Origin: Pseudoxanthobacter soli DSM 19599
GTDB lineage: Bacteria; Pseudomonadota; Alphaproteobacteria; Rhizobiales; Segnochrobactraceae
DNA: 64,000 bases
Direction of reading: 5' to 3'
Assembly (NCBI GenBank): GCA_945898215.1
Contig: CAMDHY010000007.1
Location: 1-64,000, forward strand
Positions 1 to 64,000 of the stretch are shown in pieces (positions within the stretch are counted from its first letter, which is position 1; each line of letters begins with the position of its first letter). The position numbers and the translations under genes were made by a program. The notes below the pieces were generated by a model. It saw nothing but the letters and a program-made list of their open reading frames with translations, was not told the DNA's origin and made no database searches.

Positions 1-845
1 GGGCGCGCGCTCGGCACGACGGCCTCGGGCGCTGGGGGCCGGTACCCGAGCGATGAGTGCGGGCGAACGGCGTTGTAGTGCCGCCGCCAGCCGTCGATGA
101 TCACCCGCGCTTCGTCCAGGCTGTAGAAGATCTCGCCGTCGAGCAGCTCGTCGCGGAGCTTCGCGTTGAAGCTCTCGCAATAGCCGTTCTCCCAGGGGCT
201 GCCCGGCGTGATGTAGGCTGTCCTGGCGCCGACGGCTGCGATCCACGCCTGCACCGCCCTGGCGATGAACTCGGGGCCGTTATCGGAGCGGATGTGACCG
301 GGTACACCGCGCAGGATGAAGAGGTCGGAGAGCACGTCGATGACGTCGCTCCCCTTCAGCTTCCGGTCGACCCGGATCGTCAGGCACTCCCGGGTAAACT
401 CGTCGATGACGTTCAGCATCCGGAACTTCCGCCCGTCGTGGGTGCGATCCTCGACGAAGTCGTAGGACCACACGTGGTTCGGGTGCTCCGGCCGTAGCCG
501 GATGCACGATCCGTCCGCGAGCCAAAGCCGAGCTCGCTTCGGCTGCCGCGCCGGCACTTTCAGCCCCTCCCGCCGCCAGATCCGTTCCACCCGCTTGGGG
601 TTCACCACCCAGCCGGCAGACCGCAGCAGAGCGGTGACCCGACGGTAGCCGTAGCGGCCGTACTCGATGGCGAGCGCGACGATGTCAGCGGTCAGCGCCA
701 CCTCGTCCTCGCGCCCGTGGGGGATCTTGCGCTGTGTCGATCGATGCTGGCCGAGAACACGGCAGGCTCGGCTCTCGGAAACACCGAGTTCCTCGACGAC
801 ATGGTCGACGCACGCACGGCGACGGGCGGGGCTCAGAAGTTTCCC
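1..845 (-). CDS. IS3-family transposase OrfB (DDE catalytic part), runs off window
   Basis: Integrase-core half of the transposase, made as an OrfAB fusion by -1 frameshifting, so it has no start codon of its own. The frame is open from about 845 down to the window edge. Visible landmarks are a WSYDFVEDRT segment with the first catalytic Asp, a RSDNGPEF segment with the second, and WENGYCESFNAKLRDEL with the Glu, followed by the typical ending HYNAVRPHSSLGYRPPAPEA. An HTH_21-like region precedes the catalytic core. No stop or frameshift is seen inside, so the copy could be active. The last few codons and the stop lie outside the window. Confidence 0.85.
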
Positions 846-1126
846 CGAGCTGCCTCCGCCAGGATCATCTTGTCGAGCGTCAGATCGGACACCGCCCGCC
901 GTAGCCGGGCGTTCTCTGCCTCGAGCTCCTTCAGACGCTTCACCTGGTCGCCCTTCAGCCCGCCGTACTCGTTCCGCCAGCGGTAGTAGGTAACCTCAGT
1001 CACCCCGATCGATCGGATCGCCTCTGCAACCGACTTGCCCTGCGCCGTCAGGACCTCAACCTGCCGAAGCTTCGTGACTATCTCCTCGGGCCTATGCCGC
1101 TTCCTCGCCATCTGTCCGTCCTCCAA
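833..1126 (-). CDS. IS3-family transposase OrfA (HTH protein)
   Basis: 97-residue DNA-binding OrfA. An N-terminal helix-turn-helix of the HTH_8 type (RHRPEEIVTKLRQVEVL, then SVAEAIRSIGVTEVTYYRW) is followed by a leucine-rich helix (LKELEAENARLRRAVSDL) typical of IS3 OrfA multimerisation. The final codons contain the shift site that leads into OrfB, and the zero-frame stop follows two codons later. Alone it acts as a regulator; fused to OrfB it forms the transposase. The length is usual for the family. Confidence 0.9.
   Translation of the reverse strand: MEDGQMARKRHRPEEIVTKLRQVEVLTAQGKSVAEAIRSIGVTEVTYYRWRNEYGGLKGDQVKRLKELEAENARLRRAVSDLTLDKMILAEAARGNF
839..845 (-). other. Programmed -1 frameshift site of the IS3 transposase (G_GGA_AAC)
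   Basis: Read on the minus strand, the last codons of OrfA are CGG GGA AAC TTC TGA. The heptamer G_GGA_AAC fits the X_XXY_YYZ slippery pattern in the zero frame. A one-base backward slip moves ribosomes into the OrfB frame, which continues without a stop into the catalytic domain. Frame arithmetic agrees: OrfA and OrfB differ by exactly -1. Most IS3 members use an A-rich heptamer, so this one is less common. No downstream pseudoknot was modelled. Confidence 0.65.
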
Positions 1127-1132
1127 TAGGGC

Positions 1133-1948
1133 TCAAAACCCATACCTCAGGGAGGACCACTTCAAGGGGGGCAGGCCATCTGCGGGGGCGAAGCGGCGGA
1201 GCAGGCTGACCTGGCGCGCCATCTTCCCGGCCGTGTAGCGCAACCGCGGAGCGGCGGCCGTCGCGGCCTTCAGGATCGCATCGGCCACCACGTCCGGCGC
1301 ATCGCCGGTCGCGATCGCTTTCCGCATCAGCGTGCTCATCGACGCGCGCGGCGCATCGTAGGACCCGAGCGGCGCGTCGGGTGCGATGGTGTTGTCCTCG
1401 AACGACGTGCGCGTGTAGGCCGGCTCAATTAAGACGACGCGGATGCCGAACGACCGCACCTCGTGGTCGAGCGATTCCGAATAGCCTTCGATCGCGTGCT
1501 TCGTCGCCGTGTAGAGGGCGAGATAAGGGCCCGGAATGAGACCGAGCACCGAGCTCAGGTTGATGATCCGGCCCTTCCCGTGCCGACGCATCGTCGGCAG
1601 AACGGCGTTGGTGACGCGCAGGACGCCGAAGACGTTGACGTCGAACAGCGCCTTCGCCTGGGCGATGGACGACTCTTCCGCCGCCCCGAGCAGCCCCACG
1701 CCGGCATTGTTGACGAGCAGGTCGATGCGCCCGGCCCTGGCGAGCACCTCCTCGACCAACCTCGCCACCGACGCGTCGTCGGTGACGTCGCAGGTGAGCA
1801 TCGTGACGCCGTCGGATCTCGCCGCCGCGGCGCGGCGACTGGTCCCGAAGACCTCGAAGCCGGCCCTCCGCAGAGCTTTGGCCGTCGCGTCCCCGATGCC
1901 GGCGGAGGCTCCCGTCACCAGGGCGACGCCGCGATCGATCTGTTTCAT
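1133..1948 (-). CDS. Short-chain dehydrogenase/reductase with IS-derived C-terminus
   Basis: Classical SDR: the TGASAGIG cofactor loop, NNAG, a catalytic Ser in IINLSS and the Tyr/Lys pair in YTATKHAIEGYSE are all present, so the Rossmann fold and active site are complete. The substrate is unknown. The start is placed at the second Met, 1948, because AGAAAGG lies about 10 bases upstream; a longer form would start at 1972. The final 14 residues (GLPPLKWSSLRYGF) are encoded by the terminal sequence of the adjoining IS3 element. They replace the usual SDR tail, which in relatives continues after LLRRFAPA. The enzyme may still fold, but its C-terminus is not native. Confidence 0.85.
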   Translation of the reverse strand: MKQIDRGVALVTGASAGIGDATAKALRRAGFEVFGTSRRAAAARSDGVTMLTCDVTDDASVARLVEEVLARAGRIDLLVNNAGVGLLGAAEESSIAQAKALFDVNVFGVLRVTNAVLPTMRRHGKGRIINLSSVLGLIPGPYLALYTATKHAIEGYSESLDHEVRSFGIRVVLIEPAYTRTSFEDNTIAPDAPLGSYDAPRASMSTLMRKAIATGDAPDVVADAILKAATAAAPRLRYTAGKMARQVSLLRRFAPADGLPPLKWSSLRYGF

Positions 1949-2054
1949 GGGCGCTGGGACCTTTCTCGTCATGGACCAGGTGAAAGCAGGGGACCAGCGG
2001 CGCAGCCGGCCGGCCAGAAGACCAGGAGGGCCAGCGCCGGGGCCGGCGCCCGGC

Positions 2055-2222
2055 TCACGGTGAAACGCCCAGGCTGGCGCCGATCCGCGGGAAGGCGGGC
2101 AGGATGACGTTGGTGGCGAGCGCGCCGATCGCCGCCAGCCCCGCGAGCAGGAACAGCAGGCTGCCGGTCAGACGGCGCTCGGGGAGGACGGCCGGCGAGG
2201 CCGACGCCGCGGAGAACGTCAT
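2055..2222 (-). pseudogene. Truncated MFS (Bcr/CflA-like) drug efflux transporter, N-terminal remnant
   Basis: A 55-residue frame starts with ATG overlapping the tetR stop (ATGA). It encodes a short tail and the first membrane helix of a Bcr/CflA-type pump (LLFLLAGLAAIGALATNVIL, then PAFPRIGASLGV), then stops. A full transporter is about 400 residues. In another frame just downstream (about 1976-2050) a short hydrophobic stretch, ALALLVFWPAGCAAG, could be the original last helix, which would imply a large internal deletion; that part is uncertain. The placement directly behind tetR suggests it was once the regulated target. Confidence 0.7.
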
Positions 2223-2836
2223 TGCGCCGGTCGCCGGCGGGCACGCTCGGCGGCCGAGGCCGCCAGCACGCTCTCCGCGGCGGCCTCCAGGAACTCTTTC
2301 GACAGGCCGTCGTCGTTCACCGCCCGTGCCAGCAGCATCGCGCCGACCATGGTGGCGAGCATCGCCATCACCTTGGGCCGGGAGGCGTCGGCGTCCGCTT
2401 CGCCGTCCGCTCCCCCCATCCACGCGCCGGCCATCTCGAGATAGTCGCGAATGCCGGCCTCGAACGACGCCTTCACGTCGGCGCCTTGCCGGGCGGCATC
2501 CGAGCCGAGGGCGACGATCGGGCAGCCGTCCATCCTTTCCGCCCGATGCTCCATGCTGAGGTAGAACGCCACCACCGCCGCCATCGGGTCGTCGGGCCTG
2601 GCCTCGGCCGCGGCCGACCACCTCCGCCGGGCACGTTCGTTGGCCCGCCCGGAGGCCTGTGCCGCCAGGTCCTCCTTCGAGGCGAACTGCTTGTAGAAGG
2701 CGCCCTGGGTCAGGCCGGCGCCCGCCATCAGGTCCTTCAGGCCGATGCCGTCGAAGCCGTGCTTGCGGAAAAGCCGGCTCGCCTCATTGAGTACCGCCTG
2801 CCGGTTCTCCTCGGCCTGGACGCGACTGACCCTCAT
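2219..2836 (-). CDS. TetR-family transcriptional regulator
   Basis: 205 residues. The N-terminal HTH covers about residues 9-55 (NRQAVLNEASRLFRKHGFDG, then KDLMAGAGLTQGAFYKQF), typical of TetR repressors. The C-terminal ligand domain belongs to a type often found next to efflux pumps. It is divergent from the RND efflux genes, with an 83-base intergenic region carrying palindromes, and overlaps the remnant MFS pump gene by ATGA on the other side. By family and context it probably represses itself and the divergent efflux genes. The inducer is unknown. Confidence 0.88.
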   Translation of the reverse strand: MRVSRVQAEENRQAVLNEASRLFRKHGFDGIGLKDLMAGAGLTQGAFYKQFASKEDLAAQASGRANERARRRWSAAAEARPDDPMAAVVAFYLSMEHRAERMDGCPIVALGSDAARQGADVKASFEAGIRDYLEMAGAWMGGADGEADADASRPKVMAMLATMVGAMLLARAVNDDGLSKEFLEAAAESVLAASAAERARRRPAQ

Positions 2837-2919
2837 CGCCGATCTCCACGTTTAGATTGCGTTCAAAATCTATATCCGCTATAGCGGTCGGACGAAATCT
2901 AATTCACCGAGTGCTCGGC
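2837..2919. promoter_or_regulatory. Divergent tetR / RND-efflux control region with palindromes
   Basis: The gap between the divergent tetR and membrane-fusion genes holds a perfect 12-bp palindrome, CCGCTATAGCGG, at 2876-2887. It is bracketed by a 7-bp inverted pair, TTAGATT at 2852-2858 and AATCTAA at 2896-2902. The stretch is much more AT-rich than its surroundings. TetR proteins bind such symmetric sites, so this is the likely operator. Exact -35/-10 hexamers were not assigned. Confidence 0.55.
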
Positions 2920-4032
2920 ATGAAGATGACATCTGCGATTGTCGTGGGAGGCCTCCTGGTCGCCGGGGTGGGAGCGGCCGCCTTCGGTGCGCTCCCCCTG
3001 CCGTCGCACGACGCGGCGGCCGTGAGCGACCCGCGGCAGGAACCGCCGCTGGTCCGCTGGGCGGCGGCCGCGCCGGTCGCGAACGCCGACCGCAGGTTCA
3101 CCGGCACGATCGGCGCGCGGGTCGAGAGCAACCTCGGCTTCCGCGTGCCCGGCAAGATCGTCGAGCGGCTGGTGAGCGCCGGCGAGCCGGTCACCGCAGG
3201 CCAGCCGCTGATGCGGATCGATGACACGGACCTGCAGCTGGCCCTGGCGGCGAAGCGAAGCGCCGTCGCCGCGGCTCAGGCGGTGTTCGTGCAGGTGAGT
3301 GCGGACGAGAAGCGCTATGCGGCCCTCGTGAAGAACGGCATCGCCGCGAGCCCGCAGCGCTACGAGCAGGCGAAGTCGGCCCTCGACACCGCCGCCGCGC
3401 AGGTCGCCGTTGCCGAGGCGGAGGCGCGGGTCGCCGAGAACGAGGCGGCCTACGCCGTCCTGGTGGCGGACGCGGATGGAACCATCGTCGAGACCCTCGG
3501 CGAGCCGGGTCAGGTCGTCCTGCCCGGCCAGGCCGTCGTCCGCCTCGCGCAGGCGGGTCCGCGGGAAGCGGTCGTGGCGCTGCCCGAGACGATCCGGCCG
3601 GAGATCGGCTCTCCGGCCGAGGCGCGACTCTACGGCGACGACGGCCGCCCCTACACCGCGCACCTCCGGCAGCTGTCGCATTCCGCCGATGCCCAGACCC
3701 GCACCTTCGAGGCGCGCTACGTGCTCGACGGCGAAGCCGCCGGCGCCCCGCTCGGCGCGACGGTGACCGTCCGGATCGCCGACCAGGCGAGCCGGCCCCA
3801 GGTCCAGGTGCCCCTCGGCGCCGTGCTCGACAACGGCGAGAAGACCCGCGTCTGGCTGCTCGTCGAGTCCGGCTCCGCCGTGACCTTTCAGCCGGTCGAA
3901 CTGGTTCGGCTCCGCGACGAGGCGGCCGTCGTCTCCGGACTGAATCTCGGCGATCCCGTCGTTTCGCTCGGCGCCCACCTTCTGCAGGAAGGCGCTCGCG
4001 TCCGGACGGCGTCTGAAGGCGGAGCGAAGTGA
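2920..4032 (+). CDS. RND efflux periplasmic adaptor (membrane fusion protein)
   Basis: HlyD/AcrA-type adaptor. An N-terminal hydrophobic segment (MTSAIVVGGLLVAGVGAAAF) serves as signal or anchor. The barrel-sandwich hybrid follows (GFRVPGKIVERLVSAGEPV and its partner half ADGTIVETLGEPGQVV), separated by an alpha-helical hairpin, then beta-barrel and membrane-proximal domains. It bridges the inner-membrane pump and an outer-membrane channel; no outer-membrane gene is adjacent. The start at 2920 is chosen because the extra N-terminal residues of the longer form lie across the operator region. Its stop overlaps the pump start (TGATG), so the two are translationally coupled. It is probably controlled by the divergent TetR. 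Confidence 0.9.
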   Translation: MKMTSAIVVGGLLVAGVGAAAFGALPLPSHDAAAVSDPRQEPPLVRWAAAAPVANADRRFTGTIGARVESNLGFRVPGKIVERLVSAGEPVTAGQPLMRIDDTDLQLALAAKRSAVAAAQAVFVQVSADEKRYAALVKNGIAASPQRYEQAKSALDTAAAQVAVAEAEARVAENEAAYAVLVADADGTIVETLGEPGQVVLPGQAVVRLAQAGPREAVVALPETIRPEIGSPAEARLYGDDGRPYTAHLRQLSHSADAQTRTFEARYVLDGEAAGAPLGATVTVRIADQASRPQVQVPLGAVLDNGEKTRVWLLVESGSAVTFQPVELVRLRDEAAVVSGLNLGDPVVSLGAHLLQEGARVRTASEGGAK

Positions 4033-6068
4033 TGGGCCTCAATCTGTCCGCGATCGCCGTTCGCGAACGCGCCGTCACCCTGTTCTTCATCCTCCTGCTG
4101 GTGGCTGCCGGGGCCTATGCCTTCGTCAAGCTCGGTCGCGCGGAGGACCCGAGCTTCACCATCAAGACCCTGACGGTCACGGCGGCATGGCCGGGCGCGA
4201 CGGCGCGCGAGATGGAGAATCTCGTCGCCGAGCCGCTGGAGAAACGGCTCCAGGAGCTGACCTGGTACGACCGGGTCGACACGACCACCCGGCCGGGCTT
4301 CGCGCTGATGACGCTGACACTGAAGGACAGCACGCCGCCGGCCGCGGTGCAGGAGGAATTCTATCAGGCCCGCAAGAAGCTCGGCGACGAGGCCCGCACC
4401 CTGCCGCCGGGCGTGTTCGGCCCGTTCGTGAACGACGAATACGCCGATGTGAGCTTCGCCCTCTATGCCCTCAAGGCGAAGGGCATGCCGATGCGCGAGC
4501 TGACCCGGCAGGCCGAGGCGATCCGCCAGGACCTCCTGCACGTCGCCGGCGTGAAGAAGATCAACATCCTCGGCGAGCGCCCCGAGCAGATCTTCGTCGA
4601 GTTCTCCTTCGACAAGCTGGCGACCCTCGGCGTGTCGGCGCAGGACATCGTTGCCGCCCTGCAGCGTCAGAACGGCGTCACCCCGTCAGGCTCGATCGAC
4701 ACGGAGGGGCCGCAGGTCTTCATCCGGGTGGACGGCGCCTATGACGGCGTTCAGGCGATCGCCGACACGCCGATCGCCGCCGCAGGGCGGACGCTGAAGC
4801 TCTCCGACATCGCCGAGGTCCGCCGCGGCTACGAGGACCCGCCGACCTACATGATCCGCCATAAGGGCGAGCCGACGATCCTGCTCGCGGCGGTGATGCA
4901 GGAGGGCTGGGACGGCCTCGCCCTCGGCCGGGCGCTGGAGGAGCGGACGGCGGGCATCGCGCGGACGCTGCCGCTCGGGATGACGCTCGAGAAGGTGACC
5001 GACCAGGCCGTCAACATCACCCATGCCGTCGACGAATTCATGATGAAGTTCGCGATGGCGCTCGGTGTGGTGCTGCTGGTGAGCCTCGTCAGCCTCGGCT
5101 GGCGCGTCGGCATCGTCGTCGCCGCCGCCGTGCCGCTGACGCTCGCGGCCGTGTTCCTCATCATGCTGGAGACCGGCCGCTTCTTCGACCGCATCACGCT
5201 TGGTGCCCTCATCCTGTCGCTGGGGCTTCTCGTCGACGACGCGATCATCGCCATCGAGGTGATGGTGGTGAAGATGGAAGAGGGCATGGACCGCATCAAG
5301 GCGGCCGCCTACGCGTGGAGCCACACGGCGGCGCCGATGCTGTCGGGGACGCTCGTGACGATCGCCGGCTTCCTGCCGGTCGGCTTCGCACCGTCGACGG
5401 CCGGCGAATATGCCGGCAACATCTTCTGGGTGGTGGGCTTCGCGCTCATCGTCTCCTGGATCGTCGCGGTGGTCTTCACGCCCTATCTCAGCGTCAAGCT
5501 TTTGCCGGCGATCAAGCCGGTGGAAGGCGGCCACGCCGCGATCTACGACACGCCGAACTACCGGCGCCTGCGCCGGCTCATCACGTTCGCCGTACGCCAC
5601 AAGTTCCTGACCTGCACCATCGTCGGCGTCGCCTTCGCGTTCTCCGTCGTCGGCATGGGCGGCGTGAAGCAGCAGTTCTTTCCCACCTCGGACCGCCCCG
5701 AAGTGCTGGTGGAGGTCCGCCTGCCCGAAGGCTCCAGCATCGAGACGACGACCGCCGCGGTCGAAAAGCTCGAGGCGTGGCTCGACCGGCAGCCGGAAGC
5801 GGAGATCGTGACGAGCTACATCGGCCAGGGCGCGCCGCGGTTCTACCTCGCGCTGTCGCCGGAGTTGCCCGACCCCGCCTTCGCCAAGATCGTCGTGCTG
5901 ACGCCCGACGCCGAGGCGCGCGAAGCCCTGAAGCAACGGCTCCGCGCGGCGGTGGCCGACGGGCTCGCGCCCGAGGCCTTCGTGCGCGTCACACAGTTCG
6001 TCTTCGGCCCTCCCTCGGTCTTCCCGGTCGAGTTCCGGATCCTCGGGCCCGATCCCGCCGAGCTCTAA
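4032..6068 (+). pseudogene. RND efflux pump, N-terminal part before in-frame stop
   Basis: Inner-membrane proton-drug antiporter of the AcrB/HAE-1 type. This section carries TM1, the first porter domain, TM2-TM6 with the proton-relay motif GLLVDDAI (Asp-Asp near residues 402-404), TM7 and the start of the second periplasmic loop. A TAA at 6066-6068 ends the frame within that loop. The next codons continue in the same frame with typical RND sequence, so one gene of about 1,050 codons (4032-7190) has been split by a single nonsense codon. GGAG seven bases upstream supports the ATG at 4032. Unless the stop is suppressed or is a sequencing error, the pump cannot be made. Confidence 0.85.
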
Positions 6069-7190
6069 ACCATTTCGGAGAAGGCCCTCGAGATCATGAG
6101 GACCGTTCCCGACGTTCGGGAGGCCAATCGCGACTGGGGAAATCGCACCCCTGTCGTCCGCTTCGTCCCGGATCAGGACCGGCTGAACCTCATCGGCCTG
6201 TCGGCGGCCGAAGTGGGCCAGCAGCTTCAGTTCCTCCTCACCGGCATTCCCGTCACCGCGGTCCGCGAGGACATCCGCAACGTCTCGGTCGTGGCGCGCA
6301 GCGCCGGCGACGAGCGCATGGACCCGGCGCGCCTGCCGGATTTCTCGCTGATGACGCGGGATGGCCGGCAGGTCCCGCTCGACCAGATCGGCCGCTCGGA
6401 AATCCGCCTGGAAGAGCCGATCCTCAAGCGTCGCGACCGCGTCCCGGTCATCACCGTCCGCTCGGACATCAACGAGGCGACGCAGCCTCCGGAGGTGTCC
6501 AAGGCGGTGATGGTGGCGCTCGAGCCCCTGATCGCGTCGCTGCCGCCCGGTTATCGCATCGAGATGGGGGGATCGATCGAGGAGGCCACGAAGGCCAATG
6601 CGGCGCTGGCGACGGTCTTCCCGATCATGATCGCCGCCACGCTGATCATCATCATGCTGCAGGTCCGGTCCTTCTCGATGCTGGGGATGGTCCTGCTGAC
6701 GGCGCCGCTCGGCCTCGTCGGCGTCGTCCCGGCCCTCATTGCCTTCAACCAGCCCTTCGGGTTCAACGCCATCCTCGGCCTGATCGGGCTTGCCGGCATC
6801 CTGATGCGGAACACGCTCATCCTGACGGAGCAGATCAAGGAGAACCGCGCGGCCGGGCTCGACGACTACCATGCGGTCGTCGAGGCGACCGTGCAGCGCA
6901 CGCGGCCCGTCATCCTGACCGCACTCGCCGCGGTGCTGGCCTTCATTCCCCTCACGCACTCGGTCTTCTGGGGATCGATGGCCTACACGCTGATCGGCGG
7001 CACCGCCGTCGGCACGGTGTTGATCCTGCTGTTCCTGCCGGCCCTCTACGCGACGTGGTTCCGCATCAGGCCGACGGCCGATGTGGCTCATGACGTCAAC
7101 GCGTCGACACCGGCCTCTCAAGCCGCCATGGCTGCGGCTGCCTGGGCAGACGGCCGGAGCCCGGGGTCGTCACCCGGCGTGGCGCGGTGA
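6069..7190 (+). pseudogene. RND efflux pump, C-terminal part after in-frame stop
   Basis: Continuation, in the same frame, of the pump interrupted at 6066. It holds the rest of the second porter domain and the TM8-TM12 region (IMIAATLIIIMLQVRSFSML, then GLAGILMRNTLILTEQIKEN and the final helices). The first available ATG is at 6096, but no convincing ribosome site precedes it, and a half pump without the first six helices is not expected to work. It ends 13 bases from the convergent SIMPL gene stop. Together with the upstream part it would give a normal-length RND protein. Confidence 0.82.
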
Positions 7191-7202
7191 CGGCCCGATC
7201 CG

Positions 7203-7955
7203 TCAGAGCGCGCTCGGCTCGAGGGAGAAGATCACCGTCACCTCCGCCGACAGCTCGACCGAGCCCGCTTCCACCGGTGCGGCGGGTGCGGCTTCCGCGG
7301 CCATCCGCATCATCGGGCGGGGCGCCATCTCCGCCGACATCTCGGAGATCGCCAGCACGCGGCCGGTCTTGACGTTGGCGGCGGCGGCGAAGAGGTCCGC
7401 CTTGCGGCGGGCGTCGCGCACGGCGCCCTCGCGCGCCTGGTCGCGCAGGATGGTGTCGTCCTCGATGGTGAAGGCAACGCCGTCGATCTGGTTGGCGCCG
7501 GCGCGGACGGCGGCGTCGAGGAGTTCGCCGAGCCTGGCGACCTCCCGTACCCGCACCGAGACGCCGTTGCGCACGGTGTAGCCGGCGATGCGCGGCGGCG
7601 CGTCGTCGTCGGTTCGGTCGGCATAGCGCGGGTAGACCGAGAAGCCGGAGGTCTGCACGTCGGCGGGCGCGACGCCGGCCGCCTTCACCGCGTCGATCAG
7701 CCGGGTGGTGTCGGTGGAGTTGCCGGTGAGCGCGGCGCCGGCGGTGTCGGCGTCGGTCACCACCGACAGCGTCACCATCGCCGTGTCCGGCGCCCCGGAG
7801 ACGGTGGCCGAGCCGGTGACGACGATGCGTCCGTCCGCCGGCAGGATCGACAGCTGCTGCGCCTCGGCCCGGTCGTAGGCCACGGGGGCGAGGAGGACGC
7901 CGGCGAACAGGGCGGCAGCGAGGGCGGCGGCGGGTCCGCGGCGGCAGGTCGTCAT
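7203..7955 (-). CDS. SIMPL (DUF541) domain periplasmic protein
   Basis: About 250 residues. The signal peptide (RRGPAAALAAALFAGVLLAP, cut after ERAEA-type AEAQ) is followed by a SIMPL/DUF541 domain: an opening GRIVVTGSATVSGAPDTAMV strand, the DVQTSGFSVYPRY turn and a YTVRNGVSVRV strand. Family members are exported proteins of unclear biochemistry, some linked to oxidative or envelope stress. The start at 7955 is preferred over the 8084 start because AGGAG lies just upstream and it places the signal peptide correctly. It is convergent with the efflux operon and divergent from the tRNA. Confidence 0.88.
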   Translation of the reverse strand: MTTCRRGPAAALAAALFAGVLLAPVAYDRAEAQQLSILPADGRIVVTGSATVSGAPDTAMVTLSVVTDADTAGAALTGNSTDTTRLIDAVKAAGVAPADVQTSGFSVYPRYADRTDDDAPPRIAGYTVRNGVSVRVREVARLGELLDAAVRAGANQIDGVAFTIEDDTILRDQAREGAVRDARRKADLFAAAANVKTGRVLAISEMSAEMAPRPMMRMAAEAAPAAPVEAGSVELSAEVTVIFSLEPSAL

Positions 7956-8022
7956 CGTGTCGTCTCCTCGGCTGTCGACATCGGCGCTTTGTGCCGGCGC
8001 GAGCCCGACGGGTCCCACGCCA

Positions 8023-8050
8023 TTGCGACCGCAATACGACGTGCTATAGC
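8023..8050 (+). promoter_or_regulatory. Probable promoter of the CAU tRNA gene
   Basis: TTGCGA at 8023-8028 and TATAGC at 8045-8050 are 16 bases apart and end 19 bases before the tRNA. This fits a sigma-70-type promoter for a stable RNA. Assigned by inspection only. Confidence 0.55.
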
Positions 8051-8069
8051 GCTGCCACGCGCCACGCGC

Positions 8070-8145
8070 GGGCCCGTAGCTCAATGGTTAGAGCCGGCCG
8101 CTCATAACGGTCTGGTTGCAGGTTCGAGTCCTGCCGGGCCCACCA
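8070..8145 (+). tRNA. tRNA with CAU anticodon, most likely tRNA-Ile2
   Basis: A full cloverleaf can be drawn. The acceptor stem GGGCCCG (8070-8076) pairs with CGGGCCC (8135-8141). The D stem is GCTC/GAGC, the anticodon stem GGCCG/CGGTC with loop CTCATAA, and the T stem GCAGG/CCTGC with loop TTCGAGT. The discriminator is A, and CCA is encoded at 8143-8145. The anticodon CAT is at 8103-8105. CAU tRNAs can be initiator Met, elongator Met or Ile2 (read as AUA after lysidine modification). The initiator hallmarks are absent and the body resembles Ile2, so Ile2 is preferred; elongator Met is the alternative. The 3' end borders an AT-rich region. Confidence 0.93.
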
Positions 8146-8720
8146 TCCGCAAAGGCCACCTGGTGCCCCGTTGGTCTCAGGGGCCGCATTGACGGCAATG
8201 GAACGACGCTCCGTAGCGGGCCTTCAGACGATAGCGATCCCGGGGCACCTGACGGCCCCGGCCCGTCGGAAGAAGCGGCAGCATACGGGAATGACAACAC
8301 GCAATCCCTGTGTATTGCCGATCGTCTCGCCGCTCGACGGCCAAGACGCAGTGATCTGGTCGCGATAGCTGGAAAATGAAGTGATATTCTTGAAGAATAC
8401 GTGATAGAAGACATATAAAATGTATCGATTATTTGGACAAAGCGTGCCTGAAAACAAGATATAATTGCTACAATAATATTGCAAAAAGCGAATGTTTATT
8501 GTTATCAGCAATTTCAAATGGTATATAATTATCCGACATGTGATGAATAAAAGTCAAACTAAACGATTCAATATTACTGAAACTTCATCACTTCAATATT
8601 GAAATTGATGATGAAATCCATTAAGAACATGGTTGTGGAGTTGATAAATTGACAAAATACTGATGGTACGGGTGCGCCGATGATCGAGAGCGTTGAGCCT
8701 GCGGATGCAAGGCCCCGGCC
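8146..8720. other. Gene-free, partly very AT-rich region beside a tRNA
   Basis: No convincing gene was found in 575 bases. The first 220 bases have normal composition. From about 8370 to 8690 GC drops sharply: two 60-base rows near 8461-8580 contain only about 25-27% GC, against about 70% overall. The stretch has many TA steps and poly-A/T runs, a palindrome near 8592 and a repeated TTCAATATT (8567-8575 and 8592-8600). The frames on either strand look like chance ORFs. It ends where the ferric-reductase-like gene begins. Foreign origin and silencing by an AT-binding protein such as MucR/Ros are inferences. Confidence 0.8.
8584..8615. repeat. Palindromic element in the AT-rich region
   Basis: A perfect 12-bp palindrome, TTCAATATTGAA (8592-8603), is flanked by TTCATCA on the left and TGATGAA on the right, giving a larger imperfect cruciform. 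A second copy of TTCAATATT lies 25 bases upstream. It could be an operator or an end of a lost element; its function is not known. Confidence 0.5.
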
Positions 8721-9998
8721 TTGACCGGGATCGTCGTGACGAAGCCGTGGCAGCCCGTGGTGGCGATCGCAGTGGTGAGCGCCGGGTTCGTCCTCGTCGA
8801 TGTTCCGGCCGCGACGTGGCTGACAACCGCAACAATGAGCTTGGCGTCGGGTGTCGCGGCTCTCGCATTGATGGCGACGGCGGCCATCCTCAGCGGGCGC
8901 TGGGCGTGGGTGGAGGGGTTCTTCGGAGGGCTGGACCGGGTCTATGAGGCCCACAAGTGGTTGGCGATTTCAGCACTTTGCCTCGCCTCGGTGCACCTGT
9001 TGTTCAAGGCAGGCATTGGCCAGTGGGAGACGGCGTCGATCCTCGCGCTGCCTGGCGAGTGGACCCGGTTTGTCAGGCAGGCGAGTTTTGTCGGCCTGAT
9101 GCTGATCGTGATGTTGTCGCTCAATCGCAATGTTCCCTACAGCGCCTGGCGATGGTGGCATCGCTTGTCGGGACCGCTTTTCCTGATCGTCGTGCTGCAC
9201 TGGGTCAGCATCAAGTCTCCGCTGCCATTGGTCAGCCCAGCCGGGATATGGCTCGGCGTACTGAGCGGCCTGGGCGTCGGAGCCGCAGTCTACAAGCTGT
9301 TGCTGTATCCGGTCATCGCGAACCACGCGGAATACAGGGTTGTCGGCGTCACCAAGGGACCCGCTGCTGCACAGGTCGAACTTGAACCGACTGGGCGGGG
9401 GATATCCTTCCGACCGGGGCAGTTCGGCTTTCTCAGGATGAAGGTCGACGGTCTCCGCGAGTCCCATCCGTTCACGATTGCTGCTGCCGAAACCCCGTCT
9501 GGACAGGTTTCGTTCGTCATTCGCGCACTGGGCGATTACACGCAGAAGCTGATCGCAGATATCCAACCCGATATGCTCGCGGACATCTACGCCCCCTACG
9601 GCCGCTTCGAGCGCTCACCGGCCGCTGCGCGGGAAATCTGGGTGGGCGGAGGTGTTGGTATTTCACCCTTCGTGGCCTGGCTGCAGGACAAGAACGCGGA
9701 ACAGGACAAGCGCGTCAGTCTCTTCTATTTCTATACACCGGGCAGGGCGTTCCCGGAGATCGACGCTCTGCGGGATTTGGCTGCTCAGAAGGGCGTTGAA
9801 TTCGTACCGGTGAGCAGCGGTCCCGGCACACCGAGTTTCGTTGAACGCTTCGTGGAGATCATTCGCGAAGATGACCTGGCGAAGCTGGATATCGCCGTCT
9901 GCGGGCCCGCGGGCCTGCTGAACCACATCCGCGCGCTGGCAATCGCGAACGGCGTCGAGCCGGGTCAGATTCGGCACGAACTGTTTGTGTTTCGCTGA
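8721..9998 (+). CDS. Ferric-reductase-like flavohaem membrane oxidoreductase
   Basis: 425 residues. The N-terminal half has about six membrane helices with haem-ligand-type histidines (YEAHKWLAI, CLASVHLL, WWHRLSGP, VVLHWVS), as in the ferric reductase / NADPH oxidase superfamily. The C-terminal half is a ferredoxin-reductase module with the FAD motif HPFTIA (near 249) and NAD-binding motifs GGGVGISPF (near 309) and CGPAGL (near 394). It would pass electrons from NAD(P)H across the membrane; the acceptor is unknown. The frame has only a TTG start, with AAGG eight bases upstream and an in-frame stop at 8694. GC (near 60%) is clearly below neighbouring genes, and the AT-rich region precedes it, suggesting acquisition. 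Confidence 0.85.
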   Translation: MTGIVVTKPWQPVVAIAVVSAGFVLVDVPAATWLTTATMSLASGVAALALMATAAILSGRWAWVEGFFGGLDRVYEAHKWLAISALCLASVHLLFKAGIGQWETASILALPGEWTRFVRQASFVGLMLIVMLSLNRNVPYSAWRWWHRLSGPLFLIVVLHWVSIKSPLPLVSPAGIWLGVLSGLGVGAAVYKLLLYPVIANHAEYRVVGVTKGPAAAQVELEPTGRGISFRPGQFGFLRMKVDGLRESHPFTIAAAETPSGQVSFVIRALGDYTQKLIADIQPDMLADIYAPYGRFERSPAAAREIWVGGGVGISPFVAWLQDKNAEQDKRVSLFYFYTPGRAFPEIDALRDLAAQKGVEFVPVSSGPGTPSFVERFVEIIREDDLAKLDIAVCGPAGLLNHIRALAIANGVEPGQIRHELFVFR

Positions 9999-10017
9999 CC
10001 GCCGGTTCACCCGGCGG
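9999..10017 (+). terminator. Stem-loop after the ferric-reductase-like gene
   Basis: CCGCCGG (9999-10005) and CCGGCGG (10011-10017) form a 7-bp GC stem with a 5-base loop immediately behind the stop codon. The following run GTGTTTG is only weakly T-rich. Likely transcription end or mRNA stabiliser. Confidence 0.5.
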
Positions 10018-10090
10018 GATGTGTTTGCGGTTCAGCCCGGCGCACCTGCCGCGGTAGCGCGCCTCCTGCGGGAAGGTGCGGCGCGACCGG

Positions 10091-10933
10091 TCACGCGCCG
10101 CGGCGCAGAGCCTCGACCAAGCCGTCGTCGACATAGTGCGGGCCGTCGAAGAGGTAGAGCGGGTAGCCGCTAAGCGCCGCGAGCTGCGGGGCGATCTCCG
10201 CTGCGATGGCCGCCCGGAAGCCACCCTCGGTGTGCGGCCGGAAGGCCTCGATGATCACGCGCAGCCGCCCCAGCCCGAGCTTCTCTGCGAGCGCGTCGGC
10301 GTACTCCCGCGCCACCGCCGGTGTGCGCGCATGCACGCCGACGCCGTCCTGGAAGAACACGCCGATGTCGGCCGGCAGCCAGCTGGAAAGCCAGGTCGCC
10401 AGCGTGCCGGCGCCGACGTTGGCGCTGTCGTAGACGCTGATCCACAGGGGCCGCGGCAGCGGCGCGAGCAGGTCGGCGAGCCGCGGCGCCTCCTGCCAGG
10501 TCGGGTCGACCTCGACGGGGAAGTACCAGCCGGTGACGTTGAGCGGCGTCGGCAGGTAGGCGAGGCGCCGCGACAGCGCGGCGAGCCCGGCGATGTCGGC
10601 GCGGGCCTCGCGCTCGCCGAAGCGGCCGGCGAGGCCGAGGATCACCTCTCTCGCCCACGGCTCGCGGGCGATGCGGCTCCAGTCCGGCAGCACCGGGACG
10701 GTCGGCAGACCGGCGTCGGCGACGAAGGACTGGCCGTCGACGACGATCCATTGCACCAGGAGTTCGCGGGCACCGAGCGCATGCCATTGGCCGGCGATGC
10801 CGACGGTGGCATTGTCCGGCTGCCAGACGATGCCGTCGACGAGCGGCGGCGGCACCTCCGGCCGCGACGTCCGCCAGAGCACCGCGCCGCCGGCCCCGGC
10901 CGCAAGCGCCCCGGCCGTGAGCGACCCCGCCAC
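10091..10933 (-). CDS. DUF4434-like (glycoside-hydrolase-fold) periplasmic protein of the NfrAB locus
   Basis: About 280 residues after an N-terminal hydrophobic segment. Motifs such as NVTGWYFPVEVDPTW, PLWISVYDSAN and GVFFQDGVGVHA resemble DUF4434-type TIM-barrel proteins related to glycoside hydrolases, so a role in trimming or handling the polymer made by the upstream genes is plausible. The only standard start is GTG at 10933. Upstream, in frame, lies a twin-arginine-like stretch (PRRPSRRLVAGS) reached from a CTG overlapping the NfrA stop (CTGA, 10991-10993), so the true start may be that CTG and export may be by Tat. The E. coli nfr locus also has a third gene, ybcH; whether this is its counterpart needs comparison. 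Confidence 0.75.
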   Translation of the reverse strand: MAGSLTAGALAAGAGGAVLWRTSRPEVPPPLVDGIVWQPDNATVGIAGQWHALGARELLVQWIVVDGQSFVADAGLPTVPVLPDWSRIAREPWAREVILGLAGRFGEREARADIAGLAALSRRLAYLPTPLNVTGWYFPVEVDPTWQEAPRLADLLAPLPRPLWISVYDSANVGAGTLATWLSSWLPADIGVFFQDGVGVHARTPAVAREYADALAEKLGLGRLRVIIEAFRPHTEGGFRAAIAAEIAPQLAALSGYPLYLFDGPHYVDDGLVEALRRGA

Positions 10934-10989
10934 CAGCCGGCGCGAGGGCCGTCGCGGCGCCGCTGCGGCGCCCGGCTGCGGGTCGGGGC

Positions 10990-13299
10990 TCAGTAGGACA
11001 CCGTCATGCCGGCGAACAGGCCGCGGGCACGATTGTCGCCGGCGAGCCTGAACCGGTACTGCACGTTCATGTCCACATAGGAGCGCGGCGCCGCGTACTT
11101 GTCCTCGCGGAACCAGTAGCGCAGTGCGAAGCCCGGCCCCGTGCCGAGCGCGCCGGGATCGGCGAAGCTCGAATCGTAGCTGCCGCCGAGCGCCAGGAAC
11201 GGCGTCGCCACCAGCTTGTCGCTGATCGCATCGAGGCGGAAGCTCTCGCCGACGCGCCCCTCGAACACCGCGACGTTCTGGGCGGTCTCGAAGAAGCGGT
11301 CGGCCTCGCCGTAGACCTGCCAGGTCGTCCAGTGCGGATCGACGACGTTGAGGTCGGTGCCTTCGCCGGCCGAGAAGGCGGCGCGGGCGAGCCAGTCCTC
11401 GCGCGAGGCCGAGCCGAGCTTCACGAGCCGCGCGCCCTCGAAGATGAGGTTCCAGTCCGAGAACGGCTTCCAGCGCACGCCGACGAGGCCCTGCAGCGTC
11501 TCCGGCCCGGTCCGGCCGCCGCGCTCGTCGTAGATCGTCTGGAAGGCGCGGGCGAAGACCTCCACCAGGGCGCCGTTGCGGTAGCCGATCTCCGGCGGCC
11601 GCCAGTAGACCTCGGCACCGATCTGCCCGACGTTGCGCCCGCCGCTCGGCGTCGGCGCCGTCGTCGAGCTCGGCGCCACCCCGACGGCGCCGTAGGTGAC
11701 CGTCAGATAGGCGCCCCAGGTGCGGGTGATGTCGGCCACCTCGCGACGCAGGCCGAACTTGTACTGCGGGTCGAGCTCGATCTCGCCCGCGTCCGCCGCG
11801 TCGATGCCGGCCTTGAAGAACTCCACGGCTTCCGCGTTGCGGAAGCGCCGCTTGGCGGCATAGGCGGCGTCGAGATAGGCGCGGCCCTTCAACTCGCCCG
11901 CAGCCTCCGCCTTCTCGTAGTAGGGGAGCGCGAGTTCATCGTCGCCGACGCCGCTCGCGAGATAGGCGATGTCGAGGTCGGAGGCTCCGGCGAGCGAGCC
12001 GTCGGCGAGCGCCTCGGTCAGCAGCACGCGGGCCTCCTCCCGCCGGCCGAGCTCGCTCATCAGGGCGATGACGGTGCGGGTGGCGAGTGTCCGCTCGGTC
12101 GCGCCGGGGGCGAGGCGGCGGGCGGTCTCGAAGGCGGCGAGCGCCTCTTCCTTTCGATCCAGCGCGAGCAGCGCGAAGCCGATGCGCGAGGCGACGGCGT
12201 AGCTGGTCTCGCCGGCGAGCGGCCCCAGCAGATCTAGGGCCGCTTGTGGCTGGTTCGCCGCCATCGCGGCATCGGCGGCGGCGAGCCGCAGCGTGCGCGC
12301 CTCGCCAGGCCGCGTCGGCCCAAGCCGCAGCGCCGCCTGGAAATCGGCGAGCGCGCCGGCGGCATCGCCGCGCTGCAGGCGCAGATTGCCGCGCTGGGTG
12401 AACAGCGAGACGGTCGGCCGGCGCGAGAGCAGCTCTGTCAGGATAGCCTCCGCCTCGCTGGTTCGCCCGGCGGCGAGCGCAGCATCCGCGAGCGCGAGCC
12501 GCAGCGTCCACGCCTCCGGCGATCCCGCCGGCAGGAGCCGCAGCGCGGCCGCGAAGTCGTCGGCCGCCGCACCATGGCGGCCGAGGGCCTGGCGGAGGTA
12601 GCCGCGCTGCGTCAGAAGCGCGGCGTCCGGCCGTGCGGCGAGCAGGGCCGACAGCACCGTCTCAGCCTCGGCCTTGCGGCCCGCTGCGGAGAGCGCGTCG
12701 GCGAGCAGCAGCCGATACTCGCGCCGGTCGGGGGCGAGGCGGACGGCGGCGCGTGCCCGCTCCACCGCCGTCGAAGCGCGCCCGGCGGCGAGCGCCTTGA
12801 AGGCGGCGTCGGCCTCGACGAAGGCGGGATCGGTGGTCGAGGGCGCGCCGCCGATGGCGTCGCGGTAATCGAGGCTGTCCCACGACCGCCGATCGGCCCG
12901 GAAGGCGAGCCGCTCGCTGATGGTCGCCAGCCGGTCGGCGATGCGCGGGTCGCCCACATCGGCGATGCGAGCCTCCGCGGTGGCGGTGGCGAGGTCGTCG
13001 GCGGCGATCAGCGCATCGACGAGTTGCACGCGCAGCTGCTCCGAATCCGGCCGCTGTCGGAGCGCCTCGCGCAACAGCGAGACGGCGGTGGTGAAATCAC
13101 CCGCAGCGACGGCCTCGTAGGCGCGGGTGGCGAGCGCGAGCGGCGGGCCCGATAGCGGAAGCTCGATCGTCTCCTGCGCGCCGGCGCCGAACGGCATCGC
13201 CAGCGCGAGCGCAAGCAGCAGAGAGGCCGACGGAATCCGAATCCGTCGAGCCCGTCGTGGCGGAGGCGCAGCGCGCCCGCCGAACAACGCCCGCACCAT
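10990..13299 (-). CDS. nfrA: NfrA-like outer-membrane polysaccharide secretion protein (TPR + barrel)
   Basis: 769 residues. A signal peptide (SASLLLALALAMPFGAGAQ) precedes a long TPR array, with repeated blocks such as EAWTLRLALADAALAAGRTS and EARTLRLAAADAAMAANQPQ between about 50 and 480. The C-terminal region matches the NfrA_C type and ends in Tyr (MTVSY) like outer-membrane barrels. In E. coli, NfrA is the phage N4 receptor and exports the NGR polysaccharide made by NfrB; the layout here is analogous to BcsC. It lies 165 bases behind nfrB and overlaps the DUF4434-like frame. E. coli NfrA is longer (about 990 residues), so this is a shorter version. An alternative is a generic BcsC-like secretin of another polymer. 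Confidence 0.82.
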   Translation of the reverse strand: MVRALFGGRAAPPPRRARRIRIPSASLLLALALAMPFGAGAQETIELPLSGPPLALATRAYEAVAAGDFTTAVSLLREALRQRPDSEQLRVQLVDALIAADDLATATAEARIADVGDPRIADRLATISERLAFRADRRSWDSLDYRDAIGGAPSTTDPAFVEADAAFKALAAGRASTAVERARAAVRLAPDRREYRLLLADALSAAGRKAEAETVLSALLAARPDAALLTQRGYLRQALGRHGAAADDFAAALRLLPAGSPEAWTLRLALADAALAAGRTSEAEAILTELLSRRPTVSLFTQRGNLRLQRGDAAGALADFQAALRLGPTRPGEARTLRLAAADAAMAANQPQAALDLLGPLAGETSYAVASRIGFALLALDRKEEALAAFETARRLAPGATERTLATRTVIALMSELGRREEARVLLTEALADGSLAGASDLDIAYLASGVGDDELALPYYEKAEAAGELKGRAYLDAAYAAKRRFRNAEAVEFFKAGIDAADAGEIELDPQYKFGLRREVADITRTWGAYLTVTYGAVGVAPSSTTAPTPSGGRNVGQIGAEVYWRPPEIGYRNGALVEVFARAFQTIYDERGGRTGPETLQGLVGVRWKPFSDWNLIFEGARLVKLGSASREDWLARAAFSAGEGTDLNVVDPHWTTWQVYGEADRFFETAQNVAVFEGRVGESFRLDAISDKLVATPFLALGGSYDSSFADPGALGTGPGFALRYWFREDKYAAPRSYVDMNVQYRFRLAGDNRARGLFAGMTVSY

Positions 13300-13464
13300 C
13301 CCAAACCCTTCGACGCTGGGGCCGCCCTGTCGCGGCTTCCGGTCGGCTCGTCTTGGTTGTTGTTCGAGCCGCCGCCTTCCCGTCGATTCTCACTGATTCG
13401 TCGCGTTTCGCCGAGCCCGGCGTGACCCGCGCCGCAAAGAAAATCGCCGCGCCGGCGTCGCCGC

Positions 13465-15576
13465 TCAGGCGGCGGCGCGCTGCTGCAGCGTCAGGGCCTC
13501 GGCGAGGGAAGCGGCCGACAGCACGCCGGCTTGCACGAGGAAATCGCCGATGCGGCCGTGCTGCTCCGGCCGGTAGAGCGCCATCGCCTTGTCGAAGGCG
13601 GCGCGGTCGATCAGCCGGTGCTCGATCAGCACGTCGCCGAGCAGCGGCATGGTGCGACCGGTTGCGACCTCGTCGAGGGCGGTTTCGTCACCGCGCAGGA
13701 CGCGCAGGCCGGCGGCGATCTCGCTCTCGCGCGCGATCACCTGAACCGGTTCGTGGCCGAGGCTCGCCGTCAGGTCGGCCAGCGGCTGCGGTCGCAACGG
13801 CGAAGCGGTGGCGAGGACGATCCGCCCGTCCTCGCTGCGCCCGGCCGCCAGCACCCGATAGCGGACGGCGTCGTCGAGCGGCAGGTCGCCGGCATGCGCG
13901 CCCAACAGGTCGGCCGTTAGCGCCATCCGTCCAAGGCCGGCCTGCACGGCGATCGCCTCGGCGAGCGTCTCCTCGTCGAGCCAGCCGTTGATGACCAGGA
14001 TGCGGCCGAGCGGCAGGTCGCGCCGGCTCTGCTCCTCGAGTGCCGCCGACAGCCGGCCCTCGTCCACCACCTGCCAGGAGGTGAGGAGTTCGCCGAGCCG
14101 CCGCCGCCGCTTCTCCAGCACCTCCTCGGATGGGAAGTCGTGGGCCGTCTTGTCCCAGGCGATGCGCGTGCCGAACAGGAGGTGGCCGATGAACAGCTTC
14201 CACGCCCGCGCAGCCGCCATGAAGTTCACGAAGTTGGCGACGATCATGCGCGGGATCGACAAGAGCCCGTGCTCCCATCCGTAGATGCGCGCCACGAAGT
14301 AGAAGCGCTGCACCGCGCGCAGGGCGAGCGCGATGGCGTTCGCCACGAGCAGCCAGGCGAAGACGCTGTCGGGCTCGAACAGTGGCGGATAGCGGATGTA
14401 CCAGACGCCCGCCACCGCCAGGAAATAGAAGGCGACGAGGTTGAAGGCGATCAGGTAGCCGGCGATGTTGATGAACTGGGTGAAGATGCCCTTGCGGTCG
14501 CGGAACAAGAGGTAGCGGGCCGCCAGCGAGCCCGTCCAGCCGATCTGCTGCCAGCTCTGCAGGCCGATGCCGACCGTCCAGCGCGCCTTCTGGCGATAGG
14601 CGGCGCGGAAGGAGTTCGGGAAATACTCGCGCACGCACAGCGGCATGCGGATGCGCACCTCGCGCTCGGGCCCGAAATTGAACAGGAACCGCCGCCGCGT
14701 CGAGAACTCCACCGGAAAGCGAGCGAAGATCGAGGTCATGCCGGCGCGCGAGAGGCGCTCGCCGATGTCGTAGTCCTCGGTCAGGGTGTCGGTGTTAAAG
14801 GGCTGGTTGTCGGTCTCGGCGGCGAGCGTCATCAGCGCCCGCCGCGAGAAGCAGGTGCCGACGCCGGCCGAGGGCACGACGCCGGCGAGGCTCTCGCGGA
14901 CGACGAGGTCCTTGGCGTGCCACTCGGCGAACTCGTCCATGTAGGTGCCGGCGACCATCTCGAACCAGTCGCGGTCGAGCGAGACGACGGGGATCTGGAT
15001 GAGGTCCTTGCGCGGCAGCAGGTAGTTGAAGAACTTCAGCTCGAGCGGGTGCAGCACGTCTTCGCTGTCGTGCAGCACCATGCCGGCGAACTGCACGCCG
15101 GTGCGCTTCTCGTGGTGCAGGATCGCCTGGACGATCCAGTTCAGGCAGTCGGCCTTGCAGGTCGGACCGGGGTGGGGCACCTCGACCCGCACCAGCTGTT
15201 TGAAGCGCCGCAGCATGCGGTCGACCTCGCCGATCGTCGCGGAGTCGTTGACGTAGGTGCCGACGAAGACGACGTAGTTCCGGTACTCGAGTACCGAGAC
15301 CATGCTCTCCAGCATGGCGGCGATGACGTCGGATTCGAGCCACGCCGGCACCATGATCGCCATCGGCTGCTCGGTGCGGGCGCGCAGCTGCTCGGCGCTG
15401 AGCGGCTTGTATTTCCGCTTCACCGTCAGCGTCCGCCACGTCTCCCGTGTCCAGAACCAGGCGTCGATGAACAGGTCGTCGATCGACGAGATCAGGATCA
15501 GCACGGCGACGAGCAGCGCCGCCCGTTCGAGCCAGGTCTGGTACTCGGCGATCAGATAGGGCCAGAACAGCTCCAC
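13465..15576 (-). CDS. nfrB: NfrB-like membrane glycosyltransferase with C-terminal MshEN c-di-GMP-binding domains
   Basis: About 703 residues from GTG 15576. Membrane helices flank a GT2 catalytic domain with the processive signature: DSED (about 170-173), TEDYD (266-270) and QKARW (329-333). After the last helices the C-terminus has MshEN repeats: RRLGELL...Q then PLGRILVINGWLDEETLAEA, and a further pair ending GRIGDFLVQAGVLSAASLAE. In E. coli, NfrB polymerises N-acetylmannosamine and is switched on by c-di-GMP at its MshEN domain. A TTG at 15627 would extend the frame, but that stretch overlaps the upstream coding region and looks like its shadow, so GTG is chosen. UDP-ManNAc would come from the WecB encoded two genes upstream. 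Confidence 0.85.
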   Translation of the reverse strand: MELFWPYLIAEYQTWLERAALLVAVLILISSIDDLFIDAWFWTRETWRTLTVKRKYKPLSAEQLRARTEQPMAIMVPAWLESDVIAAMLESMVSVLEYRNYVVFVGTYVNDSATIGEVDRMLRRFKQLVRVEVPHPGPTCKADCLNWIVQAILHHEKRTGVQFAGMVLHDSEDVLHPLELKFFNYLLPRKDLIQIPVVSLDRDWFEMVAGTYMDEFAEWHAKDLVVRESLAGVVPSAGVGTCFSRRALMTLAAETDNQPFNTDTLTEDYDIGERLSRAGMTSIFARFPVEFSTRRRFLFNFGPEREVRIRMPLCVREYFPNSFRAAYRQKARWTVGIGLQSWQQIGWTGSLAARYLLFRDRKGIFTQFINIAGYLIAFNLVAFYFLAVAGVWYIRYPPLFEPDSVFAWLLVANAIALALRAVQRFYFVARIYGWEHGLLSIPRMIVANFVNFMAAARAWKLFIGHLLFGTRIAWDKTAHDFPSEEVLEKRRRRLGELLTSWQVVDEGRLSAALEEQSRRDLPLGRILVINGWLDEETLAEAIAVQAGLGRMALTADLLGAHAGDLPLDDAVRYRVLAAGRSEDGRIVLATASPLRPQPLADLTASLGHEPVQVIARESEIAAGLRVLRGDETALDEVATGRTMPLLGDVLIEHRLIDRAAFDKAMALYRPEQHGRIGDFLVQAGVLSAASLAEALTLQQRAAA

Positions 15577-15592
15577 GGCGGCTGGTCCCGCG

Positions 15593-17890
15593 TCAGCCCT
15601 GGCCCTTGCGGGCCTTGCGCCGGGCAACCGCCGCGCGGATCAGGAGCAGCACGAACAGCAGCACCGCGACGGTGGCGATCGGCACCGCCCAGCCCATCTG
15701 CGTGCCCCCCGGCAGCGCCCGCACGATCGGCTGCAGCTCCTCCGGCAGCCAGGCGCTGATGTCGGTGGCGCCGGGTAGCAGCCCCGGCTGCGGCCCGCCG
15801 ATCTCCAGGGTGCGGTTTCCGCTCACCTCGGCGAGCACGCCGGCGGGGCCGACGACGGCGACGTCGCCGCGCCCGAGGCGGATCGGCTTCTCGAACACCG
15901 GTGCCTGCTGGCCGACGGTGGCGTAGGCGATGCCGTGCAGCTCGCCGGCGCGCACGACGTCGACGACGCCGATGTCGTCGAGGCCGGAGACGTCGAGGAT
16001 CGGGCTGCCTGCATTGTTGTCGACGATGAGCCGGCCCGCCTCGGCGCGCGCCTGGCCGCTGAGGCCGGCGACGGTCGCCCCGATGGACAGGAACGGCCGC
16101 GTCGGCACGGTGGCGGCGCCGGGCGCCGCGACCACGAGGGTCGCCTTGTCGGCGGCGATGCCGACCGCCTCTGCGATGCCGGTGAGCGTCGCGAGGCTCG
16201 CGGGCGCGTCCGACAGCGCGGCCGCCGGCACAATGACGTCGGCGCCGCCGGCATAGCGGGCGATCATGCCGACGAAGTCGTCGGAGGCGGCAACGGCGCC
16301 GAGCTGCACGTGGCTCGTCGGCAGCACCGCCGCCGGATAGGCCTGCGGCGTCTCCCGGCAGTGCTCGCCCCCCGGCTGGCGCTGGAAGGTGACGCGCAGC
16401 ACGTTGGTGGAGGCCAGCGCATAGCTCGGGATGCGGGCGGTGATCCGCTCGGGCCGCCCGTCGGCCGTCAGCATCCTGGCGCCGAGCAGCACGTCGTTCA
16501 GGTAGACGGTGGCGACCGGCGCCGTGGCGGTGGCGCCGGGTGCTGCGGCGACGTCGACGACGAGCTGGTCCGGCACGCGGCCGGCGCGGGCGATGGCGCC
16601 GAGACCGAAGGTCGCCGTCCAGTCGCCGCGCGCCAGCACCTCGATCGCGCCGGGCGTGCCGCCGAGGTCGCTCAGCGGCAGGATGTCGGCGGCGGGCAGC
16701 GCCGGCTCGACGACGCGCGCCACCACGCTGCGCGTCAGCACGATGCGGTGCCAGAGCTGCGCGAACAGGCCGGCCGCCTGCGCGCCCGCTTCCGGAGCCA
16801 CCGCGATGACCGGCAGGCCGGCGAGGCCGGCGACGCGGATGGCGTCGGCCGTGGCCGGGGCGGTGGCGGAATTCGCCGGCCCGGCACGCCAGTTCGCCAG
16901 CGTCGGGGCAGCGGCCGGTGCGTGCGTCGCGATCTCGGCCGCGAGCGCGTCGAACGCGGTGGCGGTGGCAACGGAGAGCGCCGCGTCGGCGACCACGAGG
17001 TCGGCCCTCAGCCCGCCGGCGGCGAGTGCCAGGAAGGCCCCCGCCTCGGCATCGCTGGCGAGCACCCGGCTGCCGCCGTCCGCGAGCGCCGCGAAGGCCG
17101 GGATCGCCCTGAGCGCCACCGGCACCGTCACGCCGGAGAGGTCGACGGTGTCGCCCTTCGCCGGCAAGGCGGCGAACATCGGTCGCTTGCCGGCGCGCGC
17201 CAGCGCGACGCCGATGCGCCACGCGGCATCGTAGGAACGCTCCGCGAGCGTGCGGCCCGCGACGAGCACCACCGGTCGGCTCGGCAGCGCCGTCCAGGCG
17301 GTGGCGACGTCGGTGACCGCGGCGCCGTCGAAGGCGTAGGTGAAGCGCGTGCCCGGCCCGATGGCGAGCGCGTTGGCGATCTGGCGCTCGTCCTCGCAGG
17401 CGTCGACGGAGACCTGCGACGACCAGGCGAGGCCGAGCTGCAGGAAGCCGCTCGGGCGCGCCTCGCCGTCGACGCCGACGCGCACCGACGCGTCGCCGCT
17501 GTCGTTGGTGAAGGCGCGCGCCGAGACCGGGAAGCCGTCGAGCGACATGAGCAGGGTCGAGCGGCCCGGCACGGCGCGCAGGTAGCGGGCGTCAAAGTCG
17601 AGGGAGGCGGCCTCGATCGGGATGCCGGCCGGGACCGGCAGGTAGATCTCGCGCCGCGCGTCGATGGAGGCGAGCACGTCCGGCCGGTCGAAGCCGAGTT
17701 CACGCAGCGTCACCGTGCGCGTCACCTGGCGGTCGTTGAGGAGGACCGCGAGGGCCGCTGCCGTGGCGTCGCCACCGGATGCGTCCTGCGCCGCAACGGG
17801 GACGGCGGTCGCCAGCATAGCAGCGAGGGCGATGGCGGACCGGGCGCCCGGGGCGGTCCGGGCGCGGCGGAGCGTGGAAACGCAGATCAT
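15593..17890 (-). CDS. BcsB-like periplasmic polysaccharide synthase subunit
   Basis: 765 residues: signal peptide (IALAAMLATAVPVAAQ), a large periplasmic portion, then one C-terminal helix (VPIATVAVLLFVLLLIRAAV) and a basic tail. The N-terminal part has the BcsB pattern TVTLRELGFDRPDVLASID followed by a carbohydrate-binding-like segment (LLMSLDGFPVSARAF) and paired repeats. BcsB anchors the cellulose synthase BcsA and guides the emerging glucan, so this protein may do the same for the NfrB-like enzyme. Its start overlaps the wecB stop (ATGA) and its stop is 17 bases before the NfrB GTG, a tight operon. A BcsB partner is not part of the E. coli nfr locus. The C-terminal half is divergent, so the assignment is by architecture. 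Confidence 0.75.
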   Translation of the reverse strand: MICVSTLRRARTAPGARSAIALAAMLATAVPVAAQDASGGDATAAALAVLLNDRQVTRTVTLRELGFDRPDVLASIDARREIYLPVPAGIPIEAASLDFDARYLRAVPGRSTLLMSLDGFPVSARAFTNDSGDASVRVGVDGEARPSGFLQLGLAWSSQVSVDACEDERQIANALAIGPGTRFTYAFDGAAVTDVATAWTALPSRPVVLVAGRTLAERSYDAAWRIGVALARAGKRPMFAALPAKGDTVDLSGVTVPVALRAIPAFAALADGGSRVLASDAEAGAFLALAAGGLRADLVVADAALSVATATAFDALAAEIATHAPAAAPTLANWRAGPANSATAPATADAIRVAGLAGLPVIAVAPEAGAQAAGLFAQLWHRIVLTRSVVARVVEPALPAADILPLSDLGGTPGAIEVLARGDWTATFGLGAIARAGRVPDQLVVDVAAAPGATATAPVATVYLNDVLLGARMLTADGRPERITARIPSYALASTNVLRVTFQRQPGGEHCRETPQAYPAAVLPTSHVQLGAVAASDDFVGMIARYAGGADVIVPAAALSDAPASLATLTGIAEAVGIAADKATLVVAAPGAATVPTRPFLSIGATVAGLSGQARAEAGRLIVDNNAGSPILDVSGLDDIGVVDVVRAGELHGIAYATVGQQAPVFEKPIRLGRGDVAVVGPAGVLAEVSGNRTLEIGGPQPGLLPGATDISAWLPEELQPIVRALPGGTQMGWAVPIATVAVLLFVLLLIRAAVARRKARKGQG

Positions 17891-19098
17891 CGAGACTGTT
17901 CCTGTCCGGCCGCGGTCGGCCGCGCCTCGGGGCCCGCCGCGGCGGACCCGTCGATGGTGGACTGAGGGTTGAATTCGTCGACCGGCCGGCCGAGCAGGCT
18001 GGCGACGATGCGCCCGGCCGCCCGGCCGTCGCCGTAGGGGTTGACGGCGCGCGCAAAGGTAAGGCGCCAGGCTTCGTCGTCGAGGAGGCGGGCCACCTCC
18101 GCGACTATGCGGGCGGGATCGGTGCCGACAAGCCGCACGGTGCCGGCCGCGAGCGCCTCCGGCCGCTCCGTCACCTCGCGCATCACCAGCACCGGCCGGC
18201 CGAGCGAGGGCGCCTCCTCCTGCACGCCGCCGGAATCGGTCAGCACCACGTCGGCCCGCCGCATCAGGTGGACGAACGGCAGGTAGTCGAGCGGCTCGAT
18301 CAGGTGGACGTTGGAGAAGCCCGACAGCGCCGCCGTGACCGGTCCGTGGACGTTCGGGTTGAGGTGGACGGGGTAGACGATGTCGAGGTCGTCCCGCCGC
18401 GCCAGCGTCGCCAGCGCCGTGCAGATGCCCTCGAAGCCGGCGCCGAAGTTCTCGCGCCGGTGGCCGGTGACGAGGAGCAGCCGGTGCCCCGGCCGCAGGA
18501 AGGCGAAGCGCGCGTCGAGCCCGGCGCGGAGCGCCGCGTCGGCGTCGAGCCGGCGCACTGTCTCCTGCAATGCGTCGATGACGGTGTTGCCGGTGACGAG
18601 GATGCGGCCGGCGACGCTTTCGGCCTCGAGGTTCGCCTTGGCGGTCGCCGTGGGCGCGAACAGCAGGCCGGCCACGACGTCGACGACGCGGCGGTTGAAC
18701 TCCTCCGGCCACGGCTGGGAGAGGTCGCGGGTGCGCAGCCCCGCCTCGACGTGGCCGATCGGGACGCGGCGGTGGAAGGCGGCCACCGCCGCCGCCATCG
18801 CCGTCGTCGTGTCGCCGTGCACGAGGATGCAGTCCGGCTTCTCGGCGAGGATGACGGGGTCGAGCGCCGTCAGCGTGCGCGCCGTCAGGTCGGACAGTGT
18901 CTGGCAGGCCGCCATCAGCGCGAGATCGTGGTCGGGGCGGATGTCGAACAGCGTCAGCACCTGGTCGAGCATCTGCCGATGCTGGCCGGTGACGCAGACG
19001 ATCGAGTGGACGGCCGGCTCGGCGGCGAGCGCTGACACCACCGGGGCCATCTTCAGGGCCTCGGGTCTCGTCCCGAAGATCGACAGGATGCGGATCAA
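17887..19098 (-). CDS. wecB: UDP-N-acetylglucosamine 2-epimerase (non-hydrolysing)
   Basis: 403 residues. Interconverts UDP-GlcNAc and UDP-ManNAc. Family hallmarks are FGTRPEALKMAP at the N-terminus, HGDTTTAMAAA, GHVEAGLRT, TGHRRENFG and LTDSGGVQEEAPSLGRPVL. A proline/alanine-rich tail of about 30 residues follows the catalytic fold. The start is a TTG preceded by a weak GAAGCGAG; no in-frame ATG fits the conserved beginning. It heads the block wecB / BcsB-like / NfrB-like / NfrA-like, placing ManNAc supply with a polymerase and fitting the known need of E. coli NGR for WecB. A small leader frame with a strong Shine-Dalgarno ends 12 bases upstream. Confidence 0.93.
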   Translation of the reverse strand: MIRILSIFGTRPEALKMAPVVSALAAEPAVHSIVCVTGQHRQMLDQVLTLFDIRPDHDLALMAACQTLSDLTARTLTALDPVILAEKPDCILVHGDTTTAMAAAVAAFHRRVPIGHVEAGLRTRDLSQPWPEEFNRRVVDVVAGLLFAPTATAKANLEAESVAGRILVTGNTVIDALQETVRRLDADAALRAGLDARFAFLRPGHRLLLVTGHRRENFGAGFEGICTALATLARRDDLDIVYPVHLNPNVHGPVTAALSGFSNVHLIEPLDYLPFVHLMRRADVVLTDSGGVQEEAPSLGRPVLVMREVTERPEALAAGTVRLVGTDPARIVAEVARLLDDEAWRLTFARAVNPYGDGRAAGRIVASLLGRPVDEFNPQSTIDGSAAAGPEARPTAAGQEQSR

Positions 19099-19110
19099 GA
19101 TGGACTCGCT

Positions 19111-19245
19111 TCAGGCCCGCCGGAGGAAAGACAGGGACGGCCGCGCGCAGGGGGGGAGGAAGAGGTGCGGTAAAGGCGAACAGGTCGGCGCGGCGGAAAG
19201 AAGGCCGCACTGTGCGGGCCCATGCGGCACTCGCGTCATGTTCAC
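19111..19245 (-). other. Possible leader ORF with hairpin-held Shine-Dalgarno upstream of wecB
   Basis: On the minus strand an AGGAGG (19255-19260) stands nine bases before a GTG (19243-19245) opening a 44-codon frame that ends at 19111, 12 bases before the wecB TTG. The Shine-Dalgarno lies partly inside a perfect 9-bp hairpin (arms 19250-19258 and 19263-19271, loop four bases). The peptide has no recognised domain. Leader translation coupled to wecB, with the hairpin as a switch, is an inference; the elements themselves are visible. Confidence 0.4.
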
Positions 19246-19320
19246 AAGTGTCTTCCTCCTTTGAGGAAGACGAACAGCTGCAGGACCGGCCGTCCCGCGC
19301 CCCGCTTCCTCGTGGCCGCA

Positions 19321-19344
19321 CCCCCGATGCATCCCCCGATGCAT
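19321..19344. repeat. Perfect 12-bp tandem duplication upstream of wecB
   Basis: CCCCCGATGCAT occurs twice in direct succession. Each copy contains the palindrome ATGCAT. It lies in the divergent region between the polysaccharide operon and the SnoaL-like gene, so regulator half-sites are possible. No known regulator was matched. Confidence 0.6.
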
Positions 19345-19380
19345 GCGGCGTCGCGCGGCCTACGCTCACAGAGCGCGCGA

Positions 19381-19404
19381 GTTGTCCAGTTACAACCGCG
19401 TAAC
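19381..19404. promoter_or_regulatory. Overlapping inverted repeats between wecB and the SnoaL-like gene
   Basis: GTTGT-N6-ACAAC (19381-19396) and GTTAC-N6-GTAAC (19389-19404) share bases and form two interlocking symmetric sites. The local sequence is more AT-rich than its surroundings. The 467-base divergent region (19099-19565) otherwise holds the leader frame, the hairpin and the tandem 12-mer. Operator function is inferred. Confidence 0.4.
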
Positions 19405-19565
19405 CTGTTCGAGCAGAGGTGGCGATGTTTTGGGTCGCGGTCAGGCCCGGCGCCGCCGCCTGCGCCCGGCACCTCCGCCTGTCGGATCGCATCCGCCCCG
19501 ATCGTCCTCCGCCGGAAGGCCGCCGACCACGCCGTCCGGCCGGCCAAACGACGAGGAGGAAAATC

Positions 19566-19997
19566 ATGACCGACCGCAGCACCATTCTGGCGACCCTCGA
19601 CCAGGGCTTCGCCGCCATCGCCGCCGGGGACGCCGAGGCGGCGGTGGCGGGGTTCGCACCGGACGTCGTCGCCTTCGAGCTGCAGCCGCCGCTGGAATTC
19701 TCCGGCGACGAGGCGCGCGACCCGGACGGCCTGCGGGCGTGGTTTGCCACCTGGCAGGCGCCACCAACGATCGCCCTGCGCGATCCCCGCGTCGAAATCG
19801 AGGGCCCCCTCGCGGTCGTCTACGGCCTCGCCAACATGCGGGGGCGGAAGACTGACGGGGCCGACATCGACCTCTGGTACCGGGCGACGTTCGTGCTGCG
19901 CGACGGCAAGGGGGCTTGGCAGATGATCCACACCCACACCTCGGTGCCGTTCCGCATGGACGGCAGCGAGACGGCGGCGCTCGACCTCAGGCCCTGA
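19566..19997 (+). CDS. SnoaL-like/NTF2-fold protein (ketosteroid-isomerase superfamily)
   Basis: 143 residues. The pattern of an N-terminal helix pair (TLDQGFAAIAAGDAEAAVAG), a long curved sheet and the closing strand GAWQMIHTHTSVPF matches the NTF2-like DUF4440/SnoaL fold. Such proteins are small-molecule-binding domains or enzymes, and the ligand here cannot be predicted. GAGGAGGA eight bases before the ATG at 19566 sets the start; upstream in-frame codons are not used. It is divergent from wecB and convergent with zapA. Confidence 0.8.
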   Translation: MTDRSTILATLDQGFAAIAAGDAEAAVAGFAPDVVAFELQPPLEFSGDEARDPDGLRAWFATWQAPPTIALRDPRVEIEGPLAVVYGLANMRGRKTDGADIDLWYRATFVLRDGKGAWQMIHTHTSVPFRMDGSETAALDLRP

Positions 19998-20016
19998 CGG
20001 CGTCGGGGCGGCGCGC

Positions 20017-20397
20017 TCAGGCGTCGGGATCGTCGCCGGGCTTGCGGTTGAGCGCGTCGGCCAGCGCCTCGATGCGGACGGCGGCCGCCTCGAGGCGGTG
20101 GGCGACGTCGTGCTCGATCTCGTCGGTGCGGGAGAGCACGGTGTCACGGGATTCCTTCATCGCCGCGACCTCCGCCTGGGCCGCCTGCAGGCGGCGCTCG
20201 GCCTCCGACAGCTGGTCGGTCATCATGATGCCGGCCATGACGACGAGGCGCTGGTCGCCGATCTCGCCGAAGCTGCCGCGCAGCTGCGAGATCGCCGCGT
20301 CGAAGCGGCGGGCGAGGCCGGACAGCCGGTCCTCCTCGCCGTCGTCGCACGCCATGCGGAACGTGCGTCCGTTGATGGTGACGCTCACCTGCGCCAT
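20017..20397 (-). CDS. zapA: Cell division protein ZapA
   Basis: 126 residues. The beginning MAQVSVTINGRTFRMAC and the DEDRLSGLARRFDAAI-type segment are the ZapA head, followed by a long coiled coil (SEAERRLQAAQAEVAAMKES). ZapA binds and bundles FtsZ at mid-cell. The DUF4164 gene lies 30 bases upstream on the same strand, as in many Hyphomicrobiales. Only 19 bases separate it from the convergent SnoaL-like gene, leaving no room for the 6S RNA often found near zapA. Confidence 0.92.
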   Translation of the reverse strand: MAQVSVTINGRTFRMACDDGEEDRLSGLARRFDAAISQLRGSFGEIGDQRLVVMAGIMMTDQLSEAERRLQAAQAEVAAMKESRDTVLSRTDEIEHDVAHRLEAAAVRIEALADALNRKPGDDPDA

Positions 20398-20427
20398 GTC
20401 GTCACCCGCGCCTTCCCGTCATGCCGG

Positions 20428-20709
20428 TCACCCGCCGTGCCTTTCCAGCACCGCGCGGATCGATTCCATCGCCGCGACGAGGCGCCGGGAGACCTCCCGG
20501 TTCGCTTCCTCGAGACGCGCCGAGCGGGCGGCCGACTGGTCGAGATCAAGCGCCAGCTTCGAGCGGTCCTCGCCGAGCCGCTGCAGTTCCATCTCCAGCG
20601 CCCCCAGCGAACGGTCGACGTCGAGCCGGCGCGCCACCGACACCTCGAGCCGTCCGATCGCCTGATCGAGCCTCGCCAGCGAGGCCTCGACGCTCCGTCG
20701 CTCCGCCAT
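20428..20709 (-). CDS. DUF4164 coiled-coil protein
   Basis: 93 residues, almost entirely helical with heptad spacing (ARLDQAIGRLEVSVARRL, LGALEMELQRLGEDRSKLAL). This small family is found upstream of zapA in Rhizobiales and may work with the division machinery, but no function is established. The ATG at 20709 is chosen because the family begins there and the longer upstream frame is compositionally unlike it. Confidence 0.78.
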   Translation of the reverse strand: MAERRSVEASLARLDQAIGRLEVSVARRLDVDRSLGALEMELQRLGEDRSKLALDLDQSAARSARLEEANREVSRRLVAAMESIRAVLERHGG

Positions 20710-21102
20710 CGTCCGATCCCGCCGGCCCTCTCGCGGCGCGCGCCCGCCGAGCCCTCTTTGCGCCATGCCCCGATTCGGGGCCTTTCCGGACCTTAACGGT
20801 CCACCCCCCGGCGGTCGAGACGTGCGCCGCGGCGGCCCCTCGATCGGTCTTTCGCACCTGCTCCACGCGATGCCGCACCGCACGGCGACGGCGTGCCGCG
20901 CCGCCACAACCGCCGCGTTTGGCCCCCTCGCGTTGACAGCCGGGGTCTGGCTGCTAAGCAGTGCGACCGATCTTCGCCGGCGTCTGCGAGGGCGTCCGGC
21001 CGGGGTGGCGCGCCGCGGACACGAGCGGTTTGGCGACGACGCAGACGACTCTCGTCACGGACGGCTTCCGGAACAGACGGCTTCCAGAACAGACGGGCTC
21101 GC
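20710..21102. promoter_or_regulatory. Divergent control region between DUF4164/zapA and tkt
   Basis: This 393-base region contains TTGACA (20933-20938) and TAAGCA (20955-20960), 16 bases apart, a good candidate promoter toward tkt. A leader of roughly 130 bases would follow. It ends with a 16-bp direct duplication (21061-21092), differing at one base, just before the tkt ATG. No Shine-Dalgarno as strong as those of gap or pgk is seen for tkt. Confidence 0.5.
21061..21092. repeat. 16-bp tandem duplication in the tkt leader
   Basis: Two copies of ACGGCTTCC(G/A)GAACAG lie back to back, followed by the first bases of a third (ACGG). It sits 10 bases before the tkt start codon, inside the presumed 5' leader. 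Similar short duplications occur elsewhere in this window. Confidence 0.7.
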
Positions 21103-23100
21103 ATGATCGACAGCGACAAGCACAAGCGGATGGCCGATGCGCTCCGCGTCCTCGCCATCGACGCCGTCGAGGCCGCCAAGTCCGGCCATCCCGGCCTGCC
21201 GATGGGCGCTGCCGATATCGCTACGGTGCTCTACGGGCATGTGCTGAAGTTCGACCCGACGGCGCCGCACTGGCCCGACCGCGACCGCTTCGTACTGTCG
21301 GCTGGCCACGGCTCGATGTTGCTCTACGCGCTGCTGCACCTCACCGGCTACGAAGACTTTCCGATCGCCGAGCTAAAGCGGTTTCGCCAGCTCGGCGCGC
21401 GCGCCGCCGGTCATCCGGAATACGGCCACGGCGCCGGCATCGAGACCACCACCGGCCCGCTCGGCCAGGGCATCGCCACCGCCGTCGGCATGGCGCTCGC
21501 CGAGCGGCTGATGAACGCCCGCTTCGGTGACGACCTCGTCGACCACCGCACCTACGTGCTCGCCTCCGACGGCGACCTCATGGAGGGCATCAGCCACGAG
21601 GCGATCTCGATCGCCGGCCACCTCCGGCTCTCCCGCCTGATCGTCCTCTATGACGACAACGGCATCTCCATCGACGGGCCGCTCGCCCTCACCGAGACCG
21701 GAGATGCGGTGCGCCGCTTCGAGGCGGCCGGCTGGGACGCGGTGCGCGTCGACGGGCACGACCCGGCGGCCATCCTGCGCGCGCTCGAGGCCGCCCACGA
21801 CAACGACAAGCCGACGATGATCGCCTGCAAGACGGTGATCGGCTTCGGCGCCCCGAAGAAGGCCGGCACCTCGTCCGCCCACGGCTCGCCGCTCGGCGCC
21901 GCCGAGGCGGCGGCCGCGCGCGCCGCCTACGGCTGGACGGCGGAGCCCTTCGACGTGCCGGCGGACGTGCGCGACGGCTGGCGGATCAGCGCGCTCCGCG
22001 CCGGCCTCGGCCGCAAGGAGTGGGAGAAGCGCTACCGCGCGCTGCCGCCGGAGGAGCGCGCCGAGTTCGACCGCCGCGTCCGTGGCGACCTGCCGAACGG
22101 CTTCGACGAAGCCATCCGCGCCTACAAGCGCCGCCTCGTCTCCGACCGCCCGACGGTCGCCACCCGCAAGGCATCCGAGATGGCGCTCGACGTCATCAAC
22201 GCCGTCGTCCCCGAGACGATCGGCGGCTCCGCCGACCTCACCGGCTCCGTCAACACCCGCAGCACCGGCATGGTGGCGGTGACGCCGGAGGATTTCTCCG
22301 GCCGCTTCGTCCACTGGGGCATCCGCGAGCACGGCATGGCGGCGGCGATGAACGGCATGGCGCTGCACGGCGGCGTCATCCCCTATGCCGGCACCTTCCT
22401 GGTGTTCTCCGACTATTGCCGCCCGGCGATCCGCCTCTCGGCGCTGATGGGCGTGCGCGTCGTCTACGTGATGACGCACGACAGTATCGGCCTCGGCGAG
22501 GACGGCCCGACCCACCAGCCGGTCGAGCATCTCGCCGCCTTGCGGGCGATCCCCAATCTCCTGGTGATGCGTCCGGCCGACGTCGTCGAGACGGCGGAGT
22601 GCTGGCAGATCGCACTGGAGAGCCGCACCACGCCGAGCGTGCTGGTGTTGTCGCGGCAGAACCTGCCGACGGTGCGCACCCGCCACGAGGACGCGAACCT
22701 CTGCGCCCGCGGCGCCTACGAGCTCGCCGGCGCCGATGGTGACGCCGATGTCAGCCTGTTCGCCACCGGTTCGGAAGTGCAGGTGGCGCTTGCCGCCCGT
22801 GACCTCCTGCAGCGCGACGGCGTGGGCGCGCGCGTCGTCTCGGTGCCCTCCTTCGAGCTGTTCGCCCGCCAGTCGGCCGACCATCGCGCCGAGGTGATCG
22901 GCACCGCGCCGGTGCGCGTCGGCATCGAGGCGGCGGTGCGCATGGGCTGGGACACGCTGATCGGCACGGACGGCGTCTTCGTCGGCATGAGCGGCTTCGG
23001 CGCGAGCGGCCGCATCGAGGATCTCTACCCCCACTTCGGCATTACGGCCGAGCGGGCGGCGGCGCTGGCGCGCGACACGCTCGCGGGCAAGAAGGGCTGA
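21103..23100 (+). CDS. tkt: Transketolase
   Basis: 665 residues. A ThDP-dependent enzyme moving two-carbon ketol units between sugar phosphates in the pentose phosphate pathway. Visible landmarks are [16 protein letters not shown], the ThDP signature beginning [17 protein letters not shown], the [15 protein letters not shown] transketolase motif and RMGWDTLIG near the end. The ATG at 21103 gives the standard beginning. It opens the same-strand series tkt / gap / pgk / fba, a common Rhizobiales arrangement for central carbon metabolism. Confidence 0.96.
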
Positions 23101-23155
23101 CGACGACACCACTTCAGGCCGACAGGCAGCGGCGGATCAACAGCAGGAGGCGACG

Positions 23156-24163
23156 ATGGCGGTGAGGGTTGCGATCAACGGGTTCGGGCGGATCGGCCGC
23201 AATGTCCTGAGGGCGATCATCGAGGCGGGCCGGACCGACATCGAGGTGGTCGCGATCAACGATCTCGGCCCGGTCGAGACCAACGCCCACCTGCTGCGCT
23301 TCGATTCCGTCCACGGCCGCTTCCCGGGCGTGGTGACGGTCTCCGGAGACACCATCGACGTCGGCCGCGGCCCGATCAAGGTGACGGCGATCAAGGATCC
23401 GGCGACCCTGCCGCACGGCGAGCTCGGCGTCGACATCGCCATGGAGTGCACCGGCATCTTCACCGCCCGCGACAAGGCGGCGGCGCACCTGACGGCTGGT
23501 GCGAAGCGCGTCATCGTCTCGGCCCCCGCCGACGGCGCCGACCTCACGGTCGTCTACGGCGTCAACCACGACAAGTTGACCAAGGACCACCTCGTCGTCT
23601 CCAACGCCTCCTGCACCACCAACTGCCTCGCCCCGGTGGCGATGGTGCTGAACGACGCGATCGGCATCGAGCGCGGCTTCATGACGACGATCCACTCCTA
23701 CACCGGCGACCAGCCGACGCTCGACACCATGCACAAGGACCTCTACCGGGCCCGCGCCGCCGCCCTGTCGATGATCCCGACCTCGACGGGTGCCGCCAAG
23801 GCCGTCGGCCTGGTGCTGCCGGCGCTGAACGGCAAGCTCGACGGCACCGCCATCCGCGTGCCGACGCCGAACGTCTCGGTGGTCGACTTCAAGTTCGTGG
23901 CGAAGAAGGCGACCACGAAGGACGAGGTCAACGCGGCGATCAAGGCTGCGGCGGAAGGCCCGCTGAAGGGCATCCTCGGCACAACGTCGCTGCCGAACGT
24001 CTCGACCGACTTCAACCACGACAGCCACTCGTCGATCTTCGCCTACGACCAGACCAAGGTGCTCGACGGCACGATGGTCCGCGTCCTGTCGTGGTACGAC
24101 AACGAGTGGGGCTTCTCGAACCGGATGAGCGACACCGCCGTCGCGATGGCGAAGCTGATCTGA
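23156..24163 (+). CDS. gap: Glyceraldehyde-3-phosphate dehydrogenase, type I
   Basis: 335 residues. NAD-binding start [18 protein letters not shown]; catalytic Cys in [12 protein letters not shown] (Cys153); the substrate-binding [13 protein letters not shown] and the closing [12 protein letters not shown] are all intact. AGGAGG precedes the ATG by six bases. It is 55 bases behind tkt and 14 before pgk, so co-transcription is likely. Asp in the VVAINDLG loop suggests NAD preference. Confidence 0.96.
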
Positions 24164-24177
24164 GGGGAGGGGGGCCG

Positions 24178-25371
24178 ATGACCGCCTTCCGCACCCTCGA
24201 CGACGTCGACCCGCACGGCAAGCGCGTCCTCGTCCGCGTCGATCTCAACGTCCCCGTCAAGGACGGCGCCGTCACCGACGACACCCGCATCACCGCGGTG
24301 GCGCCGACCATCACCGAGCTCGCCGACAAGGGCGGCAAGGTTCTGCTGCTGGCCCACTTCGGCCGGCCGAAGGGCGGGCGCGACCCGTCGCAGTCGCTGA
24401 AGGTGGTGGTACCGGCCCTCGCCGCCGCGCTCGGCCGCCCCGTCGGCTTCATCGACGACTGCGTCGGCCCGGACGTCGCCGCCGCCGTCGCCAACATGGT
24501 GCCGGGCGACGTGCTGCTGCTGGAAAACACCCGCTTCCACGCCGGCGAGGAGAAGAACGACCCGGCCTTCGTCGCGGAACTCGCGGCGAACGGTGACCTC
24601 TACGTCAACGACGCCTTCTCCGCCGCCCACCGGGCGCATGCCTCCACCGAGGGACTGGCGCGGGCGCTGCCGGCCTTCGCCGGCCGCAGCATGCAGGCGG
24701 AACTCGTCGCCCTCGAGAAGGCGCTCGGCAAGCCCGAGCGCCCGGTCATCGCCATCGTCGGCGGCGCCAAGGTGTCGTCGAAGATCGACCTCCTGGAGAA
24801 CCTCGTCGGTCGCGTCGACGCGCTCGTCATCGGCGGCGGCATGGCCAACACCTTCCTTGCCGCCCAGGGCAAGGCGGTCGGCAAGTCGCTGTGCGAGCAC
24901 GACCTCGCCGACACCGCCCGCCGCATCCTGGCGGCGGCCGAGACGGCGGGCTGCACCATCGTGCTGCCGACCGACGCCGTGGTGGCGCGCGAGTTCAAGG
25001 CGAATGCGGACAACGAGACGGTCGGCGTCGATGCTGTGCCGGCCGACGCGATGATCCTCGATGCCGGGCCGGCGTCGGTCGACGCGGTCCGCGCCCGCAT
25101 CGACGGGGCGAAGACGCTCGTCTGGAACGGCCCGCTCGGCGCCTTCGAACTGACGCCGTTCGACGCCGCCACCGTCGCCGCGGCCCGCCACGCGGCCGAC
25201 CGCACCGATGCCGGGGTGCTGCTCTCGGTCGCCGGCGGCGGCGACACGGTGGCGGCGCTCAACCACGCCGGCGTCGCCGAGCGCTTCTCCTACGTCTCGA
25301 CGGCGGGAGGGGCGTTCCTCGAGTGGCTGGAGGGCAAGCCGCTGCCGGGCGTCGAGGCGCTCAAGGCCTGA
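24178..25371 (+). CDS. pgk: Phosphoglycerate kinase
   Basis: 397 residues. Signature [15 protein letters not shown] near the N-terminus; [25 protein letters not shown] and the nucleotide-domain [15 protein letters not shown] and GGGDTVAAL are present. It produces ATP from 1,3-bisphosphoglycerate in glycolysis. GGGGAGG lies just upstream of ATG 24178; the longer frame to 23446 merely overlaps gap and is rejected. It is followed by a 145-base gap before the aldolase gene. Confidence 0.96.
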
Positions 25372-25394
25372 CCGGCGCGCCCTCGCGATCGTGT

Positions 25395-25408
25395 GAGGCG
25401 ATCGCCTC
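25395..25408. promoter_or_regulatory. 14-bp palindrome in the pgk-fba gap
   Basis: GAGGCGATCGCCTC is a perfect 14-bp palindrome in the 145 bases between pgk and the aldolase gene. It could be the binding site of a regulator of aldolase expression or a weak terminator stem; no T-run follows. Assigned by symmetry only. Confidence 0.35.
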
Positions 25409-25516
25409 GCCGAACCTTGCCCTGCCGCGACGGACCGACTACAGCCTGCTGCCAAACGGCGCCGTGCATACACGCGACGTTGATGATCGACCGGAGCAGC
25501 AACAGGGGTAGGGACG

Positions 25517-26551
25517 ATGAGTGAACGGCTCGCCGACATCGCCGTCGCCATGGTGGCCGACGGACGGGGCATTCTCGCCGCCGACGAGAGCACCGGCACG
25601 ATCAAGAGGCGCTTCGATTCGATCCACCTCGAGTCGACCGCCGACAGCCGCCGCGACTATCGCGAGATGCTGTTCCGCGCCGACGACGCCATGCGCAACT
25701 ACGTCTCCGGCGTCATCCTCTATGACGAGACGATCCGCCAGAAGGCGAAGGACGGCACGCCGTTCGTCGACATCCTGAAGGCCGCCGGCTCGATCCCCGG
25801 CATCAAGGTCGACAAGGGCGCGCAGCCGCTCGCCGGCACCCAGGGCGAGCAGATCACCGAGGGCCTCGACGGCCTGCGCGAGCGGCTCGCCGAGTACCAC
25901 CAGCTCGGCGCCCGCTTCGCCAAGTGGCGCGCCGTCATCGACATCGGCCAGGGCATCCCGACCTACAACGCGCTCGCCGCCAACGCCCATGCGCTCGCCC
26001 GCTATGCGGCGCTCTGCCAGGAAGCGCAGATCGTGCCGATCGTCGAGCCGGAGGTGCTGATGGACGGCCCGGTGGCGACCCACGACATCGCCACCTGCTA
26101 CCGCGTCACCGAGCTCACCCTGAAGCTCGTGTTCGAGCAGCTCTACTTCGCCGGCGTCGACCTCACCGGCATGATCCTGAAGCCCAACATGGTGATCGCC
26201 GGCAAGGACAGCCCGACCCAGGCGTCGCCCGAGGAAGTCGCCGAGAAGACCGTGAAGGTCCTGAAGGCGTGCGTGCCGCCGGCGGTGCCGGGCATCGCCT
26301 TCCTGTCGGGCGGCCAGTCTGACGAGGTCGCCACGAAGCACCTGTCGCTGATGAACGAGCTCGGCGGCCCGCTGCCGTGGAAGCTCACCTTCTCCTACGG
26401 CCGCGCCCTGCAGGCGGCGGCCCTGAAGGCGTGGGGCGGCAAGCCGGAGAACGTCGCCGCCGGCCAGCGGGCGTTCACGCACCGCTGCCGGATGAACGCG
26501 CTCGCCGCCACCGGGCGCTGGTCCGCCGACGCGGAGCGTCATGCGGCGTGA
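25517..26551 (+). CDS. Fructose-bisphosphate aldolase, class I
   Basis: 344 residues. A Schiff-base aldolase of the eukaryote-like class I: ADESTGTIKRRF at the start, VSGVILYDETI, KWRAVIDIG and VEPEVLMDG, with the Schiff-base Lys in MILKPNMVIAG. It cleaves fructose-1,6-bisphosphate without a metal. Many bacteria use class II; class I beside pgk is characteristic of Rhizobiales. AGGGGTAGGG precedes the ATG. Its stop overlaps the next start (GTGA). Confidence 0.94.
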   Translation: MSERLADIAVAMVADGRGILAADESTGTIKRRFDSIHLESTADSRRDYREMLFRADDAMRNYVSGVILYDETIRQKAKDGTPFVDILKAAGSIPGIKVDKGAQPLAGTQGEQITEGLDGLRERLAEYHQLGARFAKWRAVIDIGQGIPTYNALAANAHALARYAALCQEAQIVPIVEPEVLMDGPVATHDIATCYRVTELTLKLVFEQLYFAGVDLTGMILKPNMVIAGKDSPTQASPEEVAEKTVKVLKACVPPAVPGIAFLSGGQSDEVATKHLSLMNELGGPLPWKLTFSYGRALQAAALKAWGGKPENVAAGQRAFTHRCRMNALAATGRWSADAERHAA

Positions 26552-27348
26552 GCAAGCGCGACAGCAACCGCAGGAGCGCGGGCGCGGACAAGCCCGCGCG
26601 CTCCCGGCTCGTGCTGGTGACGCCGGACACCGGCGACATCGGCGTGCTTGCCGACGACCTGCGGCTGGCGCTGTCGGGCGGTGACGTCGCCGCCGTGCTG
26701 ATAGGCAGGGCCGGCAGCGACGCCGACCGGCAGTCCGCCGCCGAGCGCCTCGTGCCGATCGCCCAGGGTGCCGGCGCTGCGGCCGTGGTGATCGGCGACA
26801 CCCGCGCTGCTGGCCGCTCCAAGGCCGACGGCCTGCATCTCGACCTCGGCGCCGGCGAGGACGACGCCGCCTTGCCGGCTGCCGACGAGGACGACGCGGC
26901 TGGCGAGGCCGATGCGGAAGACGACGGGGACGACGACGAGGCGCCGTCGCGCGGCGATCCGGTCACCGCCGAGATCGCCGAGATGGTGGGGCGCTTCAAG
27001 GGCAAGATCGTCGGCGTCGGCGGGGTGCGCACCCGGCACGCCGCGATGGCCGCCGCGGAAGCCGACGCCGCCTATGTGCTGTTCGGCCTCCTCGAGCGCC
27101 CCGACGCCGACGTCACGCACCACAAGACGCTCACCTTCGCCGACTGGTGGGTGCCACTATTCGAGGTGCCGTGCATCGCGCTTGCCGGCGCGACGCGGGA
27201 CGCCGTCGCCGAGGCCGCATCAACCGGCGCCGAGTTCGTTGCCGTGCGCACGTTCGTCTGGACCCATCCCGAGGGCCCCGCCGCCGGCGTCGCGGAGGCC
27301 AACACCGTGCTCGACGAGGCCTTCGCCGCCCGTTCGGCCGAGGCGTGA
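26548..27348 (+). CDS. ThiE-like TIM-barrel protein with acidic insertion
   Basis: 266 residues. The fold resembles thiamine-phosphate synthase (VVIGDTRAAGRSKADGLHLD and GKIVGVGGVRTRHAAMAAAE), but typical diphosphate-binding residues are hard to find, so catalytic activity is doubtful. Between the two halves (about residues 108-135) lies an Asp/Glu/Ala-rich linker such as ADEDDAAGEADAEDDGDDDE that normal ThiE lacks. The GTG start overlaps the aldolase stop, so it is translationally coupled to fba. A thiamine-synthase-like gene behind the aldolase is a recurrent Rhizobiales arrangement. Confidence 0.78.
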   Translation: MSKRDSNRRSAGADKPARSRLVLVTPDTGDIGVLADDLRLALSGGDVAAVLIGRAGSDADRQSAAERLVPIAQGAGAAAVVIGDTRAAGRSKADGLHLDLGAGEDDAALPAADEDDAAGEADAEDDGDDDEAPSRGDPVTAEIAEMVGRFKGKIVGVGGVRTRHAAMAAAEADAAYVLFGLLERPDADVTHHKTLTFADWWVPLFEVPCIALAGATRDAVAEAASTGAEFVAVRTFVWTHPEGPAAGVAEANTVLDEAFAARSAEA

Positions 27349-27386
27349 GACGACGGCGGCCGGCGCTCCGCCCCGTTGTCGCCACG

Positions 27387-28736
27387 ATGGCCGACACCAT
27401 CGCGCCCATGCAGTCCGATCCTTCGCCTCCGCCCAGCGCGCCCGTCGCCGATCCCACCCCTTCCGGCCGAGGCCCCGCCCGGGCCGGGCGCCCCGCGGCG
27501 CGATCGCGCGCGAGCGTCCTGCGGGCCGTGACGGCGCCGGCGCTCGCCCTGGCGCTCGCGCTCTCGTCGGGCTTGCCGGCCCATTCAGTACCGCCACCCG
27601 CCCGTGGTGCGCCGACGCTGCAGCCGGCGGTCGCTGCGCCGGCGGAGGCGCCCGTCGCTGCGCCGTCCGCCACCGTCCTGAAGCCGCCGCGCAAGCCGGC
27701 CGTCCCGGCCGCGACCGTCGCGGTCGCCCCCGCCGCCCCGGACACGGCGCCCGCGGGGAGTTCACCGCAGACGAGCGACCCGGCACCGGTGGACGACCCG
27801 GCCGCCGGCGGCGCGACCGGACCAAGCGACGACGCCGCGCCGGCCGGGGGCGAGGCCGGCGAGAGCGTGGCAGCGGAGAGCGAGGCCGCCCCTCGGACCC
27901 CGGCCGCGCCCGATCTCGCCTATGCCGCCTTCGACGACGGCCGCTATCTCGAGGCGCTCGCCTTCGCCACCGACCAGGCGGCGGCCGGCGGCCTTGCCGC
28001 CCAGACGCTGCTCGGCCTGCTCTATCAGGACGGGCTCGGCGTGCCGCGCAACGCCACGACGGCGGCGAGCTGGTTCGAGCTCGCGGTCGGCCGCGGCGAC
28101 CGCGAGGCGGCCTTCCTGCTCGGCCTGCTCTATCTCGCCGGCGACGGCGTGCCGCGTGACCACAAGCGGGCCGCCGAGCTGTTCGAGATGGCGGCGGCGA
28201 AGGGGCAGGCCTCGGCGGCCTTCAATCTCGGCACGCTGACGCTCGAGGGGAAGGCGGTACCGCCCGATCCCGTCGCCGCGGCGCGCCTGTTCCGCCAGGC
28301 GGCCGAGGCCGGCAACGCCGACGCCCAGTATGCCATGGCCGTGCTGCACCAGACCGGGCGTGGCGCTCCCCGGGACGACCATCTCGCCTCGTTCTGGTTC
28401 GGCCGCGCCGCCCGCAACGGCCATACCGACGCCCAGCTCGAATACGGCATCCGCCTGTTCAACGGCGTCGGCCTCGTCGCTGACGAACACCAGGCGGTGA
28501 TCTTCCTCGCGCGCGCCGCCCAGGCCGGCAGCCCGGTGGCGATGAACCGCCTCGCCCGCGCGCTGGCACGCGGCCGCGGCGTCGCCGAGAGCGCGGTCGA
28601 GGCGGCGAAATGGCACCTCATCGCCCGCCGCCGCGGCATCGCCGACGCCTGGCTCGACGACTACTACCTCCGCCAGCCGACGGAGGTGCGCCATCGCGCC
28701 ATGGACGCCGCCGCGCTCTGGTGGACCGGCCGCTGA
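27387..28736 (+). CDS. SEL1-repeat (TPR-like) exported protein
   Basis: 449 residues from the ATG at 27387; a second ATG at 27408 is possible. A membrane-anchor or signal helix (LRAVTAPALALALALSSGLP) is followed by about 120 residues of Pro/Ala-rich disordered linker. At least six SEL1 repeats follow (AAQTLLGLLYQDGLGVPRNA, EAAFLLGLLYLAGDGVPRDH, DAQYAMAVLHQTGRGAPRDD and others). SEL1 proteins are scaffolds, often in envelope signalling; no partner is evident. It lies between the ThiE-like and suhB genes on the same strand. Confidence 0.85.
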   Translation: MADTIAPMQSDPSPPPSAPVADPTPSGRGPARAGRPAARSRASVLRAVTAPALALALALSSGLPAHSVPPPARGAPTLQPAVAAPAEAPVAAPSATVLKPPRKPAVPAATVAVAPAAPDTAPAGSSPQTSDPAPVDDPAAGGATGPSDDAAPAGGEAGESVAAESEAAPRTPAAPDLAYAAFDDGRYLEALAFATDQAAAGGLAAQTLLGLLYQDGLGVPRNATTAASWFELAVGRGDREAAFLLGLLYLAGDGVPRDHKRAAELFEMAAAKGQASAAFNLGTLTLEGKAVPPDPVAAARLFRQAAEAGNADAQYAMAVLHQTGRGAPRDDHLASFWFGRAARNGHTDAQLEYGIRLFNGVGLVADEHQAVIFLARAAQAGSPVAMNRLARALARGRGVAESAVEAAKWHLIARRRGIADAWLDDYYLRQPTEVRHRAMDAAALWWTGR

Positions 28737-28745
28737 TCCACCGCC

Positions 28746-28768
28746 GCCGCCGCCGGCCGTGCGGCGGC
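28746..28768 (+). terminator. GC stem-loop after the SEL1 gene
   Basis: GCCGCCGC (28746-28753) and GCGGCGGC (28761-28768) form a perfect 8-bp stem with a 7-base loop, ten bases behind the stop. No T-run follows, so the call rests on stem strength and position. Confidence 0.4.
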
Positions 28769-28844
28769 GCCGGGGGTTGCGTGCGGTCCGCGAGTGTGGT
28801 GCTTGACGCGGACCCACACCCCTTTCCGCATGGATGATCCCCCG

Positions 28845-29642
28845 ATGGCCCGTTCGGCGATCCTCAACGTCATGGTCTCCGCCGCCACCAAGGCCGGCCG
28901 CGGCCTGGTGCGCGACTTCAACGAGGTCGAGAACCTGCAGGTCTCGCGCAAGGGCCCGGGCGACTTCGTCTCCCTCGCCGACAAGAAGGCCGAGACCACC
29001 ATCAAGACTGAGCTCCTGAAGGCGCGACCGGGCTATGGCTTCATCGGCGAGGAGGGCGGCGCGGAGGAGGGCACCGACGGCCAGCACCGCTGGATCGTCG
29101 ATCCGCTCGACGGCACCACCAACTTCCTGCACGGCATCCCGCTGTTCGCCGTCTCGATCGCGCTCGAGCGCCAGGGCGTGCTCGTCGCCGGCGTCGTCTA
29201 CAACCCGGTGATGGACGAACTCTACGTCGCCGAGCGCGGCGGTGGCGCCTTCCTCAACGACCGCCGCCTGCGCGTCGCCCAGCGCCGCGACTTCGACGAC
29301 TGCGTCGTCGCCACCGGCCTGCCCAATCTCGGCAAGGGCGAGCACGGCCGGGCGCTGCGCGAGCTCGGCGGCGTCATGCTGCAGGCCGCTGCCGTCCGCC
29401 GCTGCGGCTCGGCCGCCCTCGACCTCGCCTGGACGGCGTCCGGCCGCTTCGACGCCTACTGGGAACACGGGCTGCAGTCGTGGGACATCGCCGCCGGCGT
29501 TCTCCTGGTGCGGGAAGCGGGCGGCTTCGTCACCGACGCCAAGGGCGGCGAGACGATGCTGGAGACCGGCTCGGTGGTGGCCGGCAACGAGCGCACCCAC
29601 GCCGAGCTCCTCGCCCACCTGAAGCGCGCGGCGACGGCCTGA
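28845..29642 (+). CDS. suhB: Inositol-1-monophosphatase family protein (SuhB)
   Basis: 265 residues from the ATG at 28845; a start at 28830 is possible. A Mg-dependent sugar phosphatase with the metal-site motifs GEEGG, WIVDPLDGTTNFLHGIP and the C-terminal WDIAAGVLLVREAGG. The beginning ARSAILNVMVSAATKAGR is typical of alphaproteobacterial SuhB. Besides inositol phosphate hydrolysis, SuhB in E. coli is a factor for rRNA antitermination; which role holds here is not visible. The MotA-like gene follows on the same strand after 128 bases. Confidence 0.93.
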   Translation: MARSAILNVMVSAATKAGRGLVRDFNEVENLQVSRKGPGDFVSLADKKAETTIKTELLKARPGYGFIGEEGGAEEGTDGQHRWIVDPLDGTTNFLHGIPLFAVSIALERQGVLVAGVVYNPVMDELYVAERGGGAFLNDRRLRVAQRRDFDDCVVATGLPNLGKGEHGRALRELGGVMLQAAAVRRCGSAALDLAWTASGRFDAYWEHGLQSWDIAAGVLLVREAGGFVTDAKGGETMLETGSVVAGNERTHAELLAHLKRAATA

Positions 29643-29770
29643 TGAGCGCTCTGCGCGTTAACCGCCGCGGCAGGACGTCGAACTTTCCTGTTTTTCCGCG
29701 CGGTGCGTCGGGCTATTGAGAAGGCCCACGCGACGTGACGACTTCGCACTTCTGACGCTTTCGGCGGTCC

Positions 29771-30763
29771 ATGGCGCGAGACATCGATCCCTACCGGTTG
29801 ACGAACCCGCAGATCTTCCTGTGGCGGATGGTCGTCTTCCTCGTTCTCGTCGGCTTCGTAGCGGTCATCCTGTACCGCCCGATCCTCACCGCCTTCCAGG
29901 CCAACCCGGCGCTCAACGGCCTGATCCTCGGCGTCGCCATCATCGGCATCGTGCTGGCGATCCGCCAGGTGACGCGGCTGTTCCGCGAGATCGCCTGGGT
30001 GAAGTCGTTCCGCGCCCAGGGCGACGACCGCGACGTCCGGCGCCCTCCGATCCTGCTCGCCCCGATGGCCACCCTTCTGGGGGACCGCTTCGGCCAGGGG
30101 GCACTGTCGGCGCCGGCGCTCAGGGCACTGCTCGATTCGATCGGCTCGCGCCTCGACGAATCCCGCGACATCATGCGCTACCTCACCGGGCTGCTCGTCT
30201 TCCTCGGCCTGCTCGGCACCTTCTGGGGCCTGCTCACCACCGTCACGGCGGTGAGCGACACCATCCAGAACCTCAACGTCGGCGGCGGCGATACCGCCGT
30301 CGTCTTCGAGGATCTGAAGCGCGGCCTCGCCGAGCCGCTCGGCGGCATGGGCATCGCCTTCTCGTCCTCGCTGTTCGGCCTCACCGGCTCGCTGGTGCTG
30401 GGCTTCCTCGACCTGCAGGCGGGGCAAGCGCAGAACCGCTTCTACACCGAGCTCGAGGACTGGCTGTCGAGCCTCACCGAACTCACCCCGGTGGAGGCGG
30501 ACGAGCGCCAGGGCGTGCCGCCAAGCGACCTCAAGGAGGCCTTCGACCGTATCGCCAAGCTCGTCGGCGAGCAGGGCTCGAGCCGCAACGCCACGGCGGC
30601 GATGGCCAACCTCGCCGAGGGCATCCAGGGGCTCGTTCAGCACCTGCGGGCCGAGCGACAAATCATGCGCGACTGGACCGACGGACAGGCCCGCCAGCAG
30701 GCGCGCATCGAGGGCTTTCTCGAGAAGCTCGCGGGCGTCGTCGACCGCGAGCGCCAGGACTGA
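29771..30763 (+). CDS. MotA/TolQ/ExbB-type proton channel protein
   Basis: 330 residues. Two helices near the N-terminus (about 18-70) and two more around 143-165 and 190-215 containing LTGLLVFLGLLGTFWGLLTT and GGMGIAFSSSLFGLTGSLVL, the conserved core of MotA/TolQ stators, where the GTFWGL segment lines the proton path. A cytoplasmic helical tail of over 100 residues follows. Together with the next gene it forms an ion-driven stator unit, but no flagellar genes are nearby, so it probably energises something else in the envelope. The pair beside suhB is conserved in Rhizobiales; its function is not established. Confidence 0.85.
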   Translation: MARDIDPYRLTNPQIFLWRMVVFLVLVGFVAVILYRPILTAFQANPALNGLILGVAIIGIVLAIRQVTRLFREIAWVKSFRAQGDDRDVRRPPILLAPMATLLGDRFGQGALSAPALRALLDSIGSRLDESRDIMRYLTGLLVFLGLLGTFWGLLTTVTAVSDTIQNLNVGGGDTAVVFEDLKRGLAEPLGGMGIAFSSSLFGLTGSLVLGFLDLQAGQAQNRFYTELEDWLSSLTELTPVEADERQGVPPSDLKEAFDRIAKLVGEQGSSRNATAAMANLAEGIQGLVQHLRAERQIMRDWTDGQARQQARIEGFLEKLAGVVDRERQD

Positions 30764-30868
30764 ACAGGACGGCCGGACGGGGCGGCTGAGCGGGCGCCGG
30801 ACCGGCGGCCGTGACCCCAGAGGCCGGGTGGCCCAGGCCGCCCGCACCGGACGAGGCTTGGAAGACGC

Positions 30869-31900
30869 ATGGCGTACTCGTCGACCCGCCGCAGGGACAA
30901 CCGCGTCGATCAATGGCCGGGCTTCGTCGACGCCCTGGCGACGCTGCTGCTCGTCTTCATCTTCCTCACCTCGCTGTTCATGATCGCGCAGTTCTTCCTG
31001 AGCCGCGAAGTGAGCAGCCGCGACACCGTGCTGACCCGCCTCAACGCCCAGATCAGCGAACTCACCGAACTGCTGGCGCTGGAGCGTTCCTCGCGCAGCG
31101 ACGTCGAGAACACGCTCGCTGCCCTGCAGGCGAGCCTGTCGATCGTCACCGGCGACCGCGAGCGGCTGCAGGGCCTGCTCGACGCCCAGCGCTCCGGCGC
31201 CACCGACGCCACCGGCGCCATCACCGGGCTGCAGGGCGAACTCGAGTCCGAGCGCCAGCTCTCCCGCGAGGCGCTGTCGCAGGTCGAGATCCTCAACCAG
31301 CAGATCGCCGCCCTCCGCTCGCAGATCGCCTCGCTGGAACAGGCCCTCGGCGCGTCTGAGAAGCGCGACGAGCAGTCCCAGGCGCAGATCGCCGACCTTG
31401 GCCGCCGCCTCAACGTGGCGCTGGCCCAGCGCGTCCAGGAGCTGTCGCGCTACCGCTCCGACTTCTTCGGCCGCCTGCGCGACATCCTCGCCGACCGCAC
31501 CAACATCCGCATCGTCGGCGACCGCTTCGTGTTCTCGTCGGAGGTGCTGTTCCCGTCCGGCTCGGACGAGCTCAACAGCGCCGGGCGTGGCGACCTCGAC
31601 GAGATCGCCGCCGCCCTTATCGAGCTCGAGGGCCAGATCCCGCCGGAGATCGCCTGGGTGCTGCGCGTCGACGGCCACACCGACGCCCGCCCCGTCTCCG
31701 GCGCCGGCCGCTTCCGCTCGAACTGGGACCTGTCGGCGGCGCGCGCCATCGCCGTGGTGCGCTACCTGATCGAGCGCGGCGTCGACCCGGTCCACCTCGT
31801 CGCCGCCGGCTTCGGCGAGTTCCAGCCGATCGACCCCGGCACCGGCGACGAGGCGAACGCCCGCAACCGCCGCATCGAGCTGAAGCTCACCGAACGCTGA
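30869..31900 (+). CDS. MotB/OmpA-type peptidoglycan-binding protein with long coiled coil
   Basis: 343 residues. A single helix (about 19-44) has the Asp of WPGFVDALATLLLVFIFLTS in the position of the proton-carrying Asp of MotB. A coiled coil of about 150 residues follows (LTRLNAQISELTELLALERS to QIADLGRRLNVALAQRVQEL). An OmpA-like C-terminus contains LFPSGSDELNSAGRGDLDEI and NRRIELKLTER, which binds peptidoglycan. The coiled coil is much longer than in flagellar MotB, giving reach across the periplasm. It follows the MotA-like gene by 105 bases and must act with it. Confidence 0.87.
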   Translation: MAYSSTRRRDNRVDQWPGFVDALATLLLVFIFLTSLFMIAQFFLSREVSSRDTVLTRLNAQISELTELLALERSSRSDVENTLAALQASLSIVTGDRERLQGLLDAQRSGATDATGAITGLQGELESERQLSREALSQVEILNQQIAALRSQIASLEQALGASEKRDEQSQAQIADLGRRLNVALAQRVQELSRYRSDFFGRLRDILADRTNIRIVGDRFVFSSEVLFPSGSDELNSAGRGDLDEIAAALIELEGQIPPEIAWVLRVDGHTDARPVSGAGRFRSNWDLSAARAIAVVRYLIERGVDPVHLVAAGFGEFQPIDPGTGDEANARNRRIELKLTER

Positions 31901-31948
31901 GCCTTCGCGGCGGCGCCCCCGCAGCCCCGGCCGTCGCGTCTGCCGCGC

Positions 31949-33154
31949 CTACTCCGCGTCCGGGTCGGACACCGCCATTGCTGCGAAGCCGCGCTCGAGG
32001 TCGGCGATGAGGTCGCCCGGATCCTCGAGGCCGATGTGGAAGCGCATCAGCGGGCCGGTGCCGCGCCACGGCACGGCGGTGCGTGCCTCCTCCGGTCGCG
32101 CCTTGATGACGAGGCTCTCGAAGCCGCCCCACGAATAGCCCATGCCGAACAGCGTCAGGGTGTCGAGGAAGTGCCGGAGAGCCGCGTCCGACACCGGCGC
32201 GAAGTCGGCGCCGAACAGGCCGCTCGCGCCGCTGAAATCGCGCTTCCAGATCGCGTGGCCGGGATCGTCCGGCAGCGCCGGGTGCCGCACGCGCGTCACC
32301 TCCGGCCGCGCCGCGAGAAAGCACGCCACCGCAAGCCCGCTCTCCTGGTGGCGGGCGAGCCGCACCGCCATCGTCTTCAGGCCGCGCCAGGCGAGGTAGA
32401 TGTCGTCGGGCCCGACGTGCAAACCGAGGTTGCGGTGCATGGCGGTGAGGTCGTGGGCCGCCCGCTCGCTCGCCGCCACCGTGCCGATCAGCACGTCCGA
32501 GTGGCCGGAGATGTACTTCGTCGCCGCCTGGATCGACAGGTCGACGCCGTGCTCGAGCGGCCGGAAGAACAGCGGCGTCGCCCAGGTGTTGTCCATCAGC
32601 ACGACGGCGCCGCGGGCGCGGGCGACGGCGGCGAGCGCCGGCACGTCCTGCATCTCGAAGGTGGCGGTGCCGGGCGCCTCCAGCATGACGGCACGGGTGT
32701 TCGGCCGGAACAATGCCGCGAGGCCATCGGCGTCGACTTCCGGATCATAGTAGGTGGTCTCGACGCCGAAGCGCTTCAGCACCGTGTCGCAGAGCCGTCG
32801 CGTCGGCGCGTAGATGCTGTCGGTGACGAGCAGGTGGTCGCCCGCCGACAGGCACGACATCAGCGCGAGCGACACCGCCGCCAGCCCCGACGGCGCCAGC
32901 CGCACCGTCGCCGCGCCTTCGAGCTCGGCGAGCGCGAGTTCGAGCGCGTCGATCGTCGGCGTGCCGGTGCGCCCGTAGGTGTACTTCTGTGCATTGGCGA
33001 CGTGGGCGGCGGCGTCGTTGAAGAGCACCGTCGAGGCGTGCACCACCGGCGGATTGACGAAGCCGTGGTAGGCCCGGGGATCGTAGCCGGCGTGCAGGAG
33101 GCGCGTTTCCGGCGCGAGCGGGCGGTCTTCATCGGTCGGTTGGGACGGCGGCAT
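31949..33154 (-). CDS. metC: Cystathionine beta-lyase / trans-sulfuration PLP enzyme
   Basis: 401 residues. A fold-type I PLP enzyme of the Cys/Met family: PETRLLHAGYDP and PPVVHASTVLFND at the start, YGRTGTPT, the cofactor region VVLMDNTWATPLFFRPLEHG and the PLP Lys in QAATKYISGHSD. C-terminal GYSWGGFESL matches cystathionine beta-lyases. It splits cystathionine to homocysteine for methionine synthesis. The ATG at 33154 gives the family start; the upstream frame is not conserved. It is convergent with the MotB-like gene and divergent from aapJ. Confidence 0.9.
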   Translation of the reverse strand: MPPSQPTDEDRPLAPETRLLHAGYDPRAYHGFVNPPVVHASTVLFNDAAAHVANAQKYTYGRTGTPTIDALELALAELEGAATVRLAPSGLAAVSLALMSCLSAGDHLLVTDSIYAPTRRLCDTVLKRFGVETTYYDPEVDADGLAALFRPNTRAVMLEAPGTATFEMQDVPALAAVARARGAVVLMDNTWATPLFFRPLEHGVDLSIQAATKYISGHSDVLIGTVAASERAAHDLTAMHRNLGLHVGPDDIYLAWRGLKTMAVRLARHQESGLAVACFLAARPEVTRVRHPALPDDPGHAIWKRDFSGASGLFGADFAPVSDAALRHFLDTLTLFGMGYSWGGFESLVIKARPEEARTAVPWRGTGPLMRFHIGLEDPGDLIADLERGFAAMAVSDPDAE

Positions 33155-33594
33155 CGTGCAGAAGTCCTCGCTGGCTCGGCCGCGCGCAGACGCGCCGCGG
33201 CCTGCCCGATCTTTAGGCGGTGCCGTCCGCCTGGTCGAGAGGGAGGCGGACGCGGGGCGGGCCATTCCGGCATTGGTCCCGGCGACGGTCGTCTACGACT
33301 TCCGTGGCACTGCAGCGGAAACGCTTGACCGTCTGGTTCATATGCCCTTCGATACCCGTCAGGGGTGGTGCCGGCGGCGTTTGGCCGTGCCTGCGGGGGT
33401 GTGGGGCCGGCTCGGGTCGCCACGGCCGGGGGATAGTCACGACGACGATGCCACTTACTCGCCCGATCGGTCGGGTGGGAGCCGTTTGGCACCCGGGCAC
33501 CCTGTCGGGCCCGGGCCGGCCATCAGCGCTCGGCGTGTGGCGAAGGAGAGGCTCTCGCTGCCGCCGTCGAAGCAAAAAGGGAACAGACAAGATC
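33155..33594. other. 440-base divergent region between metC and aapJ
   Basis: No gene is supported here. A possible promoter toward aapJ has TTGACC (about 33326) and TTCGAT 17 bases further on. A small stem, CCCGA-TCGG-TCGGG, lies near 33459. AAAAAGG stands 14 bases before the aapJ ATG. I looked for a SAM-type riboswitch before metC and saw no clear match. The region probably carries both promoters and an aapJ leader. Confidence 0.45.
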
Positions 33595-34611
33595 ATGACA
33601 AACAAGTTTCTCCCCTGGCTCGTCGCCGCCGCGCTCGGCGTCGCCGCCACCGCCGCGCAGGCGGACACGCTCGCCGACGTCAAGGCGAAGGGCTTCCTGC
33701 AGTGCGGTGCCAACACCGGCCTGCTCGGCTTCGGCTCCCCGGACGACAAGGGCGAGTGGAAGGGCTTCGACGTCGACTTCTGCCGCGCCATCGCGGTGGC
33801 GATCTTCAACGACCCGACGAAGGTGAAATTCACCCCGCTCACCGCCAAGGAGCGGTTCACCGCGCTGCAGTCGGGCGAGGTCGACGTCCTCGTCCGCAAC
33901 ACCACCTGGACGCTGTCGCGCGACAGCCAGATGGGCCTGATCTTCGCCGGCGTGAACTACTACGACGGCCAGGGCTTCATGGTCCGCAAGTCGCTCGGCA
34001 TCTCGTCGGCGCTGGAGCTGTCGGGCGCCTCGGTCTGCGTGCAGACGGGCACCACCACCGAGCTCAACCTCGCCGACTACTTCCGCGCCAACGGCATGCA
34101 GTTCAACCCGGTCGTCTTCGAGAAGTCGGACGAGGTGGTGCAGGCCTATGACGCCGGCCGCTGCGACGCCTTCACGACGGACGCCTCCGGCCTCTATGCC
34201 GAGCGCCTGAAGCTGACGAACCCGGCCGACCACATGGTGCTGCCGGAGATCATCTCGAAGGAGCCGCTCGGCCCGGTCGTCCGCCAGGGCGACGACAAGT
34301 GGCTCACCATCGTGAAGTGGACCCACTACGTCATGCTGAACGCCGAGGAAGCCGGCGTCACCTCCGCCAACGTCGAGCAGATGAAGACCTCCGACAACCC
34401 GGACATCAAGCGGATGCTCGGCACCGAGGGCACCTTCGGCGAGCCGATGGGCCTCACCAACGACTGGGGGGCGAACGTCATCGCCAAGGTCGGCAACTAT
34501 GGCGAGGTCTTCGACCGCAACGTCGGCCCGGAGACGCCGCTCGGCATCTCGCGTGGCCTGAACGCGCTGTGGACGAAGGGTGGCCTGCAGTACGGCCCGC
34601 CGGTCCGATGA
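33595..34611 (+). CDS. aapJ: General L-amino-acid ABC transporter, periplasmic binding protein
   Basis: 338 residues. Signal peptide FLPWLVAAALGVAATAAQA, then a type-3 solute-binding fold: DVKAKGFLQCGANTGLLGFG, FDVDFCRAIAVAIF, LLQSGEVDVL-type segment ALQSGEVDVLVRNTTWTLSR. It matches AapJ of rhizobia, which delivers a broad range of L-amino acids to AapQM/P. The aapQ gene follows after 87 bases that contain a strong stem-loop, the usual device for making more binding protein than permease. Confidence 0.95.
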   Translation: MTNKFLPWLVAAALGVAATAAQADTLADVKAKGFLQCGANTGLLGFGSPDDKGEWKGFDVDFCRAIAVAIFNDPTKVKFTPLTAKERFTALQSGEVDVLVRNTTWTLSRDSQMGLIFAGVNYYDGQGFMVRKSLGISSALELSGASVCVQTGTTTELNLADYFRANGMQFNPVVFEKSDEVVQAYDAGRCDAFTTDASGLYAERLKLTNPADHMVLPEIISKEPLGPVVRQGDDKWLTIVKWTHYVMLNAEEAGVTSANVEQMKTSDNPDIKRMLGTEGTFGEPMGLTNDWGANVIAKVGNYGEVFDRNVGPETPLGISRGLNALWTKGGLQYGPPVR

Positions 34612-34619
34612 TCTCGTGA

Positions 34620-34660
34620 GAGGGCGCGCCGGCCCTCGGAAAGGCTCCCGGCGCGCCCTC
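34620..34660 (+). promoter_or_regulatory. Large stem-loop between aapJ and aapQ
   Basis: GAGGGCGCGCCGG (34620-34632) is the exact reverse complement of CCGGCGCGCCCTC (34648-34660), giving a perfect 13-bp stem with a 15-base loop. It starts eight bases behind the aapJ stop. It lacks a T-run. Such structures protect the upstream message from 3' decay or partially terminate it, lowering permease relative to binding protein. Confidence 0.7.
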
Positions 34661-34698
34661 CTCGTCTCCCGACAAACAATCACATTCCAGGGGGAGAC

Positions 34699-35895
34699 AT
34701 GGCGGTCCAGAACGAACTCGGCACCGACACGTCCAGCGGGCGGGTATCGCCCTTCTACGATCCGCGCATCCGCGGCATCGTCTTCCAGGCGGCGCTCGTC
34801 ATCTTCGTCGTCGTGCTGGTCTACATCGGCGCCTCGAACGCCATCGAGAACCTGCAGTCGCAGAACATCGCGTCAGGCTTCGGCTTCCTCGGCAACACCG
34901 CCGGGTTCGCCATCTCGCAGACGCTGATCCCCTATTCGGTGACCTCGACCTATGGCGACGCCTTCGTCGTCGGGCTGCTCAACACGCTGCTGGTCGCCGC
35001 CATCGGCATCGTGCTCGCCACCATCCTCGGCTTCATCATCGGCATCGCCCGGCTGTCGTCGAACTGGCTCGTCGCCAAGGTGGCCACCGCCTATGTCGAG
35101 ATCGTCCGCAACCTGCCGCTGCTGCTGCAGCTGCTGTTCTGGTACTTCGCGGTGGTGAAGTCGCTGCCGTCGCCGCGCGAGTCCTACGGGCCGCTGGCGG
35201 GCATCTACCTCAACATCCGCGGGCTGTTCATGCCGAAGCCGGTGTTCGGGCCGGGCAGCTGGCTGTTCGACGCCGCGATCGTCGTCGCGATCGTCGCGAT
35301 CGTGGTGATCTGGCGCTGGGCGAGCCAGCGCCAGGCCGCGACGGGGCAGCAGTTCCCGACCCTGTGGACGAGCCTCGCGCTGTTCTTCGGCCTGCCGCTG
35401 TTCGCCCTCGTCGTCACCGGCTTCCCCGTCACCTTCGAGATGCCGGAGCTCAAGGGCTTCAACTTCACCGGCGGCATGCGGATGGAGCCGGAGTTCGTGG
35501 CGCTGCTGCTCGGGCTCGTGATCTACACGGCCTCCTTCATCGCCGAGATCGTGCGGGCCGGCATCCAGGCGGTCAGCCACGGCCAGACCGAGGCGGCCGG
35601 CGCCCTCGGCTTCCGGCGCGGCCTGACGCTGCGCCTGGTCGTCATCCCGCAGGCGATGCGGGTGATCATCCCGCCGCTCACCAACCAGTACCTCAACCTC
35701 ACCAAGAACTCCTCGCTCGCGGTGGCGATCGGCTACCCCGACCTCGTCTCGGTGTTCGCCGGCACGGTGCTCAACCAGACCGGCCAGGCCGTCGAGGTGA
35801 TCTTCATCACCATGCTCGTCTACCTGACGATCAGCCTGCTCACGTCGGCGTTCATGAACTGGTTCAACCTGCGCATGGCGCTGGTCGAGCGGTGA
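34699..35895 (+). CDS. aapQ: General L-amino-acid ABC transporter, permease AapQ
   Basis: 398 residues with about eight membrane helices and the HisMQ-type coupling loop ([20 protein letters not shown]) that contacts the ATPase. N-terminal region [20 protein letters not shown] is typical of AapQ. The central extension of extra helices (about 165-250) is characteristic of Aap permeases, longer than HisQ. The start ATG follows GGGGGAG. The next permease gene begins 10 bases after its stop. Confidence 0.95.
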
Positions 35896-35905
35896 GGGGG
35901 ATCGA

Positions 35906-37024
35906 ATGTCGGTAGCTTACGTTCGCGAGACGCCCGCCGAGGCGCTGCCACCACCGTCAACTGCCGTCGGCGCGATCGGCTGGCTGCGGGCCAACCTGTT
36001 CAACGGCTGGTTCAACACGATCCTGACGCTGGTCGGCTTCTACCTCGTCTACATCATCGTCGTGCCGTTCCTGGAGTTCGCGATCTTCGACGCGGTGTGG
36101 ACCGGCGAGAACCGCGAGGCCTGCATCGGGCCGGAGGTCGGCGCCTGCTGGCCGTTCGTCTGGGCTAAGTTCGGCCAGTTCATGTACGGCACCTATCCCG
36201 ACCCGCAGCGCTGGCGCGTCGACCTCGTCGCCGTGATGTTCATCGCCTCGATGGTGCCGCTCGCCATCCCGGGCGTGCCCTACAAGCGCTGGAACGCCAT
36301 CTTCTTCTTCGCCATCTTCCCGGTGCTGGCGTTCATCCTGCTGGTCGGCGGCTTCCTCGGCCTCGAGCTCGTCGAGACGGCGCGCTGGGGCGGCCTGCTG
36401 GTGACGATCGTCGTCTCCTATGTCGGGATCGTCGCCTCGCTGCCGCTCGGCGTGTTGCTGGCGCTGGGGCGGCGCTCGAAGCTGCCGATCATCAAAACGT
36501 TCTCGGTCGTCTTCATCGAGTTCTGGCGCGGCGTGCCGCTGATCACCGTGCTCTTCATGTCGTCGGTGATGCTGCCGCTGTTCCTCCCCGACGGCGTCTC
36601 CTTCGACAAGCTGCTGCGGGCGCTGATCGGCATCGCGCTGTTCTCCTCCGCCTATATGGCCGAGGTGATCCGCGGCGGCCTGCAGGCGATCCCGAAGGGA
36701 CAGTACGAGGCGGGCCAGGCGGTCGGCCTCGGCTACTGGCAGTCGATGCGCCTGATCATCCTGCCGCAGGCGCTGAAGCTCGTCATTCCCGGTATCGTCA
36801 ACTCGTTCATCAGCCTTCTGAAGGACACCTCGCTCGTCCTCATCATCGGCATCTTCGACCTGCTCGGCATCATCCAGCGCAACTTCACCGATGCGAACTG
36901 GGCGACGCCGGTGACGAGCCACACCGGCTATCTCTTCGCCGGGCTGATCTTCTGGATGCTGTGTTTCGGAATGTCCCGCTATTCGATCTTCATGGAGCGG
37001 CGGCTCGACACCAGTCGCCGCTGA
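35906..37024 (+). CDS. aapM: General L-amino-acid ABC transporter, permease AapM
   Basis: 372 residues. The second channel subunit, with helices throughout and the EAA loop [20 protein letters not shown]. An extracytoplasmic segment with Cys pairs ([19 protein letters not shown]) is typical of AapM. It pairs with AapQ to form the translocation path and ends 29 bases before aapP. The GTG/ATG start region has GAGGGGGATCGA upstream, consistent with the ATG at 35906. Confidence 0.95.
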
Positions 37025-37053
37025 CCCGCAACGCCCTTCGAGAGGACCGCGCG

Positions 37054-37854
37054 ATGACCACAGAATTCGCCGTCGACGCCGCCGAGATCCAAGTCGACCC
37101 GACCAAGCTGAAAGTGTCCAAGGAGATCGCGGTCGAGATGGCCGGGGTGAACAAGTGGTACGGCGAGTTCCACGTCCTGAAGGACATCAACCTGCGCGTC
37201 CACCGCGGCGAGCGCATCGTCATCTGCGGGCCGTCGGGTTCCGGCAAGTCGACGATGATCCGCTGCATCAACCGCCTGGAAGAGCACCAGAAGGGCCGCA
37301 TCGTCGTCGACGGCATCGAGCTCACCGAGGACCTGAAGCGCATCGACGAGGTGCGCCGCGAGGTCGGCATGGTGTTCCAGCACTTCAACCTGTTCCCGCA
37401 CCTCACCATCCTGGAAAACTGCACGCTCGCGCCGATCTGGGTGCGCAAGATGCCGAAGAAGGAGGCCGAGGAGGTGGCGATGCACTACCTCACGCGGGTG
37501 AAGATCCCCGAACAGGCGAAGAAGTATCCCGGTCAGCTCTCCGGCGGCCAGCAACAGCGCGTGGCGATTGCCCGTGCGCTGTGCATGAAGCCGAAGGTGA
37601 TGCTGTTCGACGAGCCGACCTCCGCCCTCGACCCGGAAATGGTCAAGGAGGTGCTCGACACCATGGTGTCGCTCGCCGAGGACGGCATGACGATGCTGTG
37701 CGTCACCCACGAGATGGGCTTCGCCCGCAAGGTGGCGAACCGCGTCATCTTCATGGACGCCGGCCAGATCGTCGAGGAGAACGAGCCGATCTCCTTCTTC
37801 GACAACCCCCAGCACGAGCGCACCAAGCTGTTCTTGAGCCAGATCCTGCACTGA
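37054..37854 (+). CDS. aapP: General L-amino-acid ABC transporter, ATPase AapP
   Basis: 266 residues. Walker [11 protein letters not shown]-loop in [13 protein letters not shown], signature [15 protein letters not shown], Walker [16 protein letters not shown] and the switch His in VTHEMGF are all intact. It powers uptake through AapQM. The last gene of the aapJQMP run; its stop codon lies at the head of a GC-rich, repeat-containing stretch. Confidence 0.96.
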
Positions 37855-37900
37855 GGGGGAGGGGACTGCACCGAGGGGAAGGGGCTGCCTGCACTGAAGG
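37846..37900. repeat. Degenerate tandem duplication of the aapP 3' end
   Basis: The last two codons and stop of aapP plus following G-rich bases (CTGCACTGAGGGGGAGGGGA, 37846-37865) recur, slightly altered, at 37866-37884, and CTGCACTGAAGG again at 37889-37900. The second copy has CGA where the stop was. It looks like slippage duplication of a gene end. Confidence 0.6.
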
Positions 37901-38014
37901 ACAGGTCCTGCCCGACTGGCGGATGCTGGAATGAGGGGGAGCGGCCCCGTTGCCGGGCGGCATCGGGCGGCGGTTCACCCGGCGGTTTGATGAAGGCACT
38001 TCTTCAGACGGGGT

Positions 38015-38125
38015 CATTCCCGGCCTTGTGCCGCGAACCCATCGCCGTCGGCAAACAACGCCCTATCGGGACGGGTGGCGTGCGCAGCAGGCGATGCCTG
38101 GGTTCCCGGCACAAGGCTGGGAATG
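38015..38125. repeat. 27-bp near-perfect inverted repeat behind the aap operon
   Basis: The segment 38015-38041 and the reverse complement of 38099-38125 agree at 25 of 27 positions (core GCCTTGTGCCG), with a 57-base spacer. It lies between aapP and the convergent sseA gene. Options are a small non-autonomous repeat element or a folded RNA in the aap 3' region. No coding frame is supported in 37855-38150. Confidence 0.65.
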
Positions 38126-38150
38126 CCTCCGGAAAGGGTGGGGCCGAGCC

Positions 38151-39029
38151 TCAACCCGGCCCCGTCGCCACCTCGGTGTCGTCCCGGCTGCCCCATTCAA
38201 CCCAGGAGCCGTCGTAGAGCGCCACGGCGCGGTTGCCGAGGCTCGCGAGCGCCAGCGACAGGATCGCCGCGGTGACGCCCGAGCCGCACGTCGTCACCAC
38301 CGGCTTTGCCGGGTCCACCCCGGCCGCCGTGAAAGCCGCGGCGATCTCCGCCGCCGGCTTCAGTTTCCCGTCCGCCAGCACCGCCCCGAACGGCACGTTC
38401 TTCGCCCCCGGCATGTGGCCGGCCCGCAGGCCCGGCCGCGGCTCCGGCACGCGGCCCTCGAAGCGCTCCGCCGCGCGCGCATCGACGACGGTGCGGCCAC
38501 CGGCGAGCGCCGCGCGCACCGCCTCGATGTCGGCGATGACGCCGTTGTCCAGCCGCGCCGTGAACGCCCGCTCGGGCCGCTTCACCTCGCCCTCCTCGAG
38601 CGGGTGGCCCGCCGCCGTCCACGCCGGCAGGCCGCCGTCGAGGACGAGGACGCGCGAGACGCCCATCGCCCGGAACGTCCACCACGCCCGCGCCGCCGAA
38701 TAGAGCCCGACCGAATCGTAGACGACGATCGTCTGGCCGTCGCCGATGCCGAGCTTGCGCACCGCGGCGGAGAAGGCGAGGGGCTTCGGCAGCATGTGCG
38801 GCAGCGCGCTGTCGGCGTCGCTGACGGCATCGATGTCGAAGAAGACGGCACCGGGTATGTGGCCGGCGAGATACTCCGCCTTCGCGTCCCGCCCGGCGTT
38901 CGGCAGGTGCCAGGAGGCGTCGACGACGACGATGTCCGGCGCGGCGAGCCGTTCGGCCAGCCACTCCGTTGAGACGATCAACCCCGCCCGTGCCGCGTCC
39001 GCGCGCGTCGCTGCGCTCAAATCCGACAT
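38151..39029 (-). CDS. sseA: 3-mercaptopyruvate / thiosulfate sulfurtransferase
   Basis: 292 residues with two rhodanese domains. The first begins LIVSTEWLAERLAAPDIVVV and the second carries the catalytic Cys in TTCGSGVTAAILSLAL, the CGSGVTA loop favouring 3-mercaptopyruvate. It transfers sulfane sulfur to acceptors such as cyanide or thiols. GAGGAAG precedes the ATG at 39029; the longer frame toward 39299 is rejected as it overlaps alaX antisense-like sequence. It follows alaX and cysK on the same strand, a small sulfur/amino-acid group. Confidence 0.93.
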   Translation of the reverse strand: MSDLSAATRADAARAGLIVSTEWLAERLAAPDIVVVDASWHLPNAGRDAKAEYLAGHIPGAVFFDIDAVSDADSALPHMLPKPLAFSAAVRKLGIGDGQTIVVYDSVGLYSAARAWWTFRAMGVSRVLVLDGGLPAWTAAGHPLEEGEVKRPERAFTARLDNGVIADIEAVRAALAGGRTVVDARAAERFEGRVPEPRPGLRAGHMPGAKNVPFGAVLADGKLKPAAEIAAAFTAAGVDPAKPVVTTCGSGVTAAILSLALASLGNRAVALYDGSWVEWGSRDDTEVATGPG

Positions 39030-39064
39030 GCCCGCTTCCTCCCTTCGGCCCGTCCCGTCGCCCG

Positions 39065-39790
39065 TCAGGCGGCGGCGAAGCCGATGCGCACGCGGCGGTT
39101 CAGCCGCCCCTTCTTCTCGATCTTGGTCACCGCGACCGTGCCGATCTCGGCCGTCGAGGCGACGTGGGTGCCCCCGCACGGCTGCAGGTCGATGTCGCCG
39201 ATGCGCACGAGCCGCACCCGCCCCGAGCCCATCGGCGGCTTCACCGCCATCGTCTTGACGAGGCCGGGATTGGCGATCAGTTCCTCGTCGGTGATCCACT
39301 CGGTCGTCACCGCGTGGTCGGCCGCGGCGAGCGCGTTCAGCCGCTCCGCGATCTCCTCGCGCTCCAGCCCGCCGTCGGGGATGTCGAAGTCGAGCCGCCC
39401 CTCCTCGGCGCCGATCTGGCCGCCGGTCACCGGATAGGGCAGCGCCACCGAGAGCAGGTGCAGCGCCGTATGGATGCGCATGTGGGCGTAGCGGCGCGCC
39501 CAGTCGAGGTGCGCCGTCACCGTCCGCCCGACCAGGGCGGAGATGTCGAGCGGCTGCGCCAGCTGGTGGACGATGCTCGCCCGGTCGGCGCCGTAGACCG
39601 CGTTCGCCACCGGCAGGAAGATGCCGTCGTCGAGCTCGATGACGCCGGCGTCGCCCGGCTGGCCGCCGCCGGCGGCGTAGAACACCGTGCGGTCGAGCAC
39701 CAGCCCGCCGCCCTCGATGACGTCGACGATGCGCGCCTCGCAGGCCGCCAGATACGGATCGTCGCGGAAGACGAGCTCGGTCGCGCTCAT
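39065..39790 (-). CDS. Alanyl-tRNA editing protein AlaX (trans-editing)
   Basis: 241 residues. Homologous to the AlaRS editing domain: zinc ligands in RIHTALHLLS (His-x3-His) and QPCGGTHV (Cys-x3-His), and the GGGQPGDAG turn. It hydrolyses Ser- or Gly-mischarged tRNA-Ala in the cytoplasm. It lacks a synthetase domain, so it is a stand-alone editor. cysK lies 13 bases upstream and sseA 35 downstream on the same strand. Confidence 0.92.
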   Translation of the reverse strand: MSATELVFRDDPYLAACEARIVDVIEGGGLVLDRTVFYAAGGGQPGDAGVIELDDGIFLPVANAVYGADRASIVHQLAQPLDISALVGRTVTAHLDWARRYAHMRIHTALHLLSVALPYPVTGGQIGAEEGRLDFDIPDGGLEREEIAERLNALAAADHAVTTEWITDEELIANPGLVKTMAVKPPMGSGRVRLVRIGDIDLQPCGGTHVASTAEIGTVAVTKIEKKGRLNRRVRIGFAAA

Positions 39791-39803
39791 GGCCGGCCGC
39801 CCC

Positions 39804-40844
39804 TCACCCGGCTGCCGCGTAGGGCACCGTGACGCTCGGGGCCCGCTCCAGCCACGCTGGCACCGGCAGGTCCTTCGAGCGCAGGAAGGCCGGGTTGTAG
39901 AGCTTGGAGGCGTAGCGGGTGCCGTAGTCGCAGAGGATCGTCACGATGGTGTGGCCTGGCCCCATCTCGCGGGCGAGCCGGATCGCACCGGCGATGTTTA
40001 TGCCCGAGGAGCCACCGAGGCAGAGGCCCTCGTGCTCGAGCAGGTCGAAGACGATCGGGATCGCCTCTCCGTCGGTGATCTGGAAGGCGGTGTCGATCGG
40101 CGCGTCGACGAGGTTCGCGGTGATCCGCCCCTGGCCGATGCCCTCCGTGATCGAGGAGCCCTCGGACTTCAGCTCGCCGTGGGTATAAAACTCATAGAGT
40201 GCCGCCCCCATCGGGTCGGCGAGCGCGATGGTGACGTTCGGGTCGCGCTCCTTCAGGGCGATGCCGGTGCCGGCGAGCGTGCCGCCGGTGCCGACCGCAG
40301 TGACGAAGCCGTCGATCCGTCCGCCCGTCTGCGCCCAGATTTCCGGGCCCGTCGTCTCGATGTGCGCCTGGCGGTTGGCGATATTGTCGAACTGGTTCGC
40401 CCAGATCGCCCCGTTCGGCTCGGATCGCGCCAGCTGCTCGGCGAGGCGGCCGGATATCTTCACGTAGTTGTTGGGGTTGCGGTAGGGGACGGCCGGCACT
40501 TCGACGAGCTCGGCCCCCATCAGCCGCAGCATCTGCTTCTTCTCGTCCGACTGCGTCTCGGGGATGACGATGACGGTGCGGAAGCCCATCGCGTCGGCGA
40601 CCATCGCGAGCCCGATGCCGGTGTTGCCGGCGGTGCCCTCGACGATGACGCCGCCGGGCTTCAGGGCACCGCGGGTGATCGCGTCGCGGACGATGAACAG
40701 CGCCGCCCGGTCCTTCACCGACTGGCCGGGATTGAGGAACTCGGCCTTGCCGAGGATCTCGCACCCGGTCATCTCGGAGACGCGGTTGAGGCGGATCAAG
40801 GGGGTGTTGCCGATCGCCTCGACGACCGACGGGTGCACGCTCAT
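39804..40844 (-). CDS. cysK: Cysteine synthase A
   Basis: 346 residues. A PLP-dependent O-acetylserine sulfhydrylase: IGNTPLIRLNRVSE, the PLP Lys in NPGQSVKDRAAL (Lys44), EGTAGNTGIGLAMVAD and GTGGTLAGTGIALKER. The ATG at 40844 matches the family start; the frame open to 42161 overlaps unrelated genes and is not coding. The first gene of the cysK / alaX / sseA series. Confidence 0.94.
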   Translation of the reverse strand: MSVHPSVVEAIGNTPLIRLNRVSEMTGCEILGKAEFLNPGQSVKDRAALFIVRDAITRGALKPGGVIVEGTAGNTGIGLAMVADAMGFRTVIVIPETQSDEKKQMLRLMGAELVEVPAVPYRNPNNYVKISGRLAEQLARSEPNGAIWANQFDNIANRQAHIETTGPEIWAQTGGRIDGFVTAVGTGGTLAGTGIALKERDPNVTIALADPMGAALYEFYTHGELKSEGSSITEGIGQGRITANLVDAPIDTAFQITDGEAIPIVFDLLEHEGLCLGGSSGINIAGAIRLAREMGPGHTIVTILCDYGTRYASKLYNPAFLRSKDLPVPAWLERAPSVTVPYAAAG

Positions 40845-41054
40845 GGATGGCTCTTCCCGGACGCGGTCCGGCCTCAGGCCGGGCCTTTTCAGTTGGGCGG
40901 CCACGCTAAACCATCGACCGCCCGGAGGGAAACGCATCGCCGCGATTCGGGCGGCGCCGGCCACGCCATCGGCCCTACGGATGATTGCGCAGGTCGGCCC
41001 CGCGCGGCACAGTTTCCGCCACGCGGAAGAGGAATCGCCGGCGTCGCTCGGACG

Positions 41055-41083
41055 TGATCCAACGAGCCGGACGATGCGTAGGT
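41055..41083 (+). promoter_or_regulatory. RpoE/ChrR-type (ECF11) promoter, TGATCC-N18-TAGGT
   Basis: TGATCC at 41055-41060 is followed after exactly 18 bases by TAGGT (41079-41083). This matches the pattern reported for the Rhodobacter sphaeroides singlet-oxygen sigma factor RpoE (TGATCC-N18-TAaGa). It points toward the ChrR-like gene, whose ATG is about 85 bases downstream. A second promoter of identical spacing lies before the photolyase gene at the other end of the locus. The sigma-factor gene itself is not in the window. Confidence 0.7.
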
Positions 41084-41168
41084 TCCGGCATAAGAGTGGA
41101 GCGCCGTGACCTCGCACGGCGATCTGCACAACAGGTCCGGCGGTGGCCGGACGGGGTGAACGTTGACC

Positions 41169-41840
41169 ATGCCGACCAGTCACATCCAGCAGACCGACGC
41201 CGTCGACACGCTTCTCGCCGAGTATGCGGCGGGCACGCTGCCGTTGCCGGTGCGGCGCATCGTCGAGGCTCACCTCGAGATGACGCCGGGCAACCAGCGC
41301 TTCATCGAGGCGCTCGAAATGGTCGGTGGTGCCGAGCTCGAGACCATCGAGCCGCTGGCGCTCTCCGGCCGTGACGCCATGCTCGCCGCGATCTTCGCCC
41401 ACGGCGACGCGACGCCCCTGCGCCCCGCCGGGACGGTGGCGCCGGATATGCGCGTCGCCGACGCCCTGCCTGATGCCCTCGCACCCTACCTGCCGGGAGG
41501 CATCGCCACGGCCAAGTGGCGCCGTCTGCTGCCGAGCCTGAAGGAGTGCCGGCTCGACGAGCAGGACGGCATCGTCACCAACCTGGTCTGGGTCCGCCGC
41601 GGCGCGGCAATCCCGAGCCACACCCATCACGGCACCGAGATCACGCTGGTGATCGCCGGCGGCTTCACCGACGGCCCGCACCACGTTGCGCGCGGCGGCA
41701 TCGTCGTCGCAGACGACAGCGTCGACCACCGCCCGATCGCCGATGCCGACGAGGACTGCCTCTGCGTCACCATCACCGATGCGCCGCTGCGCCTGACCGG
41801 CCCGATCGGTCGGCTGTTCGCACCCCTGATGCGCGGCTGA
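41169..41840 (+). CDS. ChrR-like cupin (anti-sigma factor-related) lacking ZAS cysteines
   Basis: 223 residues from ATG 41169, with GGGGTGA upstream; a TTG at 41163 is possible. The layout follows ChrR, the zinc anti-sigma of RpoE. An N-terminal helical domain has His5 and His35, but at the positions of the two zinc cysteines it has Thr and Asn (HLEMTPGN). The C-terminal cupin keeps its metal ligands (His151 and His153 in HTHHGTE, Glu157, and His187 in SVDHR). So the sensory cupin is intact while the sigma-binding zinc site is altered. No sigma gene is adjacent. It may be a second, specialised ChrR paralogue in the regulon. Confidence 0.85.
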   Translation: MPTSHIQQTDAVDTLLAEYAAGTLPLPVRRIVEAHLEMTPGNQRFIEALEMVGGAELETIEPLALSGRDAMLAAIFAHGDATPLRPAGTVAPDMRVADALPDALAPYLPGGIATAKWRRLLPSLKECRLDEQDGIVTNLVWVRRGAAIPSHTHHGTEITLVIAGGFTDGPHHVARGGIVVADDSVDHRPIADADEDCLCVTITDAPLRLTGPIGRLFAPLMRG

Positions 41841-41877
41841 GGATGGCGGCCGGTCGTCCGGCCGCCGCCCGCTCACG

Positions 41878-42678
41878 ATGACCGCCTCCCTCCGCCCCGA
41901 TCCCGCCGCCGGCCCCGTCTGGATCACCGGTGCGAGCAGCGGCATCGGCCGCGCCGTCGCAGAACAGCTGCGCGACCGCGGCTTCACCGTCGCCGTCACC
42001 GCCCGCGACGCCCAGGCGCTGGCGGAACTCGCCGCCGCACCCGCCCGCAACGGCGGCCGCATCGTCGCCCACCCCGGCGACGTCACCGATGCCGGCCGCA
42101 TGGCCGACATCGTCGCCGCCATCGAGGGGGACCTCGGGCCGCTCGCGCTGGCGATCCTCAACGCCGGCGTCTACATCCCCGTCGCCGCCGACGCGCCGCT
42201 CACCGTCGCGCCCTTCGAGACGACCTTCGCAGTCAACCTGAACGGCACCGTCAATGCGCTGGTGCCGGTGCTCAACCTGATGCGCCCCCGCCGCCGCGGC
42301 CACATCGTCGTCGTCGCCTCGGTCGCCGGCTATTCGGGCCTGCCCACCTCGGCCGCCTACGGCGCCACCAAGGCCGGCCTCATCAATCTCGCCGAGAGCC
42401 TGAAGTTCGATCTCGACACTCTTGGCATTCGCATCCAGCTCGTCAGCCCGGGCTTCGTCGACACCCCGGCGACGAAGAACAACCCGTTCCCGATGCCGCA
42501 TCTGATGCAGGTCGACGACGCGGCTGCCGCCTTCGTCGAGGGACTGTCGTCGGACACCTTCGAGATCACCTTCCCGCGGCGGTTCACGTGGCAGCTGAAG
42601 CTGCTCCGGATGCTGCCATACAGCCTCTATTTCCGCCTCGTCGCCCGCTCGACGGGCTGGGACAAGCGCGGCCGCTGA
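41878..42678 (+). CDS. Short-chain dehydrogenase of the stress/lipid locus
   Basis: 266 residues. TGASSGIG cofactor loop, NAGVYIP, active-site Ser in VVVASVAGYSG and YGATKAGLINLAESL with Tyr and Lys. A hydrophobic C-terminus (QLKLLRMLPYSLYFRLVA) suggests membrane association, as in lipid-modifying SDRs. It follows the ChrR-like gene by 37 bases and probably shares its RpoE-type promoter. An SDR of this sort is also part of the R. sphaeroides RpoE-controlled operon with CFA-synthase-like genes. The substrate is unknown; a fatty-acyl chain is inferred. Confidence 0.87.
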   Translation: MTASLRPDPAAGPVWITGASSGIGRAVAEQLRDRGFTVAVTARDAQALAELAAAPARNGGRIVAHPGDVTDAGRMADIVAAIEGDLGPLALAILNAGVYIPVAADAPLTVAPFETTFAVNLNGTVNALVPVLNLMRPRRRGHIVVVASVAGYSGLPTSAAYGATKAGLINLAESLKFDLDTLGIRIQLVSPGFVDTPATKNNPFPMPHLMQVDDAAAAFVEGLSSDTFEITFPRRFTWQLKLLRMLPYSLYFRLVARSTGWDKRGR

Positions 42679-42686
42679 GGGGCGCG

Positions 42687-44042
42687 TCACCCCACCTCGT
42701 TCGCCCGGATGCGCGCCGAGGTCGCCTGCGCCGAGGCCTCGTCGACGGGGAAGTTCCACATCAGGGCGATCGCCGCGAGCTTCAGCACCACTGGTACCAC
42801 CGCGTAGAGGAGGGCGAGCGCCAGCAGGCCGCTTCCCTCGCCCTTGTCGCCGGGCGTGAAGCCGGCGACTTCCAGGATCGGGAAGGCGACGCCGACGGCG
42901 AGCGCCAGCGCGAGCTTGGTTGCGAGCCCCCACAACGCGAAATAGAGCCCCGAGCGCTCCTCGCCGGAGCCGGCCGTGTCGACGTCGATGACATCGGCCT
43001 GGATCGCCGGCGGCAGCACGAGGTCGGCGCCGACGGCCGCGCCGGTGAGCACGCAGACGCCGACGAACAGCCAGAGGTCGCCGGGGCCGAGGAACGGCAC
43101 GCCGGCGAAGACCGCGCAGGCGAAGATCATCGCCCAGCACCAGGTGCGATGCTTGCCGAAACGCCGGCTCAGGCGCAGCCACAGCGGGATGCCGGCGACC
43201 CCGGCCACGAAATAGACCAGCAGCAGCACGCCCGCGTACTCCGACGCCTCCAGCACGCTCGAGACGAAGAACAGGAACAGCGTCGCCGGCAGGCCGTTGG
43301 CGAAGCCGTTCAGCAGGAAGGCGGCGACGAGGCGCACGAACGGCCGGTTGCGCACGATATGGCCGAGGCTCGCCCTGAGGCCGAGACGGGTCTTCGAGGT
43401 CTCCGCCGGTTCGGGGACGACGACGACCGCGAGCAGCGTCGCGAGGGGCAGCGCCACGAGCACAAAGAGCGCCAGTGCGGCGAGCCCGTCCGCCTCCGCC
43501 GCTCCCTCGCCGGAAGCGACGAGCACCGGTAGCGCCAGCGCCACGCCGACGCCGATCACCACCGTGCCCTCGCGGGCGGCGGCGATGCGGGTCCGGCCGT
43601 GGTAGTCGCGGGCGAGCTCGGCGCCCCAGGCGGTGTAGGGGATCGAGGCGGCTGTCCAGGCGCAGGACAGCACGATGCCCCACAGCAGCAGGTAGGCCGC
43701 CGTGGCGCCGGCGGGTGGCGTCAGCATCATCGCGGCCGCGATGGCGGTGGGCACCGCCGCCGCCGCCACCCACGTCCGCCGGCGGCCGAAGCGCGGGCGG
43801 AATCGGTCGGCGAGCAGGCCGACCACCGGGTCGCTCACCGCATCGACCAGTCGGACGAGGAACAGCGTCTGCCCGACGACGGCGAGCGAGAGCCCGACCG
43901 TCGAGGCGTAGAAGGTCGGCACGACCACGTAGAGCGGCAGCGTCAGGGCGGCGAGCGGCAGGGCCGGCAGCGCATAGGCGATCAGCCGCCGCAGCGACAG
44001 AGGCGTGTCGGCGGTCGGCGCGCGCGGCGAGGGGGCGGTCAT
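42687..44042 (-). CDS. GPH-family (glycoside-pentoside-hexuronide:cation symporter-like) MFS transporter
   Basis: 451 residues with 12 predicted helices. N-terminal RLIAYALPALPLAALTLPLY and VRLVDAVSDPVVGLLADRFR are the GPH signature (the melibiose-permease DAxxDP region), then GRRRTWV. The substrate in this context is unlikely to be a sugar; lipid or lipid-precursor transport is a guess from the neighbours. The ATG at 44042 sits 19 bases behind the methylase stop, so it is the last gene of the leftward stress operon. It is convergent with the SDR. Confidence 0.86.
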   Translation of the reverse strand: MTAPSPRAPTADTPLSLRRLIAYALPALPLAALTLPLYVVVPTFYASTVGLSLAVVGQTLFLVRLVDAVSDPVVGLLADRFRPRFGRRRTWVAAAAVPTAIAAAMMLTPPAGATAAYLLLWGIVLSCAWTAASIPYTAWGAELARDYHGRTRIAAAREGTVVIGVGVALALPVLVASGEGAAEADGLAALALFVLVALPLATLLAVVVVPEPAETSKTRLGLRASLGHIVRNRPFVRLVAAFLLNGFANGLPATLFLFFVSSVLEASEYAGVLLLVYFVAGVAGIPLWLRLSRRFGKHRTWCWAMIFACAVFAGVPFLGPGDLWLFVGVCVLTGAAVGADLVLPPAIQADVIDVDTAGSGEERSGLYFALWGLATKLALALAVGVAFPILEVAGFTPGDKGEGSGLLALALLYAVVPVVLKLAAIALMWNFPVDEASAQATSARIRANEVG

Positions 44043-44061
44043 TGCCGCGGACCGGAGGCGG

Positions 44062-45306
44062 TCAGCGCGGATCTGCGAAGACGATCTGGCGAACGTCGAT
44101 GTTGCCGGCGCGGAAGCCCGCCTCGCAGTAGTGCAGGTAGAACTCCCACAGCCGCTTGAAGCGCTCGTCGAAGCCGAGCGGCTCGATCGCCGGCCAGGCC
44201 GAGCGGAAGCGCTCGCGCCATTCGGCCAGCGTCTGCGCATAGTCGAGCCCGAACACCCGCTCGAAGCTGATCGGCAGCCCGACGCGGCGGCCGAGGTCGG
44301 CGAGAGCGCCCGGCGGCGGCAGCATGCCGCCCGGGAAGACGTGGCGCTGGATGAAGTCCGGCGTGCGCCGGTAGGCCGGGAACATCCGGTCCTGGATGGT
44401 GATGACCTGGATGCCGGCGCGCCCGCCCGGCTGCAGCCGCTCCGCCATCATCTTGAAGAAGGCCGGCCAGTAGCGCTCGCCGACCGCCTCGAACATCTCC
44501 ACCGAGACGATGCGGTCGTAGCGCCCGGCCTCGTCGCGATAGTCGGAGAGCTTGACGTCGACCTTGTCCGAAAGCCCCGCATCGGCGATGCGCTTCGTCG
44601 CGAAGGCATGCTGTTCCCGGCTGATCGTCAGCGCCGTGACGTGGCAGCCGAACTCGGCGGCGAGAAGCTCGGCGAAGCCACCCCAGCCGCAGCCGACCTC
44701 GAGCACCCGGTGGCCGGGGCGGATGTCGGTGGCCCGCGCGAGCGCCCGGTACTTCTCCTTCTGCGCCGCCTCGAGGTCATTGGCGCCGGTCTCGTAGAGC
44801 GCCGCCGAATAGGTCATCGAGCGGTCGAGCCAGGCCGAATAGAAGGCGTTGCCGAGGTCGTAGTGGGCCGAGATGTTGCGCTTCGAGCCGCGTCGGGTGT
44901 TGCGGTTGAGGAGATGGCGGAGGTGCAGGAGCATGCGCACCAGCGGCCGCGCCGCGAGCGCCTCCTCGGTGGCGTCGGAGTTGCGCGCGAACACCTCGAG
45001 GAAGGCGGTGACGTCCGGGCTCGACCATTCGCCGGCGATGAAGGATTCGCCGACGCCCACCGTGCCGGCACTGAGCACGCGGCGCACGAAGCGCCAGTCG
45101 TGCACGACGAGCTCCGCCTCTGGCCCCGGCTGACGGCCCTTGACGAGGAAACGGCGGCCATCCGGCACGACGATGGTGAGATTCCCGATCTCCAGCGCCA
45201 TCACGACGCCGAAGGCCCGGCGCGCGATGCGGGGAAGGTCGGCGAGGGCCTGGCGGGCCGTCTCGGGCGAGAGTTCGATCGGGCGCTCGGTCATCGCGAA
45301 GTCCAT
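44062..45306 (-). CDS. Cyclopropane-fatty-acyl-phospholipid synthase-like SAM methyltransferase
   Basis: 414 residues. The CFA-synthase layout: an N-terminal region, then ISAHYDLGNAFYSAWLDRSM, the SAM site VLEVGCGWGGFAELLA, SVEMFEAVGERYW and IQDRMFPAYRRTPDFIQRHV. It would add a methylene or methyl group to unsaturated acyl chains of phospholipids. With the amine-oxidase-like and DUF1365 neighbours and the RpoE-type promoter upstream, a UfaM-type methylase starting furan fatty-acid synthesis is as likely as a plain CFA synthase. Start ATG 45306; a GTG overlapping the preceding stop (GTGA) is possible. Confidence 0.9.
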   Translation of the reverse strand: MDFAMTERPIELSPETARQALADLPRIARRAFGVVMALEIGNLTIVVPDGRRFLVKGRQPGPEAELVVHDWRFVRRVLSAGTVGVGESFIAGEWSSPDVTAFLEVFARNSDATEEALAARPLVRMLLHLRHLLNRNTRRGSKRNISAHYDLGNAFYSAWLDRSMTYSAALYETGANDLEAAQKEKYRALARATDIRPGHRVLEVGCGWGGFAELLAAEFGCHVTALTISREQHAFATKRIADAGLSDKVDVKLSDYRDEAGRYDRIVSVEMFEAVGERYWPAFFKMMAERLQPGGRAGIQVITIQDRMFPAYRRTPDFIQRHVFPGGMLPPPGALADLGRRVGLPISFERVFGLDYAQTLAEWRERFRSAWPAIEPLGFDERFKRLWEFYLHYCEAGFRAGNIDVRQIVFADPR

Positions 45307-45311
45307 GCACG

Positions 45312-46181
45312 TCACTTTCGCTCTGCCACGACACGCGGTCCGGCGCCAGTGGCCGGAGCGGGTTGCAGCGGCACGCCCTTCCACCAGAGGCGCAACGCCT
45401 CCAGATGGATGGCGGCGATGATCTTCAGCGTCATCAGCGGCAGGCGTCCGCATTCGGCGAGGATCGAGGCCGTCGAGAACGCCCGTGCCCGGCCGACGAA
45501 GGTGGCGGCGAGCGTCGGGCCGCCGGCGTCGGTCTCGAGAATGCGCACGCGGACCGCCTCGCCCGGCGGCAACAGGCGGAAGTGATAGGTCTGCGCCATG
45601 TCGATGAAGGGCGAGACGTGGAATGCCTTCGGCCGCTCCTGCCGGAGCCCCTCCGGCCCGGCCTCGCCGGTGCGCACCGGCGCCACGTAGGGGTGGAGTT
45701 CCCCGAAGGTGTTGCGGACCTCATAGACGATGGCTGTGAGCGCGTCGTCGTCGCCGTAGCAGAAGTAGACCGACAGCGGGTTGAAGACGTAGCCGAGCAT
45801 CTTCGGATAGCACAGCAGCAGGATGCGCCGCGGCGGCTGCGGGTGGCCGGCCGCGGTCAGCATCGCCTCGACGGCCGGGCGCAGCGGCGAGCCGTCGCGC
45901 CGGCCGTGGTCGCGGATGTCGAACGACAGGAGGTTGAACCGGCCGAGAGAGAACAGCGGGCTCGTCCGCGCCGCCTCCTCCAGCCGGTCGATGTCGATGA
46001 GCAGCGTGAACACGCGGTACTGGAAGCGATGGGCGACCGGCTTCATCCGCGCGTGCATGACGTCGCCGACATAGAGCATCGCGGCGGCATCCGGGGTGGG
46101 TCCGTTCGCCGCCATCGTCGTCGGCATCGTCCGCTCGGTCGACACTGTCTTTTCGGTCGACACTGCCTTCGCCTTCGTCAC
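45312..46181 (-). CDS. DUF1365 family protein
   Basis: 289 residues from a GTG overlapping the upstream stop (GTGA). The domain starts at MLYVGDVMHARMKPVAHRFQ and includes YPKMLGYVFNPLSVYFCYG and KAFHVSPFIDMAQTYHF, all diagnostic of DUF1365. It has no proven activity but is regularly encoded between a flavin amine-oxidase-like protein and a CFA-type methylase, so a step in the same lipid modification is inferred. The first 25 residues contain a small duplicated stretch (VSTEKTVSTER), so the start may lie further in at one of the Met residues. Confidence 0.88.
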   Translation of the reverse strand: MTKAKAVSTEKTVSTERTMPTTMAANGPTPDAAAMLYVGDVMHARMKPVAHRFQYRVFTLLIDIDRLEEAARTSPLFSLGRFNLLSFDIRDHGRRDGSPLRPAVEAMLTAAGHPQPPRRILLLCYPKMLGYVFNPLSVYFCYGDDDALTAIVYEVRNTFGELHPYVAPVRTGEAGPEGLRQERPKAFHVSPFIDMAQTYHFRLLPPGEAVRVRILETDAGGPTLAATFVGRARAFSTASILAECGRLPLMTLKIIAAIHLEALRLWWKGVPLQPAPATGAGPRVVAERK

Positions 46182-47482
46182 TCCGCCGCCTCTCGGATCG
46201 GCTCGTCCACCAGCACCGGCGGCGCCGGCCGCCACGGCACGCGGGCGCCGAGCGCTTCGGCGACCTCGAGCCCGGCCTTCAGCCCGTCCTCGTGGAAGCC
46301 GTAGCCGCACCAGGCGCCGCAGAACCAGGTTCCCCGCTGGCCCTGGATCGCCGCCAGCGAACGCTGCGCCGCCAGCGCGCCCGAGTCAAACTGCGGATGC
46401 GCATAGGAATAGCGGCCGAACACCGTCTCCGGCGCCGGCGGCTCGATCGGGTTCAGGCTGACGAACAGCGGCCGCTTGTTGTCGAGGTTCTGCAGGCGGT
46501 TCATCCAGTAGGTCACGGACACGTCGCGACCGGCCTCGCCGCTGCGGCCGGCGACATTCCACGACGCCCAGGCGGCCTTGCGCTTCGGCATCAGCCGGGC
46601 GTCACGGTGGAGGTAGACGTCGTTCGGCCGGTAGCCCACGGCGCCCAGCACCGCCCTCTCCGCGGCCGTGGCGTCCGCGAGCAGGCCAAGCGACTGGTCG
46701 GAATGGCTGGCGAGCACCACGGCGTCGAAACGGTCGGCGTGGCCGGTCTCGTCGGTGACGATCACGCCCGCGGCGGTCCGCTCGATGCGGGCGACGGGCG
46801 TGGCGAGCCGGACGCGGCCGGCGAGTCGCTGCATCATCTTGCCCACATAGACGCGGCTGCCGCCGCTCACCGTCCGCCAGACCGGCCGGTCGATGTGCAT
46901 CAGCCGGTGGTTCTCGAAGAAGGCGATCAGGCTCTCGGCCGGGAAGGAGAGCATGTCGGCCGGCGGCGTCGACCAGATCGCCGCGCCCATCGGCTGCAGG
47001 TAGTCGGTGGCGACGCGGCCGCGGAAGCCGCGCATCTCGAGATAGGCGCCGAGGCTGAGGCCGGCGAGCCGGCCCGCTGCCCGGTCCACCGGAGCGGTGC
47101 GGTTGAAGCGCAGGATCTCGCGCAGCATCCACAGGAAGGCCGGCGAGGCGAGGTTCGAGCGTTGCGCGAACACGCCGCCGAGCCCGTGGCCGCACCACTC
47201 GCGCCGGCCGCCGTCGAGCGACACCGACAGGCTCATGTCGCTCGCCTCGGTGGCGACGCCGAGGGTGGCGAACAGCGCCGTCAGGTTCGGATAGGTCAGC
47301 TCGTTGTAGACGATGAAGCCGGTGTCGACGGTGACCCGCGTGCCGTCATAGTCGATGTCGACCGTGGCGCTGTGGCCGCCCGGCCGCCCCTCGCGCTCAT
47401 AAAGCACCACCTCGTGGGAGGGGGCGAGCGACCAGGCGGCCGCGAGGCCGGATATGCCGGAGCCGACGATGGCGATGCGCAT
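46178..47482 (-). CDS. FAD-dependent amine oxidase-like protein (NAD(P)-binding Rossmann)
   Basis: 434 residues. An FAD site at the very start (MRIAIVGSGISGLAAAWSL), GGHSATVDIDYDGTRVTVDT, and a C-terminal flavin motif around RGTWFCGAWCGYGFHEDGL. It belongs to the flavin amine-oxidase group found next to CFA synthases. In R. sphaeroides such a protein is in the RpoE operon, and a desaturase step on the methylated chain (UfaD) has been described for furan fatty acids; equivalence here is inferred. AAGGA precedes ATG 47482. It lies 41 bases behind the photolyase gene. Confidence 0.88.
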   Translation of the reverse strand: MRIAIVGSGISGLAAAWSLAPSHEVVLYEREGRPGGHSATVDIDYDGTRVTVDTGFIVYNELTYPNLTALFATLGVATEASDMSLSVSLDGGRREWCGHGLGGVFAQRSNLASPAFLWMLREILRFNRTAPVDRAAGRLAGLSLGAYLEMRGFRGRVATDYLQPMGAAIWSTPPADMLSFPAESLIAFFENHRLMHIDRPVWRTVSGGSRVYVGKMMQRLAGRVRLATPVARIERTAAGVIVTDETGHADRFDAVVLASHSDQSLGLLADATAAERAVLGAVGYRPNDVYLHRDARLMPKRKAAWASWNVAGRSGEAGRDVSVTYWMNRLQNLDNKRPLFVSLNPIEPPAPETVFGRYSYAHPQFDSGALAAQRSLAAIQGQRGTWFCGAWCGYGFHEDGLKAGLEVAEALGARVPWRPAPPVLVDEPIREAAE

Positions 47483-47523
47483 ACGGGTGGGCGTCCTTGA
47501 CTGTCGAACGGATGGTATACTCG

Positions 47524-48996
47524 TCATGCCGCGGCGCGGATGCGCTCGAAGGCGGCGAGGGCGCGGGCGCGTCCGTCGGCGAGCGTGACGACCGGCAGCG
47601 GGTAGTCACGGCCGAGACGGAGGCCGGCGGCGGACCGGACGTCCGCCGGCGCCTCCCACGGCTTGTGCAGGAAGGCATCGGGAAGGCGCGCCAGCTCCGG
47701 CACCCACCGACGCACGTAGGTGCCGTCGGCATCGAACTTCTCGCCCTGCAGCACCGGGTTGAACACCCGCACGTAAGGGGCTGCGTCGGCACCGGTGCCG
47801 GCCACCCACTGCCAGCTCGCCGGGTTGTTCGCCTGGTCGGCGTCGACCAGCGTGTCCCAGAACCAGGCTTCGCCGACCCGCCAGTCGACGAGGAGATGCT
47901 TCACCAGGAAGGAGGCGACGATCATCCGCACCCGGTTGTGCATCCAGCCGGTCGTCCACAGCTGTCGCAGGCCGGCGTCGACGATCGGCACGCCGGTGCG
48001 CCCGCGCCGCCAGGCCTCGACGGCCGCCTCCTCGCCGTCGGCCCACGGGAAGCCGTCGAAACGCGGCTGGAAGTTGCGGGTGGCGAGGTCGGGCGCGTGG
48101 TGCAGCAGGTGCCAGGCGAACTCGCGCCAGCCGAGCTCGGCGTGGAACTTCTCCACCGCCCGCACCATCCGCCCGCCCTCGGCGACGCGCGCCGCGGCGG
48201 CGTGCCAGACACGGAAGGGCGAGATCTCGCCGAAGCGCAGATGCGGTGACAGCACCGAGGTGGTGGTGCCGCCGGGCACGTCGCGGTCGTCGGCATAGCG
48301 GGCGAGCGCGCGGTCGAGGAAGGCCGAAAGCCGCTTCTCGGCGCCGGCCTCGCCCGGCTCGAAGGCCTCGCGCAGGCCGCCGGCCCAGTCGGGCCGTGTC
48401 GGCGTCAGCCGCCAGTCGGCGAGCCTGTCGCTCGCAATCGTTCCCGTGAATACCGCCATCGCCGCCGGGGCGGGCAAGGGGCGCCGCGGCTCGCCGGTCG
48501 CCCGTGCCGCCCGCCAGAACGGTGAGAACACCCGGTAGGGCCGGTCGTCGCCCGAGCGCACCGCCCACGGCTCGTAAAGGAGCGAGCCCTGGAAGCTCCT
48601 CACCTCCACGCCGTCGGTCGTCAGCCGCGCCTTGAGCGCCGTGTCGACGGCGATCTCGCCGCCGCCGTAGCGCCGGTTCCAGAACACGGCGCCGGCGCCG
48701 CTGTCCGCCACCACCGCCGGCACGACCTCGCCCGCCGGTCCGCACCGCAGCACCAGCGGCACCCCGAGGGCGGCGAGGCTCGCGCCGAGCCTTTCCAGCG
48801 AGCCGGCGAGCCACCAGCGCGCCGCGCCGCCGAGCGGGCGGATGTCGGGGCTCTCCTCGTCGAGAACATAGAGCGCCAGAACCGGCGCACCGGTCGCCGC
48901 CACCGCCACCAGCGCCGGGTTGTCGGCGAGCCGCAGGTCGTCGCGGAACCAAACCACGGCCGGCCGGGCGGCGGAGGGAGCAACGGAGTTGGGCAT
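47524..48996 (-). CDS. phrB: Deoxyribodipyrimidine photolyase
   Basis: 490 residues. The class I CPD photolyase/cryptochrome fold: an N-terminal antenna domain (VVWFRDDLRLADNPAL), LSPHLRFGEISPFRVWH, WREFAWHLLHHAPDL, the FAD cavity around TGWMHNRVRMIVASFLVKHL, and DADQANNPASWQWVAGTG. It repairs cyclobutane dimers with blue light. It is the first gene behind the RpoE-type promoter at 49039-49068, consistent with photolyase belonging to the singlet-oxygen regulon in R. sphaeroides. The remaining lipid genes follow on the same strand. Confidence 0.95.
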   Translation of the reverse strand: MPNSVAPSAARPAVVWFRDDLRLADNPALVAVAATGAPVLALYVLDEESPDIRPLGGAARWWLAGSLERLGASLAALGVPLVLRCGPAGEVVPAVVADSGAGAVFWNRRYGGGEIAVDTALKARLTTDGVEVRSFQGSLLYEPWAVRSGDDRPYRVFSPFWRAARATGEPRRPLPAPAAMAVFTGTIASDRLADWRLTPTRPDWAGGLREAFEPGEAGAEKRLSAFLDRALARYADDRDVPGGTTTSVLSPHLRFGEISPFRVWHAAAARVAEGGRMVRAVEKFHAELGWREFAWHLLHHAPDLATRNFQPRFDGFPWADGEEAAVEAWRRGRTGVPIVDAGLRQLWTTGWMHNRVRMIVASFLVKHLLVDWRVGEAWFWDTLVDADQANNPASWQWVAGTGADAAPYVRVFNPVLQGEKFDADGTYVRRWVPELARLPDAFLHKPWEAPADVRSAAGLRLGRDYPLPVVTLADGRARALAAFERIRAAA

Positions 48997-49038
48997 CGGG
49001 ATTGGGGGTCTCGTCGGTCGGCGGGCGAACTGTCGAGG

Positions 49039-49068
49039 AAGGTACGCGAATGCCTCGCCGCCGGATCA
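49039..49068 (-). promoter_or_regulatory. RpoE/ChrR-type (ECF11) promoter upstream of the photolyase, TGATCC-N18-TACCTT
   Basis: Read leftward, TGATCC (49068-49063) is followed after exactly 18 bases by TACCTT (49044-49039). The expected start of transcription lies about 35 bases before the photolyase ATG. Hexamer and spacing match the promoter at 41055 on the other strand, making chance unlikely. The whole photolyase-to-symporter run could be one transcript from here. Confidence 0.72.
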
Positions 49069-49093
49069 GCGGCCGCCGGATGGCCGGCTCTCG

Positions 49094-49927
49094 TCAATGC
49101 CCGTCGAAGCGCGGCGTCCGCTTGGTGAGGAAGGCGTCGCGGCCCTCGGCGAAGTCGGCCGAGGAGAAGCACGCCTCCGCCGCCGCCCGCGCCCGCTCCG
49201 CCGCCGCTGGGGCCGGGGAAACGGCGGCCGCGATCGCCGCCTTCGCCGCCGCGATCGTCAGCGGCGCGTTGGCGGCGATGGTGGCGGCGAGCGCCAGCGT
49301 CTCCGCCCTGAGGCTTTCGGCCGCCACCACCCGGTCGACGAGCCCGATCGACAGTGCCTCGGCATGGTCGACACGGCGGGCGGTGAAGAACAGGTCCTTC
49401 GCCCGCGACACGCCGACAAGCGCCACCACGTCGGCCACCGCTGGCGGCGGGTAGGCAATGCCAAGCTTCGCCGCCGGGATCGAGAACACCGCGTCGTCGG
49501 CGGCGATCCTCAGATCGCACGCCGCCGCCAGCCCGACGCCGCCGCCGAAGCACGCCCCGCGGATCATCGCCAGCGTCGGCTTGCCGGCCATCCGGAGCGC
49601 CGCGAACGCCGCCTCGTTGACGTCCTCGTAGGCGCGCGCGCTCGCCGCGTCCCGCCGCACCTCGGCGAACTCGGCGATGTCGGCGCCCGAGACGAACGCC
49701 TGCTCGCCGCCGCCGGCGAGCACGATGACGCGCACCGCCGGATCGGCGTCGAGGGCGGCGACGAGGGCCGGCAGCGCCTTCCACATCGACAGCGACACGG
49801 CGTTACGGCGCTCGGGATGGTCGACGATCAGCCAGCCGATCGGCGCCTCCACGGCGATGCGCAGCCGCGGGTCGGCCGGCGACGCTCCGGGGGAAGTCGG
49901 CAGGGCCGGCATGGAATCCGTCGTCAT
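49094..49927 (-). CDS. Enoyl-CoA hydratase/isomerase family protein
   Basis: 277 residues. Crotonase fold: VEAPIGWLIVDHPERRNAVS, the oxyanion-hole segments VSGADIAEFAEV and GACFGGGVGLAAACDLRIA, and AEALSIGLVDRVV. It acts on an enoyl-CoA or related acyl-CoA; whether it serves beta-oxidation is not decidable. The ATG at 49927 is set by the family start. The RpoE-type promoter begins 26 bases beyond its stop, so it is probably not part of the photolyase transcript. It is divergent from hisF. Confidence 0.9.
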   Translation of the reverse strand: MTTDSMPALPTSPGASPADPRLRIAVEAPIGWLIVDHPERRNAVSLSMWKALPALVAALDADPAVRVIVLAGGGEQAFVSGADIAEFAEVRRDAASARAYEDVNEAAFAALRMAGKPTLAMIRGACFGGGVGLAAACDLRIAADDAVFSIPAAKLGIAYPPPAVADVVALVGVSRAKDLFFTARRVDHAEALSIGLVDRVVAAESLRAETLALAATIAANAPLTIAAAKAAIAAAVSPAPAAAERARAAAEACFSSADFAEGRDAFLTKRTPRFDGH

Positions 49928-50087
49928 CAGCGCCCCCCGGCGGTGTCGGAAGACGCCAGCAGGCCCGTCGGCCGCCGCCGTGTCAACGCCGCTGCCCGTC
50001 CGCCGGCTTTGACCTTTGCGCCGAAATCGGCTTGAGAGGGCGCGTTGCCGCGGCGCACCTGTCCGCCGCCGGCCGACGGGTGCGCCG

Positions 50088-50867
50088 ATGACCCTGAAGA
50101 TCCGCGTGATCCCCTGCCTGGACGTCAAGGGCGGCCGTGTCGTCAAGGGCGTGCAGTTCGTCGATCTCGTCGACGCCGGCGACCCGGTCGAGGCTGCGAA
50201 GGCCTATGACGCGGCCGGTGCCGACGAGCTCACCTTCCTCGACATCACCGCGAGCCACGAGCAGCGCGGCATCCTCCTCGACGTCGTCCGCCGCACCGCC
50301 GAGCAGTGCTTCATGCCGCTCACCGTCGGCGGCGGCGTGCGCACGGTGGACGACATCCGCCAGTTGCTGCTGGCCGGTGCCGACAAGGTCTCGATCAACA
50401 CCGCCGCCGTCAACGACCGCGGCTTCGTCAAGCGGGCGGCGGAGAAGTTCGGCGACCAGTGCATCGTCGTCGCGATCGATGCGAAGCGCGTCTCGGCGCC
50501 GGGTGAGCCGCCGCGCTGGGAGATCTTCACGCACGGCGGCCGCACGCCGACCGGCATCGACGCCGTCGCGTTCGCCGCCGAGGTGGTGTCGCTCGGGGCC
50601 GGCGAGATCCTGCTCACATCGATGGACCGCGACGGCACCAAGGCCGGCTATGACTGCGAACTCGTCCGCGCCGTCTCCGATCGCGTGCCGGTGCCCGTCG
50701 TCGCCTCCGGCGGCGTCGGCACGCTCGACCATCTTGTCGAGGGTGTCCGCGAGGGCCACGCCTCGGCGGTGCTCGCCGCCTCGATCTTCCACTTCGGCAC
50801 CCACACGATCCACGAGGCGAAGCAGCGGCTCGGGGCCGCCGGCATCCCCGTGCGGCTGGACGCCTGA
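50088..50867 (+). CDS. hisF: Imidazole glycerol phosphate synthase, cyclase subunit HisF
   Basis: 259 residues. A TIM barrel with catalytic Asp in [17 protein letters not shown] and the second Asp in [28 protein letters not shown] and [15 protein letters not shown] are conserved phosphate sites. With HisH it makes imidazole glycerol phosphate and AICAR in histidine synthesis. hisE follows within a few bases, as in other Rhizobiales. The other his genes are not in the window. Confidence 0.96.
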
Positions 50868-50872
50868 ACCCG

Positions 50873-51220
50873 GTGATGCGCCCGATGACGAGCCCCGCCA
50901 AGTCCTTCACTCTCGAGGATCTCGCTGCGATCGTCGCCCGCCGCGCGACGAGCGGCGACCCGTCGTCCTACACCGCCAAGCTGATCGCCAAGGGCGTGCC
51001 GCAGATCGCCAAGAAGCTCGGCGAGGAGGCGGTCGAGGCGGCGCTCGCCGGCGCCCTCGGCCGAACGGACGACTTGCGCGGCGAGGCGGCGGATGTTCTC
51101 TATCATCTGGTCGTTCTGCTGCATGCGACGGGCGTCCCCCTCGCCGACGTCTATGCGGAACTGGAACGGCGCACGGCCGTCACCGGCCTCGACGAGAAGG
51201 CCTCGCGCCCGAAGGACTGA
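50873..51220 (+). CDS. hisE: Phosphoribosyl-ATP pyrophosphatase HisE
   Basis: 115 residues. A MazG-type fold with [20 protein letters not shown] and [15 protein letters not shown], the Mg-binding acidic residues of HisE. It carries out the second step of histidine synthesis. Three starts are close together (GTG 50873, ATG 50876, ATG 50885); the last gives the usual family beginning. Its stop codon is in the first unit of a threefold 16-bp repeat. Confidence 0.94.
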
Positions 51221-51260
51221 TCACCCGCAGGACTGATCACCCAAAGGACTGATCGCCCCC
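51213..51260. repeat. Threefold 16-bp tandem repeat containing the hisE stop
   Basis: Three consecutive 16-base units begin AGGACTGATC (51213, 51229, 51245), nearly identical, each with TGA. Because 16 is not a multiple of three, the three TGAs (51218, 51234, 51250) fall in all three forward frames. The first is the hisE stop. Probably replication slippage, with a possible effect as an all-frame translation stop before coaA. Confidence 0.85.
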
Positions 51261-51353
51261 TTGCGGCCCGCCGCGACCGAGACCGTCCGTCTCGCCGCCG
51301 GGCCTCGTGGACGCGGCCCTCGCGCCCCGCAGAACGGAATGCCGCGCCGACCG

Positions 51354-52307
51354 ATGGACACCACGACCCCGCGGGCGCTCTCGCCCTATCGCGTCTTCAC
51401 CGAGGGCGAGTGGGCGCGTCTGCGCGCCGATGCGCCGATGACGCTGTCGAAGGACGAGGTCGAGCGGCTGCAGAGCCTCAACGACCCGGTCTCCCTCGAC
51501 CAGGTGGAGAGCATCTACCTGCCGCTGTCGCGGCTGCTCTCCTTCTATGTCGAGGCGATGCAGGGCCTGCATGCCGCCACCGAGCGCTTCCTCGGCGACG
51601 ACAACATCCGCATCCCCTTCGTCATCGGCATCGCCGGCTCGGTCGCCGTCGGCAAGTCGACCACCGCCCGCGTGCTGCAGGCGCTGCTCGCCCGCTGGCC
51701 CTCGAGCCCGCGCGTCGCCCTCGTCACCACCGACGGCTTCCTCCTGCCGAACGCGGTGCTGGAGGCGGAGGGCCTGATGGAGCGCAAGGGTTTCCCCGAG
51801 AGCTACGACCTGCCGGCGCTGCTCGGCTTCCTCACCGACGTGAAGTCCGGCCGCCCGCATGTCTCCGCCCCCGTCTATTCCCACCTCGTCTACGACGTCG
51901 TGCCGGGCGAGACGGTGACGATCGAGGAGCCCGACATCCTCATCGTCGAGGGGCTCAACGTCCTGCAGACGCGCTCGCCGCCGAAGGACGCCAAGGCGAT
52001 CCCCTTCGTTTCCGACTTCTTCGATTTCTCGATCTACATCGACGCCGACGAGGCGGTCATCCACCGCTGGTACATCGAGCGCTTCATGCGCCTGAAGACC
52101 ACGCGCTTCCGCGACCCGCGCTCCTATTTCCACGGCTTCGCCGAGGTCTCCGAGGAGGAGGCGCTGCGGATCGCCGAGGGCCTCTGGCGGCGCATCAACC
52201 TCGTCAACCTGCGCGACAACATCCTGCCCACCCGGCCGCGCGCCGACCTCATCCTCGCCAAGGGCGAGAACCATGCGATCGAGAGCGTCTCGCTGCGCAA
52301 GCTGTGA
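51354..52307 (+). CDS. coaA: Pantothenate kinase, type I
   Basis: 317 residues from ATG 51354, close to the 316 of E. coli CoaA; an ATG at 51339 is possible. P-loop [17 protein letters not shown], the pantothenate region [25 protein letters not shown] and EGLNVLQT are present. It phosphorylates pantothenate, the first step of CoA synthesis. A position after hisFE is usual in Rhizobiales. Confidence 0.95.
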
Positions 52308-52341
52308 GCGCCATCCCGACTGCCGCCGTGAAAGGGACCGC

Positions 52342-53040
52342 ATGCGCCCCCGCTCGCCCGTCGACCGCCTGATCCTCGCCCTCGACGTGCCGTCCGTCGC
52401 CGAGGCGCGCGCCGTCGTCGCCGAGACCGAGGGCGACGTCGGCGTCTACAAGGTCGGCCTCGAATTGATCTTCGCCGGCGGCGTTGACTTCGCCCGCGAG
52501 CTCGCCGCCTCCGGCAAGCGCGTCTTCCTCGACGCCAAGCTGCACGACATCGACAACACGGTGGCCGGCGCCGTGCGCTCGATCCGGTCGGTCGGAGCGA
52601 CCTTCCTGACGCTGCACGCGTATCCGAAGACGATGGCGGCCGCCGTCGCCGCCCGGGGCGACGCGCCGCTGGCGCTGCTCGCCGTCACCGTGCTCACCGC
52701 CTTCGACGACGCCGACCTCGCCGAGGCCGGCTACCGCGCCGGCGTCGCCGAGACGGTGGCGCTGCGCGCCGCCCAGGCGAAGGCCGCCGGCGTCGATGGC
52801 ATTGTCTGTTCGCCGCGTGAAGTGGCGGCGCTCAGGGCGCTGGTCGGCCCGGACGTGCTTCTGGTGACGCCGGGTGTCCGGCCGGCGGGGTCGGCTGCGG
52901 GGGACCAGAAGCGCGTCGCGACGCCCGCCGAGGCGATCCGGTCGGGGGCCGACATGGTCGTCGTCGGCCGGCCCATCATCGGGGCCGCGGACCGTCGTGC
53001 TGCCGCGCGCGCCATCGTCTCGGAACTAGCCGGCGCCTGA
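52342..53040 (+). CDS. pyrF: Orotidine 5'-phosphate decarboxylase
   Basis: 232 residues. A TIM barrel with the catalytic Asp-Lys array in [13 protein letters not shown], substrate-binding [12 protein letters not shown] and [18 protein letters not shown]. It makes UMP from OMP, the last step of de novo pyrimidine synthesis. AAAGGGA precedes the ATG by a few bases. It is 34 bases behind coaA. Confidence 0.96.
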
Positions 53041-53120
53041 GACCCGGGACGGCACACTCTCGTCCCCGCAGGCCGGCGGCCCCGGGTAGCGCAGCGACCG
53101 TGAGGAACCGGCAGCCTGCC

Positions 53121-53510
53121 TCAGGATGGCGCTTTCAGGAAGGCGATGATCGCCGCCCTCTCCTCCGGCGAACGGATGCCACCGAACGGCTTCATGCCGT
53201 GGCCCGGCGCCACCGCGTCGGGGTTCTCGATGAATCGGTCGAGGGTCGCCTCGTCGAAGGTGACAGCGCCGTCGGCGAGGGCGGAGGAATAGTTGACGCC
53301 CTCGATCGAGCCGGAGGGGCGCCCGACGATGCCGGCGAGCGACGGCCCAAGCCGATTGTCCCCCTTGTTCACCGAGTGGCATGTCCGGCAGGCGTTGTTG
53401 AACAGCAGCATGCCGTCCTCGGCGGTGTCCTGCGCCCCGGCGCCGACGGCCGCGGGAAGGCACAGCACAGACGCGGCGGCCGTCAGCAGAATGCGGGATC
53501 GCAAGGCCAT
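53121..53510 (-). CDS. Class I c-type cytochrome, periplasmic
   Basis: 129 residues. A signal peptide (LLTAAASVLCLPAAVGAGA) is followed by one haem site CRTCH (41-45) and the distal Met in GHGMKPFGG (Met106). Single-haem size and GPSLAGIVGR suit a cytochrome c552/c556-like electron carrier. Its partner is unknown. It is divergent from the Rrf2 regulator across 193 bases that include a 10-bp palindrome, CGACCGGTCG (53554-53563), so co-regulation is possible. Confidence 0.92.
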   Translation of the reverse strand: MALRSRILLTAAASVLCLPAAVGAGAQDTAEDGMLLFNNACRTCHSVNKGDNRLGPSLAGIVGRPSGSIEGVNYSSALADGAVTFDEATLDRFIENPDAVAPGHGMKPFGGIRSPEERAAIIAFLKAPS

Positions 53511-53703
53511 CGCCTTCTCCGGCTAACGTCGCAACGCTTCGATCGCAAGGCAACGACCGGTCGGGCAGGATCGTTCCGCAAACCGTCCCGTATGACGGTC
53601 GGACAAAAAGCGGGATTGCCTTATGGTGAAACGGCTTGAATGCGTCTAGAAGTTCCTCCGGCTGTGGCGCGCCGGGCGCCGATTCGGCCGCGTCGGTGAT
53701 TGC

Positions 53704-54174
53704 ATGATCTCCCAGAAGGCGAAGTACGCATTCAAGGCGCTGTTCGCGCTCGCCGCCGCCGATGCCGAAGGCGGCCGTCAGATCCAGGAAATCGCGCTCG
53801 CCGAGAAGATTCCGCGCAACTTCCTCGAGCACATCCTGCTCGATCTGAAGCGGCACGGGCTCGTCTCGAGCCGGCGTGGCAAGAACGGCGGCTACCGCCT
53901 GCTCAAGCATCCGACGCAGATCACCGTCGGGCAGGTGCTGCGCATCGTCGACGGCCCGGTGGCGCCGCTGCCGTGCCTGTCGCGCACCGCCTACGACCGC
54001 TGCTCGGACTGCGTCGACGAGAACAACTGCCAGGTCCGCCGCGCCTTCGCCGACGTCTACCGGGCGCAGGTGGCGGTGCTCGATTCCCGCACCCTCGCCG
54101 ATGCCCTCGCCGCGGGTGATCCCGACGAGGCCGGCGCTGCGGCCGAGCCCTCGCGCCGTCTCGCCGTCGGCTGA
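53704..54174 (+). CDS. Rrf2-family regulator, probably Fe-S or redox sensing
   Basis: 156 residues. A winged HTH (YAFKALFALAAAD, IPRNFLEHILLDLKRHGLVS, RRGKNGGYRLLKHP) as in IscR, NsrR and RirA. Four cysteines at 91, 100, 103 and 109 (PCLSRTAYDRCSDCVDENNC) could hold an Fe-S cluster; the spacing is not that of IscR, so the ligand set may differ. Targets are not visible beyond the divergent cytochrome gene and itself. No suf or isc genes adjoin. Confidence 0.87.
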   Translation: MISQKAKYAFKALFALAAADAEGGRQIQEIALAEKIPRNFLEHILLDLKRHGLVSSRRGKNGGYRLLKHPTQITVGQVLRIVDGPVAPLPCLSRTAYDRCSDCVDENNCQVRRAFADVYRAQVAVLDSRTLADALAAGDPDEAGAAAEPSRRLAVG

Positions 54175-54361
54175 CGTCGACGCCCGAGACGCGAAAACGC
54201 CGCCGGCGGGTGCCGACGGCGCTTCCTCGACCTCTCGATCGGACAAGTCTCGACCGGCGTCGCAAGTCCGCGCGTCAGATCCGACCACGTCAGATCCGAT
54301 CCACGTCAGATCCGGTGACAGGCAGATCAAGGCCCCGGCGCGCCGCCCGCAGGCGGCCGGC
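54175..54361. other. Convergent gap between the Rrf2 gene and grxD with stem and repeats
   Basis: This 187-base gap has no gene. A GC-rich inverted stretch (about 54194-54225) could terminate the Rrf2 transcript, and a threefold 15-17 bp repeat follows (54273-54320). Confidence 0.5.
54273..54320. repeat. Threefold 15-17 bp tandem repeat
   Basis: Units starting CGTCAGATCCG occur at 54273, 54288 and 54304, with small variations at their 3' ends. It lies in the convergent gap before the grxD stop. It resembles the tandem duplication behind hisE in length and copy number. Confidence 0.8.
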
Positions 54362-54700
<339 letters not shown>

Positions 54701-54771
54701 CGGCTCACATCCTGCTTTTGCCGGCTCCCGGGCGCGCGCCGTCGGGAGCACGATGTTGGCGTCGGCCGGCC

Positions 54772-55062
54772 TCAGCCGCCGTCCGCACCCGCGGCCACCT
54801 TGCGGGCGCCCTTGGCCCCCGGGCCCTTCTTCTTCGGCGTCAGATACTGCCGGAGCTTGGCGTTCTTCACGCGGAAGATCCGCATCATGCCCGCCGCGCG
54901 CAGCGTCGGCATGGTCTCGCGGATCGCGAGGCCCGCCTGCTTGACCGCCTCCTCCGACGCCGAGGCGTCGGTGAAGACGGCGGCGTTCTTCGTGAAGGTG
55001 GAGATCGCCGTGTGCAGATCCTCCGCCGATACCTCAACCATCGGCTTCTTGCGGTCACCCAT
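54772..55062 (-). CDS. Small protein of unknown function between bolA and grxD
   Basis: 96 residues, not recognised. It has an acidic first half ([15 protein letters not shown]), a helical centre and a strongly basic tail ([16 protein letters not shown]), suggesting a nucleic-acid or protein-binding extension. It is read in the same direction as bolA and grxD, with gaps of 42 and 71 bases, and its composition is like its neighbours, so it is likely real. No function is proposed. Confidence 0.65.
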
Positions 55063-55104
55063 CGTCGGCCCCTGTCCTTCTAATCGTTTGACCGCGCGCG
55101 GTCG

Positions 55105-55341
55105 TTAGGCGTCGGGAGCGGCCGTCTGCAGCGCCAGCGCGTGCAACTGGCCGCCCATGGAACCTTTCAGCGCCTCATAGACCATCTGGTGCTGCTGCAC
55201 CCGGGTCTTGCCGGCGAACTGTGATGAGACGACGACGGCGGCATAGTGGTCACCGTCGCCGGCGAGATCGCGGATCTCCACCCGCGCGTCCGGAAGCGCC
55301 GCCTTGATCAGCGCCTCGATCTCGCGGGCATCCATCGCCAT
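55105..55341 (-). CDS. BolA-family protein
   Basis: 78 residues. A class II KH-like BolA fold: EIEALIKAALPDARVEIRDL, the VVVSSQFAGKTRVQQHQMVY segment with the conserved His, and a short C-terminus. The size and sequence suit the IbaG/BolA3 type working with CGFS glutaredoxins. It is 9 bases behind purL, and grxD follows two genes on. Start at ATG 55341, or two codons in. Confidence 0.9.
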   Translation of the reverse strand: MAMDAREIEALIKAALPDARVEIRDLAGDGDHYAAVVVSSQFAGKTRVQQHQMVYEALKGSMGGQLHALALQTAAPDA

Positions 55342-55350
55342 CGTCGGTCC

Positions 55351-57552
<2,202 letters not shown>

Positions 57553-57753
57553 TCCGGACTCCGGCGGGCCGCAAGGGCGGCGCGGACGAGCGCGTGGCGG
57601 GCGGGCCACGCGCCGGGATAGGCGAGGGGCGTTGCCCCGTCAACAGCGCCGCCGTCCGTCGGGGCCGGCGCCGATGCCGCGGCGCGGCCGGACGGTATCG
57701 CGCTTGCGCCGGCCGGGCGCTGGGATCAGCATCGCGCGGGCGAACGACGGGCG

Positions 57754-60249
57754 ATGGGGACGGGCGTGACGGGGGCTGGAGAGCGCAGGAAAGAGCGGGG
57801 CGCGGTCGTCCCGGCTCGCCGGGGGCCGGTGGCGCCGCTGTGCGCCCTGCTGATGGCGGTCGTGCTTCTCCTCGCCGGCCAGATGTCGCCGCTGCTCGCG
57901 ACGCCGGCGCTCGCCCAGAGCGCGCCGGCAGCCGCCGACGGCACGGCCACCGCAAACTCCGACGCCGCGGATGCTGCCGCCGCCGACACCGCGGCCGCCA
58001 AGGCACTGTCCGATCTCGTCGAGGCAGCCAAGAAGCAGGGCGCGACGGTCCTCGTCATCGCCCCGCCGGCCCCGGCGGCCCCGGCCGAGGCGGAGCCGCC
58101 TCAGACCTTCGTGCGCTCGCTCATGCACGTGCGCCAGGCGATCCTCAACATCGCCGACAATATTCCCCGCCACATCGCGGCCCTGCCCGACACTCTCCGC
58201 ACGGCGCGCGAGGGGGGCTTCTTCGAACGCGTCCGCCTCTCGGTCTCGATCGCCTTCGCGGCGATCCTCGTCGGCTTCGCCGCGATGCTGACGTGGCGCC
58301 GCTTCGGGCACGCGAAGCTCGACGCGTTGCCGATCGCCCATCCGCAGGACCGCGCCGACCGGTTGTCCTACCTGCTGTTGCGGGCGCTGGGCATGGCGGT
58401 CGGGATGGCCTTCTTCCTCGTCGCCGGCGGAGCGGTGGTGGTGGCGTTCTCCGAGGACGTGCATCAGGCCCGCCGGGTGCTGCAGGTGTTCCTCTTGCCG
58501 GTGGCGGCAGTGCTGTTCGTGCGCCTGCTCGTCTCGATCGCGCTCGCCCCGGGCGCCGCCGAGTTCCGGCTGATGCCGCTCGGCGACCGCGCCGCCGGGC
58601 GCATGGCGCTCCTGCTGGAGGTGACGGCCGCCATCGCCGCCCTGTTCGCGGCGGTCGTCTGGTGGATGGTGACGATGGAGTTCCCCCGCTCCGTCTACCG
58701 GCTCACCGGCCTCGTCGGCATCGCCGTCGTCGCGATGATGCTGTGTGCCGCCGTCTTCACCCTGAAGCGCCACCTCGACGTCGCCGCCCTGACGGGCGCG
58801 ATCGAAAGCTACGAGATCCCGGCGCGCCGCATCATCGCGCGCTGGTGGCACGTTGTCGTCATCGTCGGCATCGTCGTCGCCTCCACCGTCGCCGTGCTGC
58901 GCCTGCTGCTCGACCTCGAGCGGCCGGTGATGCCGGTGTTCGGCCCCTTCGCCGTCGTCGCCGTGGCGATGCTGATCCACGCCGTGCTCCTGCTCGTCAT
59001 CGACCGCACCCTGAAGGTGCCGACATCCGTCGCCGTGCCGCCGCTGCCGGGCGGCGACGGTCCGCCGCCGCGTCTCGATCCCGCCGCCGAAGCGGCGGTC
59101 GCCCAGACGGTCGGCAGCGAGGTCGCCTACGAGCGGGCGAACATCCTGCACGGCCTCGCCGAGCACGCCGCCCTCATCGCCACCCTCGTCGGCGCCATCG
59201 TCGCCATCCTGTGGACGTGGGGCGTCGACGTCTTCGACGCCGAGGGCATCGTCAGCCACGCCGCCGGCTTCGTGCTGATCGTCGTCGTCGCCATGCTCGC
59301 CTACCGGGCGGTCAGGCTCTGGCTCGACCGCGAGATCGCGGTGGAATGGCTGGCGGCGCAGGAGGAGGTGGCGCGCGGCGCCTCGGCCTCCGTCATCGGC
59401 GCAAACACGCGCCTCGGCACGCTCCTGTCGATTGTCCGGAACTTCCTTTTGTTCGCCATTATCGGCCTCGCCGCGATGATGGCACTGTCGCAGCTCGGCG
59501 TGCCGATCACGCCGCTGTTCGCTGGCGCCGGCGTGGTCGGCCTCGCCATCGGTTTCGGCGCCCAGAGCCTGATCAAGGACATGTTCTCCGGCATGTTCTA
59601 CCTGATCGACGACGCCTTCCGCCTCGGCGAGTACATCGACATCGGCGCCGCCAAGGGCACGGTGGAGAAGATCTCCATCCGCTCCTTCCAGCTGCGCCAC
59701 CAGAACGGCCCGCTCAACACCGTGCCGTTCGGCGAGATCCAGCGCCTCACCAACTTCTCGCGCGACTGGGTGATCGTGAAGCTGCCGGTGCGCGTCACCT
59801 ACGACACGCCGGTGAGCAAGCTCAGCCGCGTCGTCAAGGCGCTGTCGAAGGAGCTCCTCACCGACGAGGACATCGGCCACATGTTCCTCGAGCCTTTGAA
59901 GTCGCAGGGCGTCTACCAGATGGAGGACTCGGCCATGGTCATCCGTCTCAAGTTCAAGACCCGGCCGGACGACCAGTTCGTCGTCAAGCGCGTCGTCTAC
60001 GCCAAGATCCGCGAGGCGTTCGAGCGCGAGGGCATCCACTTCGCCCACCGCAACGTCACCGTCTTCATCGGCAATCCGGAGGCGCTCAGGCCGGGAGAGA
60101 CGCCGCCGGGCGCGGCGACAGCGGCGCCACCGACCCAGCCGGGCGTCATCCCGGCTGCCGCCATCGCCGCCGCCGCCTCGGCCGCCGGCCCGATCTTCGA
60201 CGACGAAGCGCTCGCCTTCGACGACGACGATCCGGCCGAAGCGCGCTGA
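57754..60249 (+). CDS. Large MscS-family mechanosensitive channel
   Basis: 831 residues. A signal peptide (LLMAVVLLLAGQMSPLLATP), an Ala-rich periplasmic portion, roughly ten helices, then the MscS core: the pore helix with AGAGVVGLAIGFGAQSLIKD, then MFSGMFYLIDDAFRLGEYID and VPFGEIQRLTNFSRDW. The tail beyond about 790 is Ala/Pro-rich and acidic. It opens on membrane tension to release solutes in osmotic downshock. The extra N-terminal helices resemble MscK/YbdG-like large homologues. It is divergent from purL. Confidence 0.9.
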   Translation: MGTGVTGAGERRKERGAVVPARRGPVAPLCALLMAVVLLLAGQMSPLLATPALAQSAPAAADGTATANSDAADAAAADTAAAKALSDLVEAAKKQGATVLVIAPPAPAAPAEAEPPQTFVRSLMHVRQAILNIADNIPRHIAALPDTLRTAREGGFFERVRLSVSIAFAAILVGFAAMLTWRRFGHAKLDALPIAHPQDRADRLSYLLLRALGMAVGMAFFLVAGGAVVVAFSEDVHQARRVLQVFLLPVAAVLFVRLLVSIALAPGAAEFRLMPLGDRAAGRMALLLEVTAAIAALFAAVVWWMVTMEFPRSVYRLTGLVGIAVVAMMLCAAVFTLKRHLDVAALTGAIESYEIPARRIIARWWHVVVIVGIVVASTVAVLRLLLDLERPVMPVFGPFAVVAVAMLIHAVLLLVIDRTLKVPTSVAVPPLPGGDGPPPRLDPAAEAAVAQTVGSEVAYERANILHGLAEHAALIATLVGAIVAILWTWGVDVFDAEGIVSHAAGFVLIVVVAMLAYRAVRLWLDREIAVEWLAAQEEVARGASASVIGANTRLGTLLSIVRNFLLFAIIGLAAMMALSQLGVPITPLFAGAGVVGLAIGFGAQSLIKDMFSGMFYLIDDAFRLGEYIDIGAAKGTVEKISIRSFQLRHQNGPLNTVPFGEIQRLTNFSRDWVIVKLPVRVTYDTPVSKLSRVVKALSKELLTDEDIGHMFLEPLKSQGVYQMEDSAMVIRLKFKTRPDDQFVVKRVVYAKIREAFEREGIHFAHRNVTVFIGNPEALRPGETPPGAATAAPPTQPGVIPAAAIAAAASAAGPIFDDEALAFDDDDPAEAR

Positions 60250-60385
60250 CGGCGGCTGGCCACGGCGTCCGCGCCGCGCACAGGTTGCCGAGAACACGCC
60301 ATCGTTCGTTGACGCCGTCGCGCCGTCGCCCGATGCAGGGCACGGTGCAGACAGAACCGGGTCGAGCCTGGCGGGGAGGGGTCCC

Positions 60386-61282
60386 ATGCAGATCATGACA
60401 GCCGTACGCCGCCCGGCGGCGGGGATCGCGACGCTCCTGCTGGCGGCGGCGCTCGCCGTGCCGGACGGCCCGGCCCGGGCCGGCGACGTCGCAAAGCCGC
60501 AGATCGTCGGCGGCGAGAAGGCGGCGCCCGGCGAGTTCCCGTGGCAGGTGGCGCTCCTCGACGGCTCGGTCGGCAACACCTTCGACGCCCAGTTCTGCGG
60601 CGGCGCGCTGATCTCGGAGCGCTGGGTGGCGACGGCGGCCCACTGCGTCTTCGACGGCCGCGTCGAGCCGCCGAGCGCCGTCGACATCCTCGTCGGCACC
60701 ATCAGCCTGAAGAGCGGCGGCGTCCGGATCGACGTCGACACCATCGTCGTCCACCCCCGCTACGACGAGCGCACCAGCGAGAACGACATCGCGCTGCTGC
60801 GCCTCGTCGAGCCCGTCGACGTGGAAACGCTGCCGCCCGTCACCCTCGGCGAGGAGACGGCGCTCACGGCCGCCGGCACGCTCGCCACCGCCATCGGCTG
60901 GGGCGACACACTGGTGAAGGGCGAGCGCTTCCCCGTTGACCTGCGCAAGGTGAACGTGCCGATCGTCACCAACCGCGTCTGCAACGGCCCGCGCTCCTAT
61001 GCCGGCGAGGTGAAGACCAAGATGCTGTGCGCCGGCTTGGCCGCCGGCGGCAAGGATTCCTGCCAGGGCGACAGCGGCGGTCCGCTCGTCGTCCCCGACG
61101 GCGACGGCGGCTTCGCGCTCGCCGGCATCACTTCGTGGGGGGCGCGGTGCGCCGCACCGAACAAATACGGCGTCTATACCCGCGTCGCGCGCTTCGCGAC
61201 GTGGATCGAAAAGGTCGTCGCCGCCCCGCGCCGGGCGCCCGCGGCAGGGGTGTCCACTGCCGTGCGCGCCACCGCGCCTTGA
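60386..61282 (+). CDS. Trypsin-like serine protease, secreted
   Basis: 298 residues. Signal peptide IATLLLAAALAVPDGPARA; mature start near PQIVGGEKAAPGEFPWQVAL. The full chymotrypsin triad is present: His in TAAHC, Asp in ENDIALLRL and Ser in CQGDSGGPLV. Disulfide cysteines sit as in trypsin. IVGG after a short propeptide suggests a zymogen cleaved to activate. S1A enzymes this close to animal trypsin are less usual in alphaproteobacteria. It lies on the same strand between the MscS-like gene and fabI. Confidence 0.92.
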   Translation: MQIMTAVRRPAAGIATLLLAAALAVPDGPARAGDVAKPQIVGGEKAAPGEFPWQVALLDGSVGNTFDAQFCGGALISERWVATAAHCVFDGRVEPPSAVDILVGTISLKSGGVRIDVDTIVVHPRYDERTSENDIALLRLVEPVDVETLPPVTLGEETALTAAGTLATAIGWGDTLVKGERFPVDLRKVNVPIVTNRVCNGPRSYAGEVKTKMLCAGLAAGGKDSCQGDSGGPLVVPDGDGGFALAGITSWGARCAAPNKYGVYTRVARFATWIEKVVAAPRRAPAAGVSTAVRATAP

Positions 61283-61354
61283 AGCCGCCCGTCCGGTCGT
61301 GCCATAGGAAGGCGCCCCGGCCGCCCGGCCGTGGGCGCTCCGGAGACGGTGATC

Positions 61355-62173
61355 ATGGCGGATAATCCAGGTCTGATGAGCGGGAAGCGGGGCCTCGTCT
61401 TCGGCGTCGCCAACAACCGCTCCATCGCTTGGGGCATCGCCAGGGCGCTCGCCGCCCACGGCGCCGAGATCGCCCTCACCTACCAGGGCGATGCGCTCAG
61501 GAAGCGCGTCGAGCCGCTCGCCGCCGAAATCGGCGCTCGCGTCGTCGGTCACTGCGACGTCACCGAGCCGGCTACCATCGACGCGGTGTTCGAGGCGGTC
61601 GAGGCCGACTGGGGCTCGATCGACTTCGTCGTCCACTGCGTCGCCTTCTCCGACAAGGACCAGCTCGACGGTCGCTATGTCGACACGACGCCCGACAACT
61701 TCGCGAAAACGTTGCAGATCTCCTGCTACTCGTTCACCGCGATCGCACAGCGGGCCGAGAAACTGATGACGAACGGCGGCTCGCTCCTGACGCTCACCTA
61801 CTACGGCGCCGAGAAGGTGATGCCGCACTACAACGTCATGGGCATCGCCAAGGCGGCGCTGGAGGCGAGCGTGCGCTACCTCGCCGTCGACCTCGGGCCA
61901 AAGGCGATCCGCGTCAACGCCATCTCCGCCGGCCCGATCAAGACGCTCGCCGCCTCCGGCATCGGCGACTTCCGCTACATCCTGAAGTGGAACGAGTACA
62001 ACGCGCCCCTGAAGCGCACGGTGTCGATCGACGAGGTCGGCGACGCCGCGCTCTATCTGCTGTCGACGCTGTCGCGCGGCGTCACCGGCGAGATCCACCA
62101 TGTCGATTCGGGCTATCACGTCGTCGGCATGAAGGCCGTCGACGCACCCGACATCTCGGTCGTGAAGGACTGA
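61355..62173 (+). CDS. fabI: Enoyl-[acyl-carrier-protein] reductase (NADH) FabI
   Basis: 272 residues. GVANNRSIAWGIARALAAHG at the N-terminus and the Tyr-x6-Lys site in HYNVMGIAKAALEASVRYLA, then SAGPIKTLAASGIGDF. It reduces enoyl-ACP in the last step of fatty-acid elongation. GGAGA precedes ATG 61355. A histidine phosphatase gene follows after 53 bases, as commonly seen in Rhizobiales. Confidence 0.95.
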   Translation: MADNPGLMSGKRGLVFGVANNRSIAWGIARALAAHGAEIALTYQGDALRKRVEPLAAEIGARVVGHCDVTEPATIDAVFEAVEADWGSIDFVVHCVAFSDKDQLDGRYVDTTPDNFAKTLQISCYSFTAIAQRAEKLMTNGGSLLTLTYYGAEKVMPHYNVMGIAKAALEASVRYLAVDLGPKAIRVNAISAGPIKTLAASGIGDFRYILKWNEYNAPLKRTVSIDEVGDAALYLLSTLSRGVTGEIHHVDSGYHVVGMKAVDAPDISVVKD

Positions 62174-62226
62174 GGCCGCCGCCCGACACCTTCACCGGCC
62201 GAACGGCCCGCTCGGGAGACCCGACG

Positions 62227-62826
62227 ATGCGGACCTTGCCGACGCTCATCCACATCCGCCACGGCCAGACCGACTGGAACGCCGAGAGCCGTCTGCAGGG
62301 TCAGCAGGACATCCCGCTGAACCCGCACGGCCGCGCCCAGGCGGCCCGCAACGGCCGAGTCCTCGCCGATCACCTCGAGGCCGCCGGCCTCGACCCCGAC
62401 ACGCTCGACTGGATCGCCTCGCCGCTCGGCCGCGCCCGCGAGACGATGGAGATCGTCCGCGATGCCGCCGGCCTGGCGCCGACCGCCTACCGCCTCGAGC
62501 CGCAGCTGAAGGAAGTGACCTTCGGTACCTGGGAAGGCTTCACCATCCCCGAGCTGAAGCTGCGGGATCCCGTCGGGGTGGCGGCGCGGCGGGCCGACAA
62601 GTGGGGGTTCGTGCCGCCCGGCGGCGAAAGCTACGCCATGCTGTCGGCGCGCATCGCGGTGTGGCTGCGCCACGTCGAGCGGCCGGCGGTGATCGTCTCG
62701 CACGGCGGCGTGCAGCGCGTTCTCGAAGGCCTGCTGCTCGACCGTCCGACCGCCGAGATCCCCAATCTCGACGTCCCCCAGGACCGCTTCGTCGTCTACC
62801 GCGCCGGAAAGGCCGAGTGGCTGTGA
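62227..62826 (+). CDS. Histidine phosphatase family protein (phosphoglycerate-mutase-like)
   Basis: 199 residues. The catalytic RHG motif in HIRHGQTDWNAESRLQGQQD, the acid Glu region VTFGTWEGFTIPEL, and the second His in VIVSHGGVQRVLEG. Whether it acts as a mutase or a phosphatase cannot be told. GGGAG lies before ATG 62227. The bases after its stop carry degenerate repeats of the gene end. Confidence 0.9.
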   Translation: MRTLPTLIHIRHGQTDWNAESRLQGQQDIPLNPHGRAQAARNGRVLADHLEAAGLDPDTLDWIASPLGRARETMEIVRDAAGLAPTAYRLEPQLKEVTFGTWEGFTIPELKLRDPVGVAARRADKWGFVPPGGESYAMLSARIAVWLRHVERPAVIVSHGGVQRVLEGLLLDRPTAEIPNLDVPQDRFVVYRAGKAEWL

Positions 62827-63115
62827 ACGGCGGAGAGCCGTGGGCGGCGGAGTGATACGAGCGGCGGAGTGGCCGTGAGCAGCCATGTGCTGTGAGCGGC
62901 GCGATGACGTGAGCAGCCTACCGGTTCTCCCGGCCGAAGGCGGGGGGAAGGTGGCGCGCAGCGCCGGATGAGGGCTGCCAGACGACGTCGGGCGGAACCC
63001 GCCTCACAGCTGCGTCGAGGCGCAGAACGAAAGTGCGCGCCGCTCTCGCGGCGCGGCACTCATACGCCCTTCAGGCACCGTCTCCGGCTTTAGCGGGAGA
63101 AGGAGAGAGGGCGGA
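62827..63115. other. 289-base gap with degenerate repeats of the preceding gene's end
   Basis: Directly behind the phosphatase stop, units such as GCTGTGAACGGCGGAG recur in altered form several times up to about 62920 (CGGCGGAG three times, GTGAGCAGC twice). A strong stem (63036-63055) follows near the cspA side. No gene is supported. Confidence 0.55.
63036..63055. terminator. Bidirectional GC stem-loop between the phosphatase gene and cspA
   Basis: CGCGCCGC (63036-63043) and GCGGCGCG (63048-63055) pair perfectly around a TCTC loop, between two convergent genes. A T-run is absent. Position and stability suggest a shared transcription end. Confidence 0.4.
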
Positions 63116-63316
63116 TCAGACCTTGAGGTTGCCGGCCGAGGTCTTGCCGCGCTCGGTCAGGAGATCATAGGTGATCTGCTGGCCCTCGATCAGGTTGGTG
63201 ATGTTGGCCTTCTGCAGCGCGGTGATGTGCACGAACACGTCGCGCGAGCCGTCGCTCGGCTGAATGAAGCCGTAGCCCTTCTGAACGTTGAACCACTTCA
63301 CGGTACCGGTCGCCAT
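63116..63316 (-). CDS. cspA: Cold-shock protein, CspA family
   Basis: 66 residues, one OB fold. RNP1 is KGYGFIQ and RNP2 is VFVHIT; the start TGTVKWFNVQKGYGF is diagnostic. It binds single-stranded RNA/DNA as an RNA chaperone. AGGAG lies near the ATG. Alphaproteobacteria have several paralogues, and whether this one is cold-induced cannot be seen. Confidence 0.95.
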   Translation of the reverse strand: MATGTVKWFNVQKGYGFIQPSDGSRDVFVHITALQKANITNLIEGQQITYDLLTERGKTSAGNLKV

Positions 63317-63495
63317 CGCGGACTCCTGCTCGGCGCGTCAATCGGGGAGCCGGAAAAGAGATACGCGCATCCGGCCGAACTGCGAATTCTGCGGTTCGCC
63401 TGGACCTTGGCGCCGCAGCGCGCGGGTCGGCACGGCACGCCGGTAGAAAGGTCGCACCCTAAATTTGCGGCCCGATGCTTCGTGAGTCAATTCGC

Positions 63496-64000
63496 TCATG
63501 GCCCGCGCGGGCCGGGGCCGACGTCGCCCGTGATCGCGCCAGCCGATGCCGGTGCGCCGCCGGCCCGGGCGGAGGCGAGGGCCGCCTCGCCGCCGCTGCT
63601 GCGCGCCAGGTGCGCCTGCAGCAGCAACTGGTAGCGGTCGCGGCTGCGCGACAGGTGCGCCCGCATCGCCAGCGCGGCGCCGTCGCCGTCGCCCTCGGCG
63701 ATCGCCGACAGGATCGCCGCGTGCTCGGCGTGGATGCGGGCGAGATAGGCGGGGCCGTGGATGGCGTCGCCGGCAATCGCCGCCAGGAAGTCGCGCGGGA
63801 TCGTGCGGTGGCCGAGGGTCTCGAGCGATTGCGGGTAGAGCGGATTGTTGGTCGCGAGCGCGATCGAGAGATGGAAGGCGAAGTCGGCCGGCGCGGTGCC
63901 GCCGCCGCCGCGCATCGCCGCCTCGAAGGCGGCGAAGGCCTCGCGGATCGTCGCCTCCTGCGCGCTGGAGCGGCGGCGGGCGGCGAGTGCCGCCGCCTCC
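63496..64000 (-). CDS. GntR-family regulator, FCD (FadR C-terminal) domain, partial
   Basis: Only the C-terminal part is in the window; the frame is open to the right edge. The all-helical FCD domain shows FAFHLSIALATNNPLYPQSL with its metal-binding His and HAEHAAILSAIAEGDGDGAA followed by MRAHLSRSRDRY, the second His region. The N-terminal winged HTH is outside. The ligand is unknown, but FCD regulators often sense carboxylic acids. The Ala/Gly-rich tail (ASARAGGAPASAGAITGDVG) is extra. Confidence 0.82.
   Translation of the reverse strand, partial: EAAALAARRRSSAQEATIREAFAAFEAAMRGGGGTAPADFAFHLSIALATNNPLYPQSLETLGHRTIPRDFLAAIAGDAIHGPAYLARIHAEHAAILSAIAEGDGDGAALAMRAHLSRSRDRYQLLLQAHLARSSGGEAALASARAGGAPASAGAITGDVGPGPRGP

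Follow-up and report, generated by a model that had tools for sequence, protein, structure and literature searches.

The locus described here raises the question of what kind of polysaccharide secretion system joins an NfrB-type synthase to a BcsB-like partner, and whether such a system is new. It lies in a window of 64,000 nucleotides from Pseudoxanthobacter soli DSM 19599. Five open reading frames, all leftward, follow one another at 10091-19098 in the order wecB, BcsB-like gene, nfrB, nfrA and DUF4434 gene, as a sequence-only reading of the window had described them. That reading also called the genes overlapping or closely spaced, which is true of the other junctions but not of nfrB and nfrA, which are separated by 165 bases. 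The stop codon of wecB is overlapped by the ATG of the BcsB-like gene in the form ATGA. The next spacing is 16 bases or an overlap, depending on whether nfrB starts at 15576 (GTG) or at 15627 (TTG), and nfrA and the DUF4434 gene are 56 bases apart. Both flanking genes, ferric-reductase-like (8721-9998) and SnoaL-like (19419-19997), are unrelated and lie on the opposite strand. Judged by order and strand the five genes probably form an operon. Co-transcription of all five is no more than presumed, as the 165-base gap contains a sequence weakly resembling a terminator (13457-13445) and a search of the five-gene region turned up no sigma-70-like promoter. We consider it likely that the locus is an NGR/PGR-type synthase-dependent exopolysaccharide operon, gated by c-di-GMP and with a product that probably contains ManNAc.

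The synthase gene nfrB (13465..15576, minus strand) encodes an N-terminal transmembrane segment, a GT2 domain, further hydrophobic segments and a C-terminal MshEN part, as judged by hydropathy and family matches. The protein reaches 1069.8 bits with NCBIfam NF012033 (cut-off 537). With the model of E. coli NfrB, NF008411, it scores 654 bits, below the cut-off of 1170, and in this it differs from the E. coli protein. The GT2 catalytic region (14422..15366, minus strand) matches Pfam Glyco_tranf_2_3 (8.3e-34) and Glyco_trans_2_3 (2.8e-34), and its motifs DxD (169-171), TED (265-267) and QxxRW (328-332) are intact, with the named residues invariant in all 87 rows of BcsB-linked proteins (86 loci and the window). 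These motifs align with D169, D267 and W330 of E. coli NfrB, which are essential for plating of phage N4 (Junkermeier and Hengge, PMC8669469; this paper and the other NGR, PGR and sfz papers cited below are drawn on through parts of their text). The MshEN pair of two 24-residue motifs (13942..14100, minus strand; NF053729, 6.9e-23) is intact in both motifs, aligns with E. coli L490, G491, L518 and G519, and keeps 10 of the 14 checked positions in 86 or 87 of the 87 rows. Thus the earlier description of the synthase as a GT2 protein with MshEN-type c-di-GMP motifs is borne out. E. coli NfrB binds c-di-GMP, and both its glycosyltransferase and its MshEN residues are required (PMC8669469); by analogy, NfrB of Pseudoxanthobacter soli would be gated in the same way.

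A second MshEN-like pair is found at the C end of NfrB (13483..13644, minus strand; matched by pattern at aa 674 and more weakly near aa 644). It was considered as a mark of the clade and rejected, because E. coli NfrB has a similar, though less complete, stretch in which alanine replaces the pair's first glycine. Two related NfrB proteins (loci L114 and L115) are short forms without the C-terminal stretch, so that c-di-GMP gating may vary among NfrB relatives. PilZ was absent from the Pfam matches of the five proteins at E values up to 1. In a tree of glycosyltransferase regions, used solely for this placement as its branches are long and its deep joins weak (all NfrB-kind MshEN rows together 54/0), the window's region groups with NfrB; E. 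coli BcsA and PgaC and two BcsA-like proteins of the same genome fall elsewhere.

The gene between wecB and nfrB (15593..17890, minus strand) encodes 765 amino acids with a signal-like N end and a C-terminal helix, predicted at aa 735-761 (15608..15688, minus strand) in an AlphaFold2 model and presumed to be the inner-membrane anchor. The sequence-only reading had called this protein BcsB-like, and profile searches agree. Pfam BcsB is matched at 1.8e-8 and 33.7 bits (cut-off 21), with the best stretch spanning profile positions 3-139 only. Among NCBIfam families none fits the protein, the best value being 0.16. An hhalign comparison of 30 BcsB-like proteins with 16 cellulose-type BcsB proteins gave a probability of 98.6 and an E value of 6.5e-15, and aligned residues 58-689 with the whole 608-residue cellulose BcsB template; the alignment is loose, with 15% identity and a summed posterior of 134 over 518 columns. 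In Foldseek searches of the PDB the predicted model (pLDDT 81.9, pTM 0.80) retrieved BcsB in all of the top 22 matches (best E 7e-22), the best being a moderate one with a TM score of 0.48 by query length and an rmsd of 7.7. VIA-align gave Z 12.9 over 508 residues at 5.6 A for BcsB and Z 10.8 for the best unrelated row, which is a one-domain match. An artefact of the weak Pfam match was also considered and is ruled out, as profile-profile alignment and fold search span most of the protein. With a profile match over cut-off and a BcsB fold predicted for most of its length, the protein thus belongs to the BcsB family.

The first gene, wecB (17887..19098, minus strand; TTG start, 403 aa), encodes a non-hydrolysing UDP-GlcNAc 2-epimerase by its matches to TIGR00236 (458.8 bits, cut-off 210) and Pfam Epimerase_2 (1e-114). 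The nearest solved chains are UDP-GlcNAc 2-epimerases (5dld, E 5e-133; 1f6d, E 1e-132). Since the draft genome, which is 97% complete, yielded no other Epimerase_2 match, the host's UDP-ManNAc is probably supplied by this gene, in line with the earlier claim that the locus carries its own wecB. A lone wecB fits published work in which genomes that encode NfrB, but no WecB elsewhere, have a wecB next to nfrB (PMC8669469). In E. coli, WecB is the only product of the ECA genes that is needed (PMC8669472).

The exporter gene nfrA (10990..13299, minus strand) encodes 769 amino acids, compared with 990 in E. coli, with a TPR-rich part and a C-terminal outer-membrane domain. Pfam NfrA_C is matched at 2.2e-56 (aa 594-765) along with TPR families, and NCBIfam NF007302 at 9e-9 and 33.9 bits, far under the cut-off of 1223. 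An exporter of the NfrA type, with predicted TPR and barrel parts, is thus present. The last gene (10091..10933, minus strand; 280 aa) encodes a predicted TIM-barrel protein of glycosidase-like fold, which reaches neither curated DUF4434/YbcH cut-off (Pfam DUF4434, 9.6e-4, 19.2 bits against 30; NF007404, 2.9e-10, 40 bits against 344). A profile built from this gene and its relatives matches genes beside NfrA in loci L116-L118 and a gene of the K-12 locus. All 26 aligned rows keep residues E141, D143, D196 and E229, which occur in E. coli YbcH as well, whereas D84 and D169, also invariant in the aligned rows, are absent from YbcH. The self-built profile, this residue alignment and the predicted fold support the protein as a distant relative of DUF4434/YbcH. 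Its AlphaFold2 model (pLDDT 93.3) matched five chains at E 0.001 or below in Foldseek, three of 4h41 and two of the C-terminal domain of E. coli PgaB. VIA-align gave Z 20.3 for 4h41, 14.8 for GH164 and about 14 for PgaB; as PgaB is tied with many other TIM-barrel glycosidases, the link to it is one of fold. Hydrolase activity would be expected by analogy. A pattern check for export signals, scorable at 50 loci, found one twin-arginine signal and 14 lipoboxes and missed the anchor in the rest.

The sequence-only reading had proposed a search for co-occurrence of NfrB, BcsB-like and wecB genes in relatives. A scan of named genomes with the window's NfrB found 322 relatives, and the best 80 of the 322 were kept. 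Together with E. coli K-12 and with some 20 kb of sequence from each of 20 sampled genomes they form a set of 101 loci, an uneven sample in that the 80 were picked by likeness to the window's NfrB. A BcsB of the window's type was identified with a self-built profile in 86 of the 101 loci (80 of 80 named, 6 of 21 others); this profile had no match in any of loci L116-L130. All 86 BcsB genes lie on the strand of nfrB, and their stop-to-stop frames are at most 300 bases from that of nfrB in 70 loci and overlap it further in 16. In 82 of these 86 loci a wecB on the same strand lies no more than 5 kb from nfrB, and three of the four without a wecB match lie near a contig end, as do some misses of other linked genes. 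An NfrA-profile match on the same strand is present in all 86 when 5 kb are allowed and in 80 when 1 kb is, counts that TPR matches may inflate, and a DUF4434 match on that strand lies within 10 kb in 77. The complete order wecB-BcsB-nfrB-nfrA-DUF4434, sometimes with other genes between nfrA and the DUF4434 gene, was found in 66 of the 101 loci, so that the proposed co-occurrence is seen in relatives. A further sequence cluster, AlgX-like by its scanned representative, is present in 35 of the 86 BcsB-linked loci. According to genome titles, the five-gene form is found in many soil and plant-associated bacteria.

In an even sample of the phylum, 24 of 299 genomes contain an NfrB-family match at 1e-60. 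Five of the 299, the window's own included, have an NfrB above 900 bits, and the same five have a BcsB of the window's type (E below 1e-160), adjacent in each case. No window-type BcsB was found at E 1e-10 anywhere in the other 19 genomes among the best three candidates per genome, a search that scored at most three first-look candidates and that a weak extra copy could escape. Flanks were examined for 18 of the 23 other NfrB-matching genomes, and G125, G167, G191, G250 and G318 were covered by short search loci only. In an NfrB tree of 57 rows one branch (100/99) parts 14 BcsB-less from 43 BcsB-linked rows; the tree is unrooted with long branches and is read here without a choice between gain and loss of BcsB. 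Within the order, full-length NfrB over the cut-off occurs in three of 347 sampled genomes, all in the window's family, and a fourth match over the cut-off is a short form. Both other sampled genera of this family hold all five genes (L110, L111). Distances among the five proteins (74 rows including the window) correlate at 0.86-0.98 in every pair, with NfrB-BcsB highest at 0.982, but no weight is given to these values because shared ancestry explains them.

Comparison with known systems bears on the question of novelty. The E. coli NGR genes nfrBA-ybcH agree with the window in the order of NfrB, NfrA and DUF4434 protein. The nfr locus of E. coli K-12 has no BcsB neighbour, as the sequence-only reading had stated, and no adjoining wecB, whereas the window has both. 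That reading had also suggested a perhaps undescribed class of secretion system, and here it does not stand, since BcsB-containing nfr and PGR clusters are in print; the same work lends support to the mechanism. A cluster of Achromobacter xylosoxidans, reported in 2021, unites nfrA, nfrB and wecB with a BcsB homologue as the window does, but includes O-acetyltransferase homologues that are absent from the window's operon (PMC8669472). The PGR locus of Acinetobacter baumannii, reported in 2025, shares by description the NfrB-like synthase, the BcsB and WecB homologues, an outer-membrane porin and a protein like the PgaB C-terminus; it has seven genes including pgrA, GGDEF-like without the catalytic motif, and no pgrA-type gene is found in the window's operon (PMC12507263). 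Mutants in pgrD (BcsB-like) and pgrF (wecB) resist phage StAb3. Insertions in the BcsB-like gene or its clean deletion, and likewise a change in the WecB-like gene, lead to phage resistance that can be complemented, and adsorption of the phage is abolished in the BcsB-like deletion mutant (PMC12507263). Among the matches listed, MshEN, glycosyltransferase and BcsB all co-occur in three papers, PMC8669472 being one of them. NfrB does not occur in the main text of a classification paper on exopolysaccharide operons (PMC7112194). The locus is thus a further example of a known NGR/PGR-type system, not a new one.

Its BcsB leads to a second group of loci. When the NGR-type BcsB profile was applied to 20 other BcsB loci, L148 and L149 matched strongly and L140 weakly (3.8e-6), and the remaining 17 had no match. 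The profiles of NGR-type and L148/L149 BcsB match each other at 8.5e-49, and the cellulose BcsB profile at 6.5e-15 and 7.8e-17, respectively, so that among the sets compared L148/L149 are nearest to the window's BcsB. In the BcsB tree, where 11 rows are of unlike letter composition and the cellulose rows except that of E. coli were trimmed to the Pfam-matched stretch, one 100/100 branch sets the nfr-type and L148/L149 proteins apart from 17 cellulose-type rows. The GT2 of L148/L149 is distant from NfrB, and WecB, NfrA and DUF4434 have no match in these two loci. L148 contains a GT2 gene with N-terminal MshEN and a GH113 gene. Judged by gene content, these two neighbourhoods fit the sfz twisted-stalk cluster of iron-oxidising Zetaproteobacteria, which like the window combines a BcsB-like protein with a GT2 carrying an EpsE-N/MshEN part (PMC8250860); this part is N-terminal in sfz and C-terminal in the window's NfrB, and the window's locus is not an sfz cluster. 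None of the matches listed among open-licence PMC papers mentions both sfz and NfrB. The split of the NfrB tree by BcsB linkage at one branch and the grouping of the window's BcsB with that of the sfz-like loci may be new here. Tentatively, and with somewhat more doubt than confidence, MshEN-gated GT2 proteins with a BcsB-like partner could be viewed as a broad secretion-machine class of their own. It would comprise two branches or more, the NGR/PGR one having its MshEN at the C-terminus and the sfz-like one at the N-terminus, and a BcsB lineage separate from that of cellulose BcsB; the BcsB-less nfr locus of E. coli would be the unusual form.

For the operon itself we infer a biological role along the following lines, from a gene set, homologies, intact catalytic and c-di-GMP motifs and conserved linkage that are all directly observed. 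WecB would convert UDP-GlcNAc to UDP-ManNAc, and NfrB would polymerise it, perhaps with other sugars; UDP-ManNAc as the substrate is suggested by the linkage and by genetics elsewhere. On binding of c-di-GMP to the MshEN part, the chain would pass the inner membrane through NfrB. The BcsB-like protein may sit on NfrB in the periplasm and guide the chain, a contact proposed by analogy with work on E. coli, A. baumannii and cellulose. The DUF4434 TIM-barrel would bind or trim the chain, and the TPR part and barrel of NfrA would take it across the outer membrane. In the accounts used here, the polymers of E. coli and A. baumannii, ManNAc content included, are proposed and not chemically solved (PMC8669469, PMC8669472, PMC12507263).

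The product could instead be based on GlcNAc or glucose, as in PNAG or cellulose, with wecB serving another pathway. In its favour, BcsB-like partners are typical of cellulose synthesis, and the glycosidases that the DUF4434 fold resembles include the C-terminal domain of PgaB, which belongs to PNAG systems. This reading is nevertheless unlikely: the glycosyltransferase region groups with NfrB and away from BcsA, PgaC and the genome's own BcsA-like proteins, and wecB opens the operon, overlaps the BcsB-like gene and stays on the strand of nfrB within 5 kb in nearly all BcsB-linked loci. Homology to BcsB across most of the protein could also point to a second Bcs operon, cellulose-type but with its c-di-GMP sensor exchanged, as cellulose BcsAB has in common with the window the BcsB fold and a c-di-GMP-gated inner-membrane GT2 synthase. 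The c-di-GMP sensor of cellulose BcsA is PilZ. The window's synthase is of the NfrB type with MshEN, not a BcsA with PilZ, its BcsB lies across the 100/100 branch from the cellulose-type rows, and the genome already has two further, cellulose-type BcsB genes elsewhere, each close to a BcsA-like frame that a motif search identified, all of which makes a second Bcs operon the least probable of the readings. If the locus had been picked up sporadically or were decaying, and had no role today, that would account for the rarity of full-length NfrB in the order, where the sampled occurrences are all in the window's own family. This reading is very improbable, given that all five reading frames are open, that the catalytic and c-di-GMP motifs are kept, and that the five genes are complete in both other sampled genera of the family.

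The NGR/PGR-type operon with a probable ManNAc-containing product therefore remains the preferred reading. The polymer of such loci is reported to serve E. coli and Acinetobacter phages as receptor (PMC8669469, PMC8669472, PMC12507263). Being compact and carrying both wecB and BcsB itself, the five-gene form lends itself in practice to work on the chemistry of the polymer, and it allows one to ask what role BcsB plays beside an MshEN-gated synthase in place of BcsA.

The NfrB synthase of the window carries an additional MshEN-like motif pair at its C end (13483-13644), whereas the corresponding pair of E. coli NfrB is less complete. This pair is possibly a second c-di-GMP site. NfrB is short in two relatives (568-580 amino acids; L114, 9192-10931, and L115, 8897-10600) and ends without the part beyond the first MshEN motif pair. 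Near the nfr operon of a Pseudomonas (L041), a CHASE4-PAS-GGDEF-EAL protein is encoded at 17165-19876; its sequence cluster, of which one representative was scanned, occurs at 14 of the 86 BcsB-linked loci.

The reading frame of the DUF4434 gene continues open 5' of its GTG start (10934-10995). If translation began at a CTG overlapping the stop codon of nfrA, the protein would gain a signal-like stretch containing an arginine pair, and a twin-arginine signal match was found in the DUF4434 protein of locus L113.

Many BcsB-linked nfr loci have AlgX-, MBOAT- and AlgF-like acetylation genes close by, as in the stretches at L097 (18533-20116), L072 (15708-19612) and L115 (14491-18285). The AlgX-like sequence cluster, assigned by scanning cluster representatives only, is present at 35 of the 86 loci. 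The window operon contains no AlgX-, MBOAT- or AlgF-like acetylation genes, and the three AlgX-type genes of the genome are all located outside this operon. NfrB relatives were detected in 27 of 72,556 records of a plasmid collection, and among the 15 matches listed (H1-H15) some records are chromosome-sized.

The BcsB-like gene appears as two reading frames in three relatives (L112, 7068-9804; L035; L069). The genome of P. soli itself harbors two separate cellulose-type BcsB loci (L131 and L132, on contigs C59 and C9), each with a BcsA-like frame nearby. Weaker BcsB matches of the L148/L149 type (families f62 and f81) occur in 21 of the 299 sampled genomes, and the gene neighbourhoods of these two loci were read. 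Both L148 (5091-11999) and L149 (309-6299) comprise a BcsB-like gene, a GT2 gene with an N-terminal MshEN domain and another conserved protein, and a GH113 gene was noted for L148. This gene content is in keeping with the sfz stalk cluster described in Zetaproteobacteria (PMC8250860).
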